Of a stretch of 64,000 nucleotides of DNA, positions 1 to 64,000 are shown one piece after another (position 1 is the first letter of the stretch; the number at the start of each line of letters is the position of its first letter). The DNA is from Saxibacter everestensis (GTDB taxonomy: Bacteria > Actinomycetota > Actinomycetes > Actinomycetales > Brevibacteriaceae). The position numbers were made by a program, and so were the translations under genes. The stretch covers positions 1,517,856 to 1,581,855 of the forward strand of contig NZ_CP090958.1 of NCBI RefSeq assembly GCF_025787225.1, given 5' to 3'. Under the pieces are notes generated by a model. It did not search any database. It had not been told where the DNA came from and worked only from the letters and a program-made list of their open reading frames with translations.

Positions 1-87
1 ATCGCAGTCCTCGTAGGCACTCTGTTTGCCTACATGTCGCTTTATGGTTTTCTCCGGTCCGCAGTGTCTGGCAAGCAGGATCGCTGA
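1..87 (+). CDS. C-terminal fragment of a membrane protein (runs in from left edge)
   Basis: Frame 1 is open from the first base and ends at TGA after 28 codons. The reading has a hydrophobic stretch (residues 1-18, ending YGFL) followed by a short basic tail ending GKQDR, as at the cytoplasmic end of a final membrane helix. Its last 46 bases overlap the 3' end of the convergent kinase-like gene. The family cannot be named from so short a tail, and the frame may be chance. Confidence 0.35.
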   Translation: MAVLVGTLFAYMSLYGFLRSAVSGKQDR

Positions 88-1121
88 AGTTCCGACGCTC
101 TTGCAACGTGACTGCGCAATCCGGGCCATGTTGTACCTACCGGCAGCATGACCCGGATGGCGTCTGGTAGATGGTCGATCTGCGCAGCGGTGGCCTCCCC
201 GATGGATTCCCCGTCAGCCTGAAAAGCCATTGGACCCTCGAAGTCGAGCGTGACTGAGTGCGCTTCGCGGTAGGAGAGCGTCGTGTTGTGGCTCGAATCC
301 CTTTGCCGCCGGCGTTGGTTCCGGCCGGCAGGAAGGTTTTTCCGGACGAGCCAGGCCATGAATCGTACGAGGTTGAGCGGCGCTAGTGAACGCATCGTGA
401 GCACATCGAAGCTACCCCGGGCAGGATGAGCATTTGGCAGGATGCTGATCCCGGTCGGCAGCCGACCGCAGCTTCCGGTCATCACCGTATGGGCCTGTTG
501 CCAGCCCTGATCCTGGCCGTCGAGTCGGATCCGGACCCGGCTGGAGGCGCGTGAACGCAGGCTGGTGATGATTGCGGGAATGTAGGCGGGCCAGCGCAGG
601 GCGTTCTTGTGCTTGGCGCTCGTGTTGCGAACCATGTGTTCATCCAGGCCGAATCCGGTGATCACGAAGAACCGCAGGCTTTCCAGGCCGCCGTCAGCTC
701 TGGTGAGCTCGATTCGGCCGGCACCGACCGAAAAGGGTTGACCGGCAAGGGCACGACGCAGCGCGCGGGTGTAACCGCGGGACCGCAATCCCAGATTGGT
801 GGCGAACAGGTTCGTGGCGCCGACCGGAATGATCAGGAGTGGGACCTGCGTGTCGACCAGTTCCGAGGCCACCGCCCTTACGGTTCCATCGCCTCCCGCC
901 GCAATGATCAGGTCGACCTCCTGGGCGAGCGCCTTATGCGCAGCACCGGCTCCGGCATCGTGGCGTTCGGTCTCCAGCCATACTGACGGCCGCCAGTCTC
1001 GATCTCGCTCAACAGCAGCGATGGCCCGACGCAGACGCGGCTGGTTCACCTTGGTGGGGTTGTAGATGACCGCTGTGCGGAGGCGACGAGAGCCAGTTGG
1101 TTCAGGGCGGGAGTCCGGCAT
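42..1121 (-). CDS. Diacylglycerol/lipid kinase family protein
   Basis: 359 aa. The N-terminal half carries the DAGK catalytic fold: the opening strand with a YNPTK motif (about residues 20-24) and the nucleotide-binding GGDGT motif near residue 76, followed by PVGATNLFA, the usual place of the G-T-x-N motif. The C-terminal half has the lid-domain pattern ending in a FQADGE segment, typical of YegS/DgkB proteins. Members phosphorylate diacylglycerol or related lipids at the inner membrane face; the substrate here cannot be read. The ATG lacks a strong ribosome binding site. The gene stands alone and converges on the membrane-protein fragment at the left edge. Confidence 0.8.
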   Translation of the reverse strand: MPDSRPEPTGSRRLRTAVIYNPTKVNQPRLRRAIAAVERDRDWRPSVWLETERHDAGAGAAHKALAQEVDLIIAAGGDGTVRAVASELVDTQVPLLIIPVGATNLFATNLGLRSRGYTRALRRALAGQPFSVGAGRIELTRADGGLESLRFFVITGFGLDEHMVRNTSAKHKNALRWPAYIPAIITSLRSRASSRVRIRLDGQDQGWQQAHTVMTGSCGRLPTGISILPNAHPARGSFDVLTMRSLAPLNLVRFMAWLVRKNLPAGRNQRRRQRDSSHNTTLSYREAHSVTLDFEGPMAFQADGESIGEATAAQIDHLPDAIRVMLPVGTTWPGLRSHVARASELQRSCLPDTADRRKP

Positions 1122-1219
1122 CGCTCTGCGTCTACTCCGTCAGTTTCGAGCTCGGATGGGCCAATATGCCGTCAACCGGCGTGGGGATTTCGACGGCGAG
1201 CATGAAGCGATTCCTCTAT

Positions 1220-2401
1220 TCAGGATGCGAAGTCGGTGACCCGGAACTGCATGACCTTATAGGGCCAACCCGTATCGGTCTTCCACTGGCTGACGGACAG
1301 ATGCAATTGGTTCAGCGTTGATCCCGGAATGATGTAACCGCCGTAGAGCTGGGCAACGTGGTTGTCATCCTCGCCGGCCCAGTGCGTGCCATAGACCAAC
1401 GTCTTTCGCTCGGCCAATTCGAGATTCGAGGTCAGGGAATCGGCGATCAAGCCCTCAATCCTGTCTTCACCGGCATTGAACCAGGTAAGCACCCATCGGC
1501 CGCCCAGCCGGCGCAGGCAGAGTTCGCCGAACTTTCCGGCAAGTACCGGGGTCGGCGTGCGGCCCCAGGCCCAGGCGCCCTCGCTGTAGCCCCACGGTTG
1601 ATAGGCCGTCGAATCAGCAATTCGGTCCTGTCGAACCCGGCTCAGGATGATCGGCTTGTCTCGCTGGAAGCCGGTTGAGTAGATGTACACATAGCCGTCG
1701 CCGCCTGGCGCCCAGGTCAGCTGCTGGAACAGGCCGCCATGAAGCTCGGCGTCGAACTGCGCCCCGGTGAATGTCCAACTGCCGCCGGAGTCTTCCGAGC
1801 GCCAGATCTCGGTTCGGACCACGCTGCCATTTTCCCGGCAAACCATTACGTGCAGGTACATGCTGCCGCCGATGGTCAGCACGTCAGTGGGCAGGACGGT
1901 AGAGAACCCAGGGTTGTTATGCACATATGGCCACAACTGTTCGGCCACGCTGCCGCCCACGGCACCGGACCACTGGACCCCGCTGTTCAGGTCCTTCGTC
2001 GTCGAATACAGACCGACCGGTGATCGCCACCAGCCGTTGCCCACCTTCGCATTCTCGAAGGTGTCGCCAAAGATGAAGAGGGTACGCCCGTCGGGCGTGA
2101 CGGCTGGTATGCCAAGGCTGGTTGCCTCCATCCGGAAGCCCGTTGTAAGCCCAGGGCCGGTCAGATCGGCGAGTTTAATAACCTCCGGAGTTCGGCCGTC
2201 TGGCGGGCGTCCATCCGAGGCGGCCCCGGCGGCGGTTATCCCGGTACCGATCGTGGAGAGACCGACGGCAGCGCCCAGAGCGGACTTCAGGAAGGCGGCG
2301 CGGGTCAGCCGCGCCCTGGGGTACTTGCTGATATCGCCTGGCAAACGAGCTCCAAATGCTTGTGTGCTGTGCGGTGGCTGCGAGGCCTGCCGATCGGCCA
2401 T
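1220..2401 (-). CDS. Exported DUF4185-type beta-propeller-like protein
   Basis: 393 aa. Residues 30-61 look like a signal peptide: basic TRAAFLK followed by a long Ala/Gly/Leu core ending in AGAAS. It resembles a Tat signal but the second arginine is missing, so Sec or Tat export is open. The mature part contains FIFGDTFE, an IWRSEDSGGSW repeat like Asp-box blades, and WYLTWF-like segments typical of DUF4185, a family of secreted sialidase-like propellers with no agreed reaction. It sits alone between the lipid kinase and a GNAT gene. Family assignment is from motif recall only. Confidence 0.65.
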   Translation of the reverse strand: MADRQASQPPHSTQAFGARLPGDISKYPRARLTRAAFLKSALGAAVGLSTIGTGITAAGAASDGRPPDGRTPEVIKLADLTGPGLTTGFRMEATSLGIPAVTPDGRTLFIFGDTFENAKVGNGWWRSPVGLYSTTKDLNSGVQWSGAVGGSVAEQLWPYVHNNPGFSTVLPTDVLTIGGSMYLHVMVCRENGSVVRTEIWRSEDSGGSWTFTGAQFDAELHGGLFQQLTWAPGGDGYVYIYSTGFQRDKPIILSRVRQDRIADSTAYQPWGYSEGAWAWGRTPTPVLAGKFGELCLRRLGGRWVLTWFNAGEDRIEGLIADSLTSNLELAERKTLVYGTHWAGEDDNHVAQLYGGYIIPGSTLNQLHLSVSQWKTDTGWPYKVMQFRVTDFAS

Positions 2402-2553
2402 CTGCTGTGTCCATCTCTACCACGCTTGCGTGATCAGGAGTAGGGGAGGTCGTTCGGAGACGTGACTCGCTGCTGTGACGACTGGTTCCGGCCGTTGACC
2501 TTCAATGTCGATAAGGAGGCTGGAAAGTCTGTTGCGTTGACGGTCGGGCAGAG

Positions 2554-3078
2554 CTACCGGAACGTACGGCTGTGCCGGTTCTCGGTAAGCGGCGGCGTGG
2601 TGTCAACGTCGACCTTGCTGGCGCCGTCGGCCGGCCATCCTCGTCCGCGGTAGAACCGGATCGCGCGATCGTTTCCCTGTTCCACCCACAGATAGCCGGC
2701 GGCGTAACCGAGTCGCCGCAGAAGCTGTTCTGCGGCGCCGAACAGTTTCGAGCCGATTCCCTGTCCCCATGAGTCGGGATGCAGGTTGATCGCCCATAGT
2801 TGCCCGGTACCTGGCGCAACGTCGTCCCGGGGAGGCCCGACGATGGCGAATCCGACAACTCCGTCGCCGGTTTCGGCGACCAGTTGGCTAACTCCTGGGC
2901 GCGGCTCGGAAATCTGCCGCCGCCAAAAGGAAGTCGACCGTTCGATGTCCAGACTTTCGAGATACTCGGCGCTCATCACGTCCTTGTACGCAGCGCGCCA
3001 GGCGGCCACGTGCACCTCGGCCAGACGAGGAGCGTCCCTGTCTTCGGCCGCTCTGATCAGGGCGTGGCTGCTTTGCAT
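2554..3078 (-). CDS. GNAT family N-acetyltransferase
   Basis: 174 aa from the ATG at 3078; a GTG 33 bases further upstream would add 11 residues that do not look like GNAT sequence. The fold is readable: LIRAAEDRDAPRLAEVH at the start, AWRAAYKDV in the loop typical of this subfamily, a VGFAIVGPP strand, then GQGIGSKL, the acetyl-CoA pyrophosphate loop (Q/RxxGxG/A), and GNDRAIRFYRGRGW near the end. Substrate unknown. The gene starts just downstream of the ATPase stop on the same strand, so the two are probably co-transcribed. Confidence 0.75.
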   Translation of the reverse strand: MQSSHALIRAAEDRDAPRLAEVHVAAWRAAYKDVMSAEYLESLDIERSTSFWRRQISEPRPGVSQLVAETGDGVVGFAIVGPPRDDVAPGTGQLWAINLHPDSWGQGIGSKLFGAAEQLLRRLGYAAGYLWVEQGNDRAIRFYRGRGWPADGASKVDVDTTPPLTENRHSRTFR

Positions 3079-3114
3079 GGTCCGAAGGTACCAGCAGGCG
3101 GCCTCCACCACCTG

Positions 3115-3840
3115 CTATAAGTGGCGAAGGTAGCGGACAGGGTCGTCGAGGAAGTTCTTCCAGTTGGTAACGAGATCGAGGTCATGCCAGGCGCTGCGGC
3201 GCAGGCCCCATGGGCCGACTTCGAGGATGTCGGCTCCGGGCAGCGATGCCAGCAAGGGGGAGTGGGTGGAGAGAACGACCTGGGATTCGCCGTCCGCAAT
3301 CAGCTCTTTGAGAATTCCGAGCAGGGCGAGGCAGCCGCCGAACGACAAGGCCGACTCGGGCTCGTCCAGCAGCCAGAGCCCCGGACTTCTGAACCGGTCG
3401 ATCGCGAGTTGGAGGAAAGACTCGCCGTGCGACATATCGTGAAAGTCGAAGTCCTGGCGTCCGCCGGTACGGGGGTTTTGCTCCAGGTAGGTGAAAAAGC
3501 CGTGCATGGTTTCGGCTCGCAGGAAGTATCCGCGTTTGGTGCTGCCGGCATTGCGAACCAGCCGTAGGTGACCGGCCAGGTCCGATTCGCTCGACCTGGT
3601 GGAATGCCGCGCCCCGGTCGAACCGCCTTCGGCTGAAAGCCCATAGGCGAGTGCGATCGCCTCGATGAGGGTCGACTTGCCCGAACCGTTCTCGCCGACC
3701 AGCACCGTTGCGGGACCCAGAGTCAGGCCGTCGTCGAGCAGTTGTGCGACGGGAGGCAACGTCGCGGGCCACTGTGCACGGTCCTGCGGATTCAGCTGAT
3801 CCTCGACGAGCTCACGGATCGGGTGCCGGGAGAGGTTCAT
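3115..3840 (-). CDS. AAA/ABC-type ATPase (COG3910-like)
   Basis: 241 aa from the ATG at 3840. An upstream ATG at 3891 is unlikely because it would lie three bases from the divergent lacI-type gene. Walker A is GENGSGKST; a signature-like MSHGES follows; Walker B is LWLLDEPES, and a switch histidine appears in STHSP. This is the single-domain stand-alone ATPase type related to Rad50/SMC heads but without a coiled coil or membrane partner, annotated as predicted ATPase. Role unknown; such proteins are sometimes found in DNA-repair or defence settings, but the only neighbour in the unit is a GNAT gene. Confidence 0.7.
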   Translation of the reverse strand: MNLSRHPIRELVEDQLNPQDRAQWPATLPPVAQLLDDGLTLGPATVLVGENGSGKSTLIEAIALAYGLSAEGGSTGARHSTRSSESDLAGHLRLVRNAGSTKRGYFLRAETMHGFFTYLEQNPRTGGRQDFDFHDMSHGESFLQLAIDRFRSPGLWLLDEPESALSFGGCLALLGILKELIADGESQVVLSTHSPLLASLPGADILEVGPWGLRRSAWHDLDLVTNWKNFLDDPVRYLRHL

Positions 3841-3894
3841 GGTCACAGCGTGCCAGCTGGCAGTGACACAGATGACCGCTGGTAGCCTCATGGC

Positions 3895-4908
3895 ATGTCA
3901 GGCTCGAGTGCGGTGACCCTCTTGGACGTCGCCCGTGCCGCCGGCGTTTCCCGGACAACCGCGTCGGCGGCGATAGCCCAGACCGGACGGGTATCCGATC
4001 AGACCCGGCAGCACGTTCTCCGAATTGCGGACAGTCTCGGCTACGCGCCCAATATCTGGGCCCGCAAGCTGCGTCAGGATCGGGTGTTGAGCATCGGACT
4101 CTATATGCCCGATCAGGTTTTCGGCCGCGCCTACTACATGGACTTTGCGTTCGGCGCCGCGGAGGGTTCCCACGATCAAGGAGTTTCCCTCATCCTGCTG
4201 GCCCGCGGGATCGAACCGGACGACCCAGCCATGCACCTGCTGGATGGCGTCATCCTTGTCGACCCCCTCGATGACGACCCCGTCGCGCGTAGCCTGCTCG
4301 GCGGTAAGTTACCGGTCGTCACAGGAGAATACGGTCCACGAGACCTGCCCGAACCCGCGGGAGTCGTCGTGACCGACCACCAGGGCGCGGTCTATCAACT
4401 CTTCGATCACCTCGTCGATCAGGGCGCCCTACGACCCGCCCTGATCGCGCCCGGAACCAACTCGCACTGGGGCCGGGCGATCCGCACCGGTTACGCAAAC
4501 TGGTGTGCCGAACGCGGCCGAACGCCGCTTTCCGTTCAGGTGGAATTCGATTCGACGCCGGGAGACGTGGAGCGGGCATCGGCTGAACTGCTCGATGGCG
4601 CCACACCACCGGACGCGATCGTCTCCGCACCGGATGCCGCCGCGGTCGGCGCGGTGGCGGCGGTCAGGGCGCGCGGACTTGAGGTGGGAAATGACGTGCT
4701 CATTGCCTCATATGTCGATTCAATCCTGATGCAACTTTCAACGCCGCCGATCACCGGCGTTGATCTTCGCCCTCGGAGTCTGGGCCGCAGCTGCGCCGAG
4801 ATGCTGTTGGATGTGCTGGCTTCCGAACGAAAAGACGCACCCTTGCTCAGCGAGCTTCCTACCGAGCTCAACATCCGGGCCTCCTCGACCCACGGCTCGT
4901 CCGGGTAG
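3895..4908 (+). CDS. LacI family transcriptional regulator
   Basis: 337 aa. The N-terminal HTH is classical: TLLDVARAAGVSRTTASAAI (residues 8-27) followed by the hinge region, with YAPNIWARKLR marking the minor-groove helix. The rest is a periplasmic-binding-like effector domain (IGLYMPDQVFG onward, ending with the usual DLRPRSLGRSCAEMLL segment). It is divergent from the ATPase gene and lies upstream of the MFS/amidohydrolase operon, whose leader holds a perfect 18-bp palindrome with a central CG, the symmetry LacI proteins prefer. It most likely represses that operon; the effector is probably the transported substrate or a product. Confidence 0.88.
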   Translation: MSGSSAVTLLDVARAAGVSRTTASAAIAQTGRVSDQTRQHVLRIADSLGYAPNIWARKLRQDRVLSIGLYMPDQVFGRAYYMDFAFGAAEGSHDQGVSLILLARGIEPDDPAMHLLDGVILVDPLDDDPVARSLLGGKLPVVTGEYGPRDLPEPAGVVVTDHQGAVYQLFDHLVDQGALRPALIAPGTNSHWGRAIRTGYANWCAERGRTPLSVQVEFDSTPGDVERASAELLDGATPPDAIVSAPDAAAVGAVAAVRARGLEVGNDVLIASYVDSILMQLSTPPITGVDLRPRSLGRSCAEMLLDVLASERKDAPLLSELPTELNIRASSTHGSSG

Positions 4909-4933
4909 CTTCCGGCCGTAAGCCCCGCGGCGA

Positions 4934-4998
4934 GCCTTCGCGGCTTCCGCCCCGCTCACTCCGGCCGCACGCCTCCGAGTGAGGCCTTCGTGGCTTCC
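4934..4998. repeat. Two short direct repeats in the 301-bp lacI-MFS gap
   Basis: GCCTTCGCGGCTTCC at 4934-4948 recurs with one change (T for C) at 4984-4998. Between them CTCACTC and GAGTGAG can pair, so the stretch may fold and act as the terminator of the lacI-type gene. No gene is supported between 4909 and 5209; the rest of that gap holds the promoter and operator listed separately. Confidence 0.35.
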
Positions 4999-5068
4999 AA
5001 CCTGGCCCGCTGAATTCGTCGCCTACTAGCGTAAGTGCAACGTTTTCCGCTAAGAATCTGCCAAACCA

Positions 5069-5098
5069 TTGACGATTTTCGTCGTGAGCACCTAAGCT
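5069..5098 (+). promoter_or_regulatory. Predicted housekeeping promoter of the MFS/amidohydrolase operon
   Basis: A TTGACG -35 box at 5069-5074 is followed after 18 bases by TAAGCT at 5093-5098. The expected transcription start falls at about 5105, inside the 18-bp palindrome. Confidence 0.5.
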
Positions 5099-5103
5099 CG
5101 GTA

Positions 5104-5121
5104 TGCCGAATCGATTCGGCA
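5104..5121. promoter_or_regulatory. Perfect 18-bp palindrome, candidate LacI-type operator
   Basis: TGCCGAATCGATTCGGCA is a perfect dyad centred on CG, the arrangement bound by LacI/PurR-type dimers whose hinge helices enter the minor groove at a central CpG. It covers the expected transcription start of the promoter at 5069-5098 and lies 88 bases before the MFS start codon, so occupancy would block initiation. The LacI-type gene next door is the obvious ligand. Confidence 0.7.
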
Positions 5122-5209
5122 GAGAGACGCGGCGGTCCCGAAACCATCGGACAGTACCTGGCCTGCCGGACAGCTCAAGGATCAATTGATACAGAGAGGT
5201 ATCAGACTT

Positions 5210-6472
5210 ATGAGCGACCAAACATCGACTGCCGTGGCTGAACGGCTTCCACTCACCGCCACCCGCTTCGTGTCGATATTCGGAATCGGGGTGGTCGGCT
5301 TCATGGTCGCAAACCTGATCCCGTTGATGCTGGTGGCGATGACATCCGAACTGGGCATGACCGTTTCCACCGCGGGTGCCGTGATGACCGGCAGCATGTT
5401 GGCTACCGCAATTACGAGCATGCTGACAGCCCGTTATGCGGCACTCAGCGGCCGGCACCTGATCGGCCGGGCCGGGCTTGTCCTGATGATCGTCGGGTTT
5501 GGTCTCGCCGCAATAGTTCCCAGCGCCGCGGTTGCGGTCGTCGGCATCATCGTTGGCGGCATCGGCGGCGGTGGCGCCGTGTCATCGTCGGGCGCCGCGA
5601 TTGCCGCGATCCGTGATCCGAACCGGGTCAACGGCTGGGCCAGCCTGACGAACCGGATCGTGGTGACGGTCGTCCTCGCCATCATCCCGCTGCTCGGCGG
5701 CGGCATGCTCACCGCGTTCGGCAGCGTTGCCCTGCTCGCGCTCTTCTTTCTTTTCTGCGTCGGCTGGCTTCCATCGGCGCCGATCAAAGCGGTCGCGGTC
5801 GAGTCTGAGATATCAGCAAAGGCGCCGCGGCCAGGCAACCGGCGGGTGACGATCGCCGGGTTCGTTTTGCTCGTGTCCTTTGCCCTCTGGGGAGTCGGCG
5901 AAGACTCGATCTGGGCGATGGCTGGCGCAATGGGCAACGCCCAGGCCGGCACGACCGACGCCGATCTCGGTTTCATCCTGAGTGCCTCGACAGCAGGAGG
6001 CGTGATCGCTCTGATCCCGCTGACCTGGGTCGGGAAAAGGCTTGGCCGGGCACTGCCGCTGGGAATTCTTCTGGTCCTGGGCGGATCGATGAAGATTCTC
6101 GCCAGTTTCACCACTGACCAAACTGTCTACATGGCGGCGATCATCGCCTGGAACACCATCTACGTGGCCGCGTTCACGTACATCGCTGCGACCGCTGCGG
6201 CGCTTGACGCGCAGGGTCGCTGGTCGGGCCCGCTCAACGGGGTCTATCTCTTCGGGTCGGCTTTCGCCCCGGTGGTCGGCGCGTTGGTCGCGGACACGTT
6301 CGGCTTCCATACCTTCGGCATCATCTTCGCCTGCTTCAGTTTCGTGCTGTGCTTCCCGTTGGTCTTCGTCGCCCGGATGTCGTGGAATATTGAAAAGCGT
6401 GAAGCGGCGCTCACCGCGCAGTCCCCGTCCTCAGCCAGCTCACCCGATTCAGCGACGACCCCAGTCGCCTGA
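5210..6472 (+). CDS. MFS transporter (LacI-controlled operon)
   Basis: 420 aa from the ATG at 5210, chosen because an AGAGAGG ribosome site lies about ten bases upstream; an in-frame ATG 24 bases earlier has none. About twelve hydrophobic segments, with a Gly-rich stretch (VGGIGGGGAVSSSGAA) near residue 115 in helix 4-5, a short central loop around residues 195-210 and a Ser/Pro-rich cytoplasmic tail. It resembles sugar/organic-acid type MFS importers; the substrate is unknown. The amidohydrolase starts 33 bases downstream, suggesting the pump imports the compound that the hydrolase cleaves. Confidence 0.75.
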   Translation: MSDQTSTAVAERLPLTATRFVSIFGIGVVGFMVANLIPLMLVAMTSELGMTVSTAGAVMTGSMLATAITSMLTARYAALSGRHLIGRAGLVLMIVGFGLAAIVPSAAVAVVGIIVGGIGGGGAVSSSGAAIAAIRDPNRVNGWASLTNRIVVTVVLAIIPLLGGGMLTAFGSVALLALFFLFCVGWLPSAPIKAVAVESEISAKAPRPGNRRVTIAGFVLLVSFALWGVGEDSIWAMAGAMGNAQAGTTDADLGFILSASTAGGVIALIPLTWVGKRLGRALPLGILLVLGGSMKILASFTTDQTVYMAAIIAWNTIYVAAFTYIAATAAALDAQGRWSGPLNGVYLFGSAFAPVVGALVADTFGFHTFGIIFACFSFVLCFPLVFVARMSWNIEKREAALTAQSPSSASSPDSATTPVA

Positions 6473-6505
6473 ACCCATTGATTATCTGTAGGAGACCAGC
6501 ACCAA

Positions 6506-8155
6506 ATGCCAGCTGACACCCGATCCACAACTCGCACCATCTACCGCAACTGCTCGATCTTCACCGCCGGTGAGCAGGGCTTCGCCGAATCGCTCGTCGT
6601 CGAGGGGGACCGGCTCGCCTGGGTCGGCGATGCTGAGACAGCCGAGCGGATGGCCGGCGACTCGCCACAGGTCGTCGATCTGGCCGGCAGTCTGGTGGTG
6701 CCTGGCTTTATCGACGCGCATACCCACCTGATGATGATGGGCCAGTCCTTGCAGAAGGTTGGGCTCGTCGACGCTGGGAACCTCGAGGAGATCCAGCGCC
6801 GGCTGTTGGCGGCGCGGGAAGCGGCGCCGGACGCGGAACTGATTCTCGGAGTCAGCTGGCTATTCGACCACGTCCCGGGTGGCACACCGACCCGGCAGAT
6901 GCTCGACGACGCGATCGCCGACATTCCGGTTTACCTGGATGCCAACGACTTTCACTCGTGCTGGGTCAATACCGCGGCGCTGCGCGAGATGGGAATCACG
7001 AAGGACACACCGGACCCGATTGGCGGCACAATCGTGAAGGATCCAACAACGGGAGAACCGACAGGATTGCTGCTCGAGACCGCGGCACAGCAACACGTGT
7101 GGTCGACGCTGGCGGCGAAGGTCTCCGACGAAGAACGGGATGACGCCCTGGCCCGGACATTCAGCACGTACCTTGCCGCCGGGGTGACGGGCGGCATCGA
7201 CATGGCGCTGAATGAACTGGACCTGCAGGCCCTCGACCGGGCGCAGTCAAGTGGCGGCGGGACCCTACCCATCCGGGTCGTTGGTCACTGGTTCATCGAG
7301 CGCACTGACTCCGCCGAGGGCAATGTGCAACAGGTCGATCGGGCGATCGGGTTGGCCAAATCCGTCTGTTCACCCTGGCTTCGAGTCGCTGGCATCAAGA
7401 TCGTGGTCGATGGGGTTATCGACGCATGTACCGCGGCGATGACGAAACCCTTTGCCGACGGTTCATTACCGGGGCCGATCTGGGATCTGGAGTCACTGGT
7501 GCCGGTGGTGACCGCGGCGGACGCTGCTGGTCTGCAGATCGCCATCCATGCGATCGGGGATGAAGCTTCGGATATCGCACTCACCGCACTTGAGCGGGCC
7601 TACTCGGTCAACGGTGCCCGGGTGCGGCGGCACCGCATCGAGCACCTCGAGGTGGTCAAGCCTGAGAATGTCGAGCGGCTCGCTCGCCTGGGCGTCGTCG
7701 CGTCGATGCAGCCGGTGCACGCCGATCCGGCGATCCAGTCGAATTGGCGATCCGTGCTGGGCGACGATCGGGTCGATCGCGGCTATCCCTGGCCAGAGTT
7801 CACGGATGCCGGCGCCAGGCTTGCCTTCGGAACCGATGCGCCGACCGCGCCGTATCCCGCCCTGCCGAACCTGTTCGTGGCCGCAACCCGCCGGTCGGCG
7901 CTGGATCCCACTCTGGAACCGAACATTTCGGCTCTGGCCGTACCGCTCTCAGAGGCGATCGGGCACGCGACCCGCGATGCTGCGTGGTCATGCGGCGCCG
8001 AAACCGACCTTGGACGCCTGGAGACAGGTATGTTGGCCGACTTCACCGTGATCGACACCGACCCGTTCGTCTCCGGCGTGGAATCGCTGCTCGATGCCAG
8101 GATAGTTCGGACCGTGGTGGGCGGTAAGACCAGTTTCGCCGCCGCTTCCGACTGA
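6506..8155 (+). CDS. Metal-dependent amidohydrolase, YtcJ-like
   Basis: 549 aa, with a TAGGAG ribosome site before the ATG. Features of the YtcJ branch of the amidohydrolase superfamily are visible: GFIDAHTH (metal-binding HxH, near residue 74), a DANDFHSCWVN motif near 152, a HAIGDEA histidine near 349, RIEHLE near 375 and FGTDAP near 444. The C-terminal beta sandwich carries ADFTVIDTDPF. Such enzymes hydrolyse amide or imide bonds with one or two bound metals in the cytoplasm. It is the second gene of a LacI-controlled operon with an MFS transporter, which fits uptake and hydrolysis of one amide substrate; identity unknown. Confidence 0.85.
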   Translation: MPADTRSTTRTIYRNCSIFTAGEQGFAESLVVEGDRLAWVGDAETAERMAGDSPQVVDLAGSLVVPGFIDAHTHLMMMGQSLQKVGLVDAGNLEEIQRRLLAAREAAPDAELILGVSWLFDHVPGGTPTRQMLDDAIADIPVYLDANDFHSCWVNTAALREMGITKDTPDPIGGTIVKDPTTGEPTGLLLETAAQQHVWSTLAAKVSDEERDDALARTFSTYLAAGVTGGIDMALNELDLQALDRAQSSGGGTLPIRVVGHWFIERTDSAEGNVQQVDRAIGLAKSVCSPWLRVAGIKIVVDGVIDACTAAMTKPFADGSLPGPIWDLESLVPVVTAADAAGLQIAIHAIGDEASDIALTALERAYSVNGARVRRHRIEHLEVVKPENVERLARLGVVASMQPVHADPAIQSNWRSVLGDDRVDRGYPWPEFTDAGARLAFGTDAPTAPYPALPNLFVAATRRSALDPTLEPNISALAVPLSEAIGHATRDAAWSCGAETDLGRLETGMLADFTVIDTDPFVSGVESLLDARIVRTVVGGKTSFAAASD

Positions 8156-8164
8156 CCGAACAAG

Positions 8165-8208
8165 CTTGCCCTTGCTGGCGGACGCTGGCGGGCACCGGCA
8201 AGGGCAAG
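8165..8208. terminator. Bidirectional hairpin between convergent genes
   Basis: CTTGCCCTTGC (8165-8175) pairs perfectly with GCAAGGGCAAG (8198-8208). The hairpin lies in the 64-base gap between the amidohydrolase stop and the convergent MFS stop, where a terminator for both strands is expected. There is no clear U-tract, as is common in high-GC actinobacteria. Confidence 0.65.
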
Positions 8209-8219
8209 TACGGCAAGCC

Positions 8220-9653
8220 TTAGCGGGACCGGAGTCGCTTACGGGGCATGGCCGCGATCGCAAATCCGGCGAGTGCGACGCAGGTACTCAGGATGAGGCC
8301 CGGCCTGAACTCGTCGAGAAGCTGCACCGCGGTGGCGTCCACTGTATGCGATCCCGTCGAGATCAGCGCCGTCGTCACCGCGAGAACGAGGGCGGCGCCG
8401 ACCTGCGAACTGCTCTGCACCAGTCCGGCAGCGAGGCCCTGTTCGCTGTCGGCAATTCCGGTCGTGGCCTGGACCTGAATCGACGGGAAACCGAGGCCGA
8501 AACCGGCGCCGAGCAGCAGAACCGACGGCAGGATGTCCAGCAGGTAGTTGGGCGTTGTTCCCACTCGGAGGAACAGCAAATACCCCAGCGAGAGTGCGCC
8601 TAGTGCCACCAGGATCAGGGTCGAGGAGCCGAACCGGTCGATCAGTCGATCGGCGAACGGGGCGCTGAGCACCACAACCATCCCGGCCGGGAGCAATGCG
8701 AGCGCCATGCTGAGCGGGGTCCAGCCGAGCACCGACTGCAGATAGATCGTCAGGATGAATTGGAAGCTGATGTAGGAGCCGAACAGAGCGATGGCGCTGA
8801 GGTTGGCCCGGGCAACGAAGCCTTCGCGGACGATGCCGAATCGGATCAGCGGATGCCGCACCCGCAGTTCGATGAGCGTAAACGCGGTGAGCAGGAGACC
8901 GGACAGGATGAGGCCGATCACGGTCCGTAGCGATCCCCATCCGACGTCGGGGGCCGAGACCACAGTGAAAACGAGACCGAGCATCCCCAGAGCGAGGGTG
9001 AGTGCTCCCCAGATGTCGTGACCGCCTTCGAGGGCGCGCTTGTCCCGCGGCACGAAGTACAGGCCCAAGATGATAGCGGCGATCGCGAAGGGTGCGGAGA
9101 AGAGGAATGTCCAGCGCCAGCTCAACGACGTCATGAGTCCACCGACGATGAGGCCGAGCGAGAAGCCACTCGCGGCGAATGTGGTGAAGATCGAAATTGC
9201 CTTATTGCGGGAAGGGCCCTCGGCGAAGTTGGTGGTGATCAACGAGAACGCCGTCGGTGCGGTAAAGGCTGCGGCGACCCCCTTGATGAACCGTGAGGCA
9301 ATGAGCACGGCGGGATCATCGACGAGGCCGCCGACGATGGATGCGGCGGCAAATACGCCGAGGGCGATCAGCAGGATCTTGCGCCGGCCGAAGAGATCGG
9401 CCAGTCGGCCACCGAGTAGAAGGAGGCTGCCATAACCCAGAACGTAGGCGGAGACGATCCACTGCAGGGATCCGGTCTCCAGCCCGAGCTCGGTGCCGAT
9501 CGAGGGGAGTGCCACGCCCACCATGGAGACGTCTAGCCCGTCGAGGGCGATGACGATGCAGACCACTAGGAGGAGAAGCCAGCTCTTACGGGACCAGCGG
9601 TCGTATCCGGATACGACCGGCGCCGGGCGAGGGGAGATGTCGATGTTCGTCAT
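8220..9653 (-). CDS. DHA2 (14-TMS) MFS drug exporter
   Basis: 477 aa, about 14 hydrophobic segments. Motif A is GGRLADLFGRRK after helix 2, helix 1 carries IALDGLDVSMVGVALPSI (the D1-type motif of EmrB/QacA proteins), and a motif C-like run (FSLGLIVGG) lies in helix 5. It is divergent from a MarR gene, the usual layout for a repressor and its efflux target. No ribosome site precedes the ATG, while a TATATAT box sits about ten bases upstream, so a leaderless transcript is possible. A 14-bp palindrome (CGTATCCGGATACG, 9602-9615) falls within codons 13-18. Drug specificity cannot be predicted. Confidence 0.85.
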   Translation of the reverse strand: MTNIDISPRPAPVVSGYDRWSRKSWLLLLVVCIVIALDGLDVSMVGVALPSIGTELGLETGSLQWIVSAYVLGYGSLLLLGGRLADLFGRRKILLIALGVFAAASIVGGLVDDPAVLIASRFIKGVAAAFTAPTAFSLITTNFAEGPSRNKAISIFTTFAASGFSLGLIVGGLMTSLSWRWTFLFSAPFAIAAIILGLYFVPRDKRALEGGHDIWGALTLALGMLGLVFTVVSAPDVGWGSLRTVIGLILSGLLLTAFTLIELRVRHPLIRFGIVREGFVARANLSAIALFGSYISFQFILTIYLQSVLGWTPLSMALALLPAGMVVVLSAPFADRLIDRFGSSTLILVALGALSLGYLLFLRVGTTPNYLLDILPSVLLLGAGFGLGFPSIQVQATTGIADSEQGLAAGLVQSSSQVGAALVLAVTTALISTGSHTVDATAVQLLDEFRPGLILSTCVALAGFAIAAMPRKRLRSR

Positions 9654-9666
9654 GACACGAATATAT

Positions 9667-9678
9667 ATGACGCGTCAT
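9667..9678. promoter_or_regulatory. 12-bp palindrome in the MFS/MarR intergenic region
   Basis: ATGACGCGTCAT is a perfect dyad 14 bases upstream of the MFS start, next to a TATATAT run that could be the MFS -10 box. Position and symmetry fit a MarR operator. Confidence 0.5.
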
Positions 9679-9736
9679 TAAACGAGCAAGCATGTAATGA
9701 AGACGCATAACAGTCCGCTGCATAAATCTGTACGAA

Positions 9737-9748
9737 CGAGTACACTCG
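9737..9748. promoter_or_regulatory. Inverted repeat just upstream of marR-type gene
   Basis: CGAGT and ACTCG are separated by AC, ending five bases before the MarR start codon. It could be a second operator for autoregulation. The sequence is unlike the 9667 palindrome, so only one of the two may be the true site. Confidence 0.35.
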
Positions 9749-9753
9749 ACGGT

Positions 9754-10125
9754 ATGAGCAGGCCGACCGACGTAGTGGAACAGTGGCGCGGACTCCAAGG
9801 TTCGTATCTGTCTACAGCTGCCGCACTGGACCACGTGCTCGGTGAGAACTTCGAACTTGGGCTCAGTGAGTTCGAGATCCTGGACCTGATTGCCGAAAAC
9901 AACGCCGATGAGTGCAGGATGCGAGCGCTCGTCGATCTGACGCCAATGACGCAGAGCGCGTTGTCGCGCATCGTTGACAGATTGCAGAAGGCCGGGCTGG
10001 TCGAGCGCAAGGAATGCGACCTGGACCGCCGCTCGATGTTTGTCAGCCTTACCGCGCAGGGCACTTCGCTGCATGCCCGCGCCCGGGAAGTGTATAGGAG
10101 CACGCTTGCGGCTGAACTCGGTTAA
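9754..10125 (+). CDS. MarR family transcriptional regulator
   Basis: 123 aa from the ATG at 9754; the longer frame begins in the divergent promoter region. The winged helix is clear: LSEFEILDLIAEN, then MRALVDLTPMTQSALSRIVDRLQKAGLVERKECDLDRR, where the DR motif of the wing lies near residue 90. It probably represses the divergent DHA2 exporter and itself. The protein is slightly short for MarR, which typically runs to about 140 aa. Confidence 0.85.
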   Translation: MSRPTDVVEQWRGLQGSYLSTAAALDHVLGENFELGLSEFEILDLIAENNADECRMRALVDLTPMTQSALSRIVDRLQKAGLVERKECDLDRRSMFVSLTAQGTSLHARAREVYRSTLAAELG

Positions 10126-10225
10126 TCCGAGGAGACATCCGGGTTGCCTTACTCCTGACCCTTGCCGTTCGGCCCGGCGTGGTCCAGACTGACGACTGTC
10201 AGCTCCGCCGCCGAGAGGACCAACC

Positions 10226-10702
10226 ATGCAAAAGATCACGCCCTGCCTCTGGTTCGATGACCAGGCCGAGGAAGCAGCAACGTTTTACGTTTCGCTCTTC
10301 AAAAACTCCAGGATCCTCAACACGTCCTATTACGGCGAAGGCAGTGGACGGCCCGCCGGTTCGGTTCTGACGGTTGACTTCGAGCTGGAGGGCGTGGAGC
10401 ATCAGGCGCTCAACGGCGGCCCGGCTTTTCAGTTCACCGAGGCGATCTCCTTGTCGGTCAGCACCGAATCGCAGGAAGAGACCGACGAGCTGTGGGAGAA
10501 ATTGACGTCCGACGGTGGAGCGCCGTCAATGTGCGGCTGGCTGAAGGACAGATTCGGCCTATCATGGCAGATTGTCCCTTCGGTGCTTGGGGAACTGCTG
10601 ACTGACCCGGATCCGGAGAAAGCCAACCGCGTGTTGCAGGCGATGCTGGGCATGCGCAAGATAGAGATCGCGGAGCTGCAGCGAGCCTACGACGGTCAGT
10701 GA
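10226..10702 (+). CDS. VOC family protein, PhnB-like
   Basis: 158 aa, preceded by a GAGAGGA ribosome site. It starts ITPCLWFDDQAEEAATFYVSLF, has FQFTEAISLSV in mid-protein and ends with GLSWQIVP followed by LLTDPDPEKA, the canonical layout of PhnB-like 3-demethylubiquinone methyltransferase-type VOC folds. The family is common in actinobacteria and generally lacks proven activity. First of a tight three-gene run (gaps of 4 and 3 bases) with the flavodoxin-like and DUF5996 genes. Confidence 0.85.
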   Translation: MQKITPCLWFDDQAEEAATFYVSLFKNSRILNTSYYGEGSGRPAGSVLTVDFELEGVEHQALNGGPAFQFTEAISLSVSTESQEETDELWEKLTSDGGAPSMCGWLKDRFGLSWQIVPSVLGELLTDPDPEKANRVLQAMLGMRKIEIAELQRAYDGQ

Positions 10703-10706
10703 AGCC

Positions 10707-11438
10707 GTGAGCAGCCAGACATCCGCTTCCGATGTACCGCAGTTTTCCGGCTTGCGAGCGCTGTTCATCAACACCACCTTGAAGAAGTCGCCAGAGCGCA
10801 GTAACACCGACGAGCTGATCGGATTCAGCAGCGAGATCATGAGAAGGCGTGGTGTCGACGTCGACACCCTGCGGGCGATTGACCATGACATCGCAACTGG
10901 CGTCTGGCCGGACATGACCGAACATGGCTGGCAGGCCGACGAGTGGCCCTCGTTGTTTCGCCGCGTGCTGGCGGCAGACATCCTTGTGCTGTGCGGACCG
11001 ATCTGGCTTGGCGACAACAGTTCGGTCATGAAGCGGGTGATCGAACGGCTGTACGGCTGTTCCAGCCTGCTCAACGATTCCGGGCAGTACGCCTATTACG
11101 GTCGGGTGGGTGGCTGTCTGATCACCGGTAATGAGGATGGGATCAAGCACTGCGCGATGAACGTGCTCTACAGCCTGCAGCACCTCGGTTATACGGTCCC
11201 GCCGCAGGCCGACGCCGGCTGGGTGGGCGAGGCAGGGCCGGGTCCTTCCTATGGCGATCCTGGATCGGGTGGACCGGAGAACGACTTCACGAATCGGAAT
11301 ACGACGTTCATGACCTTCAACCTGATGCATATCGCGCGAATCCTTGCGAATGCCGGGGGAGTACCGGCTTACGGGAACCAGCGAAGCGCATGGGATGCCG
11401 GCTGCCGGCCGGAATTCGACAACCCTGACCACCGGTGA
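10707..11438 (+). CDS. Flavodoxin-like / NADPH-dependent FMN reductase family protein
   Basis: 243 aa from a GTG four bases after the previous stop. The opening LRALFINTTLKKSPERSNTDEL matches the FMN-phosphate loop of the NAD(P)H-quinone reductase/flavodoxin fold, and ADILVLCGPIWLGDNSSVMKRVIER is the second flavin-binding strand and helix. YYGRVGGCLITGNEDG gives the third strand. The electron partner is unknown. Operon with the PhnB-like and DUF5996 genes. Confidence 0.75.
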   Translation: MSSQTSASDVPQFSGLRALFINTTLKKSPERSNTDELIGFSSEIMRRRGVDVDTLRAIDHDIATGVWPDMTEHGWQADEWPSLFRRVLAADILVLCGPIWLGDNSSVMKRVIERLYGCSSLLNDSGQYAYYGRVGGCLITGNEDGIKHCAMNVLYSLQHLGYTVPPQADAGWVGEAGPGPSYGDPGSGGPENDFTNRNTTFMTFNLMHIARILANAGGVPAYGNQRSAWDAGCRPEFDNPDHR

Positions 11439-11441
11439 GGC

Positions 11442-12425
11442 ATGGAAGGCGCGAAGATGGCGGAGCAGAGCAAGCAACCGGCGCAATCCTGGCCCAGCCT
11501 TCGGGTCGATGACTGGACGGCAACGCGGGAAACCCTGCACATGTGGACCCAGATCGTCGGAAAGATCCGGATGGCACACGCACCCTTGCTCAACCACTGG
11601 TGGCAAGTGACTCTTTACGTGACGCCACGAGGGCTGACCACGTCGACAGTGCCGTGCGGTAATCGGGTTTTCGATATCGAATTCGACTTCTGCCAGCACA
11701 ACTTACAGATCCGGGTCAGCGACGGCTCGGCACGTCAGATCGACCTCGAACCGAAGTCGGTAGCCACCTTCTATCAGCAGGTCATGCAGGCACTCGATGA
11801 GCTCGGCATCGATTGCCGGATTCAGGCGGGGCCGAACGAGGTGGATCCGGCTGTCCCGTTTGCCGAGGACACCGGGCACGCGTCGTACGACGCCGAAGCC
11901 GTTCACCTGTTCTGGCGGCAGCTGGTTCAGGCCGATCGGGTGCTACACGAGTTCCGCTCGCACTTCTCGGGCAAGGTCAGCCCCGTGCACTTCTTCTGGG
12001 GAGCGATGGACCTGGCCTGTACCCGATTCTCCGGTCGAAGTGCGCCGACGCACCCTGGCGGCGCCCCCAACTGCGGCGACTGGGTGATGGTGGAGGGATA
12101 CTCCCACGAGCTGAGCAGTTTCGGCTTCTGGCCGGGCGGGGGAGACGAAGGCGCCTTCTATGCCTATGCGTATCCCGAGCCGGACGGATTCGCGGAACAT
12201 CCTGTCCGGCCGAATGCGGCGTTCTACAGTTCTGAGAACGGCCAGTTTCTGCTGCCGTATGAGGCTGTTCGTACAGCAAACGATCCCGATCGGACGCTGC
12301 TCGACTTCCTGCATGACAGCTATCAGGCCGCGGCCATGCATGGCGGGTGGGACCGGAGCACGCTCGAAGCCGATCCGAGCCGGTGGAACCACCGTCGCAG
12401 CAATATCGCTGTCCCTGGTAGCTGA
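11442..12425 (+). CDS. DUF5996 family protein
   Basis: 327 aa, with a GGTGAGG ribosome site before the ATG; a second in-frame ATG lies 15 bases on. The sequence WPSLRVDDWTATRETLHMWTQIVGKIRM is the family opening, and HNLQIRVSDG, VHFFWGAMDLACTRFSGR and SHELSSFGFWPGGG are the conserved blocks. No function is established. It is the last gene of the three-gene operon and ends before a strong hairpin. Confidence 0.8.
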   Translation: MEGAKMAEQSKQPAQSWPSLRVDDWTATRETLHMWTQIVGKIRMAHAPLLNHWWQVTLYVTPRGLTTSTVPCGNRVFDIEFDFCQHNLQIRVSDGSARQIDLEPKSVATFYQQVMQALDELGIDCRIQAGPNEVDPAVPFAEDTGHASYDAEAVHLFWRQLVQADRVLHEFRSHFSGKVSPVHFFWGAMDLACTRFSGRSAPTHPGGAPNCGDWVMVEGYSHELSSFGFWPGGGDEGAFYAYAYPEPDGFAEHPVRPNAAFYSSENGQFLLPYEAVRTANDPDRTLLDFLHDSYQAAAMHGGWDRSTLEADPSRWNHRRSNIAVPGS

Positions 12426-12451
12426 GGATTAGCCGCCAAGGAGCGTGACTC

Positions 12452-12487
12452 GGTCGGCCGGGCGCCTGTGACCGCGCCCGGCCGACC
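12452..12487. terminator. Strong bidirectional terminator hairpin
   Basis: A perfect 14-bp stem, GGTCGGCCGGGCGC (12452-12465) with GCGCCCGGCCGACC (12474-12487), closes an 8-base loop between the convergent DUF5996 and MFS genes. Confidence 0.8.
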
Positions 12488-12492
12488 CCCGC

Positions 12493-14007
12493 CTAGCCGC
12501 CGTGCGTTGCCGGCTCGGTCTCCGGCTTCCGGACGAAGAACGCCGCCACTACTGACAGAAGCGAGATCGCCGCACCGACGAGGAACGCCATCCGGACGCC
12601 ACCTGCCGCTGCGGCGGCGGGAGCGGAGCCCGCGGCGGTCAGGGCCGCGGTGCGCGATGCCATCAGGGTAATGAACAGCGCGGTGCCGGCCGCTGCGGCA
12701 ACCTGCTGCACCGTGCCGACGATGGCGCTGCCGTGCGAGTACAGGTCCGGCGTCAGCGAACCCAATCCCGAGGTGAACAGCGGGGTGAAGAGCAACGCCA
12801 GCCCGAGGCTGAGCAAAATGTGCGCGGCCAGGATCGCGAACGGCGAGGTGGATTCGGTCACCATGGTCAGCAGCCACAGGACACTGCTCACGATGATGGT
12901 GCCGGGCACCAGAAGAACCCGCGGACCAACCTTGTCGTACAAACGTCCGACAAATGGCGCCGCAAGTCCCATCAGCAGGCCGCCGGGCAACATCAGGAGG
13001 CCGGTGTAGAACGCGTCCAGCCGAATGACGTTCTGCAGATAGATCGGCAGCACAATGATTGTGCCGAAGAGGGCCATCATGCTGGTGGTCATCATCAGAA
13101 TGGCGATCGTGAACGTGCGGATCCGGAAAGTGCGCAGGTCAAGCAGCGCTCGGTCTGAGCGCTGCAGCTTGATCTGCCTGGTGATGAATGCGGTCATAGT
13201 GATTGCGCTGACCACGAGGGAGATCACCATCGGCGCGACGCTGTTTCCCGCAGCACCCTCGCCGGCCTGGCTCAGCCCATAGACGAGCCCGCCGAAGGCG
13301 AAGGCCGACAGGACGACCGACAGGCCGTCGATCGGCACCCGCTTCGGTTCGGAGACGTTCTCCACCCGGCGCATGCCGTATAGCAGCATGGCGACGGCAA
13401 TCGGCAACACGAGGCCGAACATCCACCGCCACGAACCCACACTGAGAATAATCCCGGAAATGGTTGGGCCGATCGCCGGTGCGACCGCGATCACGATGCT
13501 GATATTTCCCATTACCTTGCCGCGCCTGGCGGCAGGGACGAGCAACAGTACGGTCGTCATCAGCAGGGGCATCATGATGGCGGTGCCGGTGGCCTGGATT
13601 ATCCGCCCGACCAGCAACATAACGAATCCCGGCGCAAGGAAGGCGGTCAGCGTGCCGACGCTGAACAGGGTCATCGCCGCGGTGAACATCGGCCTGGTGT
13701 TGATCCGCTGGATCAGGAAGCCCGTGATCGGGATGACGATCGCCATCGTCAGCATGAATGCCGTCGATAGCCATTGAGCTGTCGACGCAGAGACCGCGAG
13801 GTCGTTCATCAGGTGGGGGAGCGCGACACTGAGGATCGTCTCGTTCAGGATGACGACGAATGCCGCCGCAAGGAGCAGGTAGATGACCTTGCGGTTCCTG
13901 ATGTCGAGGCTGGCGGCCTGGGCGCTGCTTGCTGCCGAATCGACGTCGGCGGTTGGCTTTTCGGTCGTGTCGAGGTCTGGGGACGAGCTATTTGACGCGC
14001 TGGTCAC
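12493..14007 (-). CDS. DHA2 MFS exporter, Lmr/Mdr type
   Basis: 504 aa with a hydrophilic Ser/Ala-rich N-terminal tail of about 38 residues, then about 14 membrane segments. Helix 1 has FVVILNETILSVALPHLM, the motif seen in LmrB/FarB-like lincomycin/multidrug pumps, and the helix 5 region has VAPAIGPTISGIIL (motif C). Motif A is degenerate (GFLIQRINTRPMF). The 270 bases upstream (14008-14277) hold no gene and must contain divergent promoters for this pump and the methyltransferase. No regulator is adjacent. Confidence 0.85.
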   Translation of the reverse strand: MTSASNSSSPDLDTTEKPTADVDSAASSAQAASLDIRNRKVIYLLLAAAFVVILNETILSVALPHLMNDLAVSASTAQWLSTAFMLTMAIVIPITGFLIQRINTRPMFTAAMTLFSVGTLTAFLAPGFVMLLVGRIIQATGTAIMMPLLMTTVLLLVPAARRGKVMGNISIVIAVAPAIGPTISGIILSVGSWRWMFGLVLPIAVAMLLYGMRRVENVSEPKRVPIDGLSVVLSAFAFGGLVYGLSQAGEGAAGNSVAPMVISLVVSAITMTAFITRQIKLQRSDRALLDLRTFRIRTFTIAILMMTTSMMALFGTIIVLPIYLQNVIRLDAFYTGLLMLPGGLLMGLAAPFVGRLYDKVGPRVLLVPGTIIVSSVLWLLTMVTESTSPFAILAAHILLSLGLALLFTPLFTSGLGSLTPDLYSHGSAIVGTVQQVAAAAGTALFITLMASRTAALTAAGSAPAAAAAGGVRMAFLVGAAISLLSVVAAFFVRKPETEPATHGG

Positions 14008-14277
14008 GGTTATCCTGTTCGATCAGTTCGCGCGGGCAACAAACGTCGGCCGCGACTTGGGGGGACAAAGAATGCGGTGGTCTGCGTGAACAATGGCCAG
14101 GCAACAAGTTTGGGAACTTCCGGGCGTGAACAAATCCAGCGAACACCGACAGGTATAAGTCGAACACAACCGGGTTGTATTCCGCTATCGAATTTTCTGC
14201 TGGCAGACAGCCTGTCGGCGCCGTCTTAATTGGTCGCCGTGGCGATTTCGCGCAGCTTGGGTAGGGCATGATGAATC

Positions 14278-14943
14278 ATGACTAACGACCAGTGGACATC
14301 TGTCGATTCTTACCTTGCCGATCTCCTTGTGTCGGAGGATTCGATCCTGGTCGCCGTGCATGACGCCAACGCCGCAGCAGGGTTGCCCTCCATCGACGTG
14401 TCGCCGGTTCAGGGCAAGTTTCTGATGCTGCTTGCGCAGATCAGCGGTGCGAGGTCCGTGCTGGAGATTGGCACGCTTGGTGGCTACAGCACGATCTGGC
14501 TGGCAAGAGGCACTCCTGTCGATAGCAGGATCGTGACACTGGAGGCTGAGCCGAAGCATGCCGAGATCGCGCGATCGAACTTCGGGCACGCAGGCCTTGC
14601 CGACCGGATCGAGATTCGGATCGGGCCGGCGCTTGAGACACTTCCACAGCTTGCTCAGGAGGGCGCCGGTCCGTTCGACCTGGTGTTCATCGATGCAGAC
14701 AAGCGCAACAACCCGCACTACCTGGAGTGGGCGATGAAGCTCACCCGGCCGGGGAGCATCATCGTCTGTGACAACATCGTCCGCGACGGACAGGTGGCTG
14801 ATCAGGGGACGTCGGACCCTGACGTGCGCGGGGTGCGCCGCTTCCTTGAAATGACCGCGGAGGACGAACGACTGGATGCGACCGCGGTGCAAACGGTGGG
14901 CTCCAAGGGCTGGGACGGCTTTTCAATCGCGCGGGTTCGCTAG
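14278..14943 (+). CDS. SAM-dependent O-methyltransferase (COG4122 type)
   Basis: 221 aa. SAM-binding motif I is VLEIGTLGGYSTIWLA (about residues 61-76), motif II includes VTLEAEPKHAEIARSNF, and FDLVFIDADKRNNPHYLEWA carries the metal/catalytic aspartate of the caffeoyl-CoA O-methyltransferase-like family; IIVCDNIVRDG follows. Small cytosolic catechol-type methyltransferases of this kind act on varied phenolics. It stands alone, divergent from the MFS pump. Confidence 0.88.
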   Translation: MTNDQWTSVDSYLADLLVSEDSILVAVHDANAAAGLPSIDVSPVQGKFLMLLAQISGARSVLEIGTLGGYSTIWLARGTPVDSRIVTLEAEPKHAEIARSNFGHAGLADRIEIRIGPALETLPQLAQEGAGPFDLVFIDADKRNNPHYLEWAMKLTRPGSIIVCDNIVRDGQVADQGTSDPDVRGVRRFLEMTAEDERLDATAVQTVGSKGWDGFSIARVR

Positions 14944-14965
14944 CTACACGAGATCTTCCTGGCAG

Positions 14966-15376
14966 CTAGTCGAGTACGGCGGTCGCCTCGACCTCGACGA
15001 GCACGTCGGGTTCGAAGAGAAACTCGACCCCGATGAGCGATGCAGGTGGTAGCGGCCTGGGAATCTCAAGCTCGTCGGCGACGCGCTCGATACCTGCCAT
15101 GAAGTCACCGATCTGCTCAGGACCCCATCGTGTGACGTAGAACGTTAGGCGCACGACGTCGGCGAAGCTCGCACCCGCGCTGCAAAGCCCGATCGCGGTG
15201 TTGCGAAGTGCCTGTGCGACCTGACCGGCGAGGTCACCTGTGGCGATGGGTTTCGCCGCGGCATCGCGCGAGATCTGACCCGTCACATGCACCTGGCGAG
15301 TGCCGGAACCGATCGCGACGTGGTGGTAGGGGACAGGCTGCATCATGCCTTCGGGTGTCAACAGCTGAACGGCCAT
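14966..15376 (-). CDS. RidA family protein
   Basis: 136 aa from the ATG at 15376. It has the YjgF/YER057c/UK114 layout: an N-terminal strand, VHVTGQIS, GDLAGQVAQALRNTAIGL, ADVVRLTFYVTRW, and PPASLIGVEFLFEPDVLVEVEATAV at the end. The catalytic arginine of true RidA (in a CR(V/A)xV context) is replaced here around GVEFLFEP, so imine deaminase activity is doubtful. It is divergent from the HxlR gene and probably its target. Confidence 0.8.
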   Translation of the reverse strand: MAVQLLTPEGMMQPVPYHHVAIGSGTRQVHVTGQISRDAAAKPIATGDLAGQVAQALRNTAIGLCSAGASFADVVRLTFYVTRWGPEQIGDFMAGIERVADELEIPRPLPPASLIGVEFLFEPDVLVEVEATAVLD

Positions 15377-15403
15377 GGGTATCTCCGATTGTTTTGTGTT
15401 TGA

Positions 15404-15432
15404 TTGGTACCTCATTGCTACCTGGTTACCAA
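15404..15432. promoter_or_regulatory. Inverted repeat between ridA-like and hxlR-type genes
   Basis: TTGGTA (15404-15409) and TACCAA (15427-15432) form an inverted repeat with 17 bases between, and GGTACC and GGTTACC words lie inside. It sits between the two divergent starts and is a plausible HxlR operator. Confidence 0.45.
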
Positions 15433-15458
15433 AGGGCACTTCAACGAGACTAGGTAGC

Positions 15459-15833
15459 GTGACCGAAACCAACCGGCCCGCAATCGACGGCCTTGAGATA
15501 GACGCGCCACACCGTGACCTGCTCGACCAGGTACTCGATAAGTGGCCGTTGCAGGTGCTCGACCGTCTCTGTGAGCAGCCCTCGCGGTTCAATGAGTTGC
15601 GACGCGCCATCCCTGCAGTGACACAGAAGTCGCTTACGGCGACGCTTCGGCGACTGGAGCGTAACTGTGTCGTCGACCGAGTCATCACAAGCTCACGTCC
15701 CATCGCCGTCGAGTACCGCATCACGTCTCTTGGAAAGACACTCCGCGGGCCAATCGATGAACTCTTGCAGTGGACCGCCATGCACATGCCCGATGTCGAG
15801 CGCGCACGAGCAAAGTTCGACGACGAAGCATGA
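15459..15833 (+). CDS. HxlR family (DUF24) transcriptional regulator
   Basis: 124 aa from the GTG at 15459; the longer frame from 15375 would run through the operator region. The winged helix reads LLDQVLDKWPLQVLDRLCEQPSRFNELRRAIPAVTQKSLTATLRRLERNCVVDRV, the HxlR signature, and the C-terminal helix begins LQWTAMHMPD. The N-terminal redox cysteine of YodB/HypR is absent, so sensing by thiol oxidation is unlikely. Probably controls the divergent RidA-type gene. Confidence 0.85.
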   Translation: MTETNRPAIDGLEIDAPHRDLLDQVLDKWPLQVLDRLCEQPSRFNELRRAIPAVTQKSLTATLRRLERNCVVDRVITSSRPIAVEYRITSLGKTLRGPIDELLQWTAMHMPDVERARAKFDDEA

Positions 15834-16022
15834 CTGGTTTAATCCGGAGGCCGCGATAATCGTTGGCGGTCGCAACCGACCAACGCATCACTTGCTTTGT
15901 TCGCGCGCAGCGGTGAGCTTCGACTGCCATCTACTTGGGGCATGATGCCGCACCGGCCGCCCCTCTGGCGGCTCCGGATGAGGCCACCAGTCGTTGTCGG
16001 TGGGAGGCCCTACTGTCGAATC

Positions 16023-16565
16023 ATGACGGATCAAATTTCTTTGAAGCCCTGGACAGGTGACGACATGCCGGTGCTCGAACGGAGTAATACGCCAGAGATG
16101 ACAACGTTTCTCGGAGGTCCGGAAACGGGGGAGCAGCTACTGAAACGCCAAGCAAATTTTCTCCGCCTCTGGGAGGACGGCGAAGCGCGTATGTTTACGG
16201 TCAACGCCGCATCAGAGGAGATTCCGGTCGGATCGGTGGGTTACTGGAAGACGAAGTGGGCAGACGCGGAGGTGTACGAAGCCGGATGGAGCGTTGCGAC
16301 CGCATACCAGGGGCGAGGCTTCGCTTCCATGGCACTGGCAGCTTGCCTTCAGCACGCAGCGACGTATGGCGACCGCGAGCAAGTTGTTGCATTTCCCCGC
16401 ATCGACAACCGGGCATCGAATTCGCTCTGCAAATCTGTCGGTTTCTGCTTCCGCGGCGAGGAGGACTTCGAGTATCCGAAGGGGAATCCGATCAGGGTGA
16501 ATGCATGGTTGTACGACTTGTCGTCGCTACGGATCGGTCGAGCTGACGTCTCAATCGTCCGGTAA
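16023..16565 (+). CDS. GNAT family N-acetyltransferase (RimJ/RimL type)
   Basis: 180 aa from the ATG at 16023. ISLKPWTGDDMPVLERSN opens the fold; VYEAGWSVATAYQGRGFASMALAACL holds the acetyl-CoA loop (QGRGFA) and RIDNRASNSLCKSVGFCFRGEED is the C-terminal block typical of RimJ/RimL-like acetyltransferases. Substrate unknown. The gene and its next two neighbours have somewhat lower GC than the surroundings. Confidence 0.8.
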   Translation: MTDQISLKPWTGDDMPVLERSNTPEMTTFLGGPETGEQLLKRQANFLRLWEDGEARMFTVNAASEEIPVGSVGYWKTKWADAEVYEAGWSVATAYQGRGFASMALAACLQHAATYGDREQVVAFPRIDNRASNSLCKSVGFCFRGEEDFEYPKGNPIRVNAWLYDLSSLRIGRADVSIVR

Positions 16566-16666
16566 CGGTTCCTTACGTTGCTTGGCGGTGATCGAAGGAA
16601 GTCGTGAGCTTCCGGCCGCTCCAGCCATGCCGGGCATGGCTTCAAATGGTCTGCCTGGTGGATGGC

Positions 16667-17077
16667 TTAAGCAGATTTGGCCGCCCCGAAGGCTGCAAGC
16701 GAGCGGCCGATCAATAGCACGATCGCTACCGCCATCATGACCAGCGGTGTGGCGATAATAATCCCGATCATGAATAGTCCTGTGCTGTCAGCTGCGGACC
16801 ACCACAGAAACAGCGTAATCATCGTAGACACGATCGCGATCGCCATCAGCAAAAAATAGTGTCCTGTCGTGCGCGGTGCAAAGCCGCCGGCGATCAAGCA
16901 TCCGAGAGCTACTGTCGCGAACCAGAGCACGTGCATGGTGTTGCTCGTGTTGCCATTACTCCACGATACCCACGCTATCCATGCCACGACTGGGCTGAAT
17001 AGCACCAGTCCATACGCGAGGGCGGCGCGCACGGTCGACCTGGCCTGAGCGTCCGCTTCACCCTGTCCCGAACTCAT
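16667..17077 (-). CDS. Small four-helix membrane protein, unknown
   Basis: 136 aa. After a polar start (SSGQGEADAQARST) there are four hydrophobic segments (about residues 20-40, 48-66, 73-93 and 98-125). No family is recognised. A TACACT box 12 bases upstream of the ATG could be its -10. It stands alone between two GNAT genes. Confidence 0.55.
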   Translation of the reverse strand: MSSGQGEADAQARSTVRAALAYGLVLFSPVVAWIAWVSWSNGNTSNTMHVLWFATVALGCLIAGGFAPRTTGHYFLLMAIAIVSTMITLFLWWSAADSTGLFMIGIIIATPLVMMAVAIVLLIGRSLAAFGAAKSA

Positions 17078-17128
17078 GCGCTCAGTGTAGACCGACGTAG
17101 AACGGTCCTACGCGTGTAAGTCGACTTC

Positions 17129-17602
17129 CTATTGCGACAGCTGTCGGGTCAAGACGACGAGGCTCGAATCCGTGGCGCTGATGTCCTGGTTGAACCCGAT
17201 TGATCTGTAGTAGTACGTAGCGGTTTGGTTCGAGTTGCGAATCACAGCACGGATAGACGTGATATTGCGGTCCTGTGCCTCGCGCACTGTTGCGTCGATA
17301 AGGGCTGTGCCGATACCTTTCCCACGAGCATCCGCTGACACGAATGTTGCAATATCAGCCATCCCTTCAGGCAGGTCGTCGTGGAACCGTTCGAGAGCTT
17401 GGAAACCCAGGATGCTGCCGCTGTCATTCTGAGCTACGGTGCAGCTCAAACAGTGATCGCCGGTGAGAAACCACTCGGCAAACTCCGCATCGGTTAGGTG
17501 AGAATCGATAGCTGTCTTATCGCCTTCGTCGACCACGCGGTTCAAAAGCTGGCTCAGTGGCAAGGCATCGGATCGACCGGCAGCGCGGATAAGCATGCCC
17601 AA
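17129..17602 (-). CDS. GNAT family N-acetyltransferase (phosphinothricin-acetyltransferase-like)
   Basis: 157 aa. IRAAGRSDALPLSQLLNRVVDEGD opens the fold, SADARGKGIGTALIDA contains the acetyl-CoA loop (RGKGIG) and YYYRSIGFNQD is the C-terminal block. Start may be ATG 17602 or the ATG two codons later. The 183 bases upstream (17603-17785) contain no recognisable gene. Confidence 0.8.
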   Translation of the reverse strand: MGMLIRAAGRSDALPLSQLLNRVVDEGDKTAIDSHLTDAEFAEWFLTGDHCLSCTVAQNDSGSILGFQALERFHDDLPEGMADIATFVSADARGKGIGTALIDATVREAQDRNITSIRAVIRNSNQTATYYYRSIGFNQDISATDSSLVVLTRQLSQ

Positions 17603-17785
17603 TATGCTCCCCTATCGAGATAGGAGGTTCAAGCCAGCGATGGGCATCCGTAAGGCTCGAATTAAGTCATAAGATCGCCTAGAGCGCGTACGGAGTTCGT
17701 CCCTGCTGAAACGTCCGTGCCGTGCCAGGATGCGGCTGCCGTTGGATTCTGCTTATGGGGCACGTCCGGGCCCCGGTAACTTTTG

Positions 17786-18745
17786 TCAGCGAATGCCTTT
17801 GGTGGCGCGGTCGGTGATGATGCGCAGTTGCGCGACGACTTCGGGCGGGCCCTGCACCGTGTAGTCCACGGGGAGCAGCGCGATGGCCCGGGCCAAATAT
17901 TCAGGGGTGTCGGGGTAGGTAGTCAGTACGCAGCTGTCCGCGTTAACGGGTTCGAGGACGCCGTTGCGGGCGGGTATGCATGAGGAGGCCTCGTCGATGG
18001 GTTGATGCAGTAGAACCCGGGCGCGGGTCGAACCGGACCCGGCGATGAGGGATCGGGTGAGCCAGCTGGTGGCGTCCATGCCGTCGGGCAGCTCCCGACC
18101 CGCGACGCGCAGGCCGGTGCGGTGGACCTCGGTGATGCGGTCGAGGCGGAAGGTGCGCCAATCGGCTCGGTCGCTGTCGTAAGCGATGAGGTACCAGCGG
18201 CGGCCCGCGGCAACAAGCTGATGGGGTTCGACGAAGCGTTTGCCGGTAGCAGAATCGGCTTTGGTGTAAGCGAATCGGACCTTTTCGTGGGCGAGGCAGG
18301 CTGCGCCGAGGGCGGCGAGAGTATCCGGATCCGCAGCGGGTCCGCTGCCCGGAGGCGGGACCACTGTGGCCTGGGACAGTGCGGTCAGACGGTCCCGTAG
18401 CCGACCAGGCAGCACCTGTTCGAGTTTGGCCAGCGCCCGCAGTGATGCGTCTTCGATGCCGGTAATGGCGGCGGTCGCGCCGGTGCGCAGGCCGATGGCG
18501 ATGGCGACCGCCTCATCGTCTTCGAGGAGTAGTGGTGGCATGGCAGTGCCCGCGGTTAGGCGGTAGCCACCGAAATTGCCCTGGATGGCGTCCACGGGGT
18601 AGCCGAGTTCGCGCAGGCGGGCGACGTCGCGGCGGATCGTGCGAGGAGTAACCTCCAGGCGTTCGGCCAGCTCGATACCGGTCCATTCGCGCGGGGATTG
18701 CAGCAAGGACAGCAGCCGCAGCAGTCGGCCCGAGGGATCGCGCAT
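17786..18745 (-). CDS. YafY-type HTH/WYL domain regulator
   Basis: 319 aa. The N-terminal winged HTH (RLLRLLSLLQ, then LAERLEVTPRTIRRDVARLRELGYPVDA) is the DeoR-like/HTH_11 domain; the WYL domain follows (HQLVAAGRRWYLIAYDSDRADWRTFRLDRI, with the W-Y-L core in RRWYLIAYD) and a WCX-like C-terminus. WYL proteins bind small ligands or nucleic acid. Divergent from the VOC/oxidoreductase operon, which it likely regulates. Confidence 0.88.
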   Translation of the reverse strand: MRDPSGRLLRLLSLLQSPREWTGIELAERLEVTPRTIRRDVARLRELGYPVDAIQGNFGGYRLTAGTAMPPLLLEDDEAVAIAIGLRTGATAAITGIEDASLRALAKLEQVLPGRLRDRLTALSQATVVPPPGSGPAADPDTLAALGAACLAHEKVRFAYTKADSATGKRFVEPHQLVAAGRRWYLIAYDSDRADWRTFRLDRITEVHRTGLRVAGRELPDGMDATSWLTRSLIAGSGSTRARVLLHQPIDEASSCIPARNGVLEPVNADSCVLTTYPDTPEYLARAIALLPVDYTVQGPPEVVAQLRIITDRATKGIR

Positions 18746-18780
18746 AGCCGCTATTATGCCGGATCAATAGGGCTGTAAGT

Positions 18781-18888
18781 GTCCTATTGGACCTCTATCG
18801 CTGAGCTACCACAACAACACCTACGGCGTGATCTGAAATCCACTTCGCTCTCGCCGCTCTAACAGGACCTTCAGTGACCTACTGTCCT
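18781..18888. promoter_or_regulatory. Repeated TGTCCT words in the WYL/VOC divergent region
   Basis: GTCC-TATT-GGAC forms a small dyad at 18781-18792. The word TGTCCT occurs at 18779-18784 in the near form GTGTCCT and again at 18883-18888, where AGGAC (18864-18868) and GTCCT (18884-18888) also face each other. The sites sit in the 268-base gap between the divergent starts, so they are candidate WYL-regulator sites; no other feature was seen in the gap. Confidence 0.35.
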
Positions 18889-19013
18889 CCTATCGTGGGA
18901 GTTGTTCAGGGCTATTCCAAGGCCCTTTTTGCGGCTCCAGCGAGAACCGATCGATTGGCCGGCCGCCGAAATCCGGATGTAGTCCTATCACCACCACAAC
19001 AGAGGAGAAAACA

Positions 19014-19826
19014 ATGAGTTTCATGGCACCTGGACAGGTTGTCTGGTTCGAGATCGGAACCCGCGAAGCGGGCACTGCCGAGAAGTTCTACGGCGACCTG
19101 CTGGGCTGGAGTTTCGAAGACGACCTCGATTCCTCGGTCGATGGGAGGCGATATATCCGCATCATGGCATCGGGGGCGCAGTGGCCGATGGGTGCGATCA
19201 GCGAAGATGGTTCCGGCGGTGAGCAAATCAATGTGTCGGTGTTTTCCGCGGATGTCTCCGCCGATGTCGATCGGTTGCGGGAGGCCGGGGCCACGGTGTT
19301 GGTGCCAGCTACCCAGGTTGCCGATGTCACCTGGTTCGCCATTTTGGCCGATCCGCAGGGTAATCCGTTCTCGCTGTTCTCCCGTACCAGCAATGAGAGC
19401 CTGAAGGACCGCGCGCAGGCGACCGAGGAGCAGTTCGAGCAGGCGTCCTACGCACCGACGCCGGGGTCGTTCGCGTGGTTCGAGATCGGAACCACCAATG
19501 CCGACGCCACCCGCGAGTTCTATGGCCAGGCGTTCGGCTGGCGGTTCGAACTCGATGAGACTGCGGGCGGAAAGCCCTATTACAACGTCTTCACCGGCAA
19601 TCAGTGGCCGTCGGGCGGTATGTACGACCATGGGGGAGAGGGGGCGGACTACCTGATGCCAAGCTTCCTCACCGGCGACGTCGCCGCGCAGTCCAAGGAA
19701 GCCGAAAACCTTGGTGCGGTCATCGAATTCGGTCCCGATGGTAATCCGGACGGGTTGGTGTACTCGCGGATCATCGACCCGAACGGCAACAGGTTCGGCC
19801 TGTTCTCCATGCCTACGCAGTCCTGA
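19014..19826 (+). CDS. Two-domain VOC (glyoxalase-fold) protein
   Basis: 270 aa, preceded by AGAGGAG. Two homologous VOC modules are visible: PGQVVWFEIGTREAGTAEKFYGDLLGW (from residue 4) and PGSFAWFEIGTTNADATREFYGQAFGW (from about 153), each ending in a NPFSLFS or NRFGLFS block. This is the CFP32/Rv0577-like two-domain layout of actinobacteria. It precedes the oxidoreductase by 16 bases and is presumably under the divergent WYL regulator. Confidence 0.85.
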   Translation: MSFMAPGQVVWFEIGTREAGTAEKFYGDLLGWSFEDDLDSSVDGRRYIRIMASGAQWPMGAISEDGSGGEQINVSVFSADVSADVDRLREAGATVLVPATQVADVTWFAILADPQGNPFSLFSRTSNESLKDRAQATEEQFEQASYAPTPGSFAWFEIGTTNADATREFYGQAFGWRFELDETAGGKPYYNVFTGNQWPSGGMYDHGGEGADYLMPSFLTGDVAAQSKEAENLGAVIEFGPDGNPDGLVYSRIIDPNGNRFGLFSMPTQS

Positions 19827-19842
19827 CGCGAGGAGAGCCCTG

Positions 19843-20784
19843 ATGAAAATCGCACTGCTCGGAACCGGATTCGGACAAGCCCACGCTGCGGTATTCGCCA
19901 CCCGCGACGACGTCGATGTCATCGTATTCGGCCGCACCCCAGCGGCGTTGGAGCGATTCCATGACAGCTACGGCTTTGAGACCACCACCGACCTCGACAG
20001 TCTCTACGACGATCCAACGATCGACCTGATCGATATCTGCGTGCCGACCGCGTTGCACGCCGAGCACGTGCTGCGCGGTCTGGCCGCGGGCAAGGACGTC
20101 CTGTGCGAACTTCCGCTGGCTTTGACTATGACCGACGCTGGGCGCGTGGCCGAGGCGGCCGCGGCCAGTGATCGGCAGGTATTCGTCGACATGTTCGACC
20201 GGTTCAGCCCCGTCAACCAAATTTTGTTCGACGCTGCGCGTTCCGGCACCTACGGCCGGCTGCTGGAGCTCGAGCTCGAATTGCGAACCGCGCTGCGGTG
20301 GCCCGGATATGACCTCGGCCTTGATTCAATCGCCCTCGATGTCATGCACGGCGATCTCGATATCGTCTCCCGTGTCCTCGGGGTCCCCAACAGCCTGTCT
20401 GCCACCGGAACCCCTGGCGCACAACGCGGCTCGGCCGCCCATGCGATCCTCACCTACCCCGGGGCGGTAGCACGGGTGAGCGCATGCTCGCTCATGCCCG
20501 ACCCGTACGGGTCCCGCGGTGGTTTCCGCGCCACCTTCACCGACGGCGTCCTCGAACACCGATTCGGTGACGGCCAGGATGCCGATTCTGCGGTCATCGA
20601 ATACACCGGGACGGGAACCCGCAGCGTGAACGCCGATGGACCCGACAGCTACACTGCGATGATCGACCACGTCCTGGCCTGTTTGCGCGGGGAGGCCTCG
20701 AACGAAATTCCTCCGTCGAGCGTGCTCGACACGCTGGCCCTCACTCTCGATATCCACGAGGCAATCCGGCAGGAGCCCCGATGA
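19843..20784 (+). CDS. Gfo/Idh/MocA family oxidoreductase
   Basis: 313 aa from the ATG at 19843 with AGGAGAG just upstream. IALLGTGFGQAHAAVF is the NAD(P)-binding GxGxxG strand, and IDICVPTALHAEHVLRGLAAGKDVLCELPLALT is the usual second block. The lysine of the family EKP motif is replaced by leucine (CELP), removing a residue that normally contacts substrate, so catalysis may be altered. The C-terminal block has DVMHGDLDIVSRVLG. Co-transcribed with the two-domain VOC gene. The 153 bases after it hold no supported gene. Confidence 0.85.
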   Translation: MKIALLGTGFGQAHAAVFATRDDVDVIVFGRTPAALERFHDSYGFETTTDLDSLYDDPTIDLIDICVPTALHAEHVLRGLAAGKDVLCELPLALTMTDAGRVAEAAAASDRQVFVDMFDRFSPVNQILFDAARSGTYGRLLELELELRTALRWPGYDLGLDSIALDVMHGDLDIVSRVLGVPNSLSATGTPGAQRGSAAHAILTYPGAVARVSACSLMPDPYGSRGGFRATFTDGVLEHRFGDGQDADSAVIEYTGTGTRSVNADGPDSYTAMIDHVLACLRGEASNEIPPSSVLDTLALTLDIHEAIRQEPR

Positions 20785-20937
20785 TCCCACCACCGCGGCC
20801 CTGCCCGATGGAGCCGTCGTGCCGAAGCCCGGACCGGGCACCTGGCAGGACAAGGGGACGACGCCTACCGCACGACTGGTGACCGTCTGCGCCTGAACCC
20901 AGGACGCGCTTAGCTGAACTCAGCTGCGAGCTTTCCC

Positions 20938-22365
20938 TCACCTGGGTGAGCGAAGGGAGGCCCCCTGGTGTTCGTGGCCAGAGCGCACTGCCTCTGCGGA
21001 CGAGCGAGGGTGTACGCGGCTGTTGGTGTGCAGGTACTGAGCGACGCCATGCTGAAAGTCGTAAATCGCGACGCTTTGAACGTCCTCAAGGGGACCAACT
21101 GGAGGCATCAAGAAATGCGTCTCGCTGATCGGTAGAAGATCGTAGGTGACCCGGTCGGGCAGGCCCATGAAATCCGCGTGCATCGGGTCGAGGCTGAGCG
21201 TGAGGAGCAATTTCCCGCAGTTGGCGGTGACTTCGAACGTGGTGCCCGGCCGTTCGTACACGCCGACGTACCGTGACGGGTCGAGGGCGAGCGAGAGATT
21301 GGGATTCGGCAACGGTGGAATTGTGCCGGTTCCGAGTTCGGCGAGAATCACGTCGAAGACCTCCTTGTAGAGCGTCTCCCGTTGGCCTCCGTTGGTTAGT
21401 AGAACGAGCGCAAGATCATCACCGGGGAGGATGCGCATCCGCGCGTTCTGCCCGATGGTGCTGCCATCGTGCGCATAGACGGTTTTGCCGGACCAGTCGC
21501 ACACCACAAGGCCGAGCGCCCACTGCGGTCCAAACATATACGGGTCCGGGACAGGCACGCGGGACGTCGTCATCTCGTGGATCGCCGTAGCTGAGAGGAC
21601 GCGAGCACCGTTCGGCGCCACCCCACCGTCGAGGAAGACCTGCGCGAGCGTGAGCACCTCACGCGCGGTGGACGTCACGTTGCCGCCGGGCCCGTACGAG
21701 CGCGGCAGGTATTCGACCGGGGTCGGGATCGGCCCTTCCTCCACCGATCTGATCAGGTGACCGGTGGCGGCGCGGGCCACGTCGACATCGCCACGCCAGC
21801 TGTTCGTGCCGGTGAGCCCCATCGGACGGAAGAGACGATCTTTCATGATCACATCCCACGGCTTGCCGTCGATCCTTTCCATGATCCGGGCGAGGATCGC
21901 GTAGCCGAGGGCGGCGCTGTACCCGTGGGTGTGACCAAGCGGGCTGACCTGTGGCGCGTCGGCTACCTGGGCGATCATTCGCTCGTAGACATCGTCGCCC
22001 TCGCCAGGATCTCCATACGCTTCCTCGATGCCGTTCGTGTGGTTCAGTAGTTGGCGTGAAGTGATCCGCGCGCTTGCCTCAGGGTCCGCGACCCGGAATC
22101 CGGGCAGATAAGTGCGTACCGGTTCATCCAGGTGCACCATGCCTTCGTCGACGAGCTGCATGAATGCGAGGGCGGTCCAGGACTTGGTCAATGACCCGCA
22201 CTGGAAGACCGTGTCGGTGGTCACTGGCTCGCCGGTGCGGACGTCCTTGATCCCGTAAACCAGCTCGGTGACCTCGCCGCCGTGCAGGATGCCGACCGCC
22301 GCGCCCGGTGTCGAATGCTCGGTGAGAATCGCCGCAATCCGGTCCTCTACTCGATCCAGTGTCAT
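20938..22365 (-). CDS. Serine hydrolase, beta-lactamase/AmpC fold
   Basis: 475 aa. The catalytic SxxK is SLTK near residue 57 (FQCGSLTKSWTALAFMQLV), the second motif is YSA near residue 149, and HDGSTIGQNARM near 315 is the C-terminal HxG-type motif. RQLLNHTNGIEEAYGD is the family loop. A lipocalin-like C-terminal extension (YVGVYERPGTTFEVTAN) follows. No signal peptide is seen, so it acts in the cytosol as esterase or peptidase. It starts 9 bases after the small protein gene upstream. Confidence 0.85.
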   Translation of the reverse strand: MTLDRVEDRIAAILTEHSTPGAAVGILHGGEVTELVYGIKDVRTGEPVTTDTVFQCGSLTKSWTALAFMQLVDEGMVHLDEPVRTYLPGFRVADPEASARITSRQLLNHTNGIEEAYGDPGEGDDVYERMIAQVADAPQVSPLGHTHGYSAALGYAILARIMERIDGKPWDVIMKDRLFRPMGLTGTNSWRGDVDVARAATGHLIRSVEEGPIPTPVEYLPRSYGPGGNVTSTAREVLTLAQVFLDGGVAPNGARVLSATAIHEMTTSRVPVPDPYMFGPQWALGLVVCDWSGKTVYAHDGSTIGQNARMRILPGDDLALVLLTNGGQRETLYKEVFDVILAELGTGTIPPLPNPNLSLALDPSRYVGVYERPGTTFEVTANCGKLLLTLSLDPMHADFMGLPDRVTYDLLPISETHFLMPPVGPLEDVQSVAIYDFQHGVAQYLHTNSRVHPRSSAEAVRSGHEHQGASLRSPR

Positions 22366-22374
22366 CTCACGGCC

Positions 22375-22632
22375 TCATACGGTGAGACCGACCGCATTGA
22401 CGGCGTCGGCCTCGAAGTACTCGGTGGTCGCAGCAGGGCCGGCGTACCCGTCGAAGAATTCGCGCGCGGCGTCCAGCGAGTCGTGCACGAACACGTTCAC
22501 TGCTTTCGTGCCGTCGGTGCTGGCGACCGCCAGCACCCACTTCGCGCCCTTCGGAAGACGCCCGTACGCCTTTTTCAATCCGCCCCAGAACAGGTCTCCG
22601 TCGGCGACAGTCGAGATTGCTATGACGTGCAT
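22375..22632 (-). CDS. Small conserved-type protein of unknown function
   Basis: 85 aa with a GGGAGGA ribosome site. It begins MHVIAISTVADGDLFWGGLKKAYGRLPKGAKW and continues with LAVASTDGTKAVNVFVHDSLDAAREFFDGY, a ferredoxin-like alternation of strands and helices without cysteines. Family not recognised. First gene of an operon with the serine hydrolase, divergent from the regulator at 22791. Confidence 0.7.
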   Translation of the reverse strand: MHVIAISTVADGDLFWGGLKKAYGRLPKGAKWVLAVASTDGTKAVNVFVHDSLDAAREFFDGYAGPAATTEYFEADAVNAVGLTV

Positions 22633-22737
22633 GTCGTCCTCCCTTTCGTTTACGATGCATGAAACGCTACGTAGCCTTCACAGATTGTTCAACGTAGTTT
22701 CCGTCAGTTTCGCGGATCGTTGCGTGCGACTGCTGCT

Positions 22738-22760
22738 GAATGCAACGAGTCGTTGCATTC
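22738..22760. promoter_or_regulatory. 23-bp near-perfect operator palindrome
   Basis: Arms GAATGCAACG (22738-22747) and CGTTGCATTC (22751-22760) are perfect inverted repeats around AGT. The site ends 30 bases before the regulator start codon and about 105 bases from the divergent small-protein gene, where it can control both. Confidence 0.7.
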
Positions 22761-22790
22761 GTGCTGATGAACGAAATGCTGGGAGGCGAC

Positions 22791-23708
22791 ATGGCCGGCG
22801 ACAGGCTCACACTGGAGGAGCGGCGATCGATCGCGGCAGGCATAGTTGAGGGTCTCGGCTACGCCGAGATCGGCAGACGGCTCGGTCGCCCGACGTCGAC
22901 CATCAGTCGCGAGGTGAGCCGGAATGGCCACGGCCAGTATTCAGCGGACCGGGCAGATGAATCCGCTAGGCATCGTGTGCCGAAGCGCGTGACATCGCCC
23001 GCACTGGAGGACTCAAGCGACAAGTCACGCACATTCGTTGGAGAATTCGCCGGACTATTGGCGGCCACAGGCATGCCCAGGATGGCCGCACGCGTATTCA
23101 CCAGCCTGCTGATATCAGAGGCCGGGAGCCTAACGGCGGCCGACCTGGTGCGCGGACTGCGGGTCAGCCCGGCGGCGGTTTCCAGAGCCATCGGCTACCT
23201 CGAGGGCATGAGCCTATTGAGTCGACAGGCCGACCACGGTCGCCGTGAGCGGTATCTCATCGGTGAGGACGTGTGGCTGACGGCATTGCACGCCGACTCG
23301 ATGGCGCATGCCCGGGTTGCGGATGCGGCGACCCGCGGGATCGCGATATTCGGACCAGAGACTCCCGCCGGTGCCCGCCTCGGGGTGATGGGCCGGTTCT
23401 TCGGCGGACTCATCGAGCAGATGCGCGGCAGTGACCTCGCCGATCCGACCGTCCGCGACTCAATGACGGTGCTCGCCGCGCTTGTTCACGCACGGCGATC
23501 GCTGATCGCCGATGACCTCGCGGCCGCGCTCGGTTGGACCATGAAGCGCATCCGCGCGGCCCTCACAATGATCGAGGGCAGACCCGCATTGGCCGACCCG
23601 TTCATCGTGCGGAGCGTGGGGGAGCGGTACACCGTACAAGCCCGCCCGGACCGCCTCTCCCCGGAGCAGAGGGCCGCGCTACGCGGGACGGACCGCCTAC
23701 CCGAGTAA
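22791..23708 (+). CDS. Regulator with IS30-like HTH fused to a MarR/GbsR-like winged helix
   Basis: 305 aa from the ATG at 22791 with GGGAGG just upstream; an in-frame ATG at 22740 lies inside the palindrome. Residues 5-45 (LTLEERRSIAAGIVEGLGYAEIGRRLGRPTSTISREVSRN) are the HTH of IS30-family transposases, complete with the REVSRNG motif. No DDE catalytic domain follows; instead residues about 75-190 are a winged helix (LTAADLVRGLRVSPAAVSRAIGYLEGMSLLSRQ). It therefore looks like a regulator that borrowed a transposase DNA-binding head. It likely controls the divergent two-gene operon and itself. Confidence 0.75.
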   Translation: MAGDRLTLEERRSIAAGIVEGLGYAEIGRRLGRPTSTISREVSRNGHGQYSADRADESARHRVPKRVTSPALEDSSDKSRTFVGEFAGLLAATGMPRMAARVFTSLLISEAGSLTAADLVRGLRVSPAAVSRAIGYLEGMSLLSRQADHGRRERYLIGEDVWLTALHADSMAHARVADAATRGIAIFGPETPAGARLGVMGRFFGGLIEQMRGSDLADPTVRDSMTVLAALVHARRSLIADDLAAALGWTMKRIRAALTMIEGRPALADPFIVRSVGERYTVQARPDRLSPEQRAALRGTDRLPE

Positions 23709-23884
23709 GCTCCGTCGACACTCGTATCGCTCTAGTCGACGGTCTGCGGATCAAGTCCGACCGTATTCAAGCCCAATCAGCTCAGAGTCGAGGTCGGTGA
23801 GGATGGGTGTTCTCAATCGCCCTGGCGATTCGGCGGCACAACGAGAGTCTTGCCGCAAGCCCCCTGCTGAGCTATAGGTTAGAA

Positions 23885-23910
23885 GTGGAAAGGGCGCGGC
23901 TCCTTTCCAC
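23885..23910. terminator. Hairpin in the 340-bp gap before the DGPF/ECF operon
   Basis: GTGGAAAGG (23885-23893) pairs perfectly with CCTTTCCAC (23902-23910) across an 8-base loop, followed by TGTTTCGT. It probably ends the regulator transcript. Apart from this and the promoter at 23972, the gap 23709-24048 shows no gene. Confidence 0.5.
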
Positions 23911-23971
23911 TGTTTCGTCCCTCGCGGACGGATGCCCGGCAAGGGCCGCTGAAACCTTATTCGGGGCCCGA

Positions 23972-23998
23972 TGTCGAGAAACCCCGGCCCGCGTCGTC
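23972..23998 (+). promoter_or_regulatory. Candidate ECF42-type promoter (autoregulation)
   Basis: TGTCGA at 23972-23977, 17 bases, then CGTC at 23995-23998. ECF42 sigma factors are known to recognise a TGTCGA -35 element with a CGA/TC-type -10 element, and this site lies 50 bases upstream of the DGPF gene that is coupled to an ECF42-like sigma factor. Confidence 0.6.
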
Positions 23999-24048
23999 TC
24001 AGTTGCGTACGCGGCCACAATGGTCGCGACGTACCGAAGGAGACAATC

Positions 24049-24459
24049 ATGGCGAAGTACCTGTTGCTCAAGCACTACCGCGGTGGTCCAGCTCCCGTCG
24101 TGCCCTTTGACCCTATGGATCAGTGGGCGCCGGGCGAGGTTGATGCGCACGTCCAGTGGATGCGCGATTTCGCGGCCAAATTGGAGGAAACGGGCGAGTA
24201 CGTGAACGACCAGGCGCTCTCGCCGGAGGGCACGTTCGTCCGCTACGACGGCGAGGGAAGGCCCCCTGTCACCGACGGCCCGTTCGCGGAGACGAAGGAC
24301 CTTATCGCCGGCTGGCTGATTATCGACGTGGATTCGTACCAGCGAGCCATCGAGGTGGCGGGGGAGTTCTCGGCCGCGCCGGGCCAGGGTGGCAAGCCGA
24401 TTTGCGAATGGCTGGAGGTACGTCCGTTCTACGGCTCCCCGTCCACCATCGCGGAGTGA
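24049..24459 (+). CDS. DGPF-domain (YciI-like) protein
   Basis: 136 aa from the ATG at 24049, with GAAGGAG upstream; the frame extends further upstream without a better start. KYLLLKHYRGG opens the ferredoxin-like fold, the family motif TDGPFAETKDLIAGWLIIDVDS is at about residues 75-96, and ICEWLEVRPFY closes it. DGPF proteins are the partners most consistently found with ECF42 sigma factors. Its TGA overlaps the sigma GTG (GTGA), implying translational coupling. Confidence 0.9.
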   Translation: MAKYLLLKHYRGGPAPVVPFDPMDQWAPGEVDAHVQWMRDFAAKLEETGEYVNDQALSPEGTFVRYDGEGRPPVTDGPFAETKDLIAGWLIIDVDSYQRAIEVAGEFSAAPGQGGKPICEWLEVRPFYGSPSTIAE

Positions 24460-25601
24460 ACGAAACCCTGCTGCGGGAGCTGATTCCCGCGGTCACCGGT
24501 GTCCTCGTCCGTCGCGGCGCCGACTTCGCGACGGCCGAGGACGCCGTGCAGGACGCGCTGCTGCGGGCGCTGGCCACGTGGCCAACGGCGCCGCCGGCGG
24601 ATCCGAAAGGCTGGTTGATCACTGCCGCCTGGCGCAAGTTTGTGGACGCGACGCGGGCGGAGCGGTCTCGGCTCGCCCGCGAGACCCGGGTCGCGGCCGA
24701 GCCGTCACCAGGCGCGACCGAGGGTACGGCCGACACCCTGCAGCTCTACTTCATGTGCGCGCATCCTTCGCTCACGCCGGCCTCCGCCGTTGCGCTCACG
24801 CTGCGGGCGCTGGGCGGTCTGACGACGCGCCAGATCGCGGAGGCGTACCTGGTACCCGAGGCAACCATGGCCCAGCGCATCAGCAGGGCCAAGCGAACTG
24901 TGTCAGCCGTGCGCTTCGACGAAGTCGGAGACCTGGCCACCGTCCTGCGGGTGCTCTATCTGGTATTCAACGAGGGGTATAGCGGCGAGGTCGACCTCGC
25001 AGACGAGGCGATCCGGCTGACCCGCCAGGTGCGGTCGATGATCGACGACGAGGAGGCGTCCGGTCTTCTCGCGCTGATGCTGCTGCACCATGCACGCCGC
25101 GCCGCGCGGACGACACCCGGCGGCACCTTGGTCCCGCTGGCCGAACAGGACCGGTCCCGTTGGGACACCGAACTGATTGCCGAGGGTGTGGCGATCCTGC
25201 AGGCGGCGTTGGCACGCGACCGCCTCGGCGAGTACCAGGCGCAGGCCGCAATCGCCGCCCTGCATGCCGATGCGCAGACGGTGGACGAGACCGACTGGGT
25301 GCAGATCGTGGAGTGGTACGACGAGCTCGACCGACTTGCAGGCAACCCCGTCGTCCGCCTGAACCGCGCCGTCGCGGTGGGTGAGGCGGACGGGGCACAC
25401 GCCGGCCTGTCCGCACTCGAACAGGCGGACCGGGCGGTTCCCAGGTACCTGGCTGTCGAGGCGTACCTCCGGGAGCGGGCCGGCGATCTGTCCCACGCTG
25501 CCCGGCTGTACGGCGAAGCGGCCCGCGCTGCTTCCAACATCGCCGAACGCGATCACCTCATCCGACAGGCGGCTCGGCTGAACGGAGTGGTTCGAGGTTG
25601 A
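24456..25601 (+). CDS. ECF42-type RNA polymerase sigma factor with C-terminal extension
   Basis: 381 aa from the GTG at 24456, overlapping the DGPF stop. Region 2 is visible in DFATAEDAVQDALLRALATWP, region 4 in GLTTRQIAEAYLVPEATMAQRISRAKRTV (about residues 125-153). A roughly 200-residue helical extension follows, with LADEAIRLTRQV, ALMLLHHARR, NRAVAVGEADG and AARLYGEAARAA, the TPR-like module of the ECF42 group that replaces an anti-sigma factor. No anti-sigma gene is present. The pair likely transcribes itself from the TGTCGA-type promoter upstream. Confidence 0.9.
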   Translation: MNETLLRELIPAVTGVLVRRGADFATAEDAVQDALLRALATWPTAPPADPKGWLITAAWRKFVDATRAERSRLARETRVAAEPSPGATEGTADTLQLYFMCAHPSLTPASAVALTLRALGGLTTRQIAEAYLVPEATMAQRISRAKRTVSAVRFDEVGDLATVLRVLYLVFNEGYSGEVDLADEAIRLTRQVRSMIDDEEASGLLALMLLHHARRAARTTPGGTLVPLAEQDRSRWDTELIAEGVAILQAALARDRLGEYQAQAAIAALHADAQTVDETDWVQIVEWYDELDRLAGNPVVRLNRAVAVGEADGAHAGLSALEQADRAVPRYLAVEAYLRERAGDLSHAARLYGEAARAASNIAERDHLIRQAARLNGVVRG

Positions 25602-25623
25602 GGCGAATTCCTTCGCGGACCGA

Positions 25624-25650
25624 TGTTGAGGTCTCGGTGCCGGCGCCGTC
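25624..25650 (+). promoter_or_regulatory. Second weaker ECF42-like promoter match
   Basis: TGTTGA (25624-25629), 17 bases, CGTC (25647-25650), one mismatch from the site at 23972. It lies just after the sigma gene but no convincing gene follows on the plus strand, so it may be chance. Confidence 0.2.
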
Positions 25651-25834
25651 CCCGATATGAACGCGACCAGACGGTGCCGACCCGGAATGCCGCGAGGCAC
25701 ACGAGGGTTACCCGACCTAATGGGCGGAAACATGAGCGATTCATATCGTTTATAAGCATCTTGATACACACGATTGATCGGCGTGATCCGTCGGCTAAAT
25801 AATCAACAACGCAAACATTTCCTGACGCGCTGGC

Positions 25835-27403
25835 CTAGTTGGTTCGAATAGACCTGCCAACTATTTTGCCAGCCAGGATCAGTGCAACTGCGATCACCAC
25901 GGCAGCGACGGCGGTGCCGCCAAAAAAGAGGAGTTCCTGGGCGGGCGAGTACTTTGCGCCCAGGAACCCGGCGAGCGTCGACCCTCCGGCCATAGTAAGA
26001 AAATACAGCGCCATCATCTGGTTTTTGTAAGCGAGCGGAGCGAGTCGAGTAGTGGTCGAGATAGCGACTGGCGCCACGATGATTTCGCCAACCGCGAAGA
26101 TGAACATTCCGAGCAAAGCGATTAGAGCGCTATTTGCCGAGCCTTCCGTCCCTGAGCCGGTTGCGAAAACTGCGTAGCCGATTCCGAGGACGACGATACC
26201 AATAGCGATTTTCGTGTACGCCCCAGGTTGCCTGCTTCCGAGACGTGCCCAGACAACGGCAAAGACTGGGGCAAGGATCGCGACGAAGATGCTTGATGAA
26301 GTTATGATCCATGCAGGTGGAATGGTAAAGGTTCCCAGGCTGAGATCGACCCGGGTGTCCATATAGACTGCCATGGTGGTTGCGAGCTGTAGGAGCAGCG
26401 CCCAGAAGAGCAGTGTTCCTAGAAAAATAGGAATATACGCTATAACTTGCCGCCGCTCTTTCCCGTCAATAGAGCGTGATGACAGAATCACGGCAAAGTA
26501 TGCGACGCTCGCCACAATGATAAAGGCAGTGATGATACTACTCACATTCTCAAGAGTGATGAGACAGGCAGCCACCGCCAATCCGATGGTTGCAAGGACG
26601 AGTAGCGCTATGGCCAGGGCGGGAAGACGTTTTGACTTCGGGAGCGGATTCGGAATTTCCTTGGTAGCGCTCGGCAAGGATTTCCAGCCGAAAATGTATT
26701 GAACTATGCCAATCGTCATTCCGACCGCTGCCGCGCCAAAAGCTACGTGGAATCCCGCTTCGACCTGCAAGCCGCCGGTAACCAAGGGACCAAGGAACGC
26801 GCCAACAGTAATTCCCATATAGTAAATCGAGTACCCGGAGTCACGACGTAGATCGTTCTTGGAGTACAGATTGCCGACCATCGCGGTGGCATTAACCGCA
26901 AGACCGCCTGTACCAACCATGATCAGGATGAGGCCCGCTACCAAACCCGCGGTACCTGGGACAAGGGCCAGCATGATGTGCCCGCACATGATCAGCAAAC
27001 CACCGCACAGCGCGACTGTACGGGCTGGAACGAGGCGATCTGCAATCCAGGCACCGAGCATCTGGACGGCGTAGACCGCTCCACCATAGGAGCCGGTGAT
27101 AGCGACGGCTACCGGGGTGGCAAGGCCGAGGCCGCCGTCAGTAAGGCTGTAGTAAAGGTAGTAGGCGAGGACGACCAGCAGGCCGTAGAAGCTGAACCTC
27201 TCCCACATCTGCAATCCAGCCAGCGTGAGCAGGCCGCGGGGGTGGCCAAAGAATCTGCCACCGGGTCCTTCTGAAGGAGTGCTAGCGCTCCGCCGACGAG
27301 CCCCTTCGGGGGAAACTGTCAGCTCTTCCATGCTTCCCGTTTCGGAGGCGTCGCGGTTATTCGTACCTTCCACCACCCCTGGGCGCGGTTCACCGGTGCT
27401 CAC
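25835..27403 (-). CDS. POT/PTR family proton-coupled oligopeptide transporter
   Basis: 522 aa from a GTG whose bases overlap the TGA of the upstream hydrolase gene. A polar 50-residue N-terminus leads into LQMWERFSFYGLLVVLAYYLYY, the signature ExxERFxYYG-type segment of helix 1 (here WERFSFYG), followed by GAWIADRLVPARTVALCGG (motif A-like) and 12-14 helices. The FYxxINxGS-type motif appears as SIYYMGITVGAF near residue 190. Family members import di- and tripeptides with protons. Operon with the NylB-like hydrolase implies uptake of its substrate. Confidence 0.88.
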   Translation of the reverse strand: MSTGEPRPGVVEGTNNRDASETGSMEELTVSPEGARRRSASTPSEGPGGRFFGHPRGLLTLAGLQMWERFSFYGLLVVLAYYLYYSLTDGGLGLATPVAVAITGSYGGAVYAVQMLGAWIADRLVPARTVALCGGLLIMCGHIMLALVPGTAGLVAGLILIMVGTGGLAVNATAMVGNLYSKNDLRRDSGYSIYYMGITVGAFLGPLVTGGLQVEAGFHVAFGAAAVGMTIGIVQYIFGWKSLPSATKEIPNPLPKSKRLPALAIALLVLATIGLAVAACLITLENVSSIITAFIIVASVAYFAVILSSRSIDGKERRQVIAYIPIFLGTLLFWALLLQLATTMAVYMDTRVDLSLGTFTIPPAWIITSSSIFVAILAPVFAVVWARLGSRQPGAYTKIAIGIVVLGIGYAVFATGSGTEGSANSALIALLGMFIFAVGEIIVAPVAISTTTRLAPLAYKNQMMALYFLTMAGGSTLAGFLGAKYSPAQELLFFGGTAVAAVVIAVALILAGKIVGRSIRTN

Positions 27404-28572
27404 CTGTGGCGCCCTTCCGCTTGGTGGCTGGGGCCGGTCCAGGCTGCCGCACGGGAGGCTATCGAATGCAACGCATTGAGATGCTCGATACCGTGGGCGA
27501 GCGGAGTGGGTTCACTGGAGAATTTGGCGATCGTGATGTCGGTGCTCGGGTCGAGCCAGAGGTACTGGCCGAAGATGCCCACGGCGTAGAAGCTGCCGTT
27601 GCTGTCTCCAGGCACCCACCATTGGTTCTTATAGCTGCCGGGGATAAGTTCGTCATCTTCGGTGGTGTCGAACGTGCCGCCCAGGGCGGTAGAGCGAATC
27701 CACTCTTCGGGGATAATCTGGCGCCCGTTGCGCCTGCCGCCGTCGAGGATGAGCCGTCCGAATCGGGCCAGATCATCCAACCGCATACTCATTCCGGCGC
27801 ATGCATAGGGTGTGCCAAATTCGTCGACAGTTATCAGCGCATCGTCTTCGGCGCCGATCTGCTTCCAGATCCGGTCCTCCAGAAGTCGCGCATAGGGCGC
27901 CGCCCCAGCACGTTCTAGCACCCAGGCGAGCACGTCGGTGGTCGCCGAGCAGTATTGGAAGACAGAACCGTGGTCGCTCGAACCTCGAAGACTCTTGAGG
28001 AACGCGCGAGTTCCCTCATGGTCGTCGTCTCGTCGGGGCCGCCAGCCGGCAGAGCGATCGCCGGCTTGGACTTCGGAGTCGGGGTTTGTGTACGTCATGT
28101 CGAAGTCAGGCGTCGCGGTCATGTCGAGCAGCTGGCTCACCGTCGATCCGCCGTACGAGCTTCCGGCGAGTTCGGGCAGATAGGCCGTTGTCTCCGCAGA
28201 GAGATCGAGCCTGCCTTCCGCGACGAGAACGCCCGCTAGCATCCCGCAGAACGATTTCGAAACCGACATGGCGATGTGCCGGGACTCCGGCTTGTTGCCG
28301 TTGAAGTAGTCCTCATAGAGGACGTTATCGCCGTGGAGGACACAAATGGCGTCGGTATTGGTCAGCTCAAGGAACTCCCGTAAAGGCGCTTCGCGCCCGC
28401 ATCCGAGCGGTACCAGATGATCCGACCAATTCGGCTGCGTGTGTGGACGAATCAAGCCACGCCGGGCTTGGCCACTGGCAATCGCAGTGTGTGGCACGAG
28501 CCGGTCAACCTGGTGCAGTGAAAGGCGATTATGTGGCGGCTGCAGCCAAGTTTCGAGCGAAATTGTAGTCAC
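27400..28572 (-). CDS. NylB-like serine hydrolase (beta-lactamase fold)
   Basis: 390 aa from the GTG at 28572, which has AGGAG six bases upstream; an earlier frame start at 28638 has none. The nucleophile motif SVSK lies in HIAMSVSKSFCGMLAGVLVAEGRLDL, followed by PELAGSSYGGSTVSQLLDMT and FDMTYTNPDSEV, the loop seen in 6-aminohexanoate-dimer hydrolases; YCSATTDVLAWVLERAG supplies the YxS/N tyrosine. No signal peptide. Homologues cleave linear amide oligomers, D-peptides or esters. Tight coupling to a peptide transporter suggests import followed by intracellular hydrolysis. Confidence 0.8.
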   Translation of the reverse strand: MTTISLETWLQPPHNRLSLHQVDRLVPHTAIASGQARRGLIRPHTQPNWSDHLVPLGCGREAPLREFLELTNTDAICVLHGDNVLYEDYFNGNKPESRHIAMSVSKSFCGMLAGVLVAEGRLDLSAETTAYLPELAGSSYGGSTVSQLLDMTATPDFDMTYTNPDSEVQAGDRSAGWRPRRDDDHEGTRAFLKSLRGSSDHGSVFQYCSATTDVLAWVLERAGAAPYARLLEDRIWKQIGAEDDALITVDEFGTPYACAGMSMRLDDLARFGRLILDGGRRNGRQIIPEEWIRSTALGGTFDTTEDDELIPGSYKNQWWVPGDSNGSFYAVGIFGQYLWLDPSTDITIAKFSSEPTPLAHGIEHLNALHSIASRAAAWTGPSHQAEGRHR

Positions 28573-28634
28573 AGGGACTCCTATGTCCAGATTGTCTAGG
28601 TGGAATGATCGTCCCAAGCACGAAACACCCATGT

Positions 28635-28675
28635 CCAATGCCTATTGGAGCGTTATGTTGATGCCTTTGAGGCAT
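28635..28675. promoter_or_regulatory. Two inverted repeats upstream of the lysR-type gene
   Basis: CCAAT-GCCT-ATTGG (28635-28648) and ATGCCT-TTG-AGGCAT (28661-28675) lie 10-50 bases before the LysR start and 63-103 bases before the divergent hydrolase. The second has the odd spacing and A/T ends common in LysR boxes. Either may be the activator site. Confidence 0.45.
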
Positions 28676-28684
28676 ACTGTGGGG

Positions 28685-29587
28685 ATGGAACTTCGACACC
28701 TGCGTTACTTCTTGGCTGTCGTCGAGTACGGCACCGTCACGGCGGCCGCGGAACATTTACGTGTGGCGCAGCCGGCAATATCGCGTCAGCTGCACGCGCT
28801 CGAGCGGAACCTTGGGGTTGAGCTTTTTACCCGTAAGGGACCGCGCTTATCGGTCACGTACGCCGGCACGGAGATACTGAAGGTGGCCTCAGATCTCGTG
28901 GCGCGCGCGGATCGCGTCGAGATGGTTGCTCGACAGTTGTCCGAAGGAGAGATACCGCAGATCTCGATAGCGGCAGCCGACACCACGATTTCGGAAATTG
29001 TGGCACCGTTCGTGGCCACTCTCACCAGCAGTGATGTGTTCGTGACGGTCAAACAGGTGGAATCCGACAAAGTGCACGAGGCAGTTCGTGACACTTGCGA
29101 TCTCGGAATCTCCGCATCGCGTCCGCCGAGCTGCGGCCTGGACTGGCACCCCTTGACCAGTGTTCCTCTCCGAGCTTATGTGGCTCAGACACATCGATGG
29201 GCGAGAGAGCGTTACAAGGAGATTAGCGTCGGCGAGCTACTGCGCGAGGATCTGGTGTTACCGATTCAGAGCGACCCCACGCGCACCGCCCTGGACGACG
29301 CCGTCGCCGCCGAAGCTCGTCGATACAGATCGTTCGAGAACGTGCCATCGCCCCGGCTGGCGCAGGCCCTTGCGGCGTCGGGCCGCGGGGTTGGAGTGGC
29401 AACTGATCTACCGCGATTCGATGCATACCCTGTCTTCATAGTCAGTTCCACCGGAGAACCGGTGTGCCTGCCGATCCACACGTGTTGGAACCCTGAGCAC
29501 TATGCGGTCGCATCGGTCCGGGAGTTCGTCTCACGGCTTGAGGTGTTTGCCAGGACCGAAGTCCGAGACGCCGCATGGCGCACCTAG
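28685..29587 (+). CDS. LysR family transcriptional regulator
   Basis: 300 aa from the ATG at 28685, the only start giving a normal LysR N-terminus: MELRHLRYFLAVVEYGTVTAAAEHLRVAQPAISRQLHALERNLGVELFTRKG. The effector domain follows (DLGISASRPPSCGLDWHPL, then EDLVLPIQ). It is divergent from the NylB-like/POT operon and most likely activates it when the substrate is present. GC is a little lower than average. Confidence 0.9.
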   Translation: MELRHLRYFLAVVEYGTVTAAAEHLRVAQPAISRQLHALERNLGVELFTRKGPRLSVTYAGTEILKVASDLVARADRVEMVARQLSEGEIPQISIAAADTTISEIVAPFVATLTSSDVFVTVKQVESDKVHEAVRDTCDLGISASRPPSCGLDWHPLTSVPLRAYVAQTHRWARERYKEISVGELLREDLVLPIQSDPTRTALDDAVAAEARRYRSFENVPSPRLAQALAASGRGVGVATDLPRFDAYPVFIVSSTGEPVCLPIHTCWNPEHYAVASVREFVSRLEVFARTEVRDAAWRT

Positions 29588-29630
29588 CTAAAGCCGCCGT
29601 TCATCGGGGTCTTGGTGTCTGCTGCGCTCA

Positions 29631-29807
29631 GGGCCCAAGTTTATTGCGGGCGCCAAGGTCCGACTCGCAATGGCCCCTATGGGCAAACCGGAAACCAAAA
29701 TTGGCGACCTCTGCACCGAACTCGGCATCACCCGCCAAACTCTTTGCCGACACGTCTCGCCATCCGGGGAGATGCGCCCCGACGGCCAAAAGCTGCTGTC
29801 TCGCTAG
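29631..29807 (+). pseudogene. C-terminal remnant of a serine recombinase (resolvase)
   Basis: The frame ending at TAG 29807 reads GPKFIAGAKVRLAMAPMGKP, then ETKIGDLCTELGITRQTLCRH and a tail ending RPDGQKLLSR. This matches the linker and helix-turn-helix tail of actinobacterial Tn3-type resolvases. There is no start and no catalytic domain upstream: the frame degenerates into the LysR gene end. It begins a disturbed stretch that also contains the recombinase pseudogene at 31983. Confidence 0.7.
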
Positions 29808-29844
29808 CCCAACGAGAACTACTGCGAACTGTCCCTTCTACGGC

Positions 29845-31059
29845 TCAAAGGCGACGGGCCGGTGCTGAAAAGGCCGTGCCGATGGCTATTACGAGCAGCC
29901 CAATTGCGGCGACCACAATGGCCGTGCCCGTACCTAAGCTGTCACTTATCCAGCCGAAGATGCTGTTGGTAAAGAGGAGCGGCAGCGTCTGCACGAAGAC
30001 GTTGATTCCCTGGATTCTCGACAGGTACTCATCAGGCACATCAGTCAGAAGGGCTGGAGCCACCCTCGCAATGAAGTGCCCGGTTCCCAAGCCCGCGGCG
30101 AGAGTAACAATGCATGCCACTTCAGGCGTTGGGGCCAGGGCGATGGCGAGCATAGCTATGCCGGTGAGGGCCAGACCGCCGAGGGAAGGTATCTGGGTGA
30201 GCGCGGAATGCGGGCGGAAAAGAAACAGGAGAGTGCTCAGCAGCAGCCCTGCGCCGTAAGAACCCACGAGGAACCCCGCCGTTACGTCGAGCCAGGCCTG
30301 GTCCCGCACGTGGAGAGGTATGAGGAGGCTGGTCAGAGGGAGTACGAAGCCCGTGATGGCCACCAAGAGAATAATGATGATGCGGACCTTAGTGGTGACT
30401 ATTGCGTATCTGAGACCTTGTCCAACCGAACTAGCGAGGTTTTCCTTGATTGGGGAGCGGGTCACAGGCAGGAGCCGATTGCGGAGAGCAAGAAGGATCA
30501 GGAACATCACGGCAAACCCTGCTGCGGCAGCCGCTGCACTGGCCGCGAGCGATGCGGCAACAATTAGTATCCCACCCAACACAGGTCCTGTTACCCCGAT
30601 GAGTTGGAAGACAATCTGTCGCGCAGCGGAAGCCTGAGCCATAGCAGGTGCGGGCACCAAGTATCTAGGGAATGCTCCGGATGCCGGCCTATAGAAGGCA
30701 TCGGCAACGCCGACCACCGCACTGACGGTTACAAGGAGCCATAGCGGGGTTCCGACAAGGGAAATCGCGATGACTAACGCGATTGCCAAGACGGCCATAA
30801 TGCAGTCCGCGAAGACCATCACCGGCCATGCGCCAAACCGGTCAGCAATCGATCCGCCCGGCAAAGACAATATGAGCCTGGGTATGACTCCGGCACTAAG
30901 GACCAATCCGGCGGCGCTGCCGCTGATCCCGGTGGCCACCCAAACAAGGCCGAAGGTGAGCACGGCCATTCCGCCCAAGGTCCAAATGACGCCGAATAGC
31001 CACCACAGATAGGTGGACGGCATCCGACCTGCTTCACCCGTAAGACGTACTTGAGTCAT
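29845..31059 (-). CDS. MFS transporter (MFS_3-like exporter)
   Basis: 404 aa, about 12 helices. FGVIWTLGGMAVLTFGLVWVATGISGSAAGLVL and SLPGGSIADRFGAWPVMVFADCIMAV (motif A-like) are typical of the EntS/MFS_3 exporter family, and a GTGHFIARVAPAL segment lies in the C-terminal half. It diverges from an ArsR-like gene across a 99-base AT-rich operator region. Flanked on both sides by recombinase remnants, it was probably acquired together with its regulator. Confidence 0.8.
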   Translation of the reverse strand: MTQVRLTGEAGRMPSTYLWWLFGVIWTLGGMAVLTFGLVWVATGISGSAAGLVLSAGVIPRLILSLPGGSIADRFGAWPVMVFADCIMAVLAIALVIAISLVGTPLWLLVTVSAVVGVADAFYRPASGAFPRYLVPAPAMAQASAARQIVFQLIGVTGPVLGGILIVAASLAASAAAAAAGFAVMFLILLALRNRLLPVTRSPIKENLASSVGQGLRYAIVTTKVRIIIILLVAITGFVLPLTSLLIPLHVRDQAWLDVTAGFLVGSYGAGLLLSTLLFLFRPHSALTQIPSLGGLALTGIAMLAIALAPTPEVACIVTLAAGLGTGHFIARVAPALLTDVPDEYLSRIQGINVFVQTLPLLFTNSIFGWISDSLGTGTAIVVAAIGLLVIAIGTAFSAPARRL

Positions 31060-31086
31060 GATTTATCCCACAGAGACTCCGATAAT

Positions 31087-31132
31087 TGATCTATTTTTTT
31101 GGATCAGTAGTGATCTAAAAGAGTAGATCACT
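31087..31132. promoter_or_regulatory. ArsR-type operator: three TGATCTA half-sites
   Basis: AGTGATCTA (31109-31117) and TAGATCACT (31124-31132) are perfect 9-bp arms around a 6-base spacer. A third TGATCTA lies at 31087-31093, with TTTTTTT after it. The block covers the promoter region shared by the MFS gene and the regulator. Confidence 0.75.
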
Positions 31133-31158
31133 TTGGTTGCGGAGTCTATGCTCGATGC

Positions 31159-31689
31159 ATGACCTACGAAGGTGAAGCTGCCAGGGACGCGACGGCGGAA
31201 GAGGCTAAAGCGCTAGCGCATCCGGTGCGAATCAGGATTCTGCAAGTCCTGCGGGGCGAATCCAAAACGAACAAGGAAATTGCCGAGGTGCTTGGTACAA
31301 CGCCTGGGGCGACGCTACATCACATTAACCTGCTTGCTGATCAGGGGTTTATTGAGACGCAAGGAGTGCGCGCTGGCCGTCGGGGGGCGCGTGAAGTCCC
31401 ATACTCGGCAACGGGCAAAACGACGATCCTTTCGTTCCAAGAGAACACTCCTGCATCCATGAACGTTCGTAGCGCCATCTTGCAGTCAGCCGTGGACTCC
31501 TATACTGCGGCATCCGAAACTGATCGTTTCGGTGAGGCATCAATCACCTTGCACCTCACACCAGAAAGGCTTGCTGAGCTCCGGCGAAAGCTTCAGGACC
31601 TCGTCACCGAGTACAAAGACGATCCAACGACTCAAGCAACAAATAAGTACGGCTTCTTTGGGGCCGCATACCGCCACAAGACGTTGTAG
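31159..31689 (+). CDS. ArsR-like winged-helix regulator
   Basis: 176 aa. ATAEEAKALAHPVRIRILQVLRGESKTNKEIAEVLGTTPGATLHHINLLADQGFIETQ is an HTH_20/ArsR domain; RGAREVPYSATGKTT forms the wing. The C-terminal 90 residues have no metal-binding cysteines, so this is one of the drug- or ligand-responsive members rather than an arsenite sensor. It probably represses the divergent MFS exporter and itself through the TGATCTA dyad. Confidence 0.85.
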   Translation: MTYEGEAARDATAEEAKALAHPVRIRILQVLRGESKTNKEIAEVLGTTPGATLHHINLLADQGFIETQGVRAGRRGAREVPYSATGKTTILSFQENTPASMNVRSAILQSAVDSYTAASETDRFGEASITLHLTPERLAELRRKLQDLVTEYKDDPTTQATNKYGFFGAAYRHKTL

Positions 31690-31982
31690 GGCCGCGCCCG
31701 TTTCAACGGAGTGAAGGGGCCATCAGAGCGGCGCTGGCACTCCGGGGTCGGCCGCGCCCCAATGTAGAACCAACTGCTGCGTGAGATGTTCGGTCAGATC
31801 ATCACCAAGGCGACGCCGGTCGCTGAACGCGGCGCCGCATGGCGGGCCGCCGAGCAGGCCTGACTGTCGTTCCCCATCGGCTCCACGCGCGCCGTCCAGC
31901 GCCACCACAACGGCCCATCGAGCACACCCGAGGCACGGATCACGCGAACGTCCGGCCGCGGACCCAGCGGGTTAGAGGGGAG

Positions 31983-32488
31983 ATGAGCAGCGTGATCGGT
32001 TACGCCCGCGTGAGCAGACCCCGAGGCGCAGGAGGTCGAGTTGCGCGGAGCCGGCGCGGTTCGCGTGTTTGTCGACCACGGAGCGTTAAGTCGCATCCCC
32101 GACCGGCCGCAGTAGAATGTGTGCCTGGACTAACTGCGCGAGGGTGACATGCTCGTTATCCGTGCGCTCGATCGCATCGCGGGGAGTGAGCGGATGGCCA
32201 TTTAGCTGATCTGTGATCTCGGTCGGCGCGGCGTGAGACTGCGCAGCCTCACTGAGCCCTCCTCGACGTCGACACATCGACGCCGATTGGGGAGGCCATC
32301 GTCGGCCTCGCATACGCCAACTGGCTTACCGGCGGTCGTTCGTCCGTGATGACCCCGAGCGCACCCGCCGCCGCGGTGCAGATGCACGCGAGCGGACACA
32401 TCATCGTGCGTATCGCGAAAGTGCTCGGAGTTGGTACGACAACAGGTCTGCGCAGCTGGACGTCGGCATGGCGAAAGCCGTCAGTTAG
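31983..32488 (+). pseudogene. Full-length but heavily mutated serine recombinase (resolvase)
   Basis: The N-terminus reads MSSVIGYARVS, the catalytic-serine motif of resolvases, then the coding sense hops between frames: PEAQEVELRGAGAVRVFVDHG-like residues, REGDMLVIRALDRIAGSE, LICDLGRRGV, RSLTEPS, then AVQMHASGHIIVRIAKVLGVGTTT and a final MAKAVS before TAG. Each block matches a resolvase in order, but several stops (three TAG/TGA within the core) and at least three frame changes inactivate it. It is a different copy from the C-terminal remnant at 29631. Confidence 0.75.
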
Positions 32489-32901
32489 GCACTAGGAAGG
32501 GCTTGCCACAAAGGCGCGGACTCCGCGGGAGAGGGCTCGAATGATTCATCTGATGAGATACGCAGAGTTTTACTTAACATAATGTCCATTATCGGCGCGT
32601 TATCGGAGGACTGGGTTTGGCGCTGATCTGCGGCCTGGTGGACAAGTTTCGCGGCGTCGACTGCCAGTGAGTCGCCGGCCAGACTGCTTGTTGGTTCGCA
32701 AACCTGGCTAATTCCACCATCCTCGATCTCACTGCCGCTGAGCGGCCAACCACGTAGAGCTTCTTGCTGAGTATCGGGAGTTCCTGATTGAATCTCGGGT
32801 GTCAGGCAGACTGGGTTCTGTTCCGAGGCCACCTCGAGCGTCGTGCTTGCGAAGCGCCGAATGGCATTGGTTATGTTAACCAGCCGAAATTCGTCGCCCA
32901 C
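32485..32901 (-). CDS. Uncertain ORF, possibly spurious
   Basis: 138 codons from a GTG without a ribosome site. The protein (beginning GDEFRLVNITNAIRRFAST) is rich in Ser, Glu and Gln with no recognised domain. It spans the AT-rich dyad at 32579. The neighbourhood is decayed mobile DNA, so this may be a chance frame. The stretch 32902-33269 upstream of the immunity-like gene shows nothing recognisable. Confidence 0.25.
   Translation of the reverse strand: MGDEFRLVNITNAIRRFASTTLEVASEQNPVCLTPEIQSGTPDTQQEALRGWPLSGSEIEDGGISQVCEPTSSLAGDSLAVDAAKLVHQAADQRQTQSSDNAPIMDIMLSKTLRISSDESFEPSPAESAPLWQALPSA
32579..32592. repeat. AT-rich dyad near recombinase pseudogene, possible res subsite
   Basis: ATAATG and CATTAT flank TC (32579-32592), followed by TTATCGG-like words, in otherwise GC-rich DNA 90 bases past the resolvase pseudogene. 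Resolvase crossover sites are AT-rich dyads of about this kind, so it may be the remnant of the res site. Confidence 0.3.
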
Positions 32902-33269
32902 GGCGTGATCGACAGTTTTGTTGCCTCTAGTGAGAGTAGCCGTGGTGTCGAAGAAGGTCGCAGATCTAGGTCATAACCCGGTCGGCCACGACCTGGATGC
33001 TGCCCGTCCCGTCAGAATGGGCAGTCCATACCGCTACTCCCCCGCTACCTCGAACGACATGCGGTCGATTCAGTTACCGCGGTGCCGAAACATCGAAGCC
33101 ACGCCTGACTTCCTGATATGAATTACCCGGCGCGCAACCTCTGAACCCGCCGCACGTCGGTCAGATACGAGCTTGCGGATTCGTCCTCCGGATTTCAAAC
33201 TGTTCTCGTGCCTAGTTGCGGGCGCACGTCTGGGTTTTCGGCGGCAGCAGTGCAGAAGGAGTGCCAAAC

Positions 33270-33785
33270 ATGATCCTCCCGAAGGTCCAGGACCCTCGCT
33301 TCGTGACGATCCGCCGCGGTGGGACTCTGACCGATTCGAACCACCAGCTCCTCGCCCTTTGGGCTGCCTCGTGCGCGGAGCACGTTCTTGGCCTCTTCGA
33401 GTCGGCTCAGCCCGAGGATCGTCGACCTCGTCAGGCGATTGAGCATGCCCGGGCCTGGGTGCTTGGCGAGGTGAAGATGATGCAGGCTCGCGCCGCAGGC
33501 GGTCATGCAATGGGCGCGGCCCGAGACCTGCGTGGAGCAGCACGACATGCCGCTTACGCCGCTGGCCAAGCCGGAGCCGTGGCCCACGTCGCCGCGCACG
33601 AGCTCGGCGCAGCCGCCTATGCGATCAAGGCCGCACGCGCTGCCGCACCGGAAGGCGAACGCGAGACCGCGGGGCGACTCGAGTGCCAATGGCAGCGTGA
33701 CCAACTCCCGGAAGCGATTCGCGAGCTTGTACTTGATGACCAGGCGCTGCGGAACGACATCTGCTGGTCTGTGTTCGACTGCTGA
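33270..33785 (+). CDS. Imm5-like putative immunity protein
   Basis: 171 aa from the ATG at 33270 with AGAAGGAG upstream. It opens MILPKVQDPRFVTIRRGGTL, then TDSNHQLLALWAASCAEHVL, followed by ARAWVLGEVKMMQARAAGGHAMGAARDLRG and AARHAAYAAGQAGAVAHVAAHELGAAAYA, the alanine/histidine-rich helices of the putative immunity protein family. No toxin gene is adjacent, so it is an orphan, either a defensive antitoxin kept against competitors or a domesticated regulator. It sits at the right end of the mobile-element scar. Confidence 0.7.
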   Translation: MILPKVQDPRFVTIRRGGTLTDSNHQLLALWAASCAEHVLGLFESAQPEDRRPRQAIEHARAWVLGEVKMMQARAAGGHAMGAARDLRGAARHAAYAAGQAGAVAHVAAHELGAAAYAIKAARAAAPEGERETAGRLECQWQRDQLPEAIRELVLDDQALRNDICWSVFDC

Positions 33786-33810
33786 GCGAGCGTATTGCAC
33801 CCGCAGGTAG

Positions 33811-33872
33811 CTCCCTCTCCCGTGGCTCGCACTTTCGCGGGGCTCCCCTCCCCCGTGGCTGGCCCTTTCGCG
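33811..33872. repeat. Imperfect tandem repeat, period 32
   Basis: A pyrimidine-rich unit at 33811-33839, with core CCCGTGGCT then CTTTCGCG, is repeated at 33843-33872. It lies in the 215-base gap between the immunity-like gene and the GNAT gene; purpose unknown. Confidence 0.45.
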
Positions 33873-34000
33873 TGGCGCCTGACGGTTGGGGTGACGCTGA
33901 GCACGAGTGTCCCCTGGCCGTGCGTCAATGACGTCCTCCACGGAAGCCACGGGTCAGCTGGAGAGTCTCCACCGACATCATTGTGGTAAACCTGCCAATC

Positions 34001-34447
34001 ATGGTGATGATTCGAGCAGCGCACCCGAGAGACACTGGAGCGCTGGCTGACCTGGCTCGCACCGCTTACGCGCGCTACGTGGAGCGCATGGGCACGGAAC
34101 CGGCCCCTATGCAGGCGGACTATGCGTCACTGGTCGATGCTGGTCAGGTCTGGGTGGCAGAGCACGACGGTGATCTTGTGGGACTACTCGTCCTCAAGCT
34201 GGAGCATGACCACCTGCTGCTCGACAATGTCGCCGTCTCACCCGATGCTCAGGGATTGGGCATCGGCGCGCAATTGTTGGCCTTCGCCGAGGAGCAGGCG
34301 CGAGAACACTGTCTGGCCGAGGTGCGGCTCTACACCAACGAGGCAATGACTGAGAACCTTGCCTACTATCCCCGGCATGGGTTTATCGAGACCCATCGCG
34401 GTACCGACCATGGCTACCGACGCGTGTTCTTCAGCAAGTACCTCTGA
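34001..34447 (+). CDS. GNAT family N-acetyltransferase
   Basis: 148 aa from the ATG at 34001; ATG 34007 is an equal alternative. IRAAHPRDTGALADLARTAYARYVERMG, WVAEHDGDLVGLLVLKLEHDHLLLDNVAVSP, GLGIGAQLLAFAEEQA (acetyl-CoA loop) and AYYPRHGFIETHR cover the whole fold. Substrate unknown. It precedes the helR leader region. Confidence 0.82.
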   Translation: MVMIRAAHPRDTGALADLARTAYARYVERMGTEPAPMQADYASLVDAGQVWVAEHDGDLVGLLVLKLEHDHLLLDNVAVSPDAQGLGIGAQLLAFAEEQAREHCLAEVRLYTNEAMTENLAYYPRHGFIETHRGTDHGYRRVFFSKYL

Positions 34448-34581
34448 TCCAACTCAATCACCTGATCCGGCGTTGACGCGACGCGCTACCGCATCTCGGA
34501 TACGTTGCCCGCTCACCGTTTGGGCGACAAAAAAGGAGAGCACGCAGCTCCCCTCTCCATCTTCAGAATATAGCCAACCAG

Positions 34582-34600
34582 GGGGCTTGCCGCAAGGCCC
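34582..34600 (+). promoter_or_regulatory. Rifamycin-associated element (RAE)
   Basis: GGGGCTTGCCGCAAGGCCC, a 19-base imperfect dyad, closely resembles the RAE that precedes rifamycin-resistance genes (glycosyltransferase, phosphotransferase, monooxygenase, helR) in actinomycetes. It lies 147 bases before the HelR start. The whole gap 34448-34746 holds only this element, the leader ORF and the repeat. Confidence 0.8.
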
Positions 34601-34660
34601 GGGTCGTGGTTCAGAATTGGCTCTCCGAAGCCAAATTTCTTTCCGATCCGGAGCAAAGAA

Positions 34661-34723
34661 ATGCGTGTGTTGTTGTTGACTTACCGGGCCCACGGGGCTT
34701 CTCTATCCGCGGCGATTACGTGA
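34661..34723 (+). CDS. 20-codon leader ORF in the helR transcript
   Basis: An ATG with GGAG nine bases upstream reads MRVLLLTYRAHGASLSAAIT then TGA. The stop overlaps the first of two duplicated GTG codons (34720), in a different frame. The opening MRVLLLTY resembles the N-terminus of GT-B glycosyltransferases, including rifamycin glycosyltransferases, which are themselves RAE-controlled. It may be a leader peptide or the stump of a lost gene; the resemblance covers too few residues to decide. Confidence 0.4.
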   Translation: MRVLLLTYRAHGASLSAAIT

Positions 34724-34762
34724 ACCCGATAACTAAAGGCGATGACGTGAACCCGATAACTA
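34711..34762 (+). repeat. 25-base tandem duplication of the helR start region
   Basis: Bases 34711-34735 recur at 34738-34762 with a single change (GATTACG versus GATGACG), period 27, an exact multiple of three. Each copy contains a GTG followed by AACCCGATAACTA, so two in-frame starts for HelR (34720 and 34747) were created. Confidence 0.85.
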
Positions 34763-36921
34763 CCAGCGCGTTTGATCTGCCCGAGCGCCTTGCCGCCAAG
34801 GCCGACCCTGCACTGATCTCAGGTGACGAGCAGCACTTCGGGGCTATAGCGGAGAGCCTTGAGCAGCAGATCGCCGAGCTGTCAGCCCGGATCGATGTCC
34901 AGCGCAGGTCCCCCGGCGGCTCGGGCCAGGAGGCACTGGATCGAGACCTGGAGATCCACCGGCTCACCGCACGACTGCGCCTGCTGCGTCGCTTCGGCCT
35001 GGACCTGTGCCTCGGCCGCATGGTCCAGGCAGACAATCCGGTGCCCGTGTACGTGGGACGCCTCGGCCTGACCGACAGTGCAGGCCGTCGGCTGCTGACC
35101 GACTGGCGTACGCCCGCAGCCGAGCCGTTCTTCGGTGCGACCCACGCCAACCCAATGGGGTTGTCGAGTCGCCGCAGATATCGCTGGACCCGGGGGCGAA
35201 TCAGCGACTACTGGGACGAGGTCTTCACTCCAGACGGCCTGAAAGGGCACGCCGCACTCGACGATCAGTCCGCCTTCATCGCCAGCCTCGGCAGCAGCCG
35301 CTCACCCCGGATGCGGGACGTGCTCGGCACCATCCAAGCCGACCAGGACGCCATCATCCGCTCGAGCTCCCAGGGCGCCCTCGTCGTCGATGGCGGTCCG
35401 GGCACCGGGAAGACTGTCGTCGCGCTGCACCGAGCCGCGTACCTCATCTATTCCGACCCTCGCCTCAGGGACGGCCGGGGTGGCGTGCTGTTCGTTGGAC
35501 CGCATCAGCCATACCTGGCCTACGTCGCCGACGTTCTGCCCAGCCTTGGCGAGGAGGGTGTGCAGACTTGCACCCTGCGGGACCTGGTCCCCGAGGGCGC
35601 CACGGCTGGAAACGAGACCGACCCGGAAGCCGCCCTCCTGAAGTCGGACGCACGCCTGGTGGCGGCGGTCGAGCCGGCTGTCAGATTCTATGAGGAGCCT
35701 CCTGCGGAGGGCCTGTTGGTCGAGACCGATTGGGCGGACGTCTGGCTCAGCGCCACCGAATGGGCCGAGGCGTTCGACGCACCGGAACCGGGTACTCCGC
35801 ATAACGAGGCACGTGATCAGGTCTGGAAGGAGCTGCTGTCAATCCTGATCGACAAGCACAATGACGATGATGTGCCGACTGAGCTCCTCCGAAAATCGCT
35901 CCTGCAGAACCAAGAGCTGGCCGGCATCTTCAAGCGGGCGTGGCCGTTGCTCGAGCCGACCGATCTCGTCGGAGACCTGTGGTCGGTACCCGCCTACCTA
36001 CGGATGTGCGCTCCCTGGCTCGCCGCCGATGAGGTTCGGAACCTGCAGCGAGCGGACGCTCAGGCATGGACGGTGTCCGACCTGCCGATCCTTGACGCCG
36101 CCCGGCAGCGGCTCGGAGACCCGGAGGCAAGCCGACGCGCACGTCGGCACGAGGCCGCTGTCGCCGCCGAACGTGCGCGGATGGCGGACATCGTCGATGA
36201 CCTGATCGCCGCCGACGACTCCACGCTGGGGGTGATGCACATGCTGCGCGGCCAGGACCTGCAGGCTGCTCTGGTCAACGACGCCTCTCCGACTGACGCC
36301 GACCCGGACCTGGGGGCACCTCCCGCTTGCGGGGGACTCGCCGGCCCGTTCGCACACGTCATCGTGGACGAAGCTCAGGAACTGACCGACGCCCAGTGGC
36401 AGATGTTGCTGGTCCGCTGCCCGTCCCGGAGCTTCACCATCGTCGGGGACCGTGCTCAGGCAAGGCACGGGTTCACGGAGTCGTGGCAGGAACGGCTGAG
36501 AAGGATAGGGTTAGACCACATCGACCTCGCCGCGCTGAGCATCAACTACCGGACGCCGGAAGAGGTGATGGCCGAAGCCGAACCAGTTATCCGGGAGGCG
36601 CTCCCGGACGTCAACGTGCCGATCTCCATCCGTCGCAGCGGCGTCCCAGTCGTACACGGACGGACGTCCGAGCTGCAGTCGATCCTCGATACCTGGCTCG
36701 TCGCACATGCCGACGGGATCGCTTGCGTGATCGGCAACCCAACATTCCAGGCGACACCTCGCGTCCGGTCGCTGGTCCCGGAAAATGCCAAAGGCCTTGA
36801 GTTTGACCTCGTCGTGCTCGTCGACCCGGAAGCGTTCGGAACGGGGATTGAAGGAGCGGTCGACCGCTACGTCGCGATGACCCGCGCGACCCAGCAACTC
36901 GTCATCCTCACAAGTACCTGA
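34747..36921 (+). CDS. helR: HelR, RNA polymerase recycling motor / rifamycin protection protein
   Basis: 724 aa from the GTG at 34747, chosen because VNPITTSAFDLPERLAAKAD matches the family start and AAAGG lies upstream. An N-terminal helical arm (SGDEQHFGAIAESLEQQIAELSARI) precedes Walker A GGPGTGKT near residue 216; Walker B VIVDEAQEL is near 538, with GDRAQARHGFTESW after it. HelR, a UvrD-like SF1 ATPase, pushes into RNA polymerase, dislodging stalled complexes and bound rifamycin. Oddity: residues 523-530 (GAPPACGG) are encoded by a GC-rich palindrome not expected in the family. Controlled by the RAE upstream. Confidence 0.9.
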   Translation: MNPITTSAFDLPERLAAKADPALISGDEQHFGAIAESLEQQIAELSARIDVQRRSPGGSGQEALDRDLEIHRLTARLRLLRRFGLDLCLGRMVQADNPVPVYVGRLGLTDSAGRRLLTDWRTPAAEPFFGATHANPMGLSSRRRYRWTRGRISDYWDEVFTPDGLKGHAALDDQSAFIASLGSSRSPRMRDVLGTIQADQDAIIRSSSQGALVVDGGPGTGKTVVALHRAAYLIYSDPRLRDGRGGVLFVGPHQPYLAYVADVLPSLGEEGVQTCTLRDLVPEGATAGNETDPEAALLKSDARLVAAVEPAVRFYEEPPAEGLLVETDWADVWLSATEWAEAFDAPEPGTPHNEARDQVWKELLSILIDKHNDDDVPTELLRKSLLQNQELAGIFKRAWPLLEPTDLVGDLWSVPAYLRMCAPWLAADEVRNLQRADAQAWTVSDLPILDAARQRLGDPEASRRARRHEAAVAAERARMADIVDDLIAADDSTLGVMHMLRGQDLQAALVNDASPTDADPDLGAPPACGGLAGPFAHVIVDEAQELTDAQWQMLLVRCPSRSFTIVGDRAQARHGFTESWQERLRRIGLDHIDLAALSINYRTPEEVMAEAEPVIREALPDVNVPISIRRSGVPVVHGRTSELQSILDTWLVAHADGIACVIGNPTFQATPRVRSLVPENAKGLEFDLVVLVDPEAFGTGIEGAVDRYVAMTRATQQLVILTST
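36311..36336 (+). repeat. GC-rich palindromic element inserted in frame in helR
   Basis: The element reads TGGGGGCACCTCCCGC then TTGCGGGGGA; CCCGC and GCGGG form a hairpin around TT. Near-identical hairpin words are scattered repeats in Streptomyces and relatives. It encodes GAPPACGG between DL and LAGPF of HelR, where other HelR proteins (from memory) run directly on. Confidence 0.6.
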
Positions 36922-37112
36922 GGCAGGCCAGTCCTCGACGAGCTCGTGCCTCGACACGGAGCTGTTTCCTCGAACAGATTTGCCGCGGAGGTTCGCCAAC
37001 TGACCCGACACGAGAGTGAATCCGGCAGATGATCGTAGGGCTTAAAAGACCTACCGCTCCCCCCGGCCGACGGTAAATCCGCGTATTGTTTATCCAGTTC
37101 TATAATCAGCCG

Positions 37113-37388
37113 ATGACGCATTTTGAAGTAACCGTCGACGAAGAACACTTCACCGTCAAATCTCGTTCCGGTCCGCGAGGCACCTACGATTTCGGCTGGA
37201 TCAACGGACCTGTGGCCGGTTACGGATTCTCGACGAGTACCAGCGATGGCCATAGGATTCCCCGGGAAGATCTAATTGAATCAATTAGAAACTTTCTTGA
37301 GGTGTTCTACGGCCCGGGTGGGATAGGAGAAGAGGACTTCCCTGAACATGTCCCAGCGGCAATCCGGCGACGCAATCGCTCGTCGTAG
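37113..37388 (+). CDS. Small hypothetical protein
   Basis: 91 aa from the ATG at 37113 (MTHFEVTVDEEHFTVKSRSGPRGTYDFGWING). Lower GC than neighbours and no strong ribosome site. The beta-rich first half and a GYGFSTSTSDG stretch, then a helix (DLIESIRNFLEVFY), do not match a family I can name. Orphan between helR and the SGNH gene. Confidence 0.6.
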   Translation: MTHFEVTVDEEHFTVKSRSGPRGTYDFGWINGPVAGYGFSTSTSDGHRIPREDLIESIRNFLEVFYGPGGIGEEDFPEHVPAAIRRRNRSS

Positions 37389-37504
37389 CTTCATTCAGCA
37401 GCGCCAATCCAACGATCGATGTCCCGAGGCGTTCGTGCAGCCGGAATCAGGGCACGCCCGTAAATGATGAGCGGGATCAGGTGTTCAGTTGGCAGACTGG
37501 GGTG

Positions 37505-38731
37505 ATGAACTCCCAGCTCAACGATCTCCCTGTCCCAGGAAACCAGAACTCTGGAACCACCGCGACCCAAGCGGCCGATTGGATCACGACACCGATAACT
37601 GCCGACATCCTGCGGGGCGCGCTCGAACTTGAGCAGACCGAGCGCGGTGTGCTTCCGCACCGCCTGCCTGCTTGGGCGCGAAAGCAGATATCCGATGGGC
37701 AACTGGCCATGGCCGAGGCGCAGCCCTCCGGCGTCCGGCTGGTGTTCCGCACCCGCGCCACCGCCATCGAACTGGAGGTTCTGCCAACCAAGAATGTTTA
37801 CGAAGGCGCTCCCCCGCGCCCCGAAGGCGTGTGCGACCTGCTCGTCGACGGCCGGCTCGCCGGTCAGGCCACCGCGCCTGGCGGCAATGTCCTGGCCATT
37901 GACATGACCAACGGCACTATGGTCACTCGACCGGGACCGACCGGCACTGTTCGCTTCTCAGGTCTGTCCTCCGAGATGAAGGACGTCGAGATCTGGCTGA
38001 CGTTCCGTGAGATTACCGAGCTCGTGGCGCTGCGCACGAATGCGCCGGTCGAGGCGGCGCTGGAGCGCGGGCGCCGGGTGTGGTTGCACCACGGCAGTTC
38101 GATCAGCCACGGTTCCGATACCGACAGTCCGACCTCAACCTGGCCGGCCCTGGCTGCCGCGGCAGGCGGCGTCGAGCTGATCAACCTGGGCTTTGGCGGC
38201 GGCGCCCTGCTCGACCCATTCGTCGCCCGCGCACTAAGAGACACGCCGGCGGACCTGATCAGCGTCAAGCTCGGCATCAACCTGGTAAATGCCGACCTGA
38301 TGAGGCTTCGGGCATTCGGGCCCGCAGTGCATGGTTTTCTGGACACGATCCGCGAGGGGCATCCCACCGTGCCGTTGCTTGTTGTCTCGTCGGTGCTGTG
38401 CCCAATCCACGAGCGCACTCCCGGCCCGGCCTTCCCGGACTTCAGCTCCGGGAAGGTGCAGTTCCGCGCCACCGGCGACGCCTCGGATCCCACCCAGCTG
38501 ACCCTAAGTGTGATCAGGGAGCAGCTCGCCGCCATCGTTGCGCAGCGGTCGGACGACGATCCGAATCTGTACTATCTGGACGGCCGGGAGCTCTACGGCG
38601 AGCAGGACTTCGCCGAACTGCCGCTGCCTGACCAGCTGCACCCGGACGCCGCTGCGCACCGTCGGATCGGCGAACGCTTCGCGCGGCTTGCTTTCGGCGA
38701 CGGCACCCCGTTCGCGGCAGACGTGGCCTGA
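37505..38731 (+). CDS. SGNH/GDSL-type esterase
   Basis: 408 aa from the ATG at 37505. Residues 1-190 are a beta-rich N-terminal domain; then come the four SGNH blocks: HHGSSISHG (block I serine, about residue 200), NLGFGGGALLDPFVAR (block II glycine), KLGINLVNA (block III asparagine) and DQLHPDAAAHRRIGERFA (block V aspartate/histidine). No signal peptide, so cytosolic. Two-domain enzymes of this kind act as carbohydrate esterases, but the substrate is unproven. Confidence 0.85.
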   Translation: MNSQLNDLPVPGNQNSGTTATQAADWITTPITADILRGALELEQTERGVLPHRLPAWARKQISDGQLAMAEAQPSGVRLVFRTRATAIELEVLPTKNVYEGAPPRPEGVCDLLVDGRLAGQATAPGGNVLAIDMTNGTMVTRPGPTGTVRFSGLSSEMKDVEIWLTFREITELVALRTNAPVEAALERGRRVWLHHGSSISHGSDTDSPTSTWPALAAAAGGVELINLGFGGGALLDPFVARALRDTPADLISVKLGINLVNADLMRLRAFGPAVHGFLDTIREGHPTVPLLVVSSVLCPIHERTPGPAFPDFSSGKVQFRATGDASDPTQLTLSVIREQLAAIVAQRSDDDPNLYYLDGRELYGEQDFAELPLPDQLHPDAAAHRRIGERFARLAFGDGTPFAADVA

Positions 38732-38852
38732 GGCGCTTTCGTGCCCGCACGCATTCCTGCCGACTGCGACTGCGGCATGACAGCGCTGGCGAGAACCGGG
38801 AACACGATGTTTCGAACCGGTCGTCCGGGCACGAACAGAGGAGCCTGCTGAT

Positions 38853-39791
38853 ATGGAGCTTGCCGAAGTCGCGGATGAGCTCTACGCGCTGCTACCCGAA
38901 GAGTTCACCGCCACCCGCAACGAGCGAGCCAAGGCCGCACGCGCAGCAGGAGACAAGGAACTCGTGCAGCAGATCCGGGGCCTGCCGAAACCCTCGAAGG
39001 ACGCGTGGGTGGTCAACATGCTCTCGCGTCGTCGTGCGGAGGACATTGCACGCGTACTCGAGCTCGGCGCCACATTCCGGGAAGCCCAACAGGACGCCGA
39101 CCGGGACGAACTGCGGGAGCTGAACCGGCAGCGGAACCAGTTAGTTGGTGCCCTGGCCAAGCAGGCGCGCCGACTGGCAGGCGAACTCGGACATGATCTC
39201 AGCGAAACGACAGTGACGGACGTCGAACAAACGTTGCGAGCCGCGATAACGGACTCCGCGGCGGCAACAGCGGTCCGCAGCGGGTGGCTGACACGGACGC
39301 TGTCCGCCACCGGCCTGGAGCCCGTGGATCTCTCCGGATCCGTTGCCCTGCCGGAGATGATCGGGCCGCTTTCCGGAACCGCAGAATCGAAGGCGGCCTC
39401 ACGTCGGGGCAATGACAAGAAGTCCGGAGCCCGCAAGAGCGTCCAGCAGAAGAAACACAGCCGGGCCGAAGCCGAGCGGAAGGACGCCGAGAGGCAGAAG
39501 GCAGCCCGGCGCGAGGCAGAGCACGCCGAGCGGGAGGCGGAACGGCTGTCCGCGGATGGCCTGGAAGCCGAACGAAGGATCGAAGACACTGCCGCGCGTC
39601 GAGATCGGCTGACAGGCGAGCTCGACGATCTTCGGGACCGAATTCGCGACGTCGAACGCGACATCGAGACGGTCGAGCGGGATCTGCGTTCAGCTGAGCA
39701 GGAACGGAAGCGGATTCGCCGTGATGAGACCGAGGCGCTGAGCAAGGCGGAACGGGCGCGTGAGCGGGCGGAGCAGCCTCCGGAGAACTAG
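38853..39791 (+). CDS. Charged coiled-coil protein, unknown function
   Basis: 312 aa. Residues 1-60 contain a conserved-looking head (LAEVADELYALLPEEFTATRNERAKAARAAGDKELVQQIRGLPKPSKDAWVVNML), a pattern recurrent in actinobacterial hypothetical proteins. From about residue 185 the chain is nearly all Glu, Arg, Lys and Ala in heptads, predicted as a long coiled coil. No membrane segment. An ATG with GAGGAG upstream. Function unknown. Confidence 0.75.
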   Translation: MELAEVADELYALLPEEFTATRNERAKAARAAGDKELVQQIRGLPKPSKDAWVVNMLSRRRAEDIARVLELGATFREAQQDADRDELRELNRQRNQLVGALAKQARRLAGELGHDLSETTVTDVEQTLRAAITDSAAATAVRSGWLTRTLSATGLEPVDLSGSVALPEMIGPLSGTAESKAASRRGNDKKSGARKSVQQKKHSRAEAERKDAERQKAARREAEHAEREAERLSADGLEAERRIEDTAARRDRLTGELDDLRDRIRDVERDIETVERDLRSAEQERKRIRRDETEALSKAERARERAEQPPEN

Positions 39792-39899
39792 GGAACCGGA
39801 GAAAGGAGAAGCGCCAGCCGCGAAACTCGCGGTAATTTTGCCGGCGTGATGCAGGAGAACTGATGCAGGCAAAACAGATGCAGACCGGAGTTTCGGGGG

Positions 39900-40307
39900 C
39901 TAGTTGAAGGCGAGCTTTTGCCTGTCATGCTCCATGCGGGAGGCGGCCACGTCATCCATGTTCTCCTCGGCCCATTCCTTCATTTCAAATACGATGCGGA
40001 GAAGCGAGTGTCCGCGGGGCGTGAGCTCGTAATCTGTGCGCACGGGAACTGACGCCGTGACGCGCCGGGAAACCAGGCCGTCACGTTCCAGCGAACGTAG
40101 CGTGGAAGTGAGCATCTTCTGGCTGGCACCCGGAATCTTCTTGCGGAGGTCACTGTGGCGCTGCTGCCCATCCATCAAGGCGAGCATTACCAGCGCCACC
40201 CATTTGCTGCTGATGGCCTCTAGCAGCTGGCGTGCCGGGCAAAGGTCCAATAAGGCATTGTATTGCTGCTGTGCTGCCTGACGCTTCTTTTCAGCCGTGA
40301 GGGTCAT
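39900..40307 (-). CDS. HxlR (YodB-like) redox-sensing regulator
   Basis: 135 aa from the ATG at 40307; an upstream ATG at 40352 is possible. The sequence NALLDLCPARQLLEAISSKWVALVMLALMDGQQRHSDLRKKIPGASQKMLTSTLRSLERDGLVSRR is a full HxlR winged helix. The single cysteine in LCPARQ sits just before helix 1, the position of the quinone-sensing Cys6 of Bacillus YodB. It is divergent from an azoreductase, the same pairing as YodB and AzoR1, so electrophile sensing is likely. Confidence 0.82.
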   Translation of the reverse strand: MTLTAEKKRQAAQQQYNALLDLCPARQLLEAISSKWVALVMLALMDGQQRHSDLRKKIPGASQKMLTSTLRSLERDGLVSRRVTASVPVRTDYELTPRGHSLLRIVFEMKEWAEENMDDVAASRMEHDRQKLAFN

Positions 40308-40457
40308 TTCCCCAATACTCTTCTCATTCAATCGGTTCGTGGAGCCCAGCATACTTTGGGGGTGATATTACAGCGGCTTGGCGTTCCACACCTGCGCCGG
40401 GTTGTTCCACAGGAAGAAATCCTACGGCCCCTTTGGCGGGTTCGAAGACCTTGCTTG

Positions 40458-40498
40458 GAAGGCACCTTGAAGTGCCCTGGGCAGTAAATAGTGCCTTC
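40458..40498. promoter_or_regulatory. GGCAC/GTGCC inverted repeats upstream of azoreductase
   Basis: GGCAC-CTTGAA-GTGCC (40461-40476) forms one dyad; GAAGGCAC (40458-40465) also faces GTGCCTTC (40491-40498) at 25 bases. Candidate HxlR operator(s), 81-121 bases before the azoreductase start and within the 271-base divergent region. Confidence 0.55.
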
Positions 40499-40578
40499 TT
40501 ACGCAGCGTGGAAGTCTAGGTCAGGATCGAAAACGGGGCACAAAGTGCTCCGTTAGCAGATCTTTGAAAGGAAGCCCC

Positions 40579-41256
40579 ATGCCTACGATTCTCCACGTCA
40601 ATGCCTCTCCCCGTTATGCCAATAGCGACTCCTTGCGGTTGGCCCGGCATTTCATCGATTCCGTCCAGGCTGCCGGTGCTCAGAGTTTCGACCTGGAGAC
40701 TCTGGACCTGTTCAGCGATGGCGCGCTGCCCGTTTTCGGCCGTACTGCAGCGGCTGCCAAGATGGCTGTTTTCTCCGGCCAGGAACAGACGCCGGAGCAG
40801 GTCGCCGCGTGGGAATCAGCCCGTGCAGTCTTCGACCAGTTCGCTGCTGCCGATGCCTACGTCTTTAACATCCCGATGTGGAATGCAGGTGTTCCCTACG
40901 TCCTGAAGCAGTGGATCGACATCATTACCCAGCCTGGTTGGAGCTTTGGTTTCGACCCGGAAAAGGGCTATCGCGGCCTGCTGGAGGGCAAACAGGCTCT
41001 CGCCATCCATACCAGCGGTGTTTACGCCCCTGGCGTTCCGGCCGCCTTCGGTTCTGATTTCAGCAGCACATTCTTCGCTGACTGGCTGAACTTCGTGGGC
41101 ATCGAGGATGCGATTCATGTCCGTTTCGCCCCGACTGTCCTCAACGGCGATGTTGACGGCACGCGCAAGGTTGCCGAGGCTGAGCTCACCGACGCAGCCG
41201 TCGGGTTTGCCGGCCAGCTCAGCGCAGCTGGCGCCCTCCAGCTCGTCAACGACTGA
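40579..41256 (+). CDS. azoR: FMN-dependent NADH azoreductase (AzoR-like)
   Basis: 225 aa from the ATG at 40579 with GAAAGGAAG upstream. ILHVNASPRYANSDSLRLARHFID is the FMN-phosphate loop, FNIPMWNAGVPYVLKQWIDIITQPGWSF the second flavin-binding block with PMWN as in AzoR, and GLLEGKQALAIHTSGVYA the third. AzoR proteins are dimeric quinone/azo reductases that detoxify quinones with two-electron transfer. Under the divergent Cys-containing HxlR regulator. Confidence 0.88.
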   Translation: MPTILHVNASPRYANSDSLRLARHFIDSVQAAGAQSFDLETLDLFSDGALPVFGRTAAAAKMAVFSGQEQTPEQVAAWESARAVFDQFAAADAYVFNIPMWNAGVPYVLKQWIDIITQPGWSFGFDPEKGYRGLLEGKQALAIHTSGVYAPGVPAAFGSDFSSTFFADWLNFVGIEDAIHVRFAPTVLNGDVDGTRKVAEAELTDAAVGFAGQLSAAGALQLVND

Positions 41257-41257
41257 G

Positions 41258-41275
41258 AGGCGGAAATAGCCGCCT
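41258..41275 (+). terminator. Hairpin after azoR
   Basis: AGGCGG and CCGCCT pair around AAATAG directly after the azoR stop. A second, larger inverted repeat (CGGTAGCCGGC 41288-41298 with GCCGGCTACCG 41341-41351) overlaps the TetR 3' end and could terminate both genes. Confidence 0.55.
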
Positions 41276-41345
41276 GCTCACGCGTGGCGGTAGCCGGCGG
41301 GCCAGCACATCTCGGCAGCCGCCGGCAGTTGGCTCCCGACGCCGG

Positions 41346-42005
41346 CTACCGTCCGCGATCGGCAGCTTCGAAATCAGTGGTGGCGGTCGAAGATTCTTCG
41401 ACCAGCCGTTCGATGTAGGAGACGGCTGCCTGAATGCCCATCTCCAGGCCGGAAGTAACCCGGTCGGGAGTGCGGGTCATGGCGACAGCCCGGTGAAGGT
41501 TGGGTTGCCCTTCCGCGGTTGTGTCCCATAACGGTTCTGGGGAGCCGGCATCGATCGCAGAGCCGAACACCAGAGAGTCGAGCATCGAGATGACTCCCAG
41601 GTGCTGGTCCTCGGGGATGGCAGCCTCGCTCAGGATTGAAGCCAGGGCCTCGTAGATGGCGAGGGTCGGGGCGTCGTCAACGGATTGGCCGATCAGGATG
41701 GGGATGGCGGCGGGATTTTGCGCGACGGCTTCCCGGTAGGCCCGAACCCAGGCCGCGAGCTTCGATTGCCAGCTCGGACTGCGTGTCTGCAGTGAACGCA
41801 AGTCGATATTCTTGTAGATCCTCTCGCGGAGCGCGTTGATGATCTCGTCCTTGCCGCCGCTGATGTGGTGGTACAGCGAAGAGGGATTGACGCCCAGGTG
41901 CTTGCCGATGCCGACGATGGTGAAGTCGTGCTGCGTTCTGATCAGTTCCAGGGCTGCATCCAGAATGATCTCGCGCGACAAGAGTTGGGTTCGAGGCCTG
42001 GCCAT
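41346..42005 (-). CDS. TetR family transcriptional regulator
   Basis: 219 aa. LSREIILDAALELIRTQHDFTIVGIGKHLGVNPSSLYHHISGGKDEIINALRERIY is the HTH; the C-terminal region has the TetR_C-like pattern around PAAIPILIGQSVDDAPTLAIYEALASIL. Divergent from the NCS1 permease/dehydrogenase operon, with a 17-bp dyad between; a likely local repressor. Confidence 0.88.
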   Translation of the reverse strand: MARPRTQLLSREIILDAALELIRTQHDFTIVGIGKHLGVNPSSLYHHISGGKDEIINALRERIYKNIDLRSLQTRSPSWQSKLAAWVRAYREAVAQNPAAIPILIGQSVDDAPTLAIYEALASILSEAAIPEDQHLGVISMLDSLVFGSAIDAGSPEPLWDTTAEGQPNLHRAVAMTRTPDRVTSGLEMGIQAAVSYIERLVEESSTATTDFEAADRGR

Positions 42006-42067
42006 GTACCGAGTATTGCAGTCCGCGGGCAGTGGGCCGCTTGGAGGGCGTTCGTTATTCTACCGTT

Positions 42068-42084
42068 ACCAAATATCATTTGGT
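42068..42084. promoter_or_regulatory. TetR operator candidate, 17-bp dyad
   Basis: ACCAAAT (42068-42074) and ATTTGGT (42078-42084) are perfect arms around ATC, in the 241-base region between the divergent TetR and permease genes. AT-rich against its surroundings. No other feature was seen in this gap. Confidence 0.7.
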
Positions 42085-42246
42085 TTAGAGTGATCTGCGC
42101 CATATTATCGAGAGAACAAATCTGCCGCTCTGCGAAACATTCGAGTCAGCAGCGCCTCTCGCCCGACGGGTCGCGGCGCTGGGACTCCGGTCGCTCGGTC
42201 AGATACCGCTTGCCCTCCAAATCCGTGCCTCGTCCAAAGGAAAGTT

Positions 42247-43719
42247 ATGAGCCATATCCCGCCCGAGACAGGCAAAACAGCCGCCCCGCTGATCGAGGTT
42301 CGGTCGATCGACTGGGTTCCCGAAAACGAACGTCGCGGGAAACTGTGGCACCAGGGCCCGTTGTGGTTCCTTGGAAACTTCCAGTACTTCTCCATTCCGA
42401 TCGGGTTCATCGGACCGTCCATGGGACTGTCGCTGGGATGGACAATCGTCGCCAGCGTACTTGGCATCGCCGTCGGTACTGTCTTCATGGCCTTCCATGC
42501 CTCGCAAGGGCCGACCATGGGACTGCCGCAGTTGATCCAGTCGCGGGCACAGTTCGGTTACCGCGGAGTGATCGTCCCGCTACTGGCTACGCTCTTCACC
42601 TACATGGCGTTCAATGTGGCCGACACGGTCCTACTCAGCGAGGGCCTCGGTAGTTCGTTCGGATGGGACCCGACCCTCATCGCCGTCCTCGCGACAGTCG
42701 CCGGTGCGGGATTGGCGATCTTCGGTCACGACTGGCTTCACAAGGCATTCCGCATCCTGCTCTACATCTCGCTTCCGGTGATGACGATCCTCACGATCGG
42801 CGTCATCGCAGGCGCCGCCGGCGGAACCTGGGACGCGACTCAATACGGCTTCAGCTGGCAGGGATTCATGGCCCAGTTCGCCGCATGCGCGGCGTACAAC
42901 ATAACCTACGCCCCTTACGTCTCCGACTATTCGCGCTACCTGCCCACCAACACTTCGGCGCGATCCGTAATCGCAGCTGTCTTCTTTGGCGCCTCGTCCT
43001 CGGCCATCTGGCTTATCGCCCTCGGTGCGTGGCTGACCATCGCGCTCGGCGCCACCGATGGGCTCGCCGGGCTGCAGACTGCCGGGAACACCATCTTTGC
43101 CCCTCTGGGTGACGCCGCGGCGCTGCTGTCGGCCCTGGCCCTGACCGCCACAATGGGCATGAACGCCTACGGCGGAGCCCTCACTGTGTTGACCACGATC
43201 GACTCCGTGCGTCCGATCAAACCGAAGACAACCGCGCGGGTCGTGACTATTCTGGTACTCGCCCTGGCGTGGTACCTCATCGCCTCGTCAATCAACTCGG
43301 GTGCGGTCGCGACCGTATTCTCGGCGCTGACCCTGATGCTCTACATCCTGGTGCCTTGGACGGCGACGAATCTCGTCGACTTCTTCATAGTCCGTAAGGG
43401 TCATTACGCCATCGCCGACCTCTTCACGCCCAATGGCATCTATGGAGCCTGGGGATGGCGCGGGTTGACTGCCTTCGGAATCGGGCTACTGGCCGAAGTT
43501 CCGTTCATGGTTCTGCCCACCATCGGCGGCTGGAGCTATGTCGGTCCCGCTGCCGCCGCTCTGGGAGACGTCGACATCGCCTGGCTGATCGGTCTTGCCG
43601 TGACCTCGGTGGCCTATCTACTTATGGGTCGCTCACTCGACCTCACCGCAGAAGAAACGGAACGACGTCGAAGCGATGAACACCTCGCTTCCAAAGATCC
43701 TGAAGGAGACCACAAATGA
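42247..43719 (+). CDS. NCS1 (purine/cytosine permease type) transporter
   Basis: 490 aa, AAAGGAAA before the ATG. After a polar 25-residue start, IDWVPENERRGKLWHQGPLWFLGNFQYFSIPIG is the family entry segment; QSRAQFGYRGVI follows helix 3 and NITYAPYVSDYSRYLP is the conserved loop after helix 5. Twelve helices. NCS1 proteins import nucleobases, hydantoins or related N-compounds with H+ or Na+. Its stop overlaps the dehydrogenase start (ATGA). Confidence 0.9.
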   Translation: MSHIPPETGKTAAPLIEVRSIDWVPENERRGKLWHQGPLWFLGNFQYFSIPIGFIGPSMGLSLGWTIVASVLGIAVGTVFMAFHASQGPTMGLPQLIQSRAQFGYRGVIVPLLATLFTYMAFNVADTVLLSEGLGSSFGWDPTLIAVLATVAGAGLAIFGHDWLHKAFRILLYISLPVMTILTIGVIAGAAGGTWDATQYGFSWQGFMAQFAACAAYNITYAPYVSDYSRYLPTNTSARSVIAAVFFGASSSAIWLIALGAWLTIALGATDGLAGLQTAGNTIFAPLGDAAALLSALALTATMGMNAYGGALTVLTTIDSVRPIKPKTTARVVTILVLALAWYLIASSINSGAVATVFSALTLMLYILVPWTATNLVDFFIVRKGHYAIADLFTPNGIYGAWGWRGLTAFGIGLLAEVPFMVLPTIGGWSYVGPAAAALGDVDIAWLIGLAVTSVAYLLMGRSLDLTAEETERRRSDEHLASKDPEGDHK

Positions 43720-44816
43720 CCGTCAAACATGCCACGACTTTCCGCCCCGGATCAGGTGTCGGCCAAGAGCCCGTCCACGTTTCAGCTCCCGGTCCCGGAC
43801 AGGTCGGGGTTAGTATCCGTGCGACCGGGGTCTGCCACTCGGACCTGCACATCGTCAATGGAGACTGGCCGGCCGAGCAGCCTCTCGTCCTCGGCCACGA
43901 AGCCGCGGGGGTCGTTGACGAAATCGGACCCGGCGTGACGACTGTGCAGCCTGGCGACCACGTTGTACTTTCATGGTTCGCCCCCTGCATGCGCTGCAGC
44001 AATTGCGCTGCCGGGCGGGGCTGGCTGTGTACCGGTACCACCGCACTGGATAACACCCTGCCAGACGGGACCACACCCTTCACCGATGACCAGGGGAAGG
44101 ACTTGTGGCCTTACCTCGGCCTGGGTACGTTCGCACCGCAGGTGGTGGTCCCGGAAACTGCCGCTGTCAAGGTCGACGACGACCTGCCGTTTGCAGTCGG
44201 TGCCTTGCTGGGCTGCTCGGTGACTACCGGAGTCGGCGCCGTACTCAACACCGCGCGGGTACCGGCCGGGGCGTCCGCCGTGGTCATCGGCTGCGGCGGG
44301 GTCGGCCTCTCCGTGGTGATGGGTCTCAAGCTCGCAGGGGCGCACCCCATCGTCGCCGTTGACTTCTCCCCCGAGAAACGAGCCAAGGCCGCCGAGCTCG
44401 GCGCGACCATCACGATCGATCCCCGGGACACCGACCTCACTGCCTACGTGAACGATCATCTGGGCGGCGTTGACTTCGCCTTCGAAGCCATCGGCAATGA
44501 GAAGGTGATCGAAACCCTGCCTGGTCTGCTTGCCCCCGGCGGCTCCGCCGTCCTGGTGGGAATGACCCGCATCGGTGCCCGTTCGACCATCGACCCTTAC
44601 GATCTTGCCGATCAGGGCAAGAGCATATTGGGCTGTAACTACGGATCGAGCGTAGCCCGGGTGGACATACCCCGCTTGGCCAAGCTCCACCTGGCCGGAC
44701 ATCTGCCGCTTGAGCAGCTCATTGACAAGGTCCGTCCGTTAGCCGAGGCAGGCTTAGCCCTGGATGAGTTGGCTGCCGGAACCGGGCTGCGATCAGTCCT
44801 GACTCCGACGGGGTGA
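43716..44816 (+). CDS. Zinc-dependent alcohol dehydrogenase (MDR family)
   Basis: 366 aa. Catalytic zinc ligands lie in TGVCHSDLH and GHEAAG; structural zinc cysteines form CMRCSNCAAGRGWLC (about residues 89-103), and the Rossmann motif is VVIGCGGVGLSVVMG. It resembles the class III/mycothiol-type branch in length and motifs, but the alcohol is unknown. Coupled to an NCS1 permease, it may oxidise the imported compound or its breakdown product. Confidence 0.9.
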   Translation: MTVKHATTFRPGSGVGQEPVHVSAPGPGQVGVSIRATGVCHSDLHIVNGDWPAEQPLVLGHEAAGVVDEIGPGVTTVQPGDHVVLSWFAPCMRCSNCAAGRGWLCTGTTALDNTLPDGTTPFTDDQGKDLWPYLGLGTFAPQVVVPETAAVKVDDDLPFAVGALLGCSVTTGVGAVLNTARVPAGASAVVIGCGGVGLSVVMGLKLAGAHPIVAVDFSPEKRAKAAELGATITIDPRDTDLTAYVNDHLGGVDFAFEAIGNEKVIETLPGLLAPGGSAVLVGMTRIGARSTIDPYDLADQGKSILGCNYGSSVARVDIPRLAKLHLAGHLPLEQLIDKVRPLAEAGLALDELAAGTGLRSVLTPTG

Positions 44817-44930
44817 GCCGCGGGGCGACTCCTCCCCCAGGAGAGCGGTGCCCTCACTCGCTCGCGGGAGGCGTAAACCTTCGTCCTGCGCGTTATCGCC
44901 AGGCTTGTCGTGCGGGTAGACTCGCCGCCT

Positions 44931-45470
44931 ATGACAGACGTTGACGAGCAGGGGCGTCCGGAACCTCCCCTCGCAGCAGACGAGGCCACGACCCTTCTGG
45001 GCTTCCTGGATTTCCAGCGAGCGACCCTGGCGTGGAAGTGTTCGGGGCTTGACGAGCATGGTCTGGGGGCGCGAGTCGGCAATTCTTCGCTGACCTTGGG
45101 TGGCTTGCTCAAGCATCTCGCTTACGTTGAGGACGATTGGTCATCCCGGTGGTTGCACGGGCGCGACCGGCAGCCACCGTGGAATGCGGTGAACTGGAAG
45201 TCTGATCCCGATTGGGACTGGCGCTCGGCTGCCGAGGACTCCCCTGAGGAACTTCATGCGCTCTGGCGGGACGCAGTGGCCCGCTCCAGCTCGTTGATTG
45301 CGGAAGCGCTTGCCGACGGAGGTTTGGAGTTTTCGGCCCGCCGGACCTGGCCCGACGGTCAGGCTCCCACTCTGCGATGGATCCTGGTCCACCTGATCGA
45401 GGAGTATGCGCGCCACAACGGTCACGCCGACTTGCTCCGGGAAGCCGTTGACGGCCTTACCGGCGAGTAA
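44931..45470 (+). CDS. DinB/DUF664 (mycothiol transferase-like) protein
   Basis: 179 aa from the ATG at 44931. The four-helix DinB fold is readable: ATTLLGFLDFQRATLAWKCSGLDEHGL, LGGLLKHLAYVEDDWSSRWLHG (the first histidine) and LRWILVHLIEEYARHNGHADLLREAVDG (the two C-terminal metal-binding histidines). DUF664 members in actinobacteria include mycothiol-dependent S-transferases. Substrate unknown; single gene. Confidence 0.85.
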   Translation: MTDVDEQGRPEPPLAADEATTLLGFLDFQRATLAWKCSGLDEHGLGARVGNSSLTLGGLLKHLAYVEDDWSSRWLHGRDRQPPWNAVNWKSDPDWDWRSAAEDSPEELHALWRDAVARSSSLIAEALADGGLEFSARRTWPDGQAPTLRWILVHLIEEYARHNGHADLLREAVDGLTGE

Positions 45471-45577
45471 GCGCCGGGCGTTGTCGATCCTGCAACGCTG
45501 GGCAACGCTAGGTTGAGCTCTCTGCCAAGCGCGTGCCGCGGGCTCGGCATGCCAGAGCCACGCGTAACATCTTCTCT

Positions 45578-46213
45578 ATGGCACTCGTATATCAGGCCGA
45601 TCTGCGGCCGACAAAGCTCGAACTTCTCAATGATTGGGTGCCTAGGCAGCTCTGGTATCGCGGCGGTGAAGCACCGCAACTGCAACGATCGGCTTCCTTT
45701 CGATTCGATGATCCGGCCGGCGAGGTCGGTGTGGAAACGCTTCTGGTTCAGTCCGGAGAAGGCCCGGTTTATCAGGTCCCGTTGACGTACCGCGGCGAGG
45801 CATTGCCAGGCGGTGAAGCGTCGCTGATAGGCATCTTGGAGCACTCTGTGCTGGGCAGACGTTGGGTGTACGACGCGTGTGCTGACCCGGTGTACCTGGC
45901 GGAGCTGGCCACGACGGTGCTAAACGGGGGCACGCAGGTGCAGGAGTTCGTTGACACTGACGGGCATCCCGAGCCGCGCGAGCCATCTGCGGTTGTTTCT
46001 GGTAGCGGTCGGGCGGCAACCCGCATCGCTCCGATCGACTCGGTAACGGTCATATCGAAAGACGACTCCACGGTTATCCGGACAAACCAGTTGGAGCTTG
46101 AAATCTTCCGGATTCCAGGCGAAAGCGCAGCGGCCCTCGGCGCGGAGACGCTCACCGCTACCTGGGTCGACGGCATGGCTCCTGTCGTACTCGCCGCCGT
46201 CCGGGCAGCCTAA
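45578..46213 (+). CDS. Maltokinase N-cap-like domain protein
   Basis: 211 aa from the ATG at 45578. LELLNDWVPRQLWYRGG and the following beta-rich run (LLVQSGEGPVYQVPLTYRGE, LIGILEHSVLGRRWVYDACADPVYLAELATTVL) match the N-terminal cap domain of actinobacterial maltokinases, here stand-alone without a kinase domain. Its role is unknown; it may bind sugar phosphates or act as a regulator. Isolated gene. Confidence 0.65.
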   Translation: MALVYQADLRPTKLELLNDWVPRQLWYRGGEAPQLQRSASFRFDDPAGEVGVETLLVQSGEGPVYQVPLTYRGEALPGGEASLIGILEHSVLGRRWVYDACADPVYLAELATTVLNGGTQVQEFVDTDGHPEPREPSAVVSGSGRAATRIAPIDSVTVISKDDSTVIRTNQLELEIFRIPGESAAALGAETLTATWVDGMAPVVLAAVRAA

Positions 46214-46231
46214 GGGCTACTCCGCAATTCG

Positions 46232-46762
46232 TCAGTGGCGCGATGAGCCAGGCTGGTCGCGCCCACCCCCGGAGCGGTCATCGGGTCCATGAGGTACGAC
46301 GACGATCTGATCGCGATCCTGATAAATGACTCGGCCCGGATTGTCTGAAAGCACTTTGACACACGGCACGCCGTGTACCTGCAGAAGGTCGAGATAGCCC
46401 TCGATACGATTCAGCAGGTGGGTGGCTTCAGGCTTGAACCAGGCAGCGGCCCCTGGATTGCGCTCCGCGTCGTAGACGCCGGGGTCGATCGTACTTGGAT
46501 CAACGTAGGCGACGTCGTACCAGTCGTTATTGACCCGCCGCCATCGCTCCTCTGATGCGGTGAGCAGACCCTGTCGGCTTAGGCCGTTGACCAACCCGAA
46601 GATGCCCGTGTGCACCCCGCGGGAGTTAGGGGTCGGGGATTGATAGCGCACGAAGTGTCCGGCGGTGAGCATAATTGCATCCTTGCAGCCTGGGAACCGA
46701 AGGACTACGAGCCGCGCCGCCTCGCCAGACACCCAACGCTCCTCGTTGCAGATCAGATCCAC
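46232..46762 (-). CDS. Hypothetical protein
   Basis: 176 aa. It starts LICNEERWVSGEAARLVVLRFPGC and includes AGHFVRYQSPTPNSRGVHTGIFGLVNGL and YLDLLQVHGVPCVKVLSDNPGRVIYQDRDQIVVVPHGP, blocks that seem conserved but give no known function. Eleven bases after the NTF2-like gene, so probably co-transcribed. Confidence 0.6.
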   Translation of the reverse strand: MDLICNEERWVSGEAARLVVLRFPGCKDAIMLTAGHFVRYQSPTPNSRGVHTGIFGLVNGLSRQGLLTASEERWRRVNNDWYDVAYVDPSTIDPGVYDAERNPGAAAWFKPEATHLLNRIEGYLDLLQVHGVPCVKVLSDNPGRVIYQDRDQIVVVPHGPDDRSGGGRDQPGSSRH

Positions 46763-46773
46763 AGTCCGGCGGA

Positions 46774-47130
46774 TCAGGCGTCGGCGGAACCTTCCCGATA
46801 GATTTTGGCCGACGAGAGCTTTCCGTTCTCAATCCGATAGAAACCGGCGATGGCGAAGGTCTTCGTCTTTCCGTCAAGCACTATCTCTTCGGTGAGCTCC
46901 GCCGCAGCCAGCGTCTCGTTGTCGCTGATGAAGCTGTTGACGGAGAGGTGAGGAGTCAACCCAGAAAATGCGTTGCTGAAAAGCTCTTCGATCTCCCTTG
47001 CCCCACTGAACGCGTCCCTGCCGGTGATCCAGAGCGCGTCTTCGGTGAAGCATTGCATCATTGCGTTCAGGTCGTGATCGTTAAAGGCCTTAATATGCGC
47101 CTCCACGACGCCCCTCGTACTCGCAGTCAT
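46774..47130 (-). CDS. NTF2-like (SnoaL) protein
   Basis: 118 aa. VVEAHIKAFNDHDLNAMMQCFTEDALWITGRDAFSG is the cone-fold opening; EEIVLDGKTKTFAIAGFYRIENGKLSSAKIYRE closes it. Members are small ligand-binding or isomerase folds; the pocket residues here do not identify a reaction. First gene of the two-gene unit; its start lies in the decayed lipoprotein region. Confidence 0.8.
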   Translation of the reverse strand: MTASTRGVVEAHIKAFNDHDLNAMMQCFTEDALWITGRDAFSGAREIEELFSNAFSGLTPHLSVNSFISDNETLAAAELTEEIVLDGKTKTFAIAGFYRIENGKLSSAKIYREGSADA

Positions 47131-47191
47131 TCGTCAAGTAGACCCCACCCGAGGCGATTCTGGCACTCGATTTCGCGGAAAGGCGGCGGCA

Positions 47192-47234
47192 GAGCCGGTT
47201 CGGGAGGACGACGCACGCCCTCCCGAACCGGCTC
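47192..47234 (-). terminator. Strong terminator-like hairpin
   Basis: A perfect 16-bp stem: GAGCCGGTTCGGGAGG (47192-47207) with CCTCCCGAACCGGCTC (47219-47234), 11-base loop. It lies just past the 3' end of the lipoprotein pseudogene, so it is most likely that gene's surviving terminator. No U-tract. Confidence 0.75.
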
Positions 47235-47256
47235 GTCGGCGCAGTGTCGCGGCTAC

Positions 47257-47756
47257 TCACCAGGAAACCAGAACGTCGGTACGAATATCCGGAAGCTTCT
47301 CGATGCTTACCTTTCTTCGCAAATGAGTTGGGGCCAAGCTCGTCGAGCAGGCTATCCCGTGAGTCATCGTCAAAGTAGAAGTTGTAGCTGCCTGGTTCCG
47401 TGCCGCTACCGAACGCAATCGTCTTGCCCTCGAACTCGGGGTGCTCGTGCGCCGACTGATCGATCAGCTGATTGGTCTGTTCCGTCAGCTTCTTCGCCTC
47501 GTCTGCCAGTCCGAGCGAGCTGCTGACGATGCCGTTCTGGTCCTGCCATGACGTGAGCCATGGCTCGTCCGGATAGCCGACGATCGGCGCGATTTGTCGT
47601 CTCACCGAGAGCCGAGTCGATGGTCACCGGGAACGCCGCTTTAGCCGAAGACGATGTGGTCTCTTCGCTGGCGGGCCTTCAGGGGCTACAGGCCGTGAAG
47701 GTAACCACTAAGGCCGAGGCAACAAGGCCCGCAGTGGCGGCAGGGATCCAGCGCAT
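47257..47756 (-). pseudogene. Disrupted iron-siderophore ABC transporter binding lipoprotein (FecB/CeuD type)
   Basis: From ATG 47756 the frame reads MRWIPAATAGLVASALVVTF then TACSP and a stop: a lipoprotein signal with TAC lipobox, cut after 25 codons. Beyond it, AFPVTIDSALGETT (the usual start of the mature protein) is followed by a deletion and frame change to APIVGYPDEPWLTSWQDQNG, then EHPEFEGKTIAFGSGTEPGS, NFYFDDDSRDSLLDELGPNSF, and after another shift RTDVLVSW. These are the blocks of siderophore-binding proteins in order, but about half the length is gone. Confidence 0.8.
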
Positions 47757-47791
47757 TTATAAGCTCCAAGTAGTTCGAGTGGTCGATGAAG

Positions 47792-47810
47792 TTAGGTTAG
47801 CCACCTTAAC
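47792..47810 (-). promoter_or_regulatory. Iron box (DtxR/IdeR-like) of the lipoprotein pseudogene
   Basis: On the plus strand, TTAGGTTAGCC at 47792-47802 is a perfect half of the 19-bp DtxR/IdeR consensus; the other half (ACCTTAAC) is degraded or shifted by one base. It lies 36 bases upstream of the pseudogene ATG, as iron-repressed siderophore uptake genes have. The divergent permease starts 63 bases on. Confidence 0.6.
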
Positions 47811-47872
47811 TTCGGCCACGCCGTCAGGTTCGGATAGCAGCACTGCATAAACTTGAGGAACGGGGGAAAAGG

Positions 47873-49036
47873 ATGCGCAGAGGGGTGTTGCCGCTGCTGC
47901 TCTGCGCGCTTGGTGTACTGGCGATCATTACGGGCATCTTGCCGCTGGAACGTGCCGAGTCGCTCTTCGCGCGCATCGGCCCTATCCTGGGCTTCGTCGT
48001 CGCGATTACCATCGTTGCCGAGCTTGCCGCCAAGGCCCGACTGTTCGCTGTCGTAGGGGACTACCTCGCCCAGTTCGGTCGTTCACGAGTTTGGCTGCTC
48101 TGGCTTCTCATCGTCGGTCTGGCAGTTGTGAGCACCGTCTTCCTCTCCCTCGACACCACGGCCGTCCTGCTTACACCCGTCGTGATCGTGTTGGCGCAGC
48201 GCGCCAGTATTGCGCCAATGCCGTTCGCACTGACTACCATCTGGCTGGCGAACACGGCATCGCTACTGCTACCGGTATCCAACCTGACCAATCTGTTATC
48301 CGGACAAAAGATGGGCGCCACTCCCCTGCAATTCGCCGGCCTGCTCTGGGCCCCGGCCGTCGTTGGGCTCGTCATTCCCGTGGCAATGCTCTGGTTCCTG
48401 TTCCGGAAGAGTTTCGCCGAGCGATTCGAACCCTCGATCCCCGTGCCGGTCGGTGATCGTCCGCTGTTGTTGATCGCAGCCGCCACCGTCGTCAGTTTGC
48501 TTGTCGCGCTCATCTCCGGCATTGCGGTGGTGTGGCCGGCCAGCATAGCCGCCGTGATCCTGCTGGTGGCTTTTTGGTTCCGGCGGCGGGAGGAACTTCA
48601 TTTCTCACTGCTTCCGGCGGTTCCGTTGTTGATCACGGTGGGACTTTTCCTGTTGATTGAAACCCTGCATGCGCAAGGACTTACCGGAGTGCTCCACCGC
48701 GCGGTTCCGGCTGGCGACGGCTTGCCGGCACTGCTTCAGCTGTCCGCGGCCGGAGTGTTGGCCGCCAACGTGTTGAACAACCTGCCGGCCTACCTGGCGC
48801 TGGAGCCGGTGGCCGATTCCCCGCTCCGGCTCGGAGCGCTTCTCGTGGGGGTAAACCTTGGTCCCTTGGTAACGCCGTGGGCGTCACTGGCGACTCTGCT
48901 TTGGTATGAGCGAGTCCGTTCGCTAGGGATGACGGTCCGCTGGGGCCGGTTCGCGCTGGCCGGAGTCGTCCTCGTCGCCTGCGCCGTGCCCACTGCGGTC
49001 TTCATGCTGTGGCTTTCCGGAGGCGCGCCGAGGTAG
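47873..49036 (+). CDS. SLC13/ArsB-like anion permease
   Basis: 387 aa with GGGGGAAAAGG before the ATG. About eleven hydrophobic segments, with LDTTAVLLTPVVIVLAQR and WLANTASLLLPVSNLTNLL (the SNxTN-like hairpin) in the first half and AANVLNNLPAYLALEP in the second, matching the two inverted repeats of the ion-transporter superfamily (SLC13, ArsB, NhaD). Anion identity is unclear. The iron box upstream could also affect it, which would be unusual. Confidence 0.82.
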   Translation: MRRGVLPLLLCALGVLAIITGILPLERAESLFARIGPILGFVVAITIVAELAAKARLFAVVGDYLAQFGRSRVWLLWLLIVGLAVVSTVFLSLDTTAVLLTPVVIVLAQRASIAPMPFALTTIWLANTASLLLPVSNLTNLLSGQKMGATPLQFAGLLWAPAVVGLVIPVAMLWFLFRKSFAERFEPSIPVPVGDRPLLLIAAATVVSLLVALISGIAVVWPASIAAVILLVAFWFRRREELHFSLLPAVPLLITVGLFLLIETLHAQGLTGVLHRAVPAGDGLPALLQLSAAGVLAANVLNNLPAYLALEPVADSPLRLGALLVGVNLGPLVTPWASLATLLWYERVRSLGMTVRWGRFALAGVVLVACAVPTAVFMLWLSGGAPR

Positions 49037-49049
49037 CAGCCGAAGGCGG

Positions 49050-49078
49050 TCATCGAGGATCAGGCGCCGATGAAGCAG
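49050..49078. repeat. Left copy of a 29-bp direct repeat (copy of comB 3' end)
   Basis: Bases TCATCGAGGATCA then GGCGCCGATGAAGCAG are matched 27/29 at 49736-49764. On the minus strand it would encode CFIGA and a stop, a duplicate of the last codons of the comB gene (CFVGA stop). It marks the left edge of a 686-base segment holding one hypothetical gene. Confidence 0.8.
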
Positions 49079-49124
49079 GTGATATTACTAGTCTGTCAAC
49101 GACTTACTAGGTCCCAATCATTGA

Positions 49125-49715
49125 ATGCGAATTGAATCCGACATGTTTGATTTCACCGTCCGGGCCAATCTGCCCTGGAACTTTGATGCTTATGCCCGAA
49201 TACTAATTCCGGGGACGGTCGGAGACACTCCGGTCGCATGGTCGACGATACGGAAGTCTCTCGGCCTGCCACCGGGTGACCGGCTCATGCAGTGGGAAGA
49301 ATTCGCGAACGGCGACCTATACAATTCGGTCCACGTGGAAGGCCTTGGGACTGTGGACCCTCCATTTGGTGGGGAGATTACCGAACCCATGCTTGACGCC
49401 GTATTGCACGCGTTCAACGCGGATCGCGCCTCATTGAAGTTCGCGGCGTGGGACAGTTACAGCCTGCCGCAACTTGGTCCAAAGCTGTTCACAATATTCG
49501 ATAAGGACTTCTATCCGACGGCGCCGCCGGAAGACTATCCGGCTCCGGTCTTTGTTTATGCTTCAGACCGCAGTTGGGCTGCGCACGCTAATTCGGATGC
49601 CGGAGACGTCGTCGTCGGGGGGCCCGAAACGGGCATAGAAAGACTAGTTAGCGACGGTTCTGTTGAAGCCTACCGAGTTACACCGAATGACCGGTTGGAC
49701 TGGCGCGAAAAGTAG
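49125..49715 (+). CDS. Orphan protein on a repeat-bracketed segment
   Basis: 196 aa; an ATG six codons later (49143) is equally possible since neither has a ribosome site. The protein opens with FDFTVRANLPWNFDAYARILIPG and contains MQWEEFANGDLYNSVHVEGLGTVDPPFGGEI and AWDSYSLPQLGPKLFTIFDKDFYP; no family recognised. Aromatic-rich, acidic and soluble, it has the general look of small immunity or SMI1-type proteins, which is only an impression. GC is clearly below the flanks, and the gene sits wholly between the two 29-bp repeats, suggesting acquisition. Confidence 0.65.
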   Translation: MRIESDMFDFTVRANLPWNFDAYARILIPGTVGDTPVAWSTIRKSLGLPPGDRLMQWEEFANGDLYNSVHVEGLGTVDPPFGGEITEPMLDAVLHAFNADRASLKFAAWDSYSLPQLGPKLFTIFDKDFYPTAPPEDYPAPVFVYASDRSWAAHANSDAGDVVVGGPETGIERLVSDGSVEAYRVTPNDRLDWREK

Positions 49716-49735
49716 GCCGCGCAGTAGACGAGCGC

Positions 49736-49764
49736 TCATCGAGGATCAAGCGCCGACGAAGCAG
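49736..49764. repeat. Right copy of the 29-bp direct repeat (end of comB)
   Basis: The native copy: it contains the comB stop codon and last codons and runs 10 bases past the stop. Differs from the left copy at two positions. Confidence 0.8.
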
Positions 49765-50492
49765 CCGCGTCCCAGCAGCGGCACAGATGTGCTTTGATCA
49801 AGCTCTCCGGCGATCCGAACGTCATCTGCGAAGCCCATCTCGCTGAGCTCTTGCCCGGTGCGACACCGTTCGAGCGCGCCGGCCATGTAAGAGCGTTCGT
49901 TGTTGAATGCACGGATCGATTCCATTGCTGCCGGCGCGATTACCGGCCAGCCTGTGTCAGCCAAGGTTGACAGCACGGCGCCAGCGCCCCAGAAGTCCTC
50001 GGCTGCGGATCGACGCGTCCCATCGCGTCGCAGTTCGCCTGCTGCAATCACCGTGACCCGGTGGGACGAAGGGCGATAGCGCGCGCAGATCCAGCGCCCC
50101 ACCGCAGCGGAGTTTCGCAACGAGGCCGCCACGACAGTGTCCACGTTTCCCGCCAGGTGATGGCAAATGGCGGAACCGTTCGGTGACGGCAAGACGAGCC
50201 TGTCGACGTTTCCAGCATCGCGCACGCTCGCCGGAGACAGACTGATGTCATCGCGCGTCGCAGTCGATCGCGCTACCGCAAGCTTCGCGTTGACCGATGC
50301 CGCATATTGCTCCGCCGAGCCATCCAGCCACCGATAGGGGTAGACCGCCATCCCGGCGTCGATCGCCACCGATAGCGTTGTTGTGAACGACAGCACGTCG
50401 ACCACAACGGCAATATCGGTGTCCGCGGCCAATCGTTCGGCGCCTTCCAGTCCCCAAGCCAGGTGAACATCGTACGGCGCCTGAATCGTCAC
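49746..50492 (-). CDS. comB: 2-phosphosulfolactate phosphatase family (ComB)
   Basis: 248 aa. VVVDVLSFTTTLSVAIDAGMAVYPY is the Mg-binding DVLSFTT motif near residue 32; LVLPSPNGSAICHHLAG and VTVIAAGELRRDGTRRSAAEDFWGAGAVLSTL are the other family blocks. In methanogens the enzyme serves coenzyme M synthesis; in actinobacteria without ComA/ComC partners, as here, the real substrate is unknown. Its 3' end is duplicated at 49050. Confidence 0.88.
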   Translation of the reverse strand: MTIQAPYDVHLAWGLEGAERLAADTDIAVVVDVLSFTTTLSVAIDAGMAVYPYRWLDGSAEQYAASVNAKLAVARSTATRDDISLSPASVRDAGNVDRLVLPSPNGSAICHHLAGNVDTVVAASLRNSAAVGRWICARYRPSSHRVTVIAAGELRRDGTRRSAAEDFWGAGAVLSTLADTGWPVIAPAAMESIRAFNNERSYMAGALERCRTGQELSEMGFADDVRIAGELDQSTSVPLLGRGCFVGA

Positions 50493-50577
50493 GTGTCTTC
50501 TCCGGCGCTTACGGTGTAGAAGCTCGTGCCGTACCCGCAGCGATTCTCCTGCTCGTCGGATTCGTCCAGGTCGCCGC

Positions 50578-51018
50578 TCACAGGTGCTCCTGCCTCTTCA
50601 GCGGGAGTGCGAAGGCTTCCAGTCTCTGTTCGGAATGTGGAATCAAGCCAAGCTCGCGGTAGAACGGATGTGATTTCTCCGCGTCTTCGGTCCCGGCAGC
50701 ATCCGTGGACAGGACGAAAAACCTGCACCCGGCGTAGCGGCGTTTGAGCTCCTCCACCAGCGCCCGCCCGATGCCGGAGCGCTGGGTGCTTGGCCGGACC
50801 AACAAGTCCTGAACGTAACAGACTGTCTCGCCGTCAGAAAGCGCGCGGGTCAGTCCGTCCAGCCGCCCGCTCTCATTGCGGGCGGTGAGCACACAGTGCG
50901 AGTTCTTCAGGCTACGCAGCAGCTTGCCCGCATCCCGGGTGTATTGGAACCAACCGACCGAGTCATACAGATCAACGACCTCTGCAGCCTGATACTCCGC
51001 TGAAATTTCGATCTCCAC
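50578..51018 (-). CDS. GNAT family N-acetyltransferase
   Basis: 146 aa. VVDLYDSVGWFQYTRDAGKLLRSLKNSHCVLTARNESGRLDGLTRALSDG opens the fold; VRPSTQRSGIGRALVEELKRRY holds the acetyl-CoA loop and FYRELGLIPH the end block. Substrate unknown; about 85 bases after comB's start on the same strand. Confidence 0.82.
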   Translation of the reverse strand: MEIEISAEYQAAEVVDLYDSVGWFQYTRDAGKLLRSLKNSHCVLTARNESGRLDGLTRALSDGETVCYVQDLLVRPSTQRSGIGRALVEELKRRYAGCRFFVLSTDAAGTEDAEKSHPFYRELGLIPHSEQRLEAFALPLKRQEHL

Positions 51019-51096
51019 ACATTGAGCCTATCGAAGCTCCGCCCGGCCGGCTCGGCTTTTCGGCCAGGGCCAAGCCGCCGGCGGAAGACCGTCGGA

Positions 51097-51813
51097 TCAG
51101 GACTCCGCCGCCAGAGCGACCGCCTGCCGCACCAGGGTGGCATTGTCGCGGGCCGGCTCACCATCGATGTCGAAGAGGGTGTCTTCGAGGCCGACCCGGG
51201 TGTCCAGTCCCGCGGCCAGCGCCAGGCTCAACACCGGCCAGGCGCCGCCGTCCTCCCCGTGCAGGAGTATCGGCCGCTCAACGTCGCCGATCTGGTCGAG
51301 CAGGTTCTTCGCCGTCGCCACGGCGCTACCTGGATCGGTCTCCGTCACCTCGGCCAGCAGTCGCAGCATCTCGCCCATCAGCCCGGACGCCCTCAACACA
51401 GCTGCTCCCCCGGTGCCGGAGAACAGCCCCGCCTCGACCCCCACGCCCTTGTCGAGCAGGGCCCGGGCCACGCGTTCGGCACCAGGCTCGTGCCAGTTGA
51501 CAGAAGCATGATCGGGCAGCACGGTCCAGGAATTGATCCAGCCCACCCGTTGCTCGACATCCGCCGAGATCCAGGCGCCAGTGGTTACGCCGACGGGTAC
51601 GCCCGGCACAGCGTTGCGGATGGCGGCTACGGTCGACGCGACGTCATCCGGGCGGAGAGAGTCATTGCCGTCGGCACCCCTCGGATGCACGTGCAAATCC
51701 ACGCAACCTGCTTCGACGGCAAGCGCTGCGGCGGCCGCAATCTCGGCAGGGCGAATCGGCAGATCCGCGAACTCGGACACCGTTCGCCGTCCATTCACAC
51801 AGCACTGAATCAT
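51097..51813 (-). CDS. BKACE (3-keto-5-aminohexanoate cleavage enzyme) family protein
   Basis: 238 aa. The TIM-barrel family motif DLHVHPRG (zinc-binding HxH) lies near residue 38, and GVGVEAGLFSG and GLDTRVGLEDTL are the matching later blocks. BKACE enzymes condense acetyl-CoA with beta-keto acids, releasing acetoacetate and an acyl-CoA. The protein is shorter than the usual 270-300 aa, lacking part of the end, and no lysine-degradation genes are present, so the substrate is open. Confidence 0.75.
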   Translation of the reverse strand: MIQCCVNGRRTVSEFADLPIRPAEIAAAAALAVEAGCVDLHVHPRGADGNDSLRPDDVASTVAAIRNAVPGVPVGVTTGAWISADVEQRVGWINSWTVLPDHASVNWHEPGAERVARALLDKGVGVEAGLFSGTGGAAVLRASGLMGEMLRLLAEVTETDPGSAVATAKNLLDQIGDVERPILLHGEDGGAWPVLSLALAAGLDTRVGLEDTLFDIDGEPARDNATLVRQAVALAAES

Positions 51814-51838
51814 TCGCCCAGCCTACGTCTGCCGTCGC

Positions 51839-52390
51839 TCAGATCTGGTAATCGTCGGCGATATCCAGGTAGCGGCCATTCTGGTACAGCAGCGGGGCCT
51901 CGGCGGTTTCACCGACCACGGCGTCGGTGACCTGCGCGATGACCAGGGAGCTGTCGCCGTGTGGGATCCGGTTACGGATGCGCGCGACCATCCAGGTATC
52001 CACATCGCGAAGTATCGGAACCGCGTGCGGGCCGGCCTGAGCGCCAACCCCGGCGAAGCGGTCGATACCGGACGTGGCGAAACGAGTGGCAAGCGGCTCA
52101 TGCCGTTTGGCCAGGATGTGCACGCCCACGTAATCCTGCCCGGCGATAACGCGCCAGCTGGATGAGCGCTGACTGATATTGAAGGCGATCACCGGCGGCT
52201 CCGCGCTGACCGAAACCAGCGAGGTCGCCGTGAAGCCGGCACGCTGGCCATCGATGGAAGCAGTGACGATAGCGACGCCGGCACCGTGTTGTCGAAACAG
52301 CCCGCGGAAGAGGTCAGGCGTGACCGGGCACTGCTCAGCGTTGGTGGGACGGGAAGTATCCAACTCGGAGCAGTTCGGGCTCAACGTCAT
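51839..52390 (-). CDS. Flavin reductase-like (FMN-binding split barrel) protein
   Basis: 183 aa from the ATG at 52390, preceded by GGAGAA; an upstream start at 52414 has none. LFRGLFRQHGAGVAIVTASIDGQRAGFTATSLVSVSAEPPVIAFNISQRSSSW is the standard flavin-reductase opening, with VGVHILAKRHEPLATRFA and GDSSLVIAQVTD later. Such proteins supply reduced FMN/FAD to two-component monooxygenases, none of which lies nearby. The next 219 bases (to 52609) hold no gene I can support. Confidence 0.85.
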   Translation of the reverse strand: MTLSPNCSELDTSRPTNAEQCPVTPDLFRGLFRQHGAGVAIVTASIDGQRAGFTATSLVSVSAEPPVIAFNISQRSSSWRVIAGQDYVGVHILAKRHEPLATRFATSGIDRFAGVGAQAGPHAVPILRDVDTWMVARIRNRIPHGDSSLVIAQVTDAVVGETAEAPLLYQNGRYLDIADDYQI

Positions 52391-52609
52391 GACGGTTCTC
52401 CAGGCACGTAACATTCCGGCACAAGCCGGAAATCGTTTGTCGGTGGCACAGTAGTTCAGCGGTCAGCGTCCGCCGCGTTATTCCACAGTTAGCAGTCCCG
52501 GCCGAATAGACGCCGAAGCCGCGACACCTGCCGTCATGTTCTTCGAACAAGTCGACCTGGGAAAAGCACAGCTCGCAGAACCGCTCGTGGCAGCAAGCGG
52601 AAATCGGCT

Positions 52610-53275
52610 TTAGCTGCTCCAGCCGGGTTGCACCAGTCCGGTTTCGTAGGCAAAGACCACGAGCTGGGCGCGATCTCGGGCGTGTAGCTTGATCATTGCC
52701 CTGCTGACGTGAGTCTTCGTCGTGGCTGGGCTGATGAAGAGCCGGGCGGCGATTTCGCTGTTCGACAGGCCAGCCGCGACGTGCTGCATGACCTCCCGTT
52801 CGCGCTCGGTCAGTTGATCCAGCCTGGGTGAAAGCGTCGCGGGCTTGGACTGTGACGCGAACGCTTCGATCAGCGAACGGGTCGCTTTCGGAGAAAGCAG
52901 GGAATCCCCCGATGCCACGCCACGTACCGCTCGGATCAGGTCTACCGGTTCGGTGTCCTTGACCAGGAATCCGCTGGCGCCATTCCGGATCGCTTCGAAG
53001 ATGTACTCGTCCTCCTCGAAGGTGGTCAGGATGATGATCCTCACGTCTGCAAGGGAGGCGTCCGCGCTTACCTGCTTGGTCGCCTCAAGGCCATCCTGTC
53101 GCGGCATCCTGATGTCCATTAGAACGACGTCCGGCCTTTGCTGACTGATCGCCTCGACCGCCGCTAGCCCGTCGCCCGCCTCAGCAACAACCGAGATGTC
53201 GTCCTCGGCATCCAGCAACGCGCGAAGGCCGCCTCGCACCAGGACCTGGTCGTCAGCCAGCACCACCCGGATCAT
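52610..53275 (-). CDS. NarL/LuxR-type response regulator
   Basis: 221 aa. The receiver domain has DD at residues 8-9, the phosphoacceptor D54 in VLMDIRMP and K in VKDTEP; the LuxR HTH is LTEREREVMQHVAAGLSNSEIAARLFISPATTKTHVSRAMIKL. Its start overlaps the kinase stop by one base (TGATG), so the two are translated together. Confidence 0.95.
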   Translation of the reverse strand: MIRVVLADDQVLVRGGLRALLDAEDDISVVAEAGDGLAAVEAISQQRPDVVLMDIRMPRQDGLEATKQVSADASLADVRIIILTTFEEDEYIFEAIRNGASGFLVKDTEPVDLIRAVRGVASGDSLLSPKATRSLIEAFASQSKPATLSPRLDQLTEREREVMQHVAAGLSNSEIAARLFISPATTKTHVSRAMIKLHARDRAQLVVFAYETGLVQPGWSS

Positions 53276-54441
53276 CAGCTGCCCTCGGCATCGAGGGGCA
53301 AGCGGGCGTGAACCGTCCAGCCCCTGGCCAGTTCCGGACCCGCAGTGAGGCTTCCGCCAACCGCAGCTGCCCGCTCGCGCATCCCGATCAATCCATTTCC
53401 GCCTTCGCTCAGATCGGTGGTCGTGGTCGACGCTGTCCCCGGATCGGTGACCGTCAGGTCCACTGCTTGCGCACCGATCTCGATCGTGATTGCTGCCTGT
53501 TTACGGTTGCTGTGTTTCGCCACGTTCGTCAGGGCCTCCTGGATGATCCGATAAGCACTCCGGTCGACAGTGCCAGTTATCCGCCCCGGGTCGCCGTCAA
53601 TGCTGAGCGCAACCGCGATTCCAGCAGCGTCGGCGCGCTTCACCAAGTCATCGAGCCTCGCCAGTCCGGCCACCGGAGCTCGCTCGGCGGCTGAATCCAC
53701 GCTGCGCAGCACACCGAGAATCGACCTGAGCTCGACCAGCGCCTCCTTGCTCGACGTCCGAATTGTGGTCAGGGCCGACCGGGTTTGCTCTGGAAGCTCA
53801 TCCGCCAGATGCAGTGCGATCCCGGCCTGCAGGTTGATCAGTGCCATATTGTGCGCCACCGAGTCGTGCAGCTCCCGTGCAATCCGCACGCGTTCCTCAT
53901 CCGCCCGCCGGCTCTCGGCCACTTTCTTCTTGCGCATCTCATCCGCCGCACGAAGCCGACGCTGTCGCACCAGTTCGGTGACGGTGAACAGTACGGCAAG
54001 CCATGCCCCCACCGCCATCACGAAGATCCATGAGGGTGCCGGCGTCCGGCCGAGCATGAAGTCCAGCCACGGCAACGCAAGAAAGGTAATGCCAAAGGCA
54101 ATCAGTACCGATCGGCGGTGCCCGCGGATCAGCGCGTTGGCGCCGGACATCGCAAACGCTGCAATGAATGGTCCCTTTGGCCCGTCTGCCAGGATGTAGC
54201 CGAGCGTGGTCGCCAGGGTTCCCGCAAGCACCCATACCGGGAACCGATAGCGGAACGGAAGCAATAGCACTCCGGCCAGCAGCAGGGTGAGGTTCAGCGG
54301 GGAGAATCCTGCATCATCGGGCCGCCAGTGCGCGACAGCGAAGGTGAAACCGAGCTGGATAACGGCAATCGGCACGATCCGCAGGTAGAGCGCCGATGCG
54401 TGCGATGACGGCACGTACCCGTCCGGCTCACCCATCGTCAT
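53275..54441 (-). CDS. HisKA_3-type sensor histidine kinase
   Basis: 388 aa. About five to six membrane segments (residues 18-155), no extracytoplasmic sensor domain, so the signal is likely sensed in the membrane. The dimerisation/phosphoacceptor block is RELHDSVAHNMALINLQAG with H192; the ATPase domain has EALTNVAKHSN, then GNGLIGMRERAAAVGG. Resembles DesK/LiaS-like kinases that answer envelope stress. Partner of the response regulator. Confidence 0.93.
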   Translation of the reverse strand: MTMGEPDGYVPSSHASALYLRIVPIAVIQLGFTFAVAHWRPDDAGFSPLNLTLLLAGVLLLPFRYRFPVWVLAGTLATTLGYILADGPKGPFIAAFAMSGANALIRGHRRSVLIAFGITFLALPWLDFMLGRTPAPSWIFVMAVGAWLAVLFTVTELVRQRRLRAADEMRKKKVAESRRADEERVRIARELHDSVAHNMALINLQAGIALHLADELPEQTRSALTTIRTSSKEALVELRSILGVLRSVDSAAERAPVAGLARLDDLVKRADAAGIAVALSIDGDPGRITGTVDRSAYRIIQEALTNVAKHSNRKQAAITIEIGAQAVDLTVTDPGTASTTTTDLSEGGNGLIGMRERAAAVGGSLTAGPELARGWTVHARLPLDAEGS

Positions 54442-54487
54442 GCCTTGAGTCTAGTAACTAACGTCCGGCCGGGCCTCCGCTGCGGGA

Positions 54488-54504
54488 AGTAGTTGTCCAC
54501 TACT
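54488..54504. promoter_or_regulatory. 17-bp dyad between the two-component genes and the SHOCT gene
   Basis: AGTAGT and ACTACT flank TGTCC. It lies 47 bases from the kinase start and 160 from the SHOCT gene, so it may be the response regulator's site for one or both transcripts. Nothing else was seen in the 223-base gap. Confidence 0.4.
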
Positions 54505-54664
54505 CCGGATGACGTATGCACCGGCGCTCGCGGCCTGGCGAATCGGCTGCTCGACGCAGTTACAAGAGGGTTCGCTGAGCCGACGAAAAGCAGGCCTGAC
54601 TTCGCGAGGCTTGTACTAGCCGCAAATCGTGGCAGAGATAGCCAACCGGAGGAGATCGATCGAC

Positions 54665-54931
54665 ATGTTCACCGCACAACACTTAAGTCCACTCACGACC
54701 GCGGTCGCGGAAGCCGGCCGGAACTATCACCAGTACGGTCCACCGTGGCCGTTTCCGATCTTCGGCCTGATCTTCCTTGCCGTGCTGATCACCTTCCTGG
54801 TGCTGGGCTGGAACCGGCTGCGCAACCAAGGCCGTACCAGCGCCAGAGACGTCCTGGCTGACAGGTTCGCCCGGGGCGACATCAACGGCGAGGAATACCA
54901 CCAGCGGCTCTCCGAACTCAAGCGCAAGTGA
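54665..54931 (+). CDS. Small membrane SHOCT-domain protein
   Basis: 88 aa from the ATG at 54665, with CGGAGGAG upstream. One membrane helix (FGLIFLAVLITFLVLGW, about 33-49) is followed by a SHOCT motif: ARDVLADRFARGDINGEEYHQRLSELK. SHOCT domains are short oligomerisation modules. It is divergent from the two-component system and may be its target. Confidence 0.85.
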   Translation: MFTAQHLSPLTTAVAEAGRNYHQYGPPWPFPIFGLIFLAVLITFLVLGWNRLRNQGRTSARDVLADRFARGDINGEEYHQRLSELKRK

Positions 54932-54984
54932 CCCGGAGCCCGTGGGGCCCGGTGCAAGTGACCCAGAACCCGTGGGACCCAGAG
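54925..54984 (+). repeat. 30-base tandem duplication at the SHOCT gene end
   Basis: The unit beginning CAAGTGACCC at 54925-54954 recurs at 54955-54984 with five changes. The first copy includes the SHOCT stop codon. A fragment resembling a third, degraded copy follows (TCCGTAGG). The duplication separates the SHOCT stop from the next ribosome site. Confidence 0.7.
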
Positions 54985-55005
54985 TCCGTAGGAAAGGAAA
55001 AGAAA

Positions 55006-55755
55006 ATGACCAATCGAACCACTAAGACGCCGTCCGCCCAGCCGCCGCGCATCAGCAACGGCCCGGCCGATCCGGCCACCCAGATCAATGCGAACGCCGA
55101 CCTTGGGCGCGGCAGCATCAACCCCGGCATTTTGATGGCGGCCAGCACGGGCACAATGATTGGCAGCGTTGTGCTCGGCAACCTGCTGGCCGGCCAAGGC
55201 GGCTACGTCTCGCCGTTCACCCCGAGCGGTGACGTCAGCGCGATGCTGACCGCCAATGCCACGTCGCTTGCGCTCAGCAGCCAGTTGCAGCTCGCATCCG
55301 CGCTGTTGCTCGGTGTATTCACCGCGTTGCTGGCTGCCGGTCTGCGTCGGCGGACCGGGGACGGACCGGGCGCCGCCGTTCTGCTGTTCGGCGGCAGCTA
55401 TGCCTCGATCGTGTTTGCGCTCTCGGCAATGCTGAGCTGGCTGACCAGCCGACCTGAGATAGCCGCCGACGGCCCGAGCGCCCAAACGCTGTCATACCTG
55501 GCGTTCATGACCGGAGGCCCGGGCCATGTCGTCGGACTTGGCATCCTGATCGGCGGAACCGTGATTGCGGCACGATGGACGGCCTCAATGCCGGGATGGC
55601 TGCTGATCGTCGGAACCGTGCTTGGTGTTGTGGCGATCCTGAGCTATCTGTCGCTCAACTGGGCGCCGATGACCGTGCTGATTCCAATCGGGCGATTCGG
55701 TGGCCTGCTGTGGCTCGTTGTCGCCGGTTTCATGCTCGGACGTGATCGGCGGTGA
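55006..55755 (+). CDS. Multi-pass membrane protein, unknown
   Basis: 249 aa from the ATG at 55006 with GGAAAGGA upstream. A disordered Pro/Asn-rich N-terminus of about 45 residues precedes six hydrophobic segments. No family recognised. GTGA overlap with the next gene shows that the two are translated together. Possibly part of the unit driven with the SHOCT gene. Confidence 0.7.
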   Translation: MTNRTTKTPSAQPPRISNGPADPATQINANADLGRGSINPGILMAASTGTMIGSVVLGNLLAGQGGYVSPFTPSGDVSAMLTANATSLALSSQLQLASALLLGVFTALLAAGLRRRTGDGPGAAVLLFGGSYASIVFALSAMLSWLTSRPEIAADGPSAQTLSYLAFMTGGPGHVVGLGILIGGTVIAARWTASMPGWLLIVGTVLGVVAILSYLSLNWAPMTVLIPIGRFGGLLWLVVAGFMLGRDRR

Positions 55756-56324
55756 CACCGGTGAAGCCGGTCTGGCGCAAGGCGCTGCTCACGGCACACA
55801 TCTGCACCTCGCTGGGTTGGTGGGGTGCAGATGTCGTGCTGCTGATTCTCGCGGTGATCGGGCTGACCAGCGATAGTCCGAGTCACGTGCTGACCAGTTA
55901 CGCAGCGCTGTCCCTCTTCGGCCCGGCGGCATTGATCACGCTGTCGCTGGGCGCCTTGCTCACCGGAGTGCTGCTAGGGCTCGGCACAAAATGGGGCCTG
56001 TTGCGTTTCATCTGGGTTGTGGTGAAACTGCTGGCGACGATTGTTTTGTGCGCCCTGGTGATCTTTCTGCTCACGCCGAACCTACGGGATGCCGGCATGC
56101 TGACGCTGCCGGATGGCGCCGCGCCCGTCGTTGACCAGGCTGTCCTGAGTGCGGATGACGTGCGCGCCGGGCTCGGCGAGCTGCCCCGGGAGCTGATCAT
56201 GCCGCCGATAGTCTCACTCACTGTGCTTACAGTGCTCACGGTGATCTCGGTGTACAAACCCTGGGGCCGCATCGGGCGGAGTAGGTCAGCCGGACGTAAA
56301 TCAGCTGCAGCCACACGACCGTGA
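55752..56324 (+). CDS. DUF2269-like membrane protein
   Basis: 190 aa from GTG overlapping the previous stop. It begins WRKALLTAHICTSLGWWGADVVLLILAVIGL, with later helices FGPAALITLSLGALLTGVLLGL and FIWVVVKLLATIVLCALVIFLL, a layout like DUF2269 membrane proteins, and ends in a basic tail. Function unknown; pairs with the preceding membrane protein. Confidence 0.7.
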   Translation: MTPVKPVWRKALLTAHICTSLGWWGADVVLLILAVIGLTSDSPSHVLTSYAALSLFGPAALITLSLGALLTGVLLGLGTKWGLLRFIWVVVKLLATIVLCALVIFLLTPNLRDAGMLTLPDGAAPVVDQAVLSADDVRAGLGELPRELIMPPIVSLTVLTVLTVISVYKPWGRIGRSRSAGRKSAAATRP

Positions 56325-56340
56325 AGCCTAGGATTTGGGT

Positions 56341-56889
56341 ATGTTGATTCGCCGGGAGCAGCCCGCAGACCGTACCGAGATCCTGGCGCTGATCGGATCA
56401 GCATTTAAGTCCGAAGCTCGGGATGGCGAACTGCCGGTCGAAGTCCCGCTAACCGAGGCGCTGTTCGCCAGCGCCGACTACATTCCCGAGCTCTCGCTTG
56501 TCGCGGAGGCTACCGCGATGGGAACGCACGCTGCCCAAGCCGGCCGGTTACTCGGCCACGTGATCTGCACACGAGGGTGGATCGAAACCCAGCCCGCGCT
56601 CGGATTGGGGCCGCTCGCCGTTCTCCCAGAGTTTCAGAAATCGGGTGTCGGCAGTGCGCTGATGTATGCAGTGCTCGGCGCGGCAGATGCGATGGGCGAA
56701 GGCGCCGTAGTTCTGCTCGGTCATCGCGACTACTACCCGCGGTTCGGCTTCCGGCCCGCCGGGCAGCTCGGTATCGAGCCACCTGTCCCAGAATGGGAGG
56801 ACCATTTCCAGGTAAGGACGCTGCGCGAATACTCGCCGGACCTGAGGGGCGCTTTCCATTACAGCCAGCCGTTCAACGAGTTGTCGTAG
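56341..56889 (+). CDS. GNAT family N-acetyltransferase (YhbS-like)
   Basis: 182 aa from ATG 56341; a GTA-ATG context without strong ribosome site. IRREQPADRTEILALIGSAFKSEA, LGPLAVLPEFQKSGVGSALMYAVLGAADAMGEGAVVLLGHRDYYPRFGF are the YhbS hallmarks. Substrate unknown. Confidence 0.85.
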   Translation: MLIRREQPADRTEILALIGSAFKSEARDGELPVEVPLTEALFASADYIPELSLVAEATAMGTHAAQAGRLLGHVICTRGWIETQPALGLGPLAVLPEFQKSGVGSALMYAVLGAADAMGEGAVVLLGHRDYYPRFGFRPAGQLGIEPPVPEWEDHFQVRTLREYSPDLRGAFHYSQPFNELS

Positions 56890-56948
56890 TCCGGGGCCGG
56901 CCTAATGTCACCGCGTCGCTTCTCGCCAGCGTGGGTAGGCTAGGCGGC

Positions 56949-57815
56949 GTGCCTGAAACGTTGACCCCGGAACGCCTTGATGCCGTGATGTCGCTCTTCG
57001 ACCTCACGACCGAAGACGAGCTGGATTACCGGCGGCTACTCACCGAGTACGCCAACCGCGAGCGCCCCGCGGGCGAATATGACGACGTGCGGAAAGCGAC
57101 CGACGTGCTGCGTTCCCGGCTCGGCACCTTCCCCGCTGCTTCTTCCGAGCTCGACGTGCCGCAGACTGCCTGGCTTGTGGCGTTCGCCCTTGTCACCCCC
57201 GACATGGTCGCCTGGCGGGAATCTCTCGGCATCCCGGATGACGTCACCCGGGCCGGCCTGTCGGATATGGGTTTGCAGCTGACGGTCAACCGCCGGGTAC
57301 ACGGGCGCTTCGGGCTTGACACCTGCCGGTGGATGACGCTGCATTTCGCCGGGCATCTTTTCCGGTTTGGCCGGCTGCAGTACCTGCTGCACAGCCAACC
57401 GGGCGGTATTCCGGGAAAAGCGCCGGCCGGCGCCTGGGTGCTGGGCCTGCACATCCCGGAGGCGGGCCCGCTGACGGCGGACGGGATCGACGAGAGCCTT
57501 GAGCAGGCGAATGAGTTCTTCGCCCGCTACTTCCCCGAGCGGGACATCGCGGCCATAACCTGCGAATCGTGGCTGCTCGATCCGTATCTCTCCGAGCAGC
57601 TACCCGGCTCGTCGAACATCGCCCGATTCGCAGCCCGCTTCAATCCCTACGGCGAGAGCCGCGATCAGAACAGCGACGCGATCTACTTCGTCTTCCGGAC
57701 CAGGGAGCTGGACAACTTAGCCGCGCTGCCACGGGACACGTCCCTGCAGCGCGTCATCCTCGACCGGATCGCCGCCGGCGGAAACTGGCAGGTCGCGAGC
57801 GGCTATCTCGGGTAG
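56949..57815 (+). CDS. Acyltransferase-domain protein (GNAT-like, N-terminal helical domain)
   Basis: 288 aa from GTG 56949. LTPERLDAVMSLFDLTTEDELDYRRLLTEYANRE is the N-terminal helical region, then RRVHGRFGLDTCRWMTLHFAGHLFRFGRLQY and WVLGLHIPEAGPLTADGIDESLEQANEFFARYFPERD, typical of the actinobacterial acyltransferase family annotated as DUF5596-like. Its stop directly abuts that of the convergent next gene. Confidence 0.75.
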   Translation: MPETLTPERLDAVMSLFDLTTEDELDYRRLLTEYANRERPAGEYDDVRKATDVLRSRLGTFPAASSELDVPQTAWLVAFALVTPDMVAWRESLGIPDDVTRAGLSDMGLQLTVNRRVHGRFGLDTCRWMTLHFAGHLFRFGRLQYLLHSQPGGIPGKAPAGAWVLGLHIPEAGPLTADGIDESLEQANEFFARYFPERDIAAITCESWLLDPYLSEQLPGSSNIARFAARFNPYGESRDQNSDAIYFVFRTRELDNLAALPRDTSLQRVILDRIAAGGNWQVASGYLG

Positions 57816-58268
57816 CTATTGCATCCGCTTCTTCAGCGCCTCGAATGCCGCGGCAACCCGCTCCTGCGTGCTGTCCAACGCCTCACCGACCTTGTCCTCG
57901 TCGACGGCCTCACCGATCTTTTCCTTCGTGCCGCCGAGGATCTTATTGATCCGCTCCTGCACGCTGTCGATCGTGCCCTCCACATTGTCGTGGCCGAGCG
58001 CGCCATTGATCTTCTTGCCAAGGCTGTCCAGCGATTCATTGATTCTTTCGCTGGCAGAATCGAGTGAACCGCCATCATTGGCGGCATTCCGGATGCCCGA
58101 GCGCGCCTTGCCAAGTCCCGAAGCGACCGAACCACGGATATTGCCGAGAATTTCATCGACCGAATCCGGCAGCTGTGGGCCCGAACCAGACTTGCCCCGA
58201 TAGATCTTCGAAGGCTCAAGTGGCTCTTCGGGTTCGGGGGTTCCGGGATCGTTCTGCGAAGTATCCAT
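57816..58268 (-). CDS. Hypothetical helical protein (CsbD/apolipoprotein-like repeats)
   Basis: 150 aa from ATG 58268. An acidic Pro-rich head (DTSQNDPGTPEPEEPLEPSK) precedes amphipathic repeats: LDSASERINESLDSLGKKINGAL, then IDSVQERINKILGGTKEKIGEAV and LDSTQERVAAAFEALKKRM, each beginning with a D-S-x-x-E-R-[IV] motif. Likely a stress or scaffolding protein; no reaction predicted. Confidence 0.7.
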   Translation of the reverse strand: MDTSQNDPGTPEPEEPLEPSKIYRGKSGSGPQLPDSVDEILGNIRGSVASGLGKARSGIRNAANDGGSLDSASERINESLDSLGKKINGALGHDNVEGTIDSVQERINKILGGTKEKIGEAVDEDKVGEALDSTQERVAAAFEALKKRMQ

Positions 58269-58346
58269 GCACCCATTGCAGTCGACGGACGAAGCCGCGT
58301 CAACATGCGGCGAGGAACTGTCAGCCCGGCGGAATAGGCTGGGGTG

Positions 58347-59108
58347 ATGAGGAATCGTCAAGTGCTCGCGCTAGCTCACCGCGGTGGTGCCCGGTTCCAG
58401 CCGAACATCGGCATCGAGAATACGGCTGAGGCCTTCCGCCAGGCATTTTCCCTCGGCTATCGCTGGTTCGAGACCGATGTGCACAGCTCGCGCGACGGCG
58501 TGCCCTATGCCTTTCATGACGTGGATCTGAAGCGCCTGGCCGGCAGCTCCTCGATGTTCGCTGAGCTCGATGCGGCGCACATTGACCGGCTCCGGATCCG
58601 GCAGCACCCAATCCCCCGGCTCGACGCGCTACTCAGCGAATTTCCGGACGCCAGCTTTAATATCGATCTGAAGTGCGATGACGTCGTCGTCCCCACGGCG
58701 CGGACGCTCCGCAGGCTCGACGCCGTCGATCGGGTCTGCATCGCCTCGTTTTCGCATCGCCGACTGGGGCGGTTCAGGCGGATCATGCCCGAGGCACGTA
58801 CCAGCTGCTCGTTGTTTGAGGCCGCTGCCCTTCGGTTCGGGCCGGGCCGATTCGTCCGGCAGTTCGCAGTACGGGGTGGTGCTAGCGCCGCACAGGTGCC
58901 GGTCGAATGGCGCGGCGTCCGGATCATCACCGGGAGTTTCGTCCGCGCCGTCCACGACCTCGGACTTGCTGTGCATGCGTGGACCATCGACGATGAACAG
59001 ACCATGACCTGGCTGTTGGACCTCGGTGTCGACGGGATCGTCTCGGACCGGATCGATGTGCTGAAGCGGGTCCTGGTCGAACGTGGCCAATGGACGAACG
59101 GACTGTAG
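58347..59108 (+). CDS. Glycerophosphodiester phosphodiesterase
   Basis: 253 aa from ATG 58347 (a GTG lies just before). LALAHRGGARFQPNIGIENTAEAF includes the catalytic HRGG and E of the GDPD barrel; WFETDVHSSRDGVPYAFHDVDLKRL gives the metal-binding ExD and HD pairs, and VHAWTIDDEQTMTWLLDLGVDGIVSDRIDVL closes it. Hydrolyses deacylated phospholipid to glycerol-3-phosphate in the cytosol. Four bases before the ABC exporter start: probable operon. Confidence 0.92.
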   Translation: MRNRQVLALAHRGGARFQPNIGIENTAEAFRQAFSLGYRWFETDVHSSRDGVPYAFHDVDLKRLAGSSSMFAELDAAHIDRLRIRQHPIPRLDALLSEFPDASFNIDLKCDDVVVPTARTLRRLDAVDRVCIASFSHRRLGRFRRIMPEARTSCSLFEAAALRFGPGRFVRQFAVRGGASAAQVPVEWRGVRIITGSFVRAVHDLGLAVHAWTIDDEQTMTWLLDLGVDGIVSDRIDVLKRVLVERGQWTNGL

Positions 59109-59112
59109 CGAA

Positions 59113-61020
59113 ATGTCTGGATTTGGGCTCGGTGGTTTCGGCGGTCATGGGATGGGCGGTCCACGGCAGATGTCGCCCCGAGACACGGCCAGCAAGGAAA
59201 AGCCACCGGTGGAGAATCTCGGCCGCCGGGTCTGGTCCTTGTTCGACGACTATCGGCGATGGCTGGTGCTGACCGCCCTCTTGATCCTTGTCGGCGCCGG
59301 CCTGAGCGTTCTGACGCCGTTCCTGACCCAGGCGGCGTTCGACCGTGGACTGTTCCCACCGGATGGCACGCCGAACCTTCGGCTGCTCGCTATCCTGGTC
59401 GCCGGCATGATCCTGGTGCCGGCACTGACGTCAGTCGTTGCGGTGGCCCGAACCTACTTCACCACCCGGGTCGGAAACCGCGTGATGGCCGACCTACGAG
59501 GCCGGTTGTTCGCGCACCTGGAGAAAATGGAGCTCGGCTTCTTCACCGGAACCCGCACCGGCGTCATCCAATCCAGACTCGCCAACGATGTCGGCGGCGT
59601 TCAGGGCGTGCTCACCGACACGGCATCGTCAATCCTGTCCAATGCGGTCACGGTACTGGCCGCCGTCGTCGCCATGTTCTTCCTGTCCTGGCAACTGACC
59701 GTCATCTCGCTCGTGCTCTTGCCGTTCCTTGTATTGCTTCAGGTTCGGGTCGGACGGCGGCGGCGCGCCCTTGCCGCCAAGGCCCAGGAGTCGCTGTCCG
59801 AGATGACCGCGATAACTCAGGAGGCATTGAGCGTTTCCGGTATCGTGCTCGCGAAAGTCTTCAACCAGCAGGGCGCGGAAGTTGAGCGCTATTCGCGCGC
59901 CAACGAGGTGCAAGCCCGGCTGCAGATCAAGCAGCAGATGGCCGGTCAATGGTTCTTTGCCGCGGTGCAGACATTCGTCGCCGTGACTCCTGCCGTCGTC
60001 TACCTTGTCGCCGGCTACATGATCAGCGGCGGCGTGGATCTGACCGCGGGCACACTGGTCGCCTTCACCACCCTGCAGGCACGGCTGATGCAGCCGGTGG
60101 TGTCCCTACTCCGGGTATCGCTGGACGTGCAGACCTCGATGGCGCTGTTCGCCCGAATCTTCGAGTACCTCGACCTGAAGCCAGCCATCACCGAACCCGA
60201 GGACCCAGTCGTATTGGACGAACGGGAGGTGCGCGGCCGGGTGACCTTCGACGACGTGTCATTTCGCTATCCGGGAGCCGCCTCTGTGCCCTCCGGGGAC
60301 CGCCCGCTGCGCAACGAAGGCTGGGCGCTGCAACATATCAACATCGATGTGCGGCCCGGCCAGCTGGTGGCCTTCGTCGGCCCGTCCGGCGCGGGAAAGA
60401 CCACACTGTCCTACCTGATTCCGCGGCTGTACGACGTAAGCGCGGGGCGGATGCTGCTCGACGGTCACGATGTGCGCGAGCTAAGTCTCGACTCGCTTTT
60501 TGCCGCAATCGGCATGGTCACCCAGGAAACCTACCTCTTCCACGCCAGCATTCGGGACAATCTGCGGTACGCGAAGCCGGATGCCGACGATGACGAGCTG
60601 ATAGCAGCCGCCAAGGCGGCGAACATCCACGAGCGAATCATCACCTTCGACGATGGCTACGACACTCTGGTCGGCGAACGAGGCTACCGGCTGTCGGGCG
60701 GTGAGAAGCAACGAATGGCGATAGCGCGGGTTCTGCTGAAGGATCCGAAGGTGCTGATCCTGGACGAGGCCACCTCTGCCCTCGATACCGGGAGCGAGCG
60801 ACTCGTGCAGCAGGCACTCGATCAGGCTATGGCTGGCCGCACCACCGTCGCCATCGCCCATCGCTTGTCTACGATTCTGAAAGCCGACTTGATCTACGTC
60901 ATTGACGAGGGCCAGGTCAAGGAATCAGGCACGCACCAGGAACTGCTTGAGCTCGGCGGCATGTACGCCTGGCTCTACAGCATGGATGCCAGCTTCATCC
61001 AGGACGCGGACGCCGGCTAG
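59113..61020 (+). CDS. ABC exporter (fused membrane and ATPase domains)
   Basis: 635 aa from the ATG at 59113. A Gly-rich start, then a six-helix membrane domain (about residues 50-330). In the nucleotide domain, Walker A is GPSGAGKTT, the signature LSGGEKQRMA, Walker B VLILDEATS and the switch IAHRLS. Type IV exporter half-transporter working as a dimer; the substrate is probably a lipid or drug. The GDPD upstream fits lipid turnover but gives no proof. Confidence 0.92.
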   Translation: MSGFGLGGFGGHGMGGPRQMSPRDTASKEKPPVENLGRRVWSLFDDYRRWLVLTALLILVGAGLSVLTPFLTQAAFDRGLFPPDGTPNLRLLAILVAGMILVPALTSVVAVARTYFTTRVGNRVMADLRGRLFAHLEKMELGFFTGTRTGVIQSRLANDVGGVQGVLTDTASSILSNAVTVLAAVVAMFFLSWQLTVISLVLLPFLVLLQVRVGRRRRALAAKAQESLSEMTAITQEALSVSGIVLAKVFNQQGAEVERYSRANEVQARLQIKQQMAGQWFFAAVQTFVAVTPAVVYLVAGYMISGGVDLTAGTLVAFTTLQARLMQPVVSLLRVSLDVQTSMALFARIFEYLDLKPAITEPEDPVVLDEREVRGRVTFDDVSFRYPGAASVPSGDRPLRNEGWALQHINIDVRPGQLVAFVGPSGAGKTTLSYLIPRLYDVSAGRMLLDGHDVRELSLDSLFAAIGMVTQETYLFHASIRDNLRYAKPDADDDELIAAAKAANIHERIITFDDGYDTLVGERGYRLSGGEKQRMAIARVLLKDPKVLILDEATSALDTGSERLVQQALDQAMAGRTTVAIAHRLSTILKADLIYVIDEGQVKESGTHQELLELGGMYAWLYSMDASFIQDADAG

Positions 61021-61036
61021 CGCTGCCGGCTAGGTA

Positions 61037-62152
61037 CTACCGGATGACCGCGTCGACCCCGCACACGGCGCAGCCGCCGCGACGGCGAACCCAGTAGGCG
61101 AATGTTGCCGCAGCGAGCGCGACGCCCCAGAGCGGCCAGAGCAGGGTCGGCACGAACGCAGCCCAGTTCTCGGCGATGTCTTTCTGCATCCCGATTCCGG
61201 TGCCCAGGGTCAGCTGCGCGATCATGCCGAGTCCCGCGGCGCAGACGATTACCGACATGGCTGTTCCCGGAACCACGGCCAGCGAAATCGGAACGCGTTT
61301 TCCGACGAGGCCGACCATCCAGCGTGGAAAGCGTTCGCCCCATGGGCGGACCAAGCCCGTGGTCAGCCAGGCGCCAAGTACGGCGCAGGTTGCCAGGCCG
61401 GCCCCGATTAGCTGGCCGCCCAACGATTCGGAGAACGTGTCGTCTATACCCAGCGGGATGCCAACCAGCCACAGATACCGGGTCAGCGCATAGACGAGCG
61501 GAATGCTGACCGCGACAATCGTGGCGATCCTCCCCCACCGACTAGCCATCTCAACGGTGGCCAATTCGGACTGACTTCCATCCCGGCCGCACCTGACGCA
61601 TCGTCCGGATGCCGCCCGGCCGAAAATCGCGCGCGTCGCCAGCGTGCCGAGACCGGCGACTATGGCGACTGTCTGCAGCAGCAGCGAGAGATAGTCAAAG
61701 TTCACCAGGGCTGCACGCATTTCAGCGTCGAAGAATCCGCCGACGACCAGCATTGGGAGGTAACCGAGGTAGGCCAGATAGCCGGTGCCCGGAATTGTGG
61801 TCAGCATCACGACTCCGACGATGACGCCTACCGCTGGCAGAATACGGTGGCCGCGCGGCTTCGAGTTGCCCCGGCGGCCGCGCCTCGGTGACAGCGCCAC
61901 CATCATGAGTGCCGTCGCCAGAGCACCGATTGACGCGAGCACAGCGACGGCCGGCGCGGCAACGCCAGGCGGTAGAAAAGTGAAAAGCGCCAAAGTTCCC
62001 TCGTCGCCGCCCCCGGGAAGCGGATTCCCCGCTGCGGTGCTTGTCATGCCGACGGCTGCCAGTGTCGTCAGCAGGACCAGCGTCAGTTGAGGGATGAGGC
62101 TGTTCCAACGCTGTGCGGAAACGTCGAGCGTCTCGGTAGCCGGTTTCGTCAT
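61037..62152 (-). CDS. Multi-pass membrane protein with CxxC pairs (paralogue A)
   Basis: 371 aa, about nine hydrophobic segments. A cytoplasmic loop carries GRCVRCGRDG (CxxC) and the C-terminus CAVCGVDAV (CxxC), a possible split zinc ribbon. Shares LVRPWGERFPRWM with the next gene and has the same length and layout, so the pair arose by tandem duplication. The ATG overlaps the stop of paralogue B (ATGA). Function unknown. Confidence 0.75.
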   Translation of the reverse strand: MTKPATETLDVSAQRWNSLIPQLTLVLLTTLAAVGMTSTAAGNPLPGGGDEGTLALFTFLPPGVAAPAVAVLASIGALATALMMVALSPRRGRRGNSKPRGHRILPAVGVIVGVVMLTTIPGTGYLAYLGYLPMLVVGGFFDAEMRAALVNFDYLSLLLQTVAIVAGLGTLATRAIFGRAASGRCVRCGRDGSQSELATVEMASRWGRIATIVAVSIPLVYALTRYLWLVGIPLGIDDTFSESLGGQLIGAGLATCAVLGAWLTTGLVRPWGERFPRWMVGLVGKRVPISLAVVPGTAMSVIVCAAGLGMIAQLTLGTGIGMQKDIAENWAAFVPTLLWPLWGVALAAATFAYWVRRRGGCAVCGVDAVIR

Positions 62153-63288
62153 GCCGATTCTCCTGACAGGGACTTTTGGTTAGTAGGCGCCGGCGGGTTC
62201 TCGGCAAGCCGGCGCCGGATGCCGTAGTTAATTGACGCGAGTGCTAGCGCCAGCGCCCAGAGCGGCCAGAGCAGCATCGGTAGCGTGATCAGGGGCCAGT
62301 CTGTCTCGACCAGCCCACCTTGAGCACCCACTGTGAAGGTCTGCAGCACAGATGTCCTTGAGGCGGCGGCAATCATGACGGCGACGATCAGTCCGGAGAC
62401 GGTGGCCAGGCCGATCGGCACCCTTCGACCAGCGAATCCCGCCATCCAACGGGGAAAGCGCTCACCCCATGGCCGGATCAAGCCCGACGTCAGCCATGCC
62501 CCGAGCGAGGCTGACAGCGCCAGTCCCATACCCGCCCACAGAATCGGGGAACCGAACGGGGCGAAGTCGAAGCCCGGAACGCAAAAGAACATCAGCACCC
62601 TGGTCAGCGCGTACATCAAGGGTGCTTCCATAGCGATCTTGGTCCAGAATTTGGTGCGCCGGGCAGCCCGATCGAGGAGCACGGAGTGATCCGATCCCGG
62701 CCTAGCACCGCCGGCCGCAAGTCGTGCCCGGAGCCTGATGGCGATGGCTTTGCCGATTGCCGCAACCGTGCCGAGCAGCACGACCTGCATCACGAGTGGC
62801 AACGAAAGGTAGACGTCCCAGCCCAACTGGTCGAAACCCAGGGCTGGCCCGAGAACCATGAACGGCAGGTAGCCGAGCGCCATCAATATTGATGCGTCCA
62901 TCAAGGCCAGCAGGGCGACGATCGCGATTCCGCCGATCCAGATCCCTGGCTCCTGTCGGCCGGTTCCGGAATTGCGTGGCCTGCGCAGCGCCAACCACAG
63001 CGAGCCGGCCAGAGCGAGCAGGCTGCAGCCGAAGAAGATGGCGTTTGCCGAGCCGTCCGGGTACAGGGTCAGGGCTGCGCCGAAGGATGAATCTGGATTG
63101 TCGAGCGGGTTGTCCGCGCTGTTGACCAGCCAGAACAGCCCCAGGATGCTGAGGAACAGGCTGAGTGCGACGGCCAGGTAGGCGGGATAATTCCGAAGCT
63201 GGATCGGTGCGGCTACGGTGTCAGGTCGGCCATCAGCTCCTGATGACGGGTGAAGGGGACGGGTAAGTGGGGCATTCTGGTTGCTCAT
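62149..63288 (-). CDS. Multi-pass membrane protein (paralogue B)
   Basis: 379 aa with nine or so membrane segments, LIRPWGERFPRWMAGFAGRRVPIGL shared with paralogue A, and ending in a polar tail. The CxxC pairs of A are missing. First gene of the pair; divergent from rbpA across a 359-base gap rich in repeats. No family recognised. Confidence 0.75.
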   Translation of the reverse strand: MSNQNAPLTRPLHPSSGADGRPDTVAAPIQLRNYPAYLAVALSLFLSILGLFWLVNSADNPLDNPDSSFGAALTLYPDGSANAIFFGCSLLALAGSLWLALRRPRNSGTGRQEPGIWIGGIAIVALLALMDASILMALGYLPFMVLGPALGFDQLGWDVYLSLPLVMQVVLLGTVAAIGKAIAIRLRARLAAGGARPGSDHSVLLDRAARRTKFWTKIAMEAPLMYALTRVLMFFCVPGFDFAPFGSPILWAGMGLALSASLGAWLTSGLIRPWGERFPRWMAGFAGRRVPIGLATVSGLIVAVMIAAASRTSVLQTFTVGAQGGLVETDWPLITLPMLLWPLWALALALASINYGIRRRLAENPPAPTNQKSLSGESA

Positions 63289-63317
63289 ATGCCCAGCCTT
63301 TCGCTCTTTCGTGGCCC

Positions 63318-63343
63318 TGGAATCCCCTGCGCTGGGGATTCCA
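63318..63343. promoter_or_regulatory. 26-bp palindrome upstream of the membrane-protein pair
   Basis: TGGAATCCCC (63318-63327) and GGGGATTCCA (63334-63343) are perfect arms around TGCGCT, 30 bases before the paralogue B start. Either an operator or a transcript hairpin. Confidence 0.5.
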
Positions 63344-63379
63344 CTCCCCCGCGCGAGGTAGCGCCGGAAGGCCCGCGAC

Positions 63380-63420
63380 TGACGTCAGGAATCGACGCTT
63401 GACGTCGCAGGAATCGACGC
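63380..63420. repeat. Tandem near-repeat in the rbpA upstream region
   Basis: TGACGTC followed by AGGAATCGACGC at 63380-63398 recurs at 63400-63420 with GC inserted after TGACGTC. Possible regulator half-sites; the gap 63289-63647 holds no gene. Confidence 0.45.
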
Positions 63421-63550
63421 CGGGCTGCTCCGAGCCGTGCTTGATTCGTCCTGCGCAGCGAAAATTGGTTATCATGGTTAGTCGCTTCCCTATTTCGTTT
63501 GCAAGCCGCCGGCTGAGGGCAGGGCGGAAGAACGAAGACGGGCGCGGAGC

Positions 63551-63576
63551 GGAATACGACCTGATTTCTACGCGTT
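63551..63576 (+). promoter_or_regulatory. SigR/SigH-type promoter of rbpA
   Basis: GGAAT at 63551-63555 and GTT at 63574-63576 are exactly 18 bases apart, the consensus of the thiol-stress sigma factor (Streptomyces SigR, mycobacterial SigH). rbpA of Streptomyces is a known SigR target. The predicted start is about 65 bases before the ATG. Confidence 0.75.
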
Positions 63577-63647
63577 GTAGTTGTCGTACGTTCCTTGTCA
63601 TGGAGACGTCCGGCAGGGAACTGAATCGGAAACATTGAGGGGTAACT

Positions 63648-64000
63648 ATGAGTGAACGCAGCCTTCGCGGTACGCAGCTTGGCTCCCGCAGTCTGGAATC
63701 AGATGCCGGCGTAGAACCAGCACCGCGCCAGATTGCCGAATACGTGTGCCCGGACGGACACACTTTCACGGTGCCTTTCTCAGTCGAAGCTGAGATTCCG
63801 CCGATCTGGGAATCCAGCACCAACGGAACCGGAATCCTGAAGGGTGCCGAAGAGCCGAATGGCGAGCCGGAAAAGCACGTCCGCTCACATTGGGACATGC
63901 TTCTCGAGCGCCGAACGCCTGAAGAGCTTCAGGTCCTCCTCGATGAGCGGCTTGAGCTTCTGCGCGCGGGCCGGCTCAATCAGCGGAGTTCTTCCCGCAA
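63648..64000 (+). CDS. rbpA: RNA polymerase-binding protein RbpA (truncated by window edge)
   Basis: 117 codons to the edge, open without a stop. TGAGGGG precedes the ATG. RGTQLGSRSLESDAGVEPAPRQIAEYVCPDGHTFTVPFSVEAEIPPIWE is the RbpA core domain, and KHVRSHWDMLLERRTPEELQVLLDERLELLR the basic linker and sigma-interaction helix. RbpA binds the principal sigma factor and polymerase, stabilising open complexes and raising basal rifampicin tolerance. Expressed from the SigR-type promoter upstream. Confidence 0.95.
   Translation, partial: MSERSLRGTQLGSRSLESDAGVEPAPRQIAEYVCPDGHTFTVPFSVEAEIPPIWESSTNGTGILKGAEEPNGEPEKHVRSHWDMLLERRTPEELQVLLDERLELLRAGRLNQRSSSR

Follow-up and report, generated by a model that had tools for sequence, protein, structure and literature searches.

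The locus lies within a stretch of 64,000 nucleotides of the Saxibacter everestensis genome (hereafter the window, to which coordinates refer unless stated otherwise) and comprises, from left to right, a permease gene, 9 nt, a left repeat, a 46-nt leader, a gene encoding a protein of 196 amino acids, 16 nt, and a right repeat that reaches into comB. The permease gene (47873-49036, plus strand) belongs to the CitMHS/ArsB family (PF03600, 6.5e-27) and is the convergent neighbour, on the far side of the insert, of the comB-like gene (49746-50492, minus strand), a member of the 2-phosphosulfolactate phosphatase family (PF04029, 3.2e-21) whose 3' end would have been the target of the insertion. Between the repeats, the insert (49079-49731, 653 bp) holds a single intact ORF (49125-49715, plus strand; hereafter the 49125 gene) and no integrase gene. 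The ORF is preceded by an AT-rich leader (49079-49124, plus strand) that runs from the left repeat to the start codon, with an in-frame TGA directly before the ATG. The GC content of the insert is 0.556 versus 0.627 for the window, and only 2% of the window's 653-bp stretches are equally low. If the insert and one repeat are removed, the permease and comB stops come to lie 23 nt apart, tail to tail, as they presumably did before the insertion.

The two direct repeats (49046-49078 and 49732-49764) are 33 nt long each and identical at 30 of the 33 positions. The left one, GCGGTCATCGAGGATCAGGCGCCGATGAAGCAG, reads on the minus strand as ...CFIGA-stop plus 14 nt and would represent a displaced or duplicated comB tail, whereas the right one, GCGCTCATCGAGGATCAAGCGCCGACGAAGCAG, is the present 3' end of comB, reading ...CFVGA-stop plus 14 nt past the stop; the gene's 3' end occupies the last 19 nt of this copy. 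The coding end and the stop are thus preserved in both copies (CFVGA-stop and CFIGA-stop), as is expected of elements that reside at gene 3' ends, and one of the three mismatches lies beyond the stop, another is synonymous (GCC/GCT) and the third exchanges Ile and Val. That direct repeats of the target sequence bracket the insert is also what characterizes insertions with long target duplication. An initial annotation of this region had described a low-GC segment with one gene between direct repeats of 27/29 identity, one of them the true comB end and the other its copy. This description agrees with our results, including a start-to-start spacing of exactly 686, except for the size of the repeats, which has to be extended to 33 nt with 30 matches.

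A search of the whole 4,048,523-base genome with a 28-nt core of the repeat, allowing up to three mismatches, rendered two copies only, which rules out a dispersed repeat family, and the 33-nt repeat is absent from the 346 other sampled genomes of the order. A chance repeat could also be ruled out, since within ca. 5 kb the best match of the comB tail is 30, versus at most 17-23 for random 33-mers of the window (150 trials); when the left copy is left out, the best nearby match of the comB tail falls to 20. Homology between the copies is cut off sharply at either edge of the 33 nt. Strong inverted arms were not found in the repeat, which contains just TCATCG/CGATGA, and this in the left copy only. 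The presence of a plus-strand stop codon just before each copy (at 9 and 16 nt) could be taken to mean that the repeat serves as a functional RNA element or as a terminator of the convergent genes, unrelated to mobility. However, neither a stable fold (z-scores of 0.34 to -0.55) nor a terminator-like site was found, and an element of this kind would be confined to two copies in the genome, so that a terminator or RNA structure was rejected and a function of this type is considered highly improbable.

The relatives available for comparison were members of the order, no second genome of the genus being among those searched. The comB relatives found in the order are at most ca. 54% identical, and the permease is absent from the 18 neighbourhoods of comB relatives analysed in the order, among which the permease/comB arrangement was not found. 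Tandem comB genes are known, one genome of the order having two copies ca. 13 kb apart, and the left repeat could accordingly be all that remains of a second comB, the body of which would have been deleted upon arrival of the 49125 gene. Such a history would nevertheless require more steps, and it would have to leave 33 nt only, with sharp edges on both sides, for which reason it appears quite improbable. On plasmid pRB98 of Rhodococcus oxybenzonivorans, a frameshifted comB fragment is joined to a truncated integrase located on the opposite strand; the junction is placed mid-gene, so that it is not a 3'-end site, and this case was discarded as support for integration at comB.

A protein search in 396 genomes of the order rendered weak C-terminal matches to the product of the 49125 gene, and alignments with these proteins extend along its length, with the common motifs F[DE]AYAR[IV]L, QW and D[RH]SW. 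With a profile built from nine members of this family, 26 of the 397 genomes searched in the phylum gave matches; these genomes are dispersed over many families, and in the own genome the 49125 gene was the sole match. The gene, which had initially been considered to resemble no family that could be named, is therefore a short member of a recognisable, though unnamed, actinobacterial family of patchy distribution (motif order F[DE]AYAR[IV]...QW...D[RH]SW). A tblastn search with one of the relatives located members on plasmids of Curtobacterium, Clavibacter, Arthrobacter, Mycobacterium, Dietzia, Hoyosella and Rhodococcus, and of the seven regions viewed, four had a recombinase or integrase gene within a few kb of the family member. 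The protein has no match in Pfam, NCBIfam, PHROGs, PADLOC or PDB, and none of the phage records and viral contigs tested carries a relative. A phage or anti-phage defence gene was rejected on these grounds, namely the lack of PHROGs or PADLOC profile matches and of a viral contig with a relative. Genome-contig scans carried out with the 49125 gene and with comB rendered no matches, and AlphaFold run on the single sequence gave a mean pLDDT of 33.5 and no usable model. The 49125 gene is probably an accessory, horizontally acquired gene, and the likeliest guess as to its role is that of a plasmid or island cargo, selfish or defence-like.

The flanks of the other family loci were compared with those of the 49125 gene within 600 bp. 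The best flanking 24-mer match ranged from 16 to 20 at the other loci (n=32), versus 22 at 49125, and comparable direct repeats flank none of the 32. The repeats are therefore a trait of this insertion event and not of the gene, and a recurrent mobile cassette built on the 49125 gene was rejected. In this respect the minimal cassette proposed in the initial annotation has to be abandoned as a property of the gene, since its relatives do occur at 32 loci devoid of such repeats, an outcome that the annotation had itself named as speaking against its proposal.

Fragments of integrase, transfer or phage genes were not detected in the 653-bp insert, whose length is taken up by a single intact ORF, so that an integrase gene within the element, as carried by integrative elements of gene 3' ends, is missing here. 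In the genome, three Phage_integrase genes score above the family cut-off (at 0.56, 0.96 and 1.09 Mb) and one further fragment lies below it (at 2.14 Mb). With the repeat locus at 1.567 Mb, all of these matches are at least 0.47 Mb distant, and the lack of an integrase inside the segment, which had been pointed out initially, is thereby confirmed. One explanation for this lack is decay, by which a larger island, once inserted at the 3' end of comB, would have lost everything, its integrase included, but the 49125 gene. The att-like anatomy would be alike in that case, and the family is found on plasmids near recombinase genes, but a decaying island should hardly leave 653 bp with no integrase, transfer or phage fragment and with its one ORF intact, and we regard this origin as improbable.

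Elements that integrate into gene 3' ends reseal the gene with the incoming end and displace the old one. The reading that we favour, and to which we give about an even chance, is that the comB 3' end received an accessory gene by horizontal transfer in this manner, the tail of comB being replaced by an incoming, near-identical one. The permease and comB genes would first have stood tail to tail with a single copy of the 33 nt, and the incoming DNA would have brought a near-identical comB tail together with the 49125 gene. Upon insertion, comB would have been resealed by the new tail, now the right copy, and the old tail would have been pushed across the insert to its place beside the permease gene, becoming the left copy. 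Because the insert carries no recombinase, recombination may have been performed by an enzyme encoded elsewhere, by one that was later lost, or through a pathway of general recombination. The direction of the insertion, which of the copies is the old one, and the participation of a site-specific enzyme are what we infer in this scheme.

Two features favour replacement of the tail, namely that each copy codes for a proper comB end and that the boundary coincides with the end of the gene. Coding differences of a conservative kind would be expected if each copy had once served as the comB end, of which the three differences available may give a faint indication. Acquisition of the gene, in turn, is supported by the uniqueness of the repeats to this locus, the low GC content of the insert and the patchy, plasmid-borne distribution of the family. 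The array of displaced ychF ends in this genome, in which no Phage_integrase gene was found, and the comB cassette between ychF tails of another genome (both described below) also speak for an insertion of this kind. Against the replacement of the tail stand the lack of an integrase inside or near the insert, the lack of strong inverted arms in the repeat, the fact that no empty site was seen among the relatives searched, whose comB loci lie in other surroundings, and the fact that the other family members have no flanking repeats, so that the mark of a recurrent cassette is missing. Insertion at the comB 3' end without an integrase of its own, as proposed in the initial annotation, is in keeping with the anatomy of the locus, but not in the form of a cassette defined by its gene.

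A scan for spaced repeats that covered 2.4 Mb of the genome, followed by inspection, rendered a number of other small units between copies of gene or tRNA ends. One of them, 752 bp long and situated downstream of a PhoX gene, encodes a CopG/PemK toxin-antitoxin system and lies between repeats of 36 nt (34/36; genome 49476-50263). A 1.8-kb unit encoding a DUF4062-like protein (sub-threshold match) is found at a tRNA-like 3' end, a 1.6-kb unit with a DUF6036 nucleotidyltransferase and an HTH protein at a tRNA-like repeat, and a 540-nt unit is bracketed by repeats of 125 nt. At the left edge of the window, 37-nt direct repeats (36/37; window 136-172 and genome 1517614-1517650) with a spacing of 377 delimit a 377-nt unit of GC content 0.512, close to the 3' end of a gene on the minus strand. 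Repeats of 71 nt (64/71; genome 315504-317456) bracket 1.9 kb, and the stop codon of a gene for an amino-acid permease falls within one of them, a gene-end duplication comparable to that of comB. Loci of other genomes around comB or family members (482 kb) likewise hold several spaced repeats, and therefore no excess is claimed for this genome. The comB locus is a real footprint but not an extraordinary one, similar inserts being present elsewhere in the genome.

The main rival to tail replacement is an insertion with target duplication that involved no specific recombinase, in which illegitimate or homology-facilitated joining, for instance after transformation, would have duplicated the 33 nt and the copies would have diverged later. 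The repeats at other units of this genome, the 752-bp CopG/PemK unit included, are unrelated to one another and range from 36 to 125 nt, so that no common site is needed, and a pattern of this type is described as established in Helicobacter pylori (PMC1643837, citing Nobusato et al. 2000). On the other hand, the codon-conservative differences and the placement exactly on the gene 3' end, stop included, suit an att-like replacement somewhat better, and we consider target duplication by general recombination possible, though on the unlikely side.

Displaced gene ends are also found at ychF (genome 2269787-2270872, minus strand), downstream of which displaced ychF 3' ends occur over ca. 20 kb (genome 2250746-2270872). 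In this genome they bracket small accessory units, and a search of the own genome detected no Phage_integrase gene in the 2250746-2270872 array. Of the 347 genomes of the order, 272 contain the 29-nt ychF end, which encodes VVEFRFNV-stop, frequently in 2-9 copies located close together on the same strand; a control pattern gave zero in the genomes listed. In one other genome ychF tails bracket comB, and in another they bracket an ORF pair that, judged by eye, resembles a toxin-antitoxin module. A limited literature search found nothing on ychF-end arrays in these bacteria. Together with the bracketed units of the own genome, the arrays indicate that in this group it is nothing unusual for small, integrase-less units to build up at gene ends. 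It could tentatively be proposed that these bacteria possess several gene-end attachment sites, the comB 3' end among them, for integrase-less cassettes of one to few genes that an enzyme encoded elsewhere would move, with the ychF 3' end, whose displaced tails flank toxin-antitoxin-like and comB cassettes, as the main site and the comB locus of the window as a single-copy side case, but we hold this to be rather unlikely.

The comB locus represents a clean footprint of the way in which single accessory genes get into a genome with no recombinase of their own. Taken alone, it contributes a single site and a further representative of an uncharacterised protein family, but it led to the broader pattern of ychF-end arrays, where the responsible enzyme could be sought. 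We know of no report of comB as an integration site.

Insertion with long target duplication has been described for restriction-modification genes (Nobusato et al. 2000, cited in PMC1643837 and PMC3031569). The comB locus is similar in that a small accessory unit without a recombinase lies between direct repeats copied from the target, and it differs in that its cargo is not a restriction-modification system, its 33-nt repeat falls exactly on the 3' end of a gene, and the event is read here from one strain. The pdif modules of Acinetobacter are units of one or few genes that lie between short sites and depend on an enzyme encoded elsewhere for their movement (PMC12907356). A unit of this size bracketed by short sites is what the comB locus shares with them, an enzyme acting in trans being only putative here, whereas its site is the end of a coding gene, whose likeness to dif is not established, and its repeats are imperfect direct repeats of which the genome holds one pair. 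Tyrosine-integrase islands, finally, integrate site-specifically into the 3' ends of genes or tRNAs. In contrast to these islands, the insert at comB has no integrase and consists of one gene only, but it has in common with them a gene end that would have been restored by the incoming copy, an old end that would have been displaced, and a low GC content.
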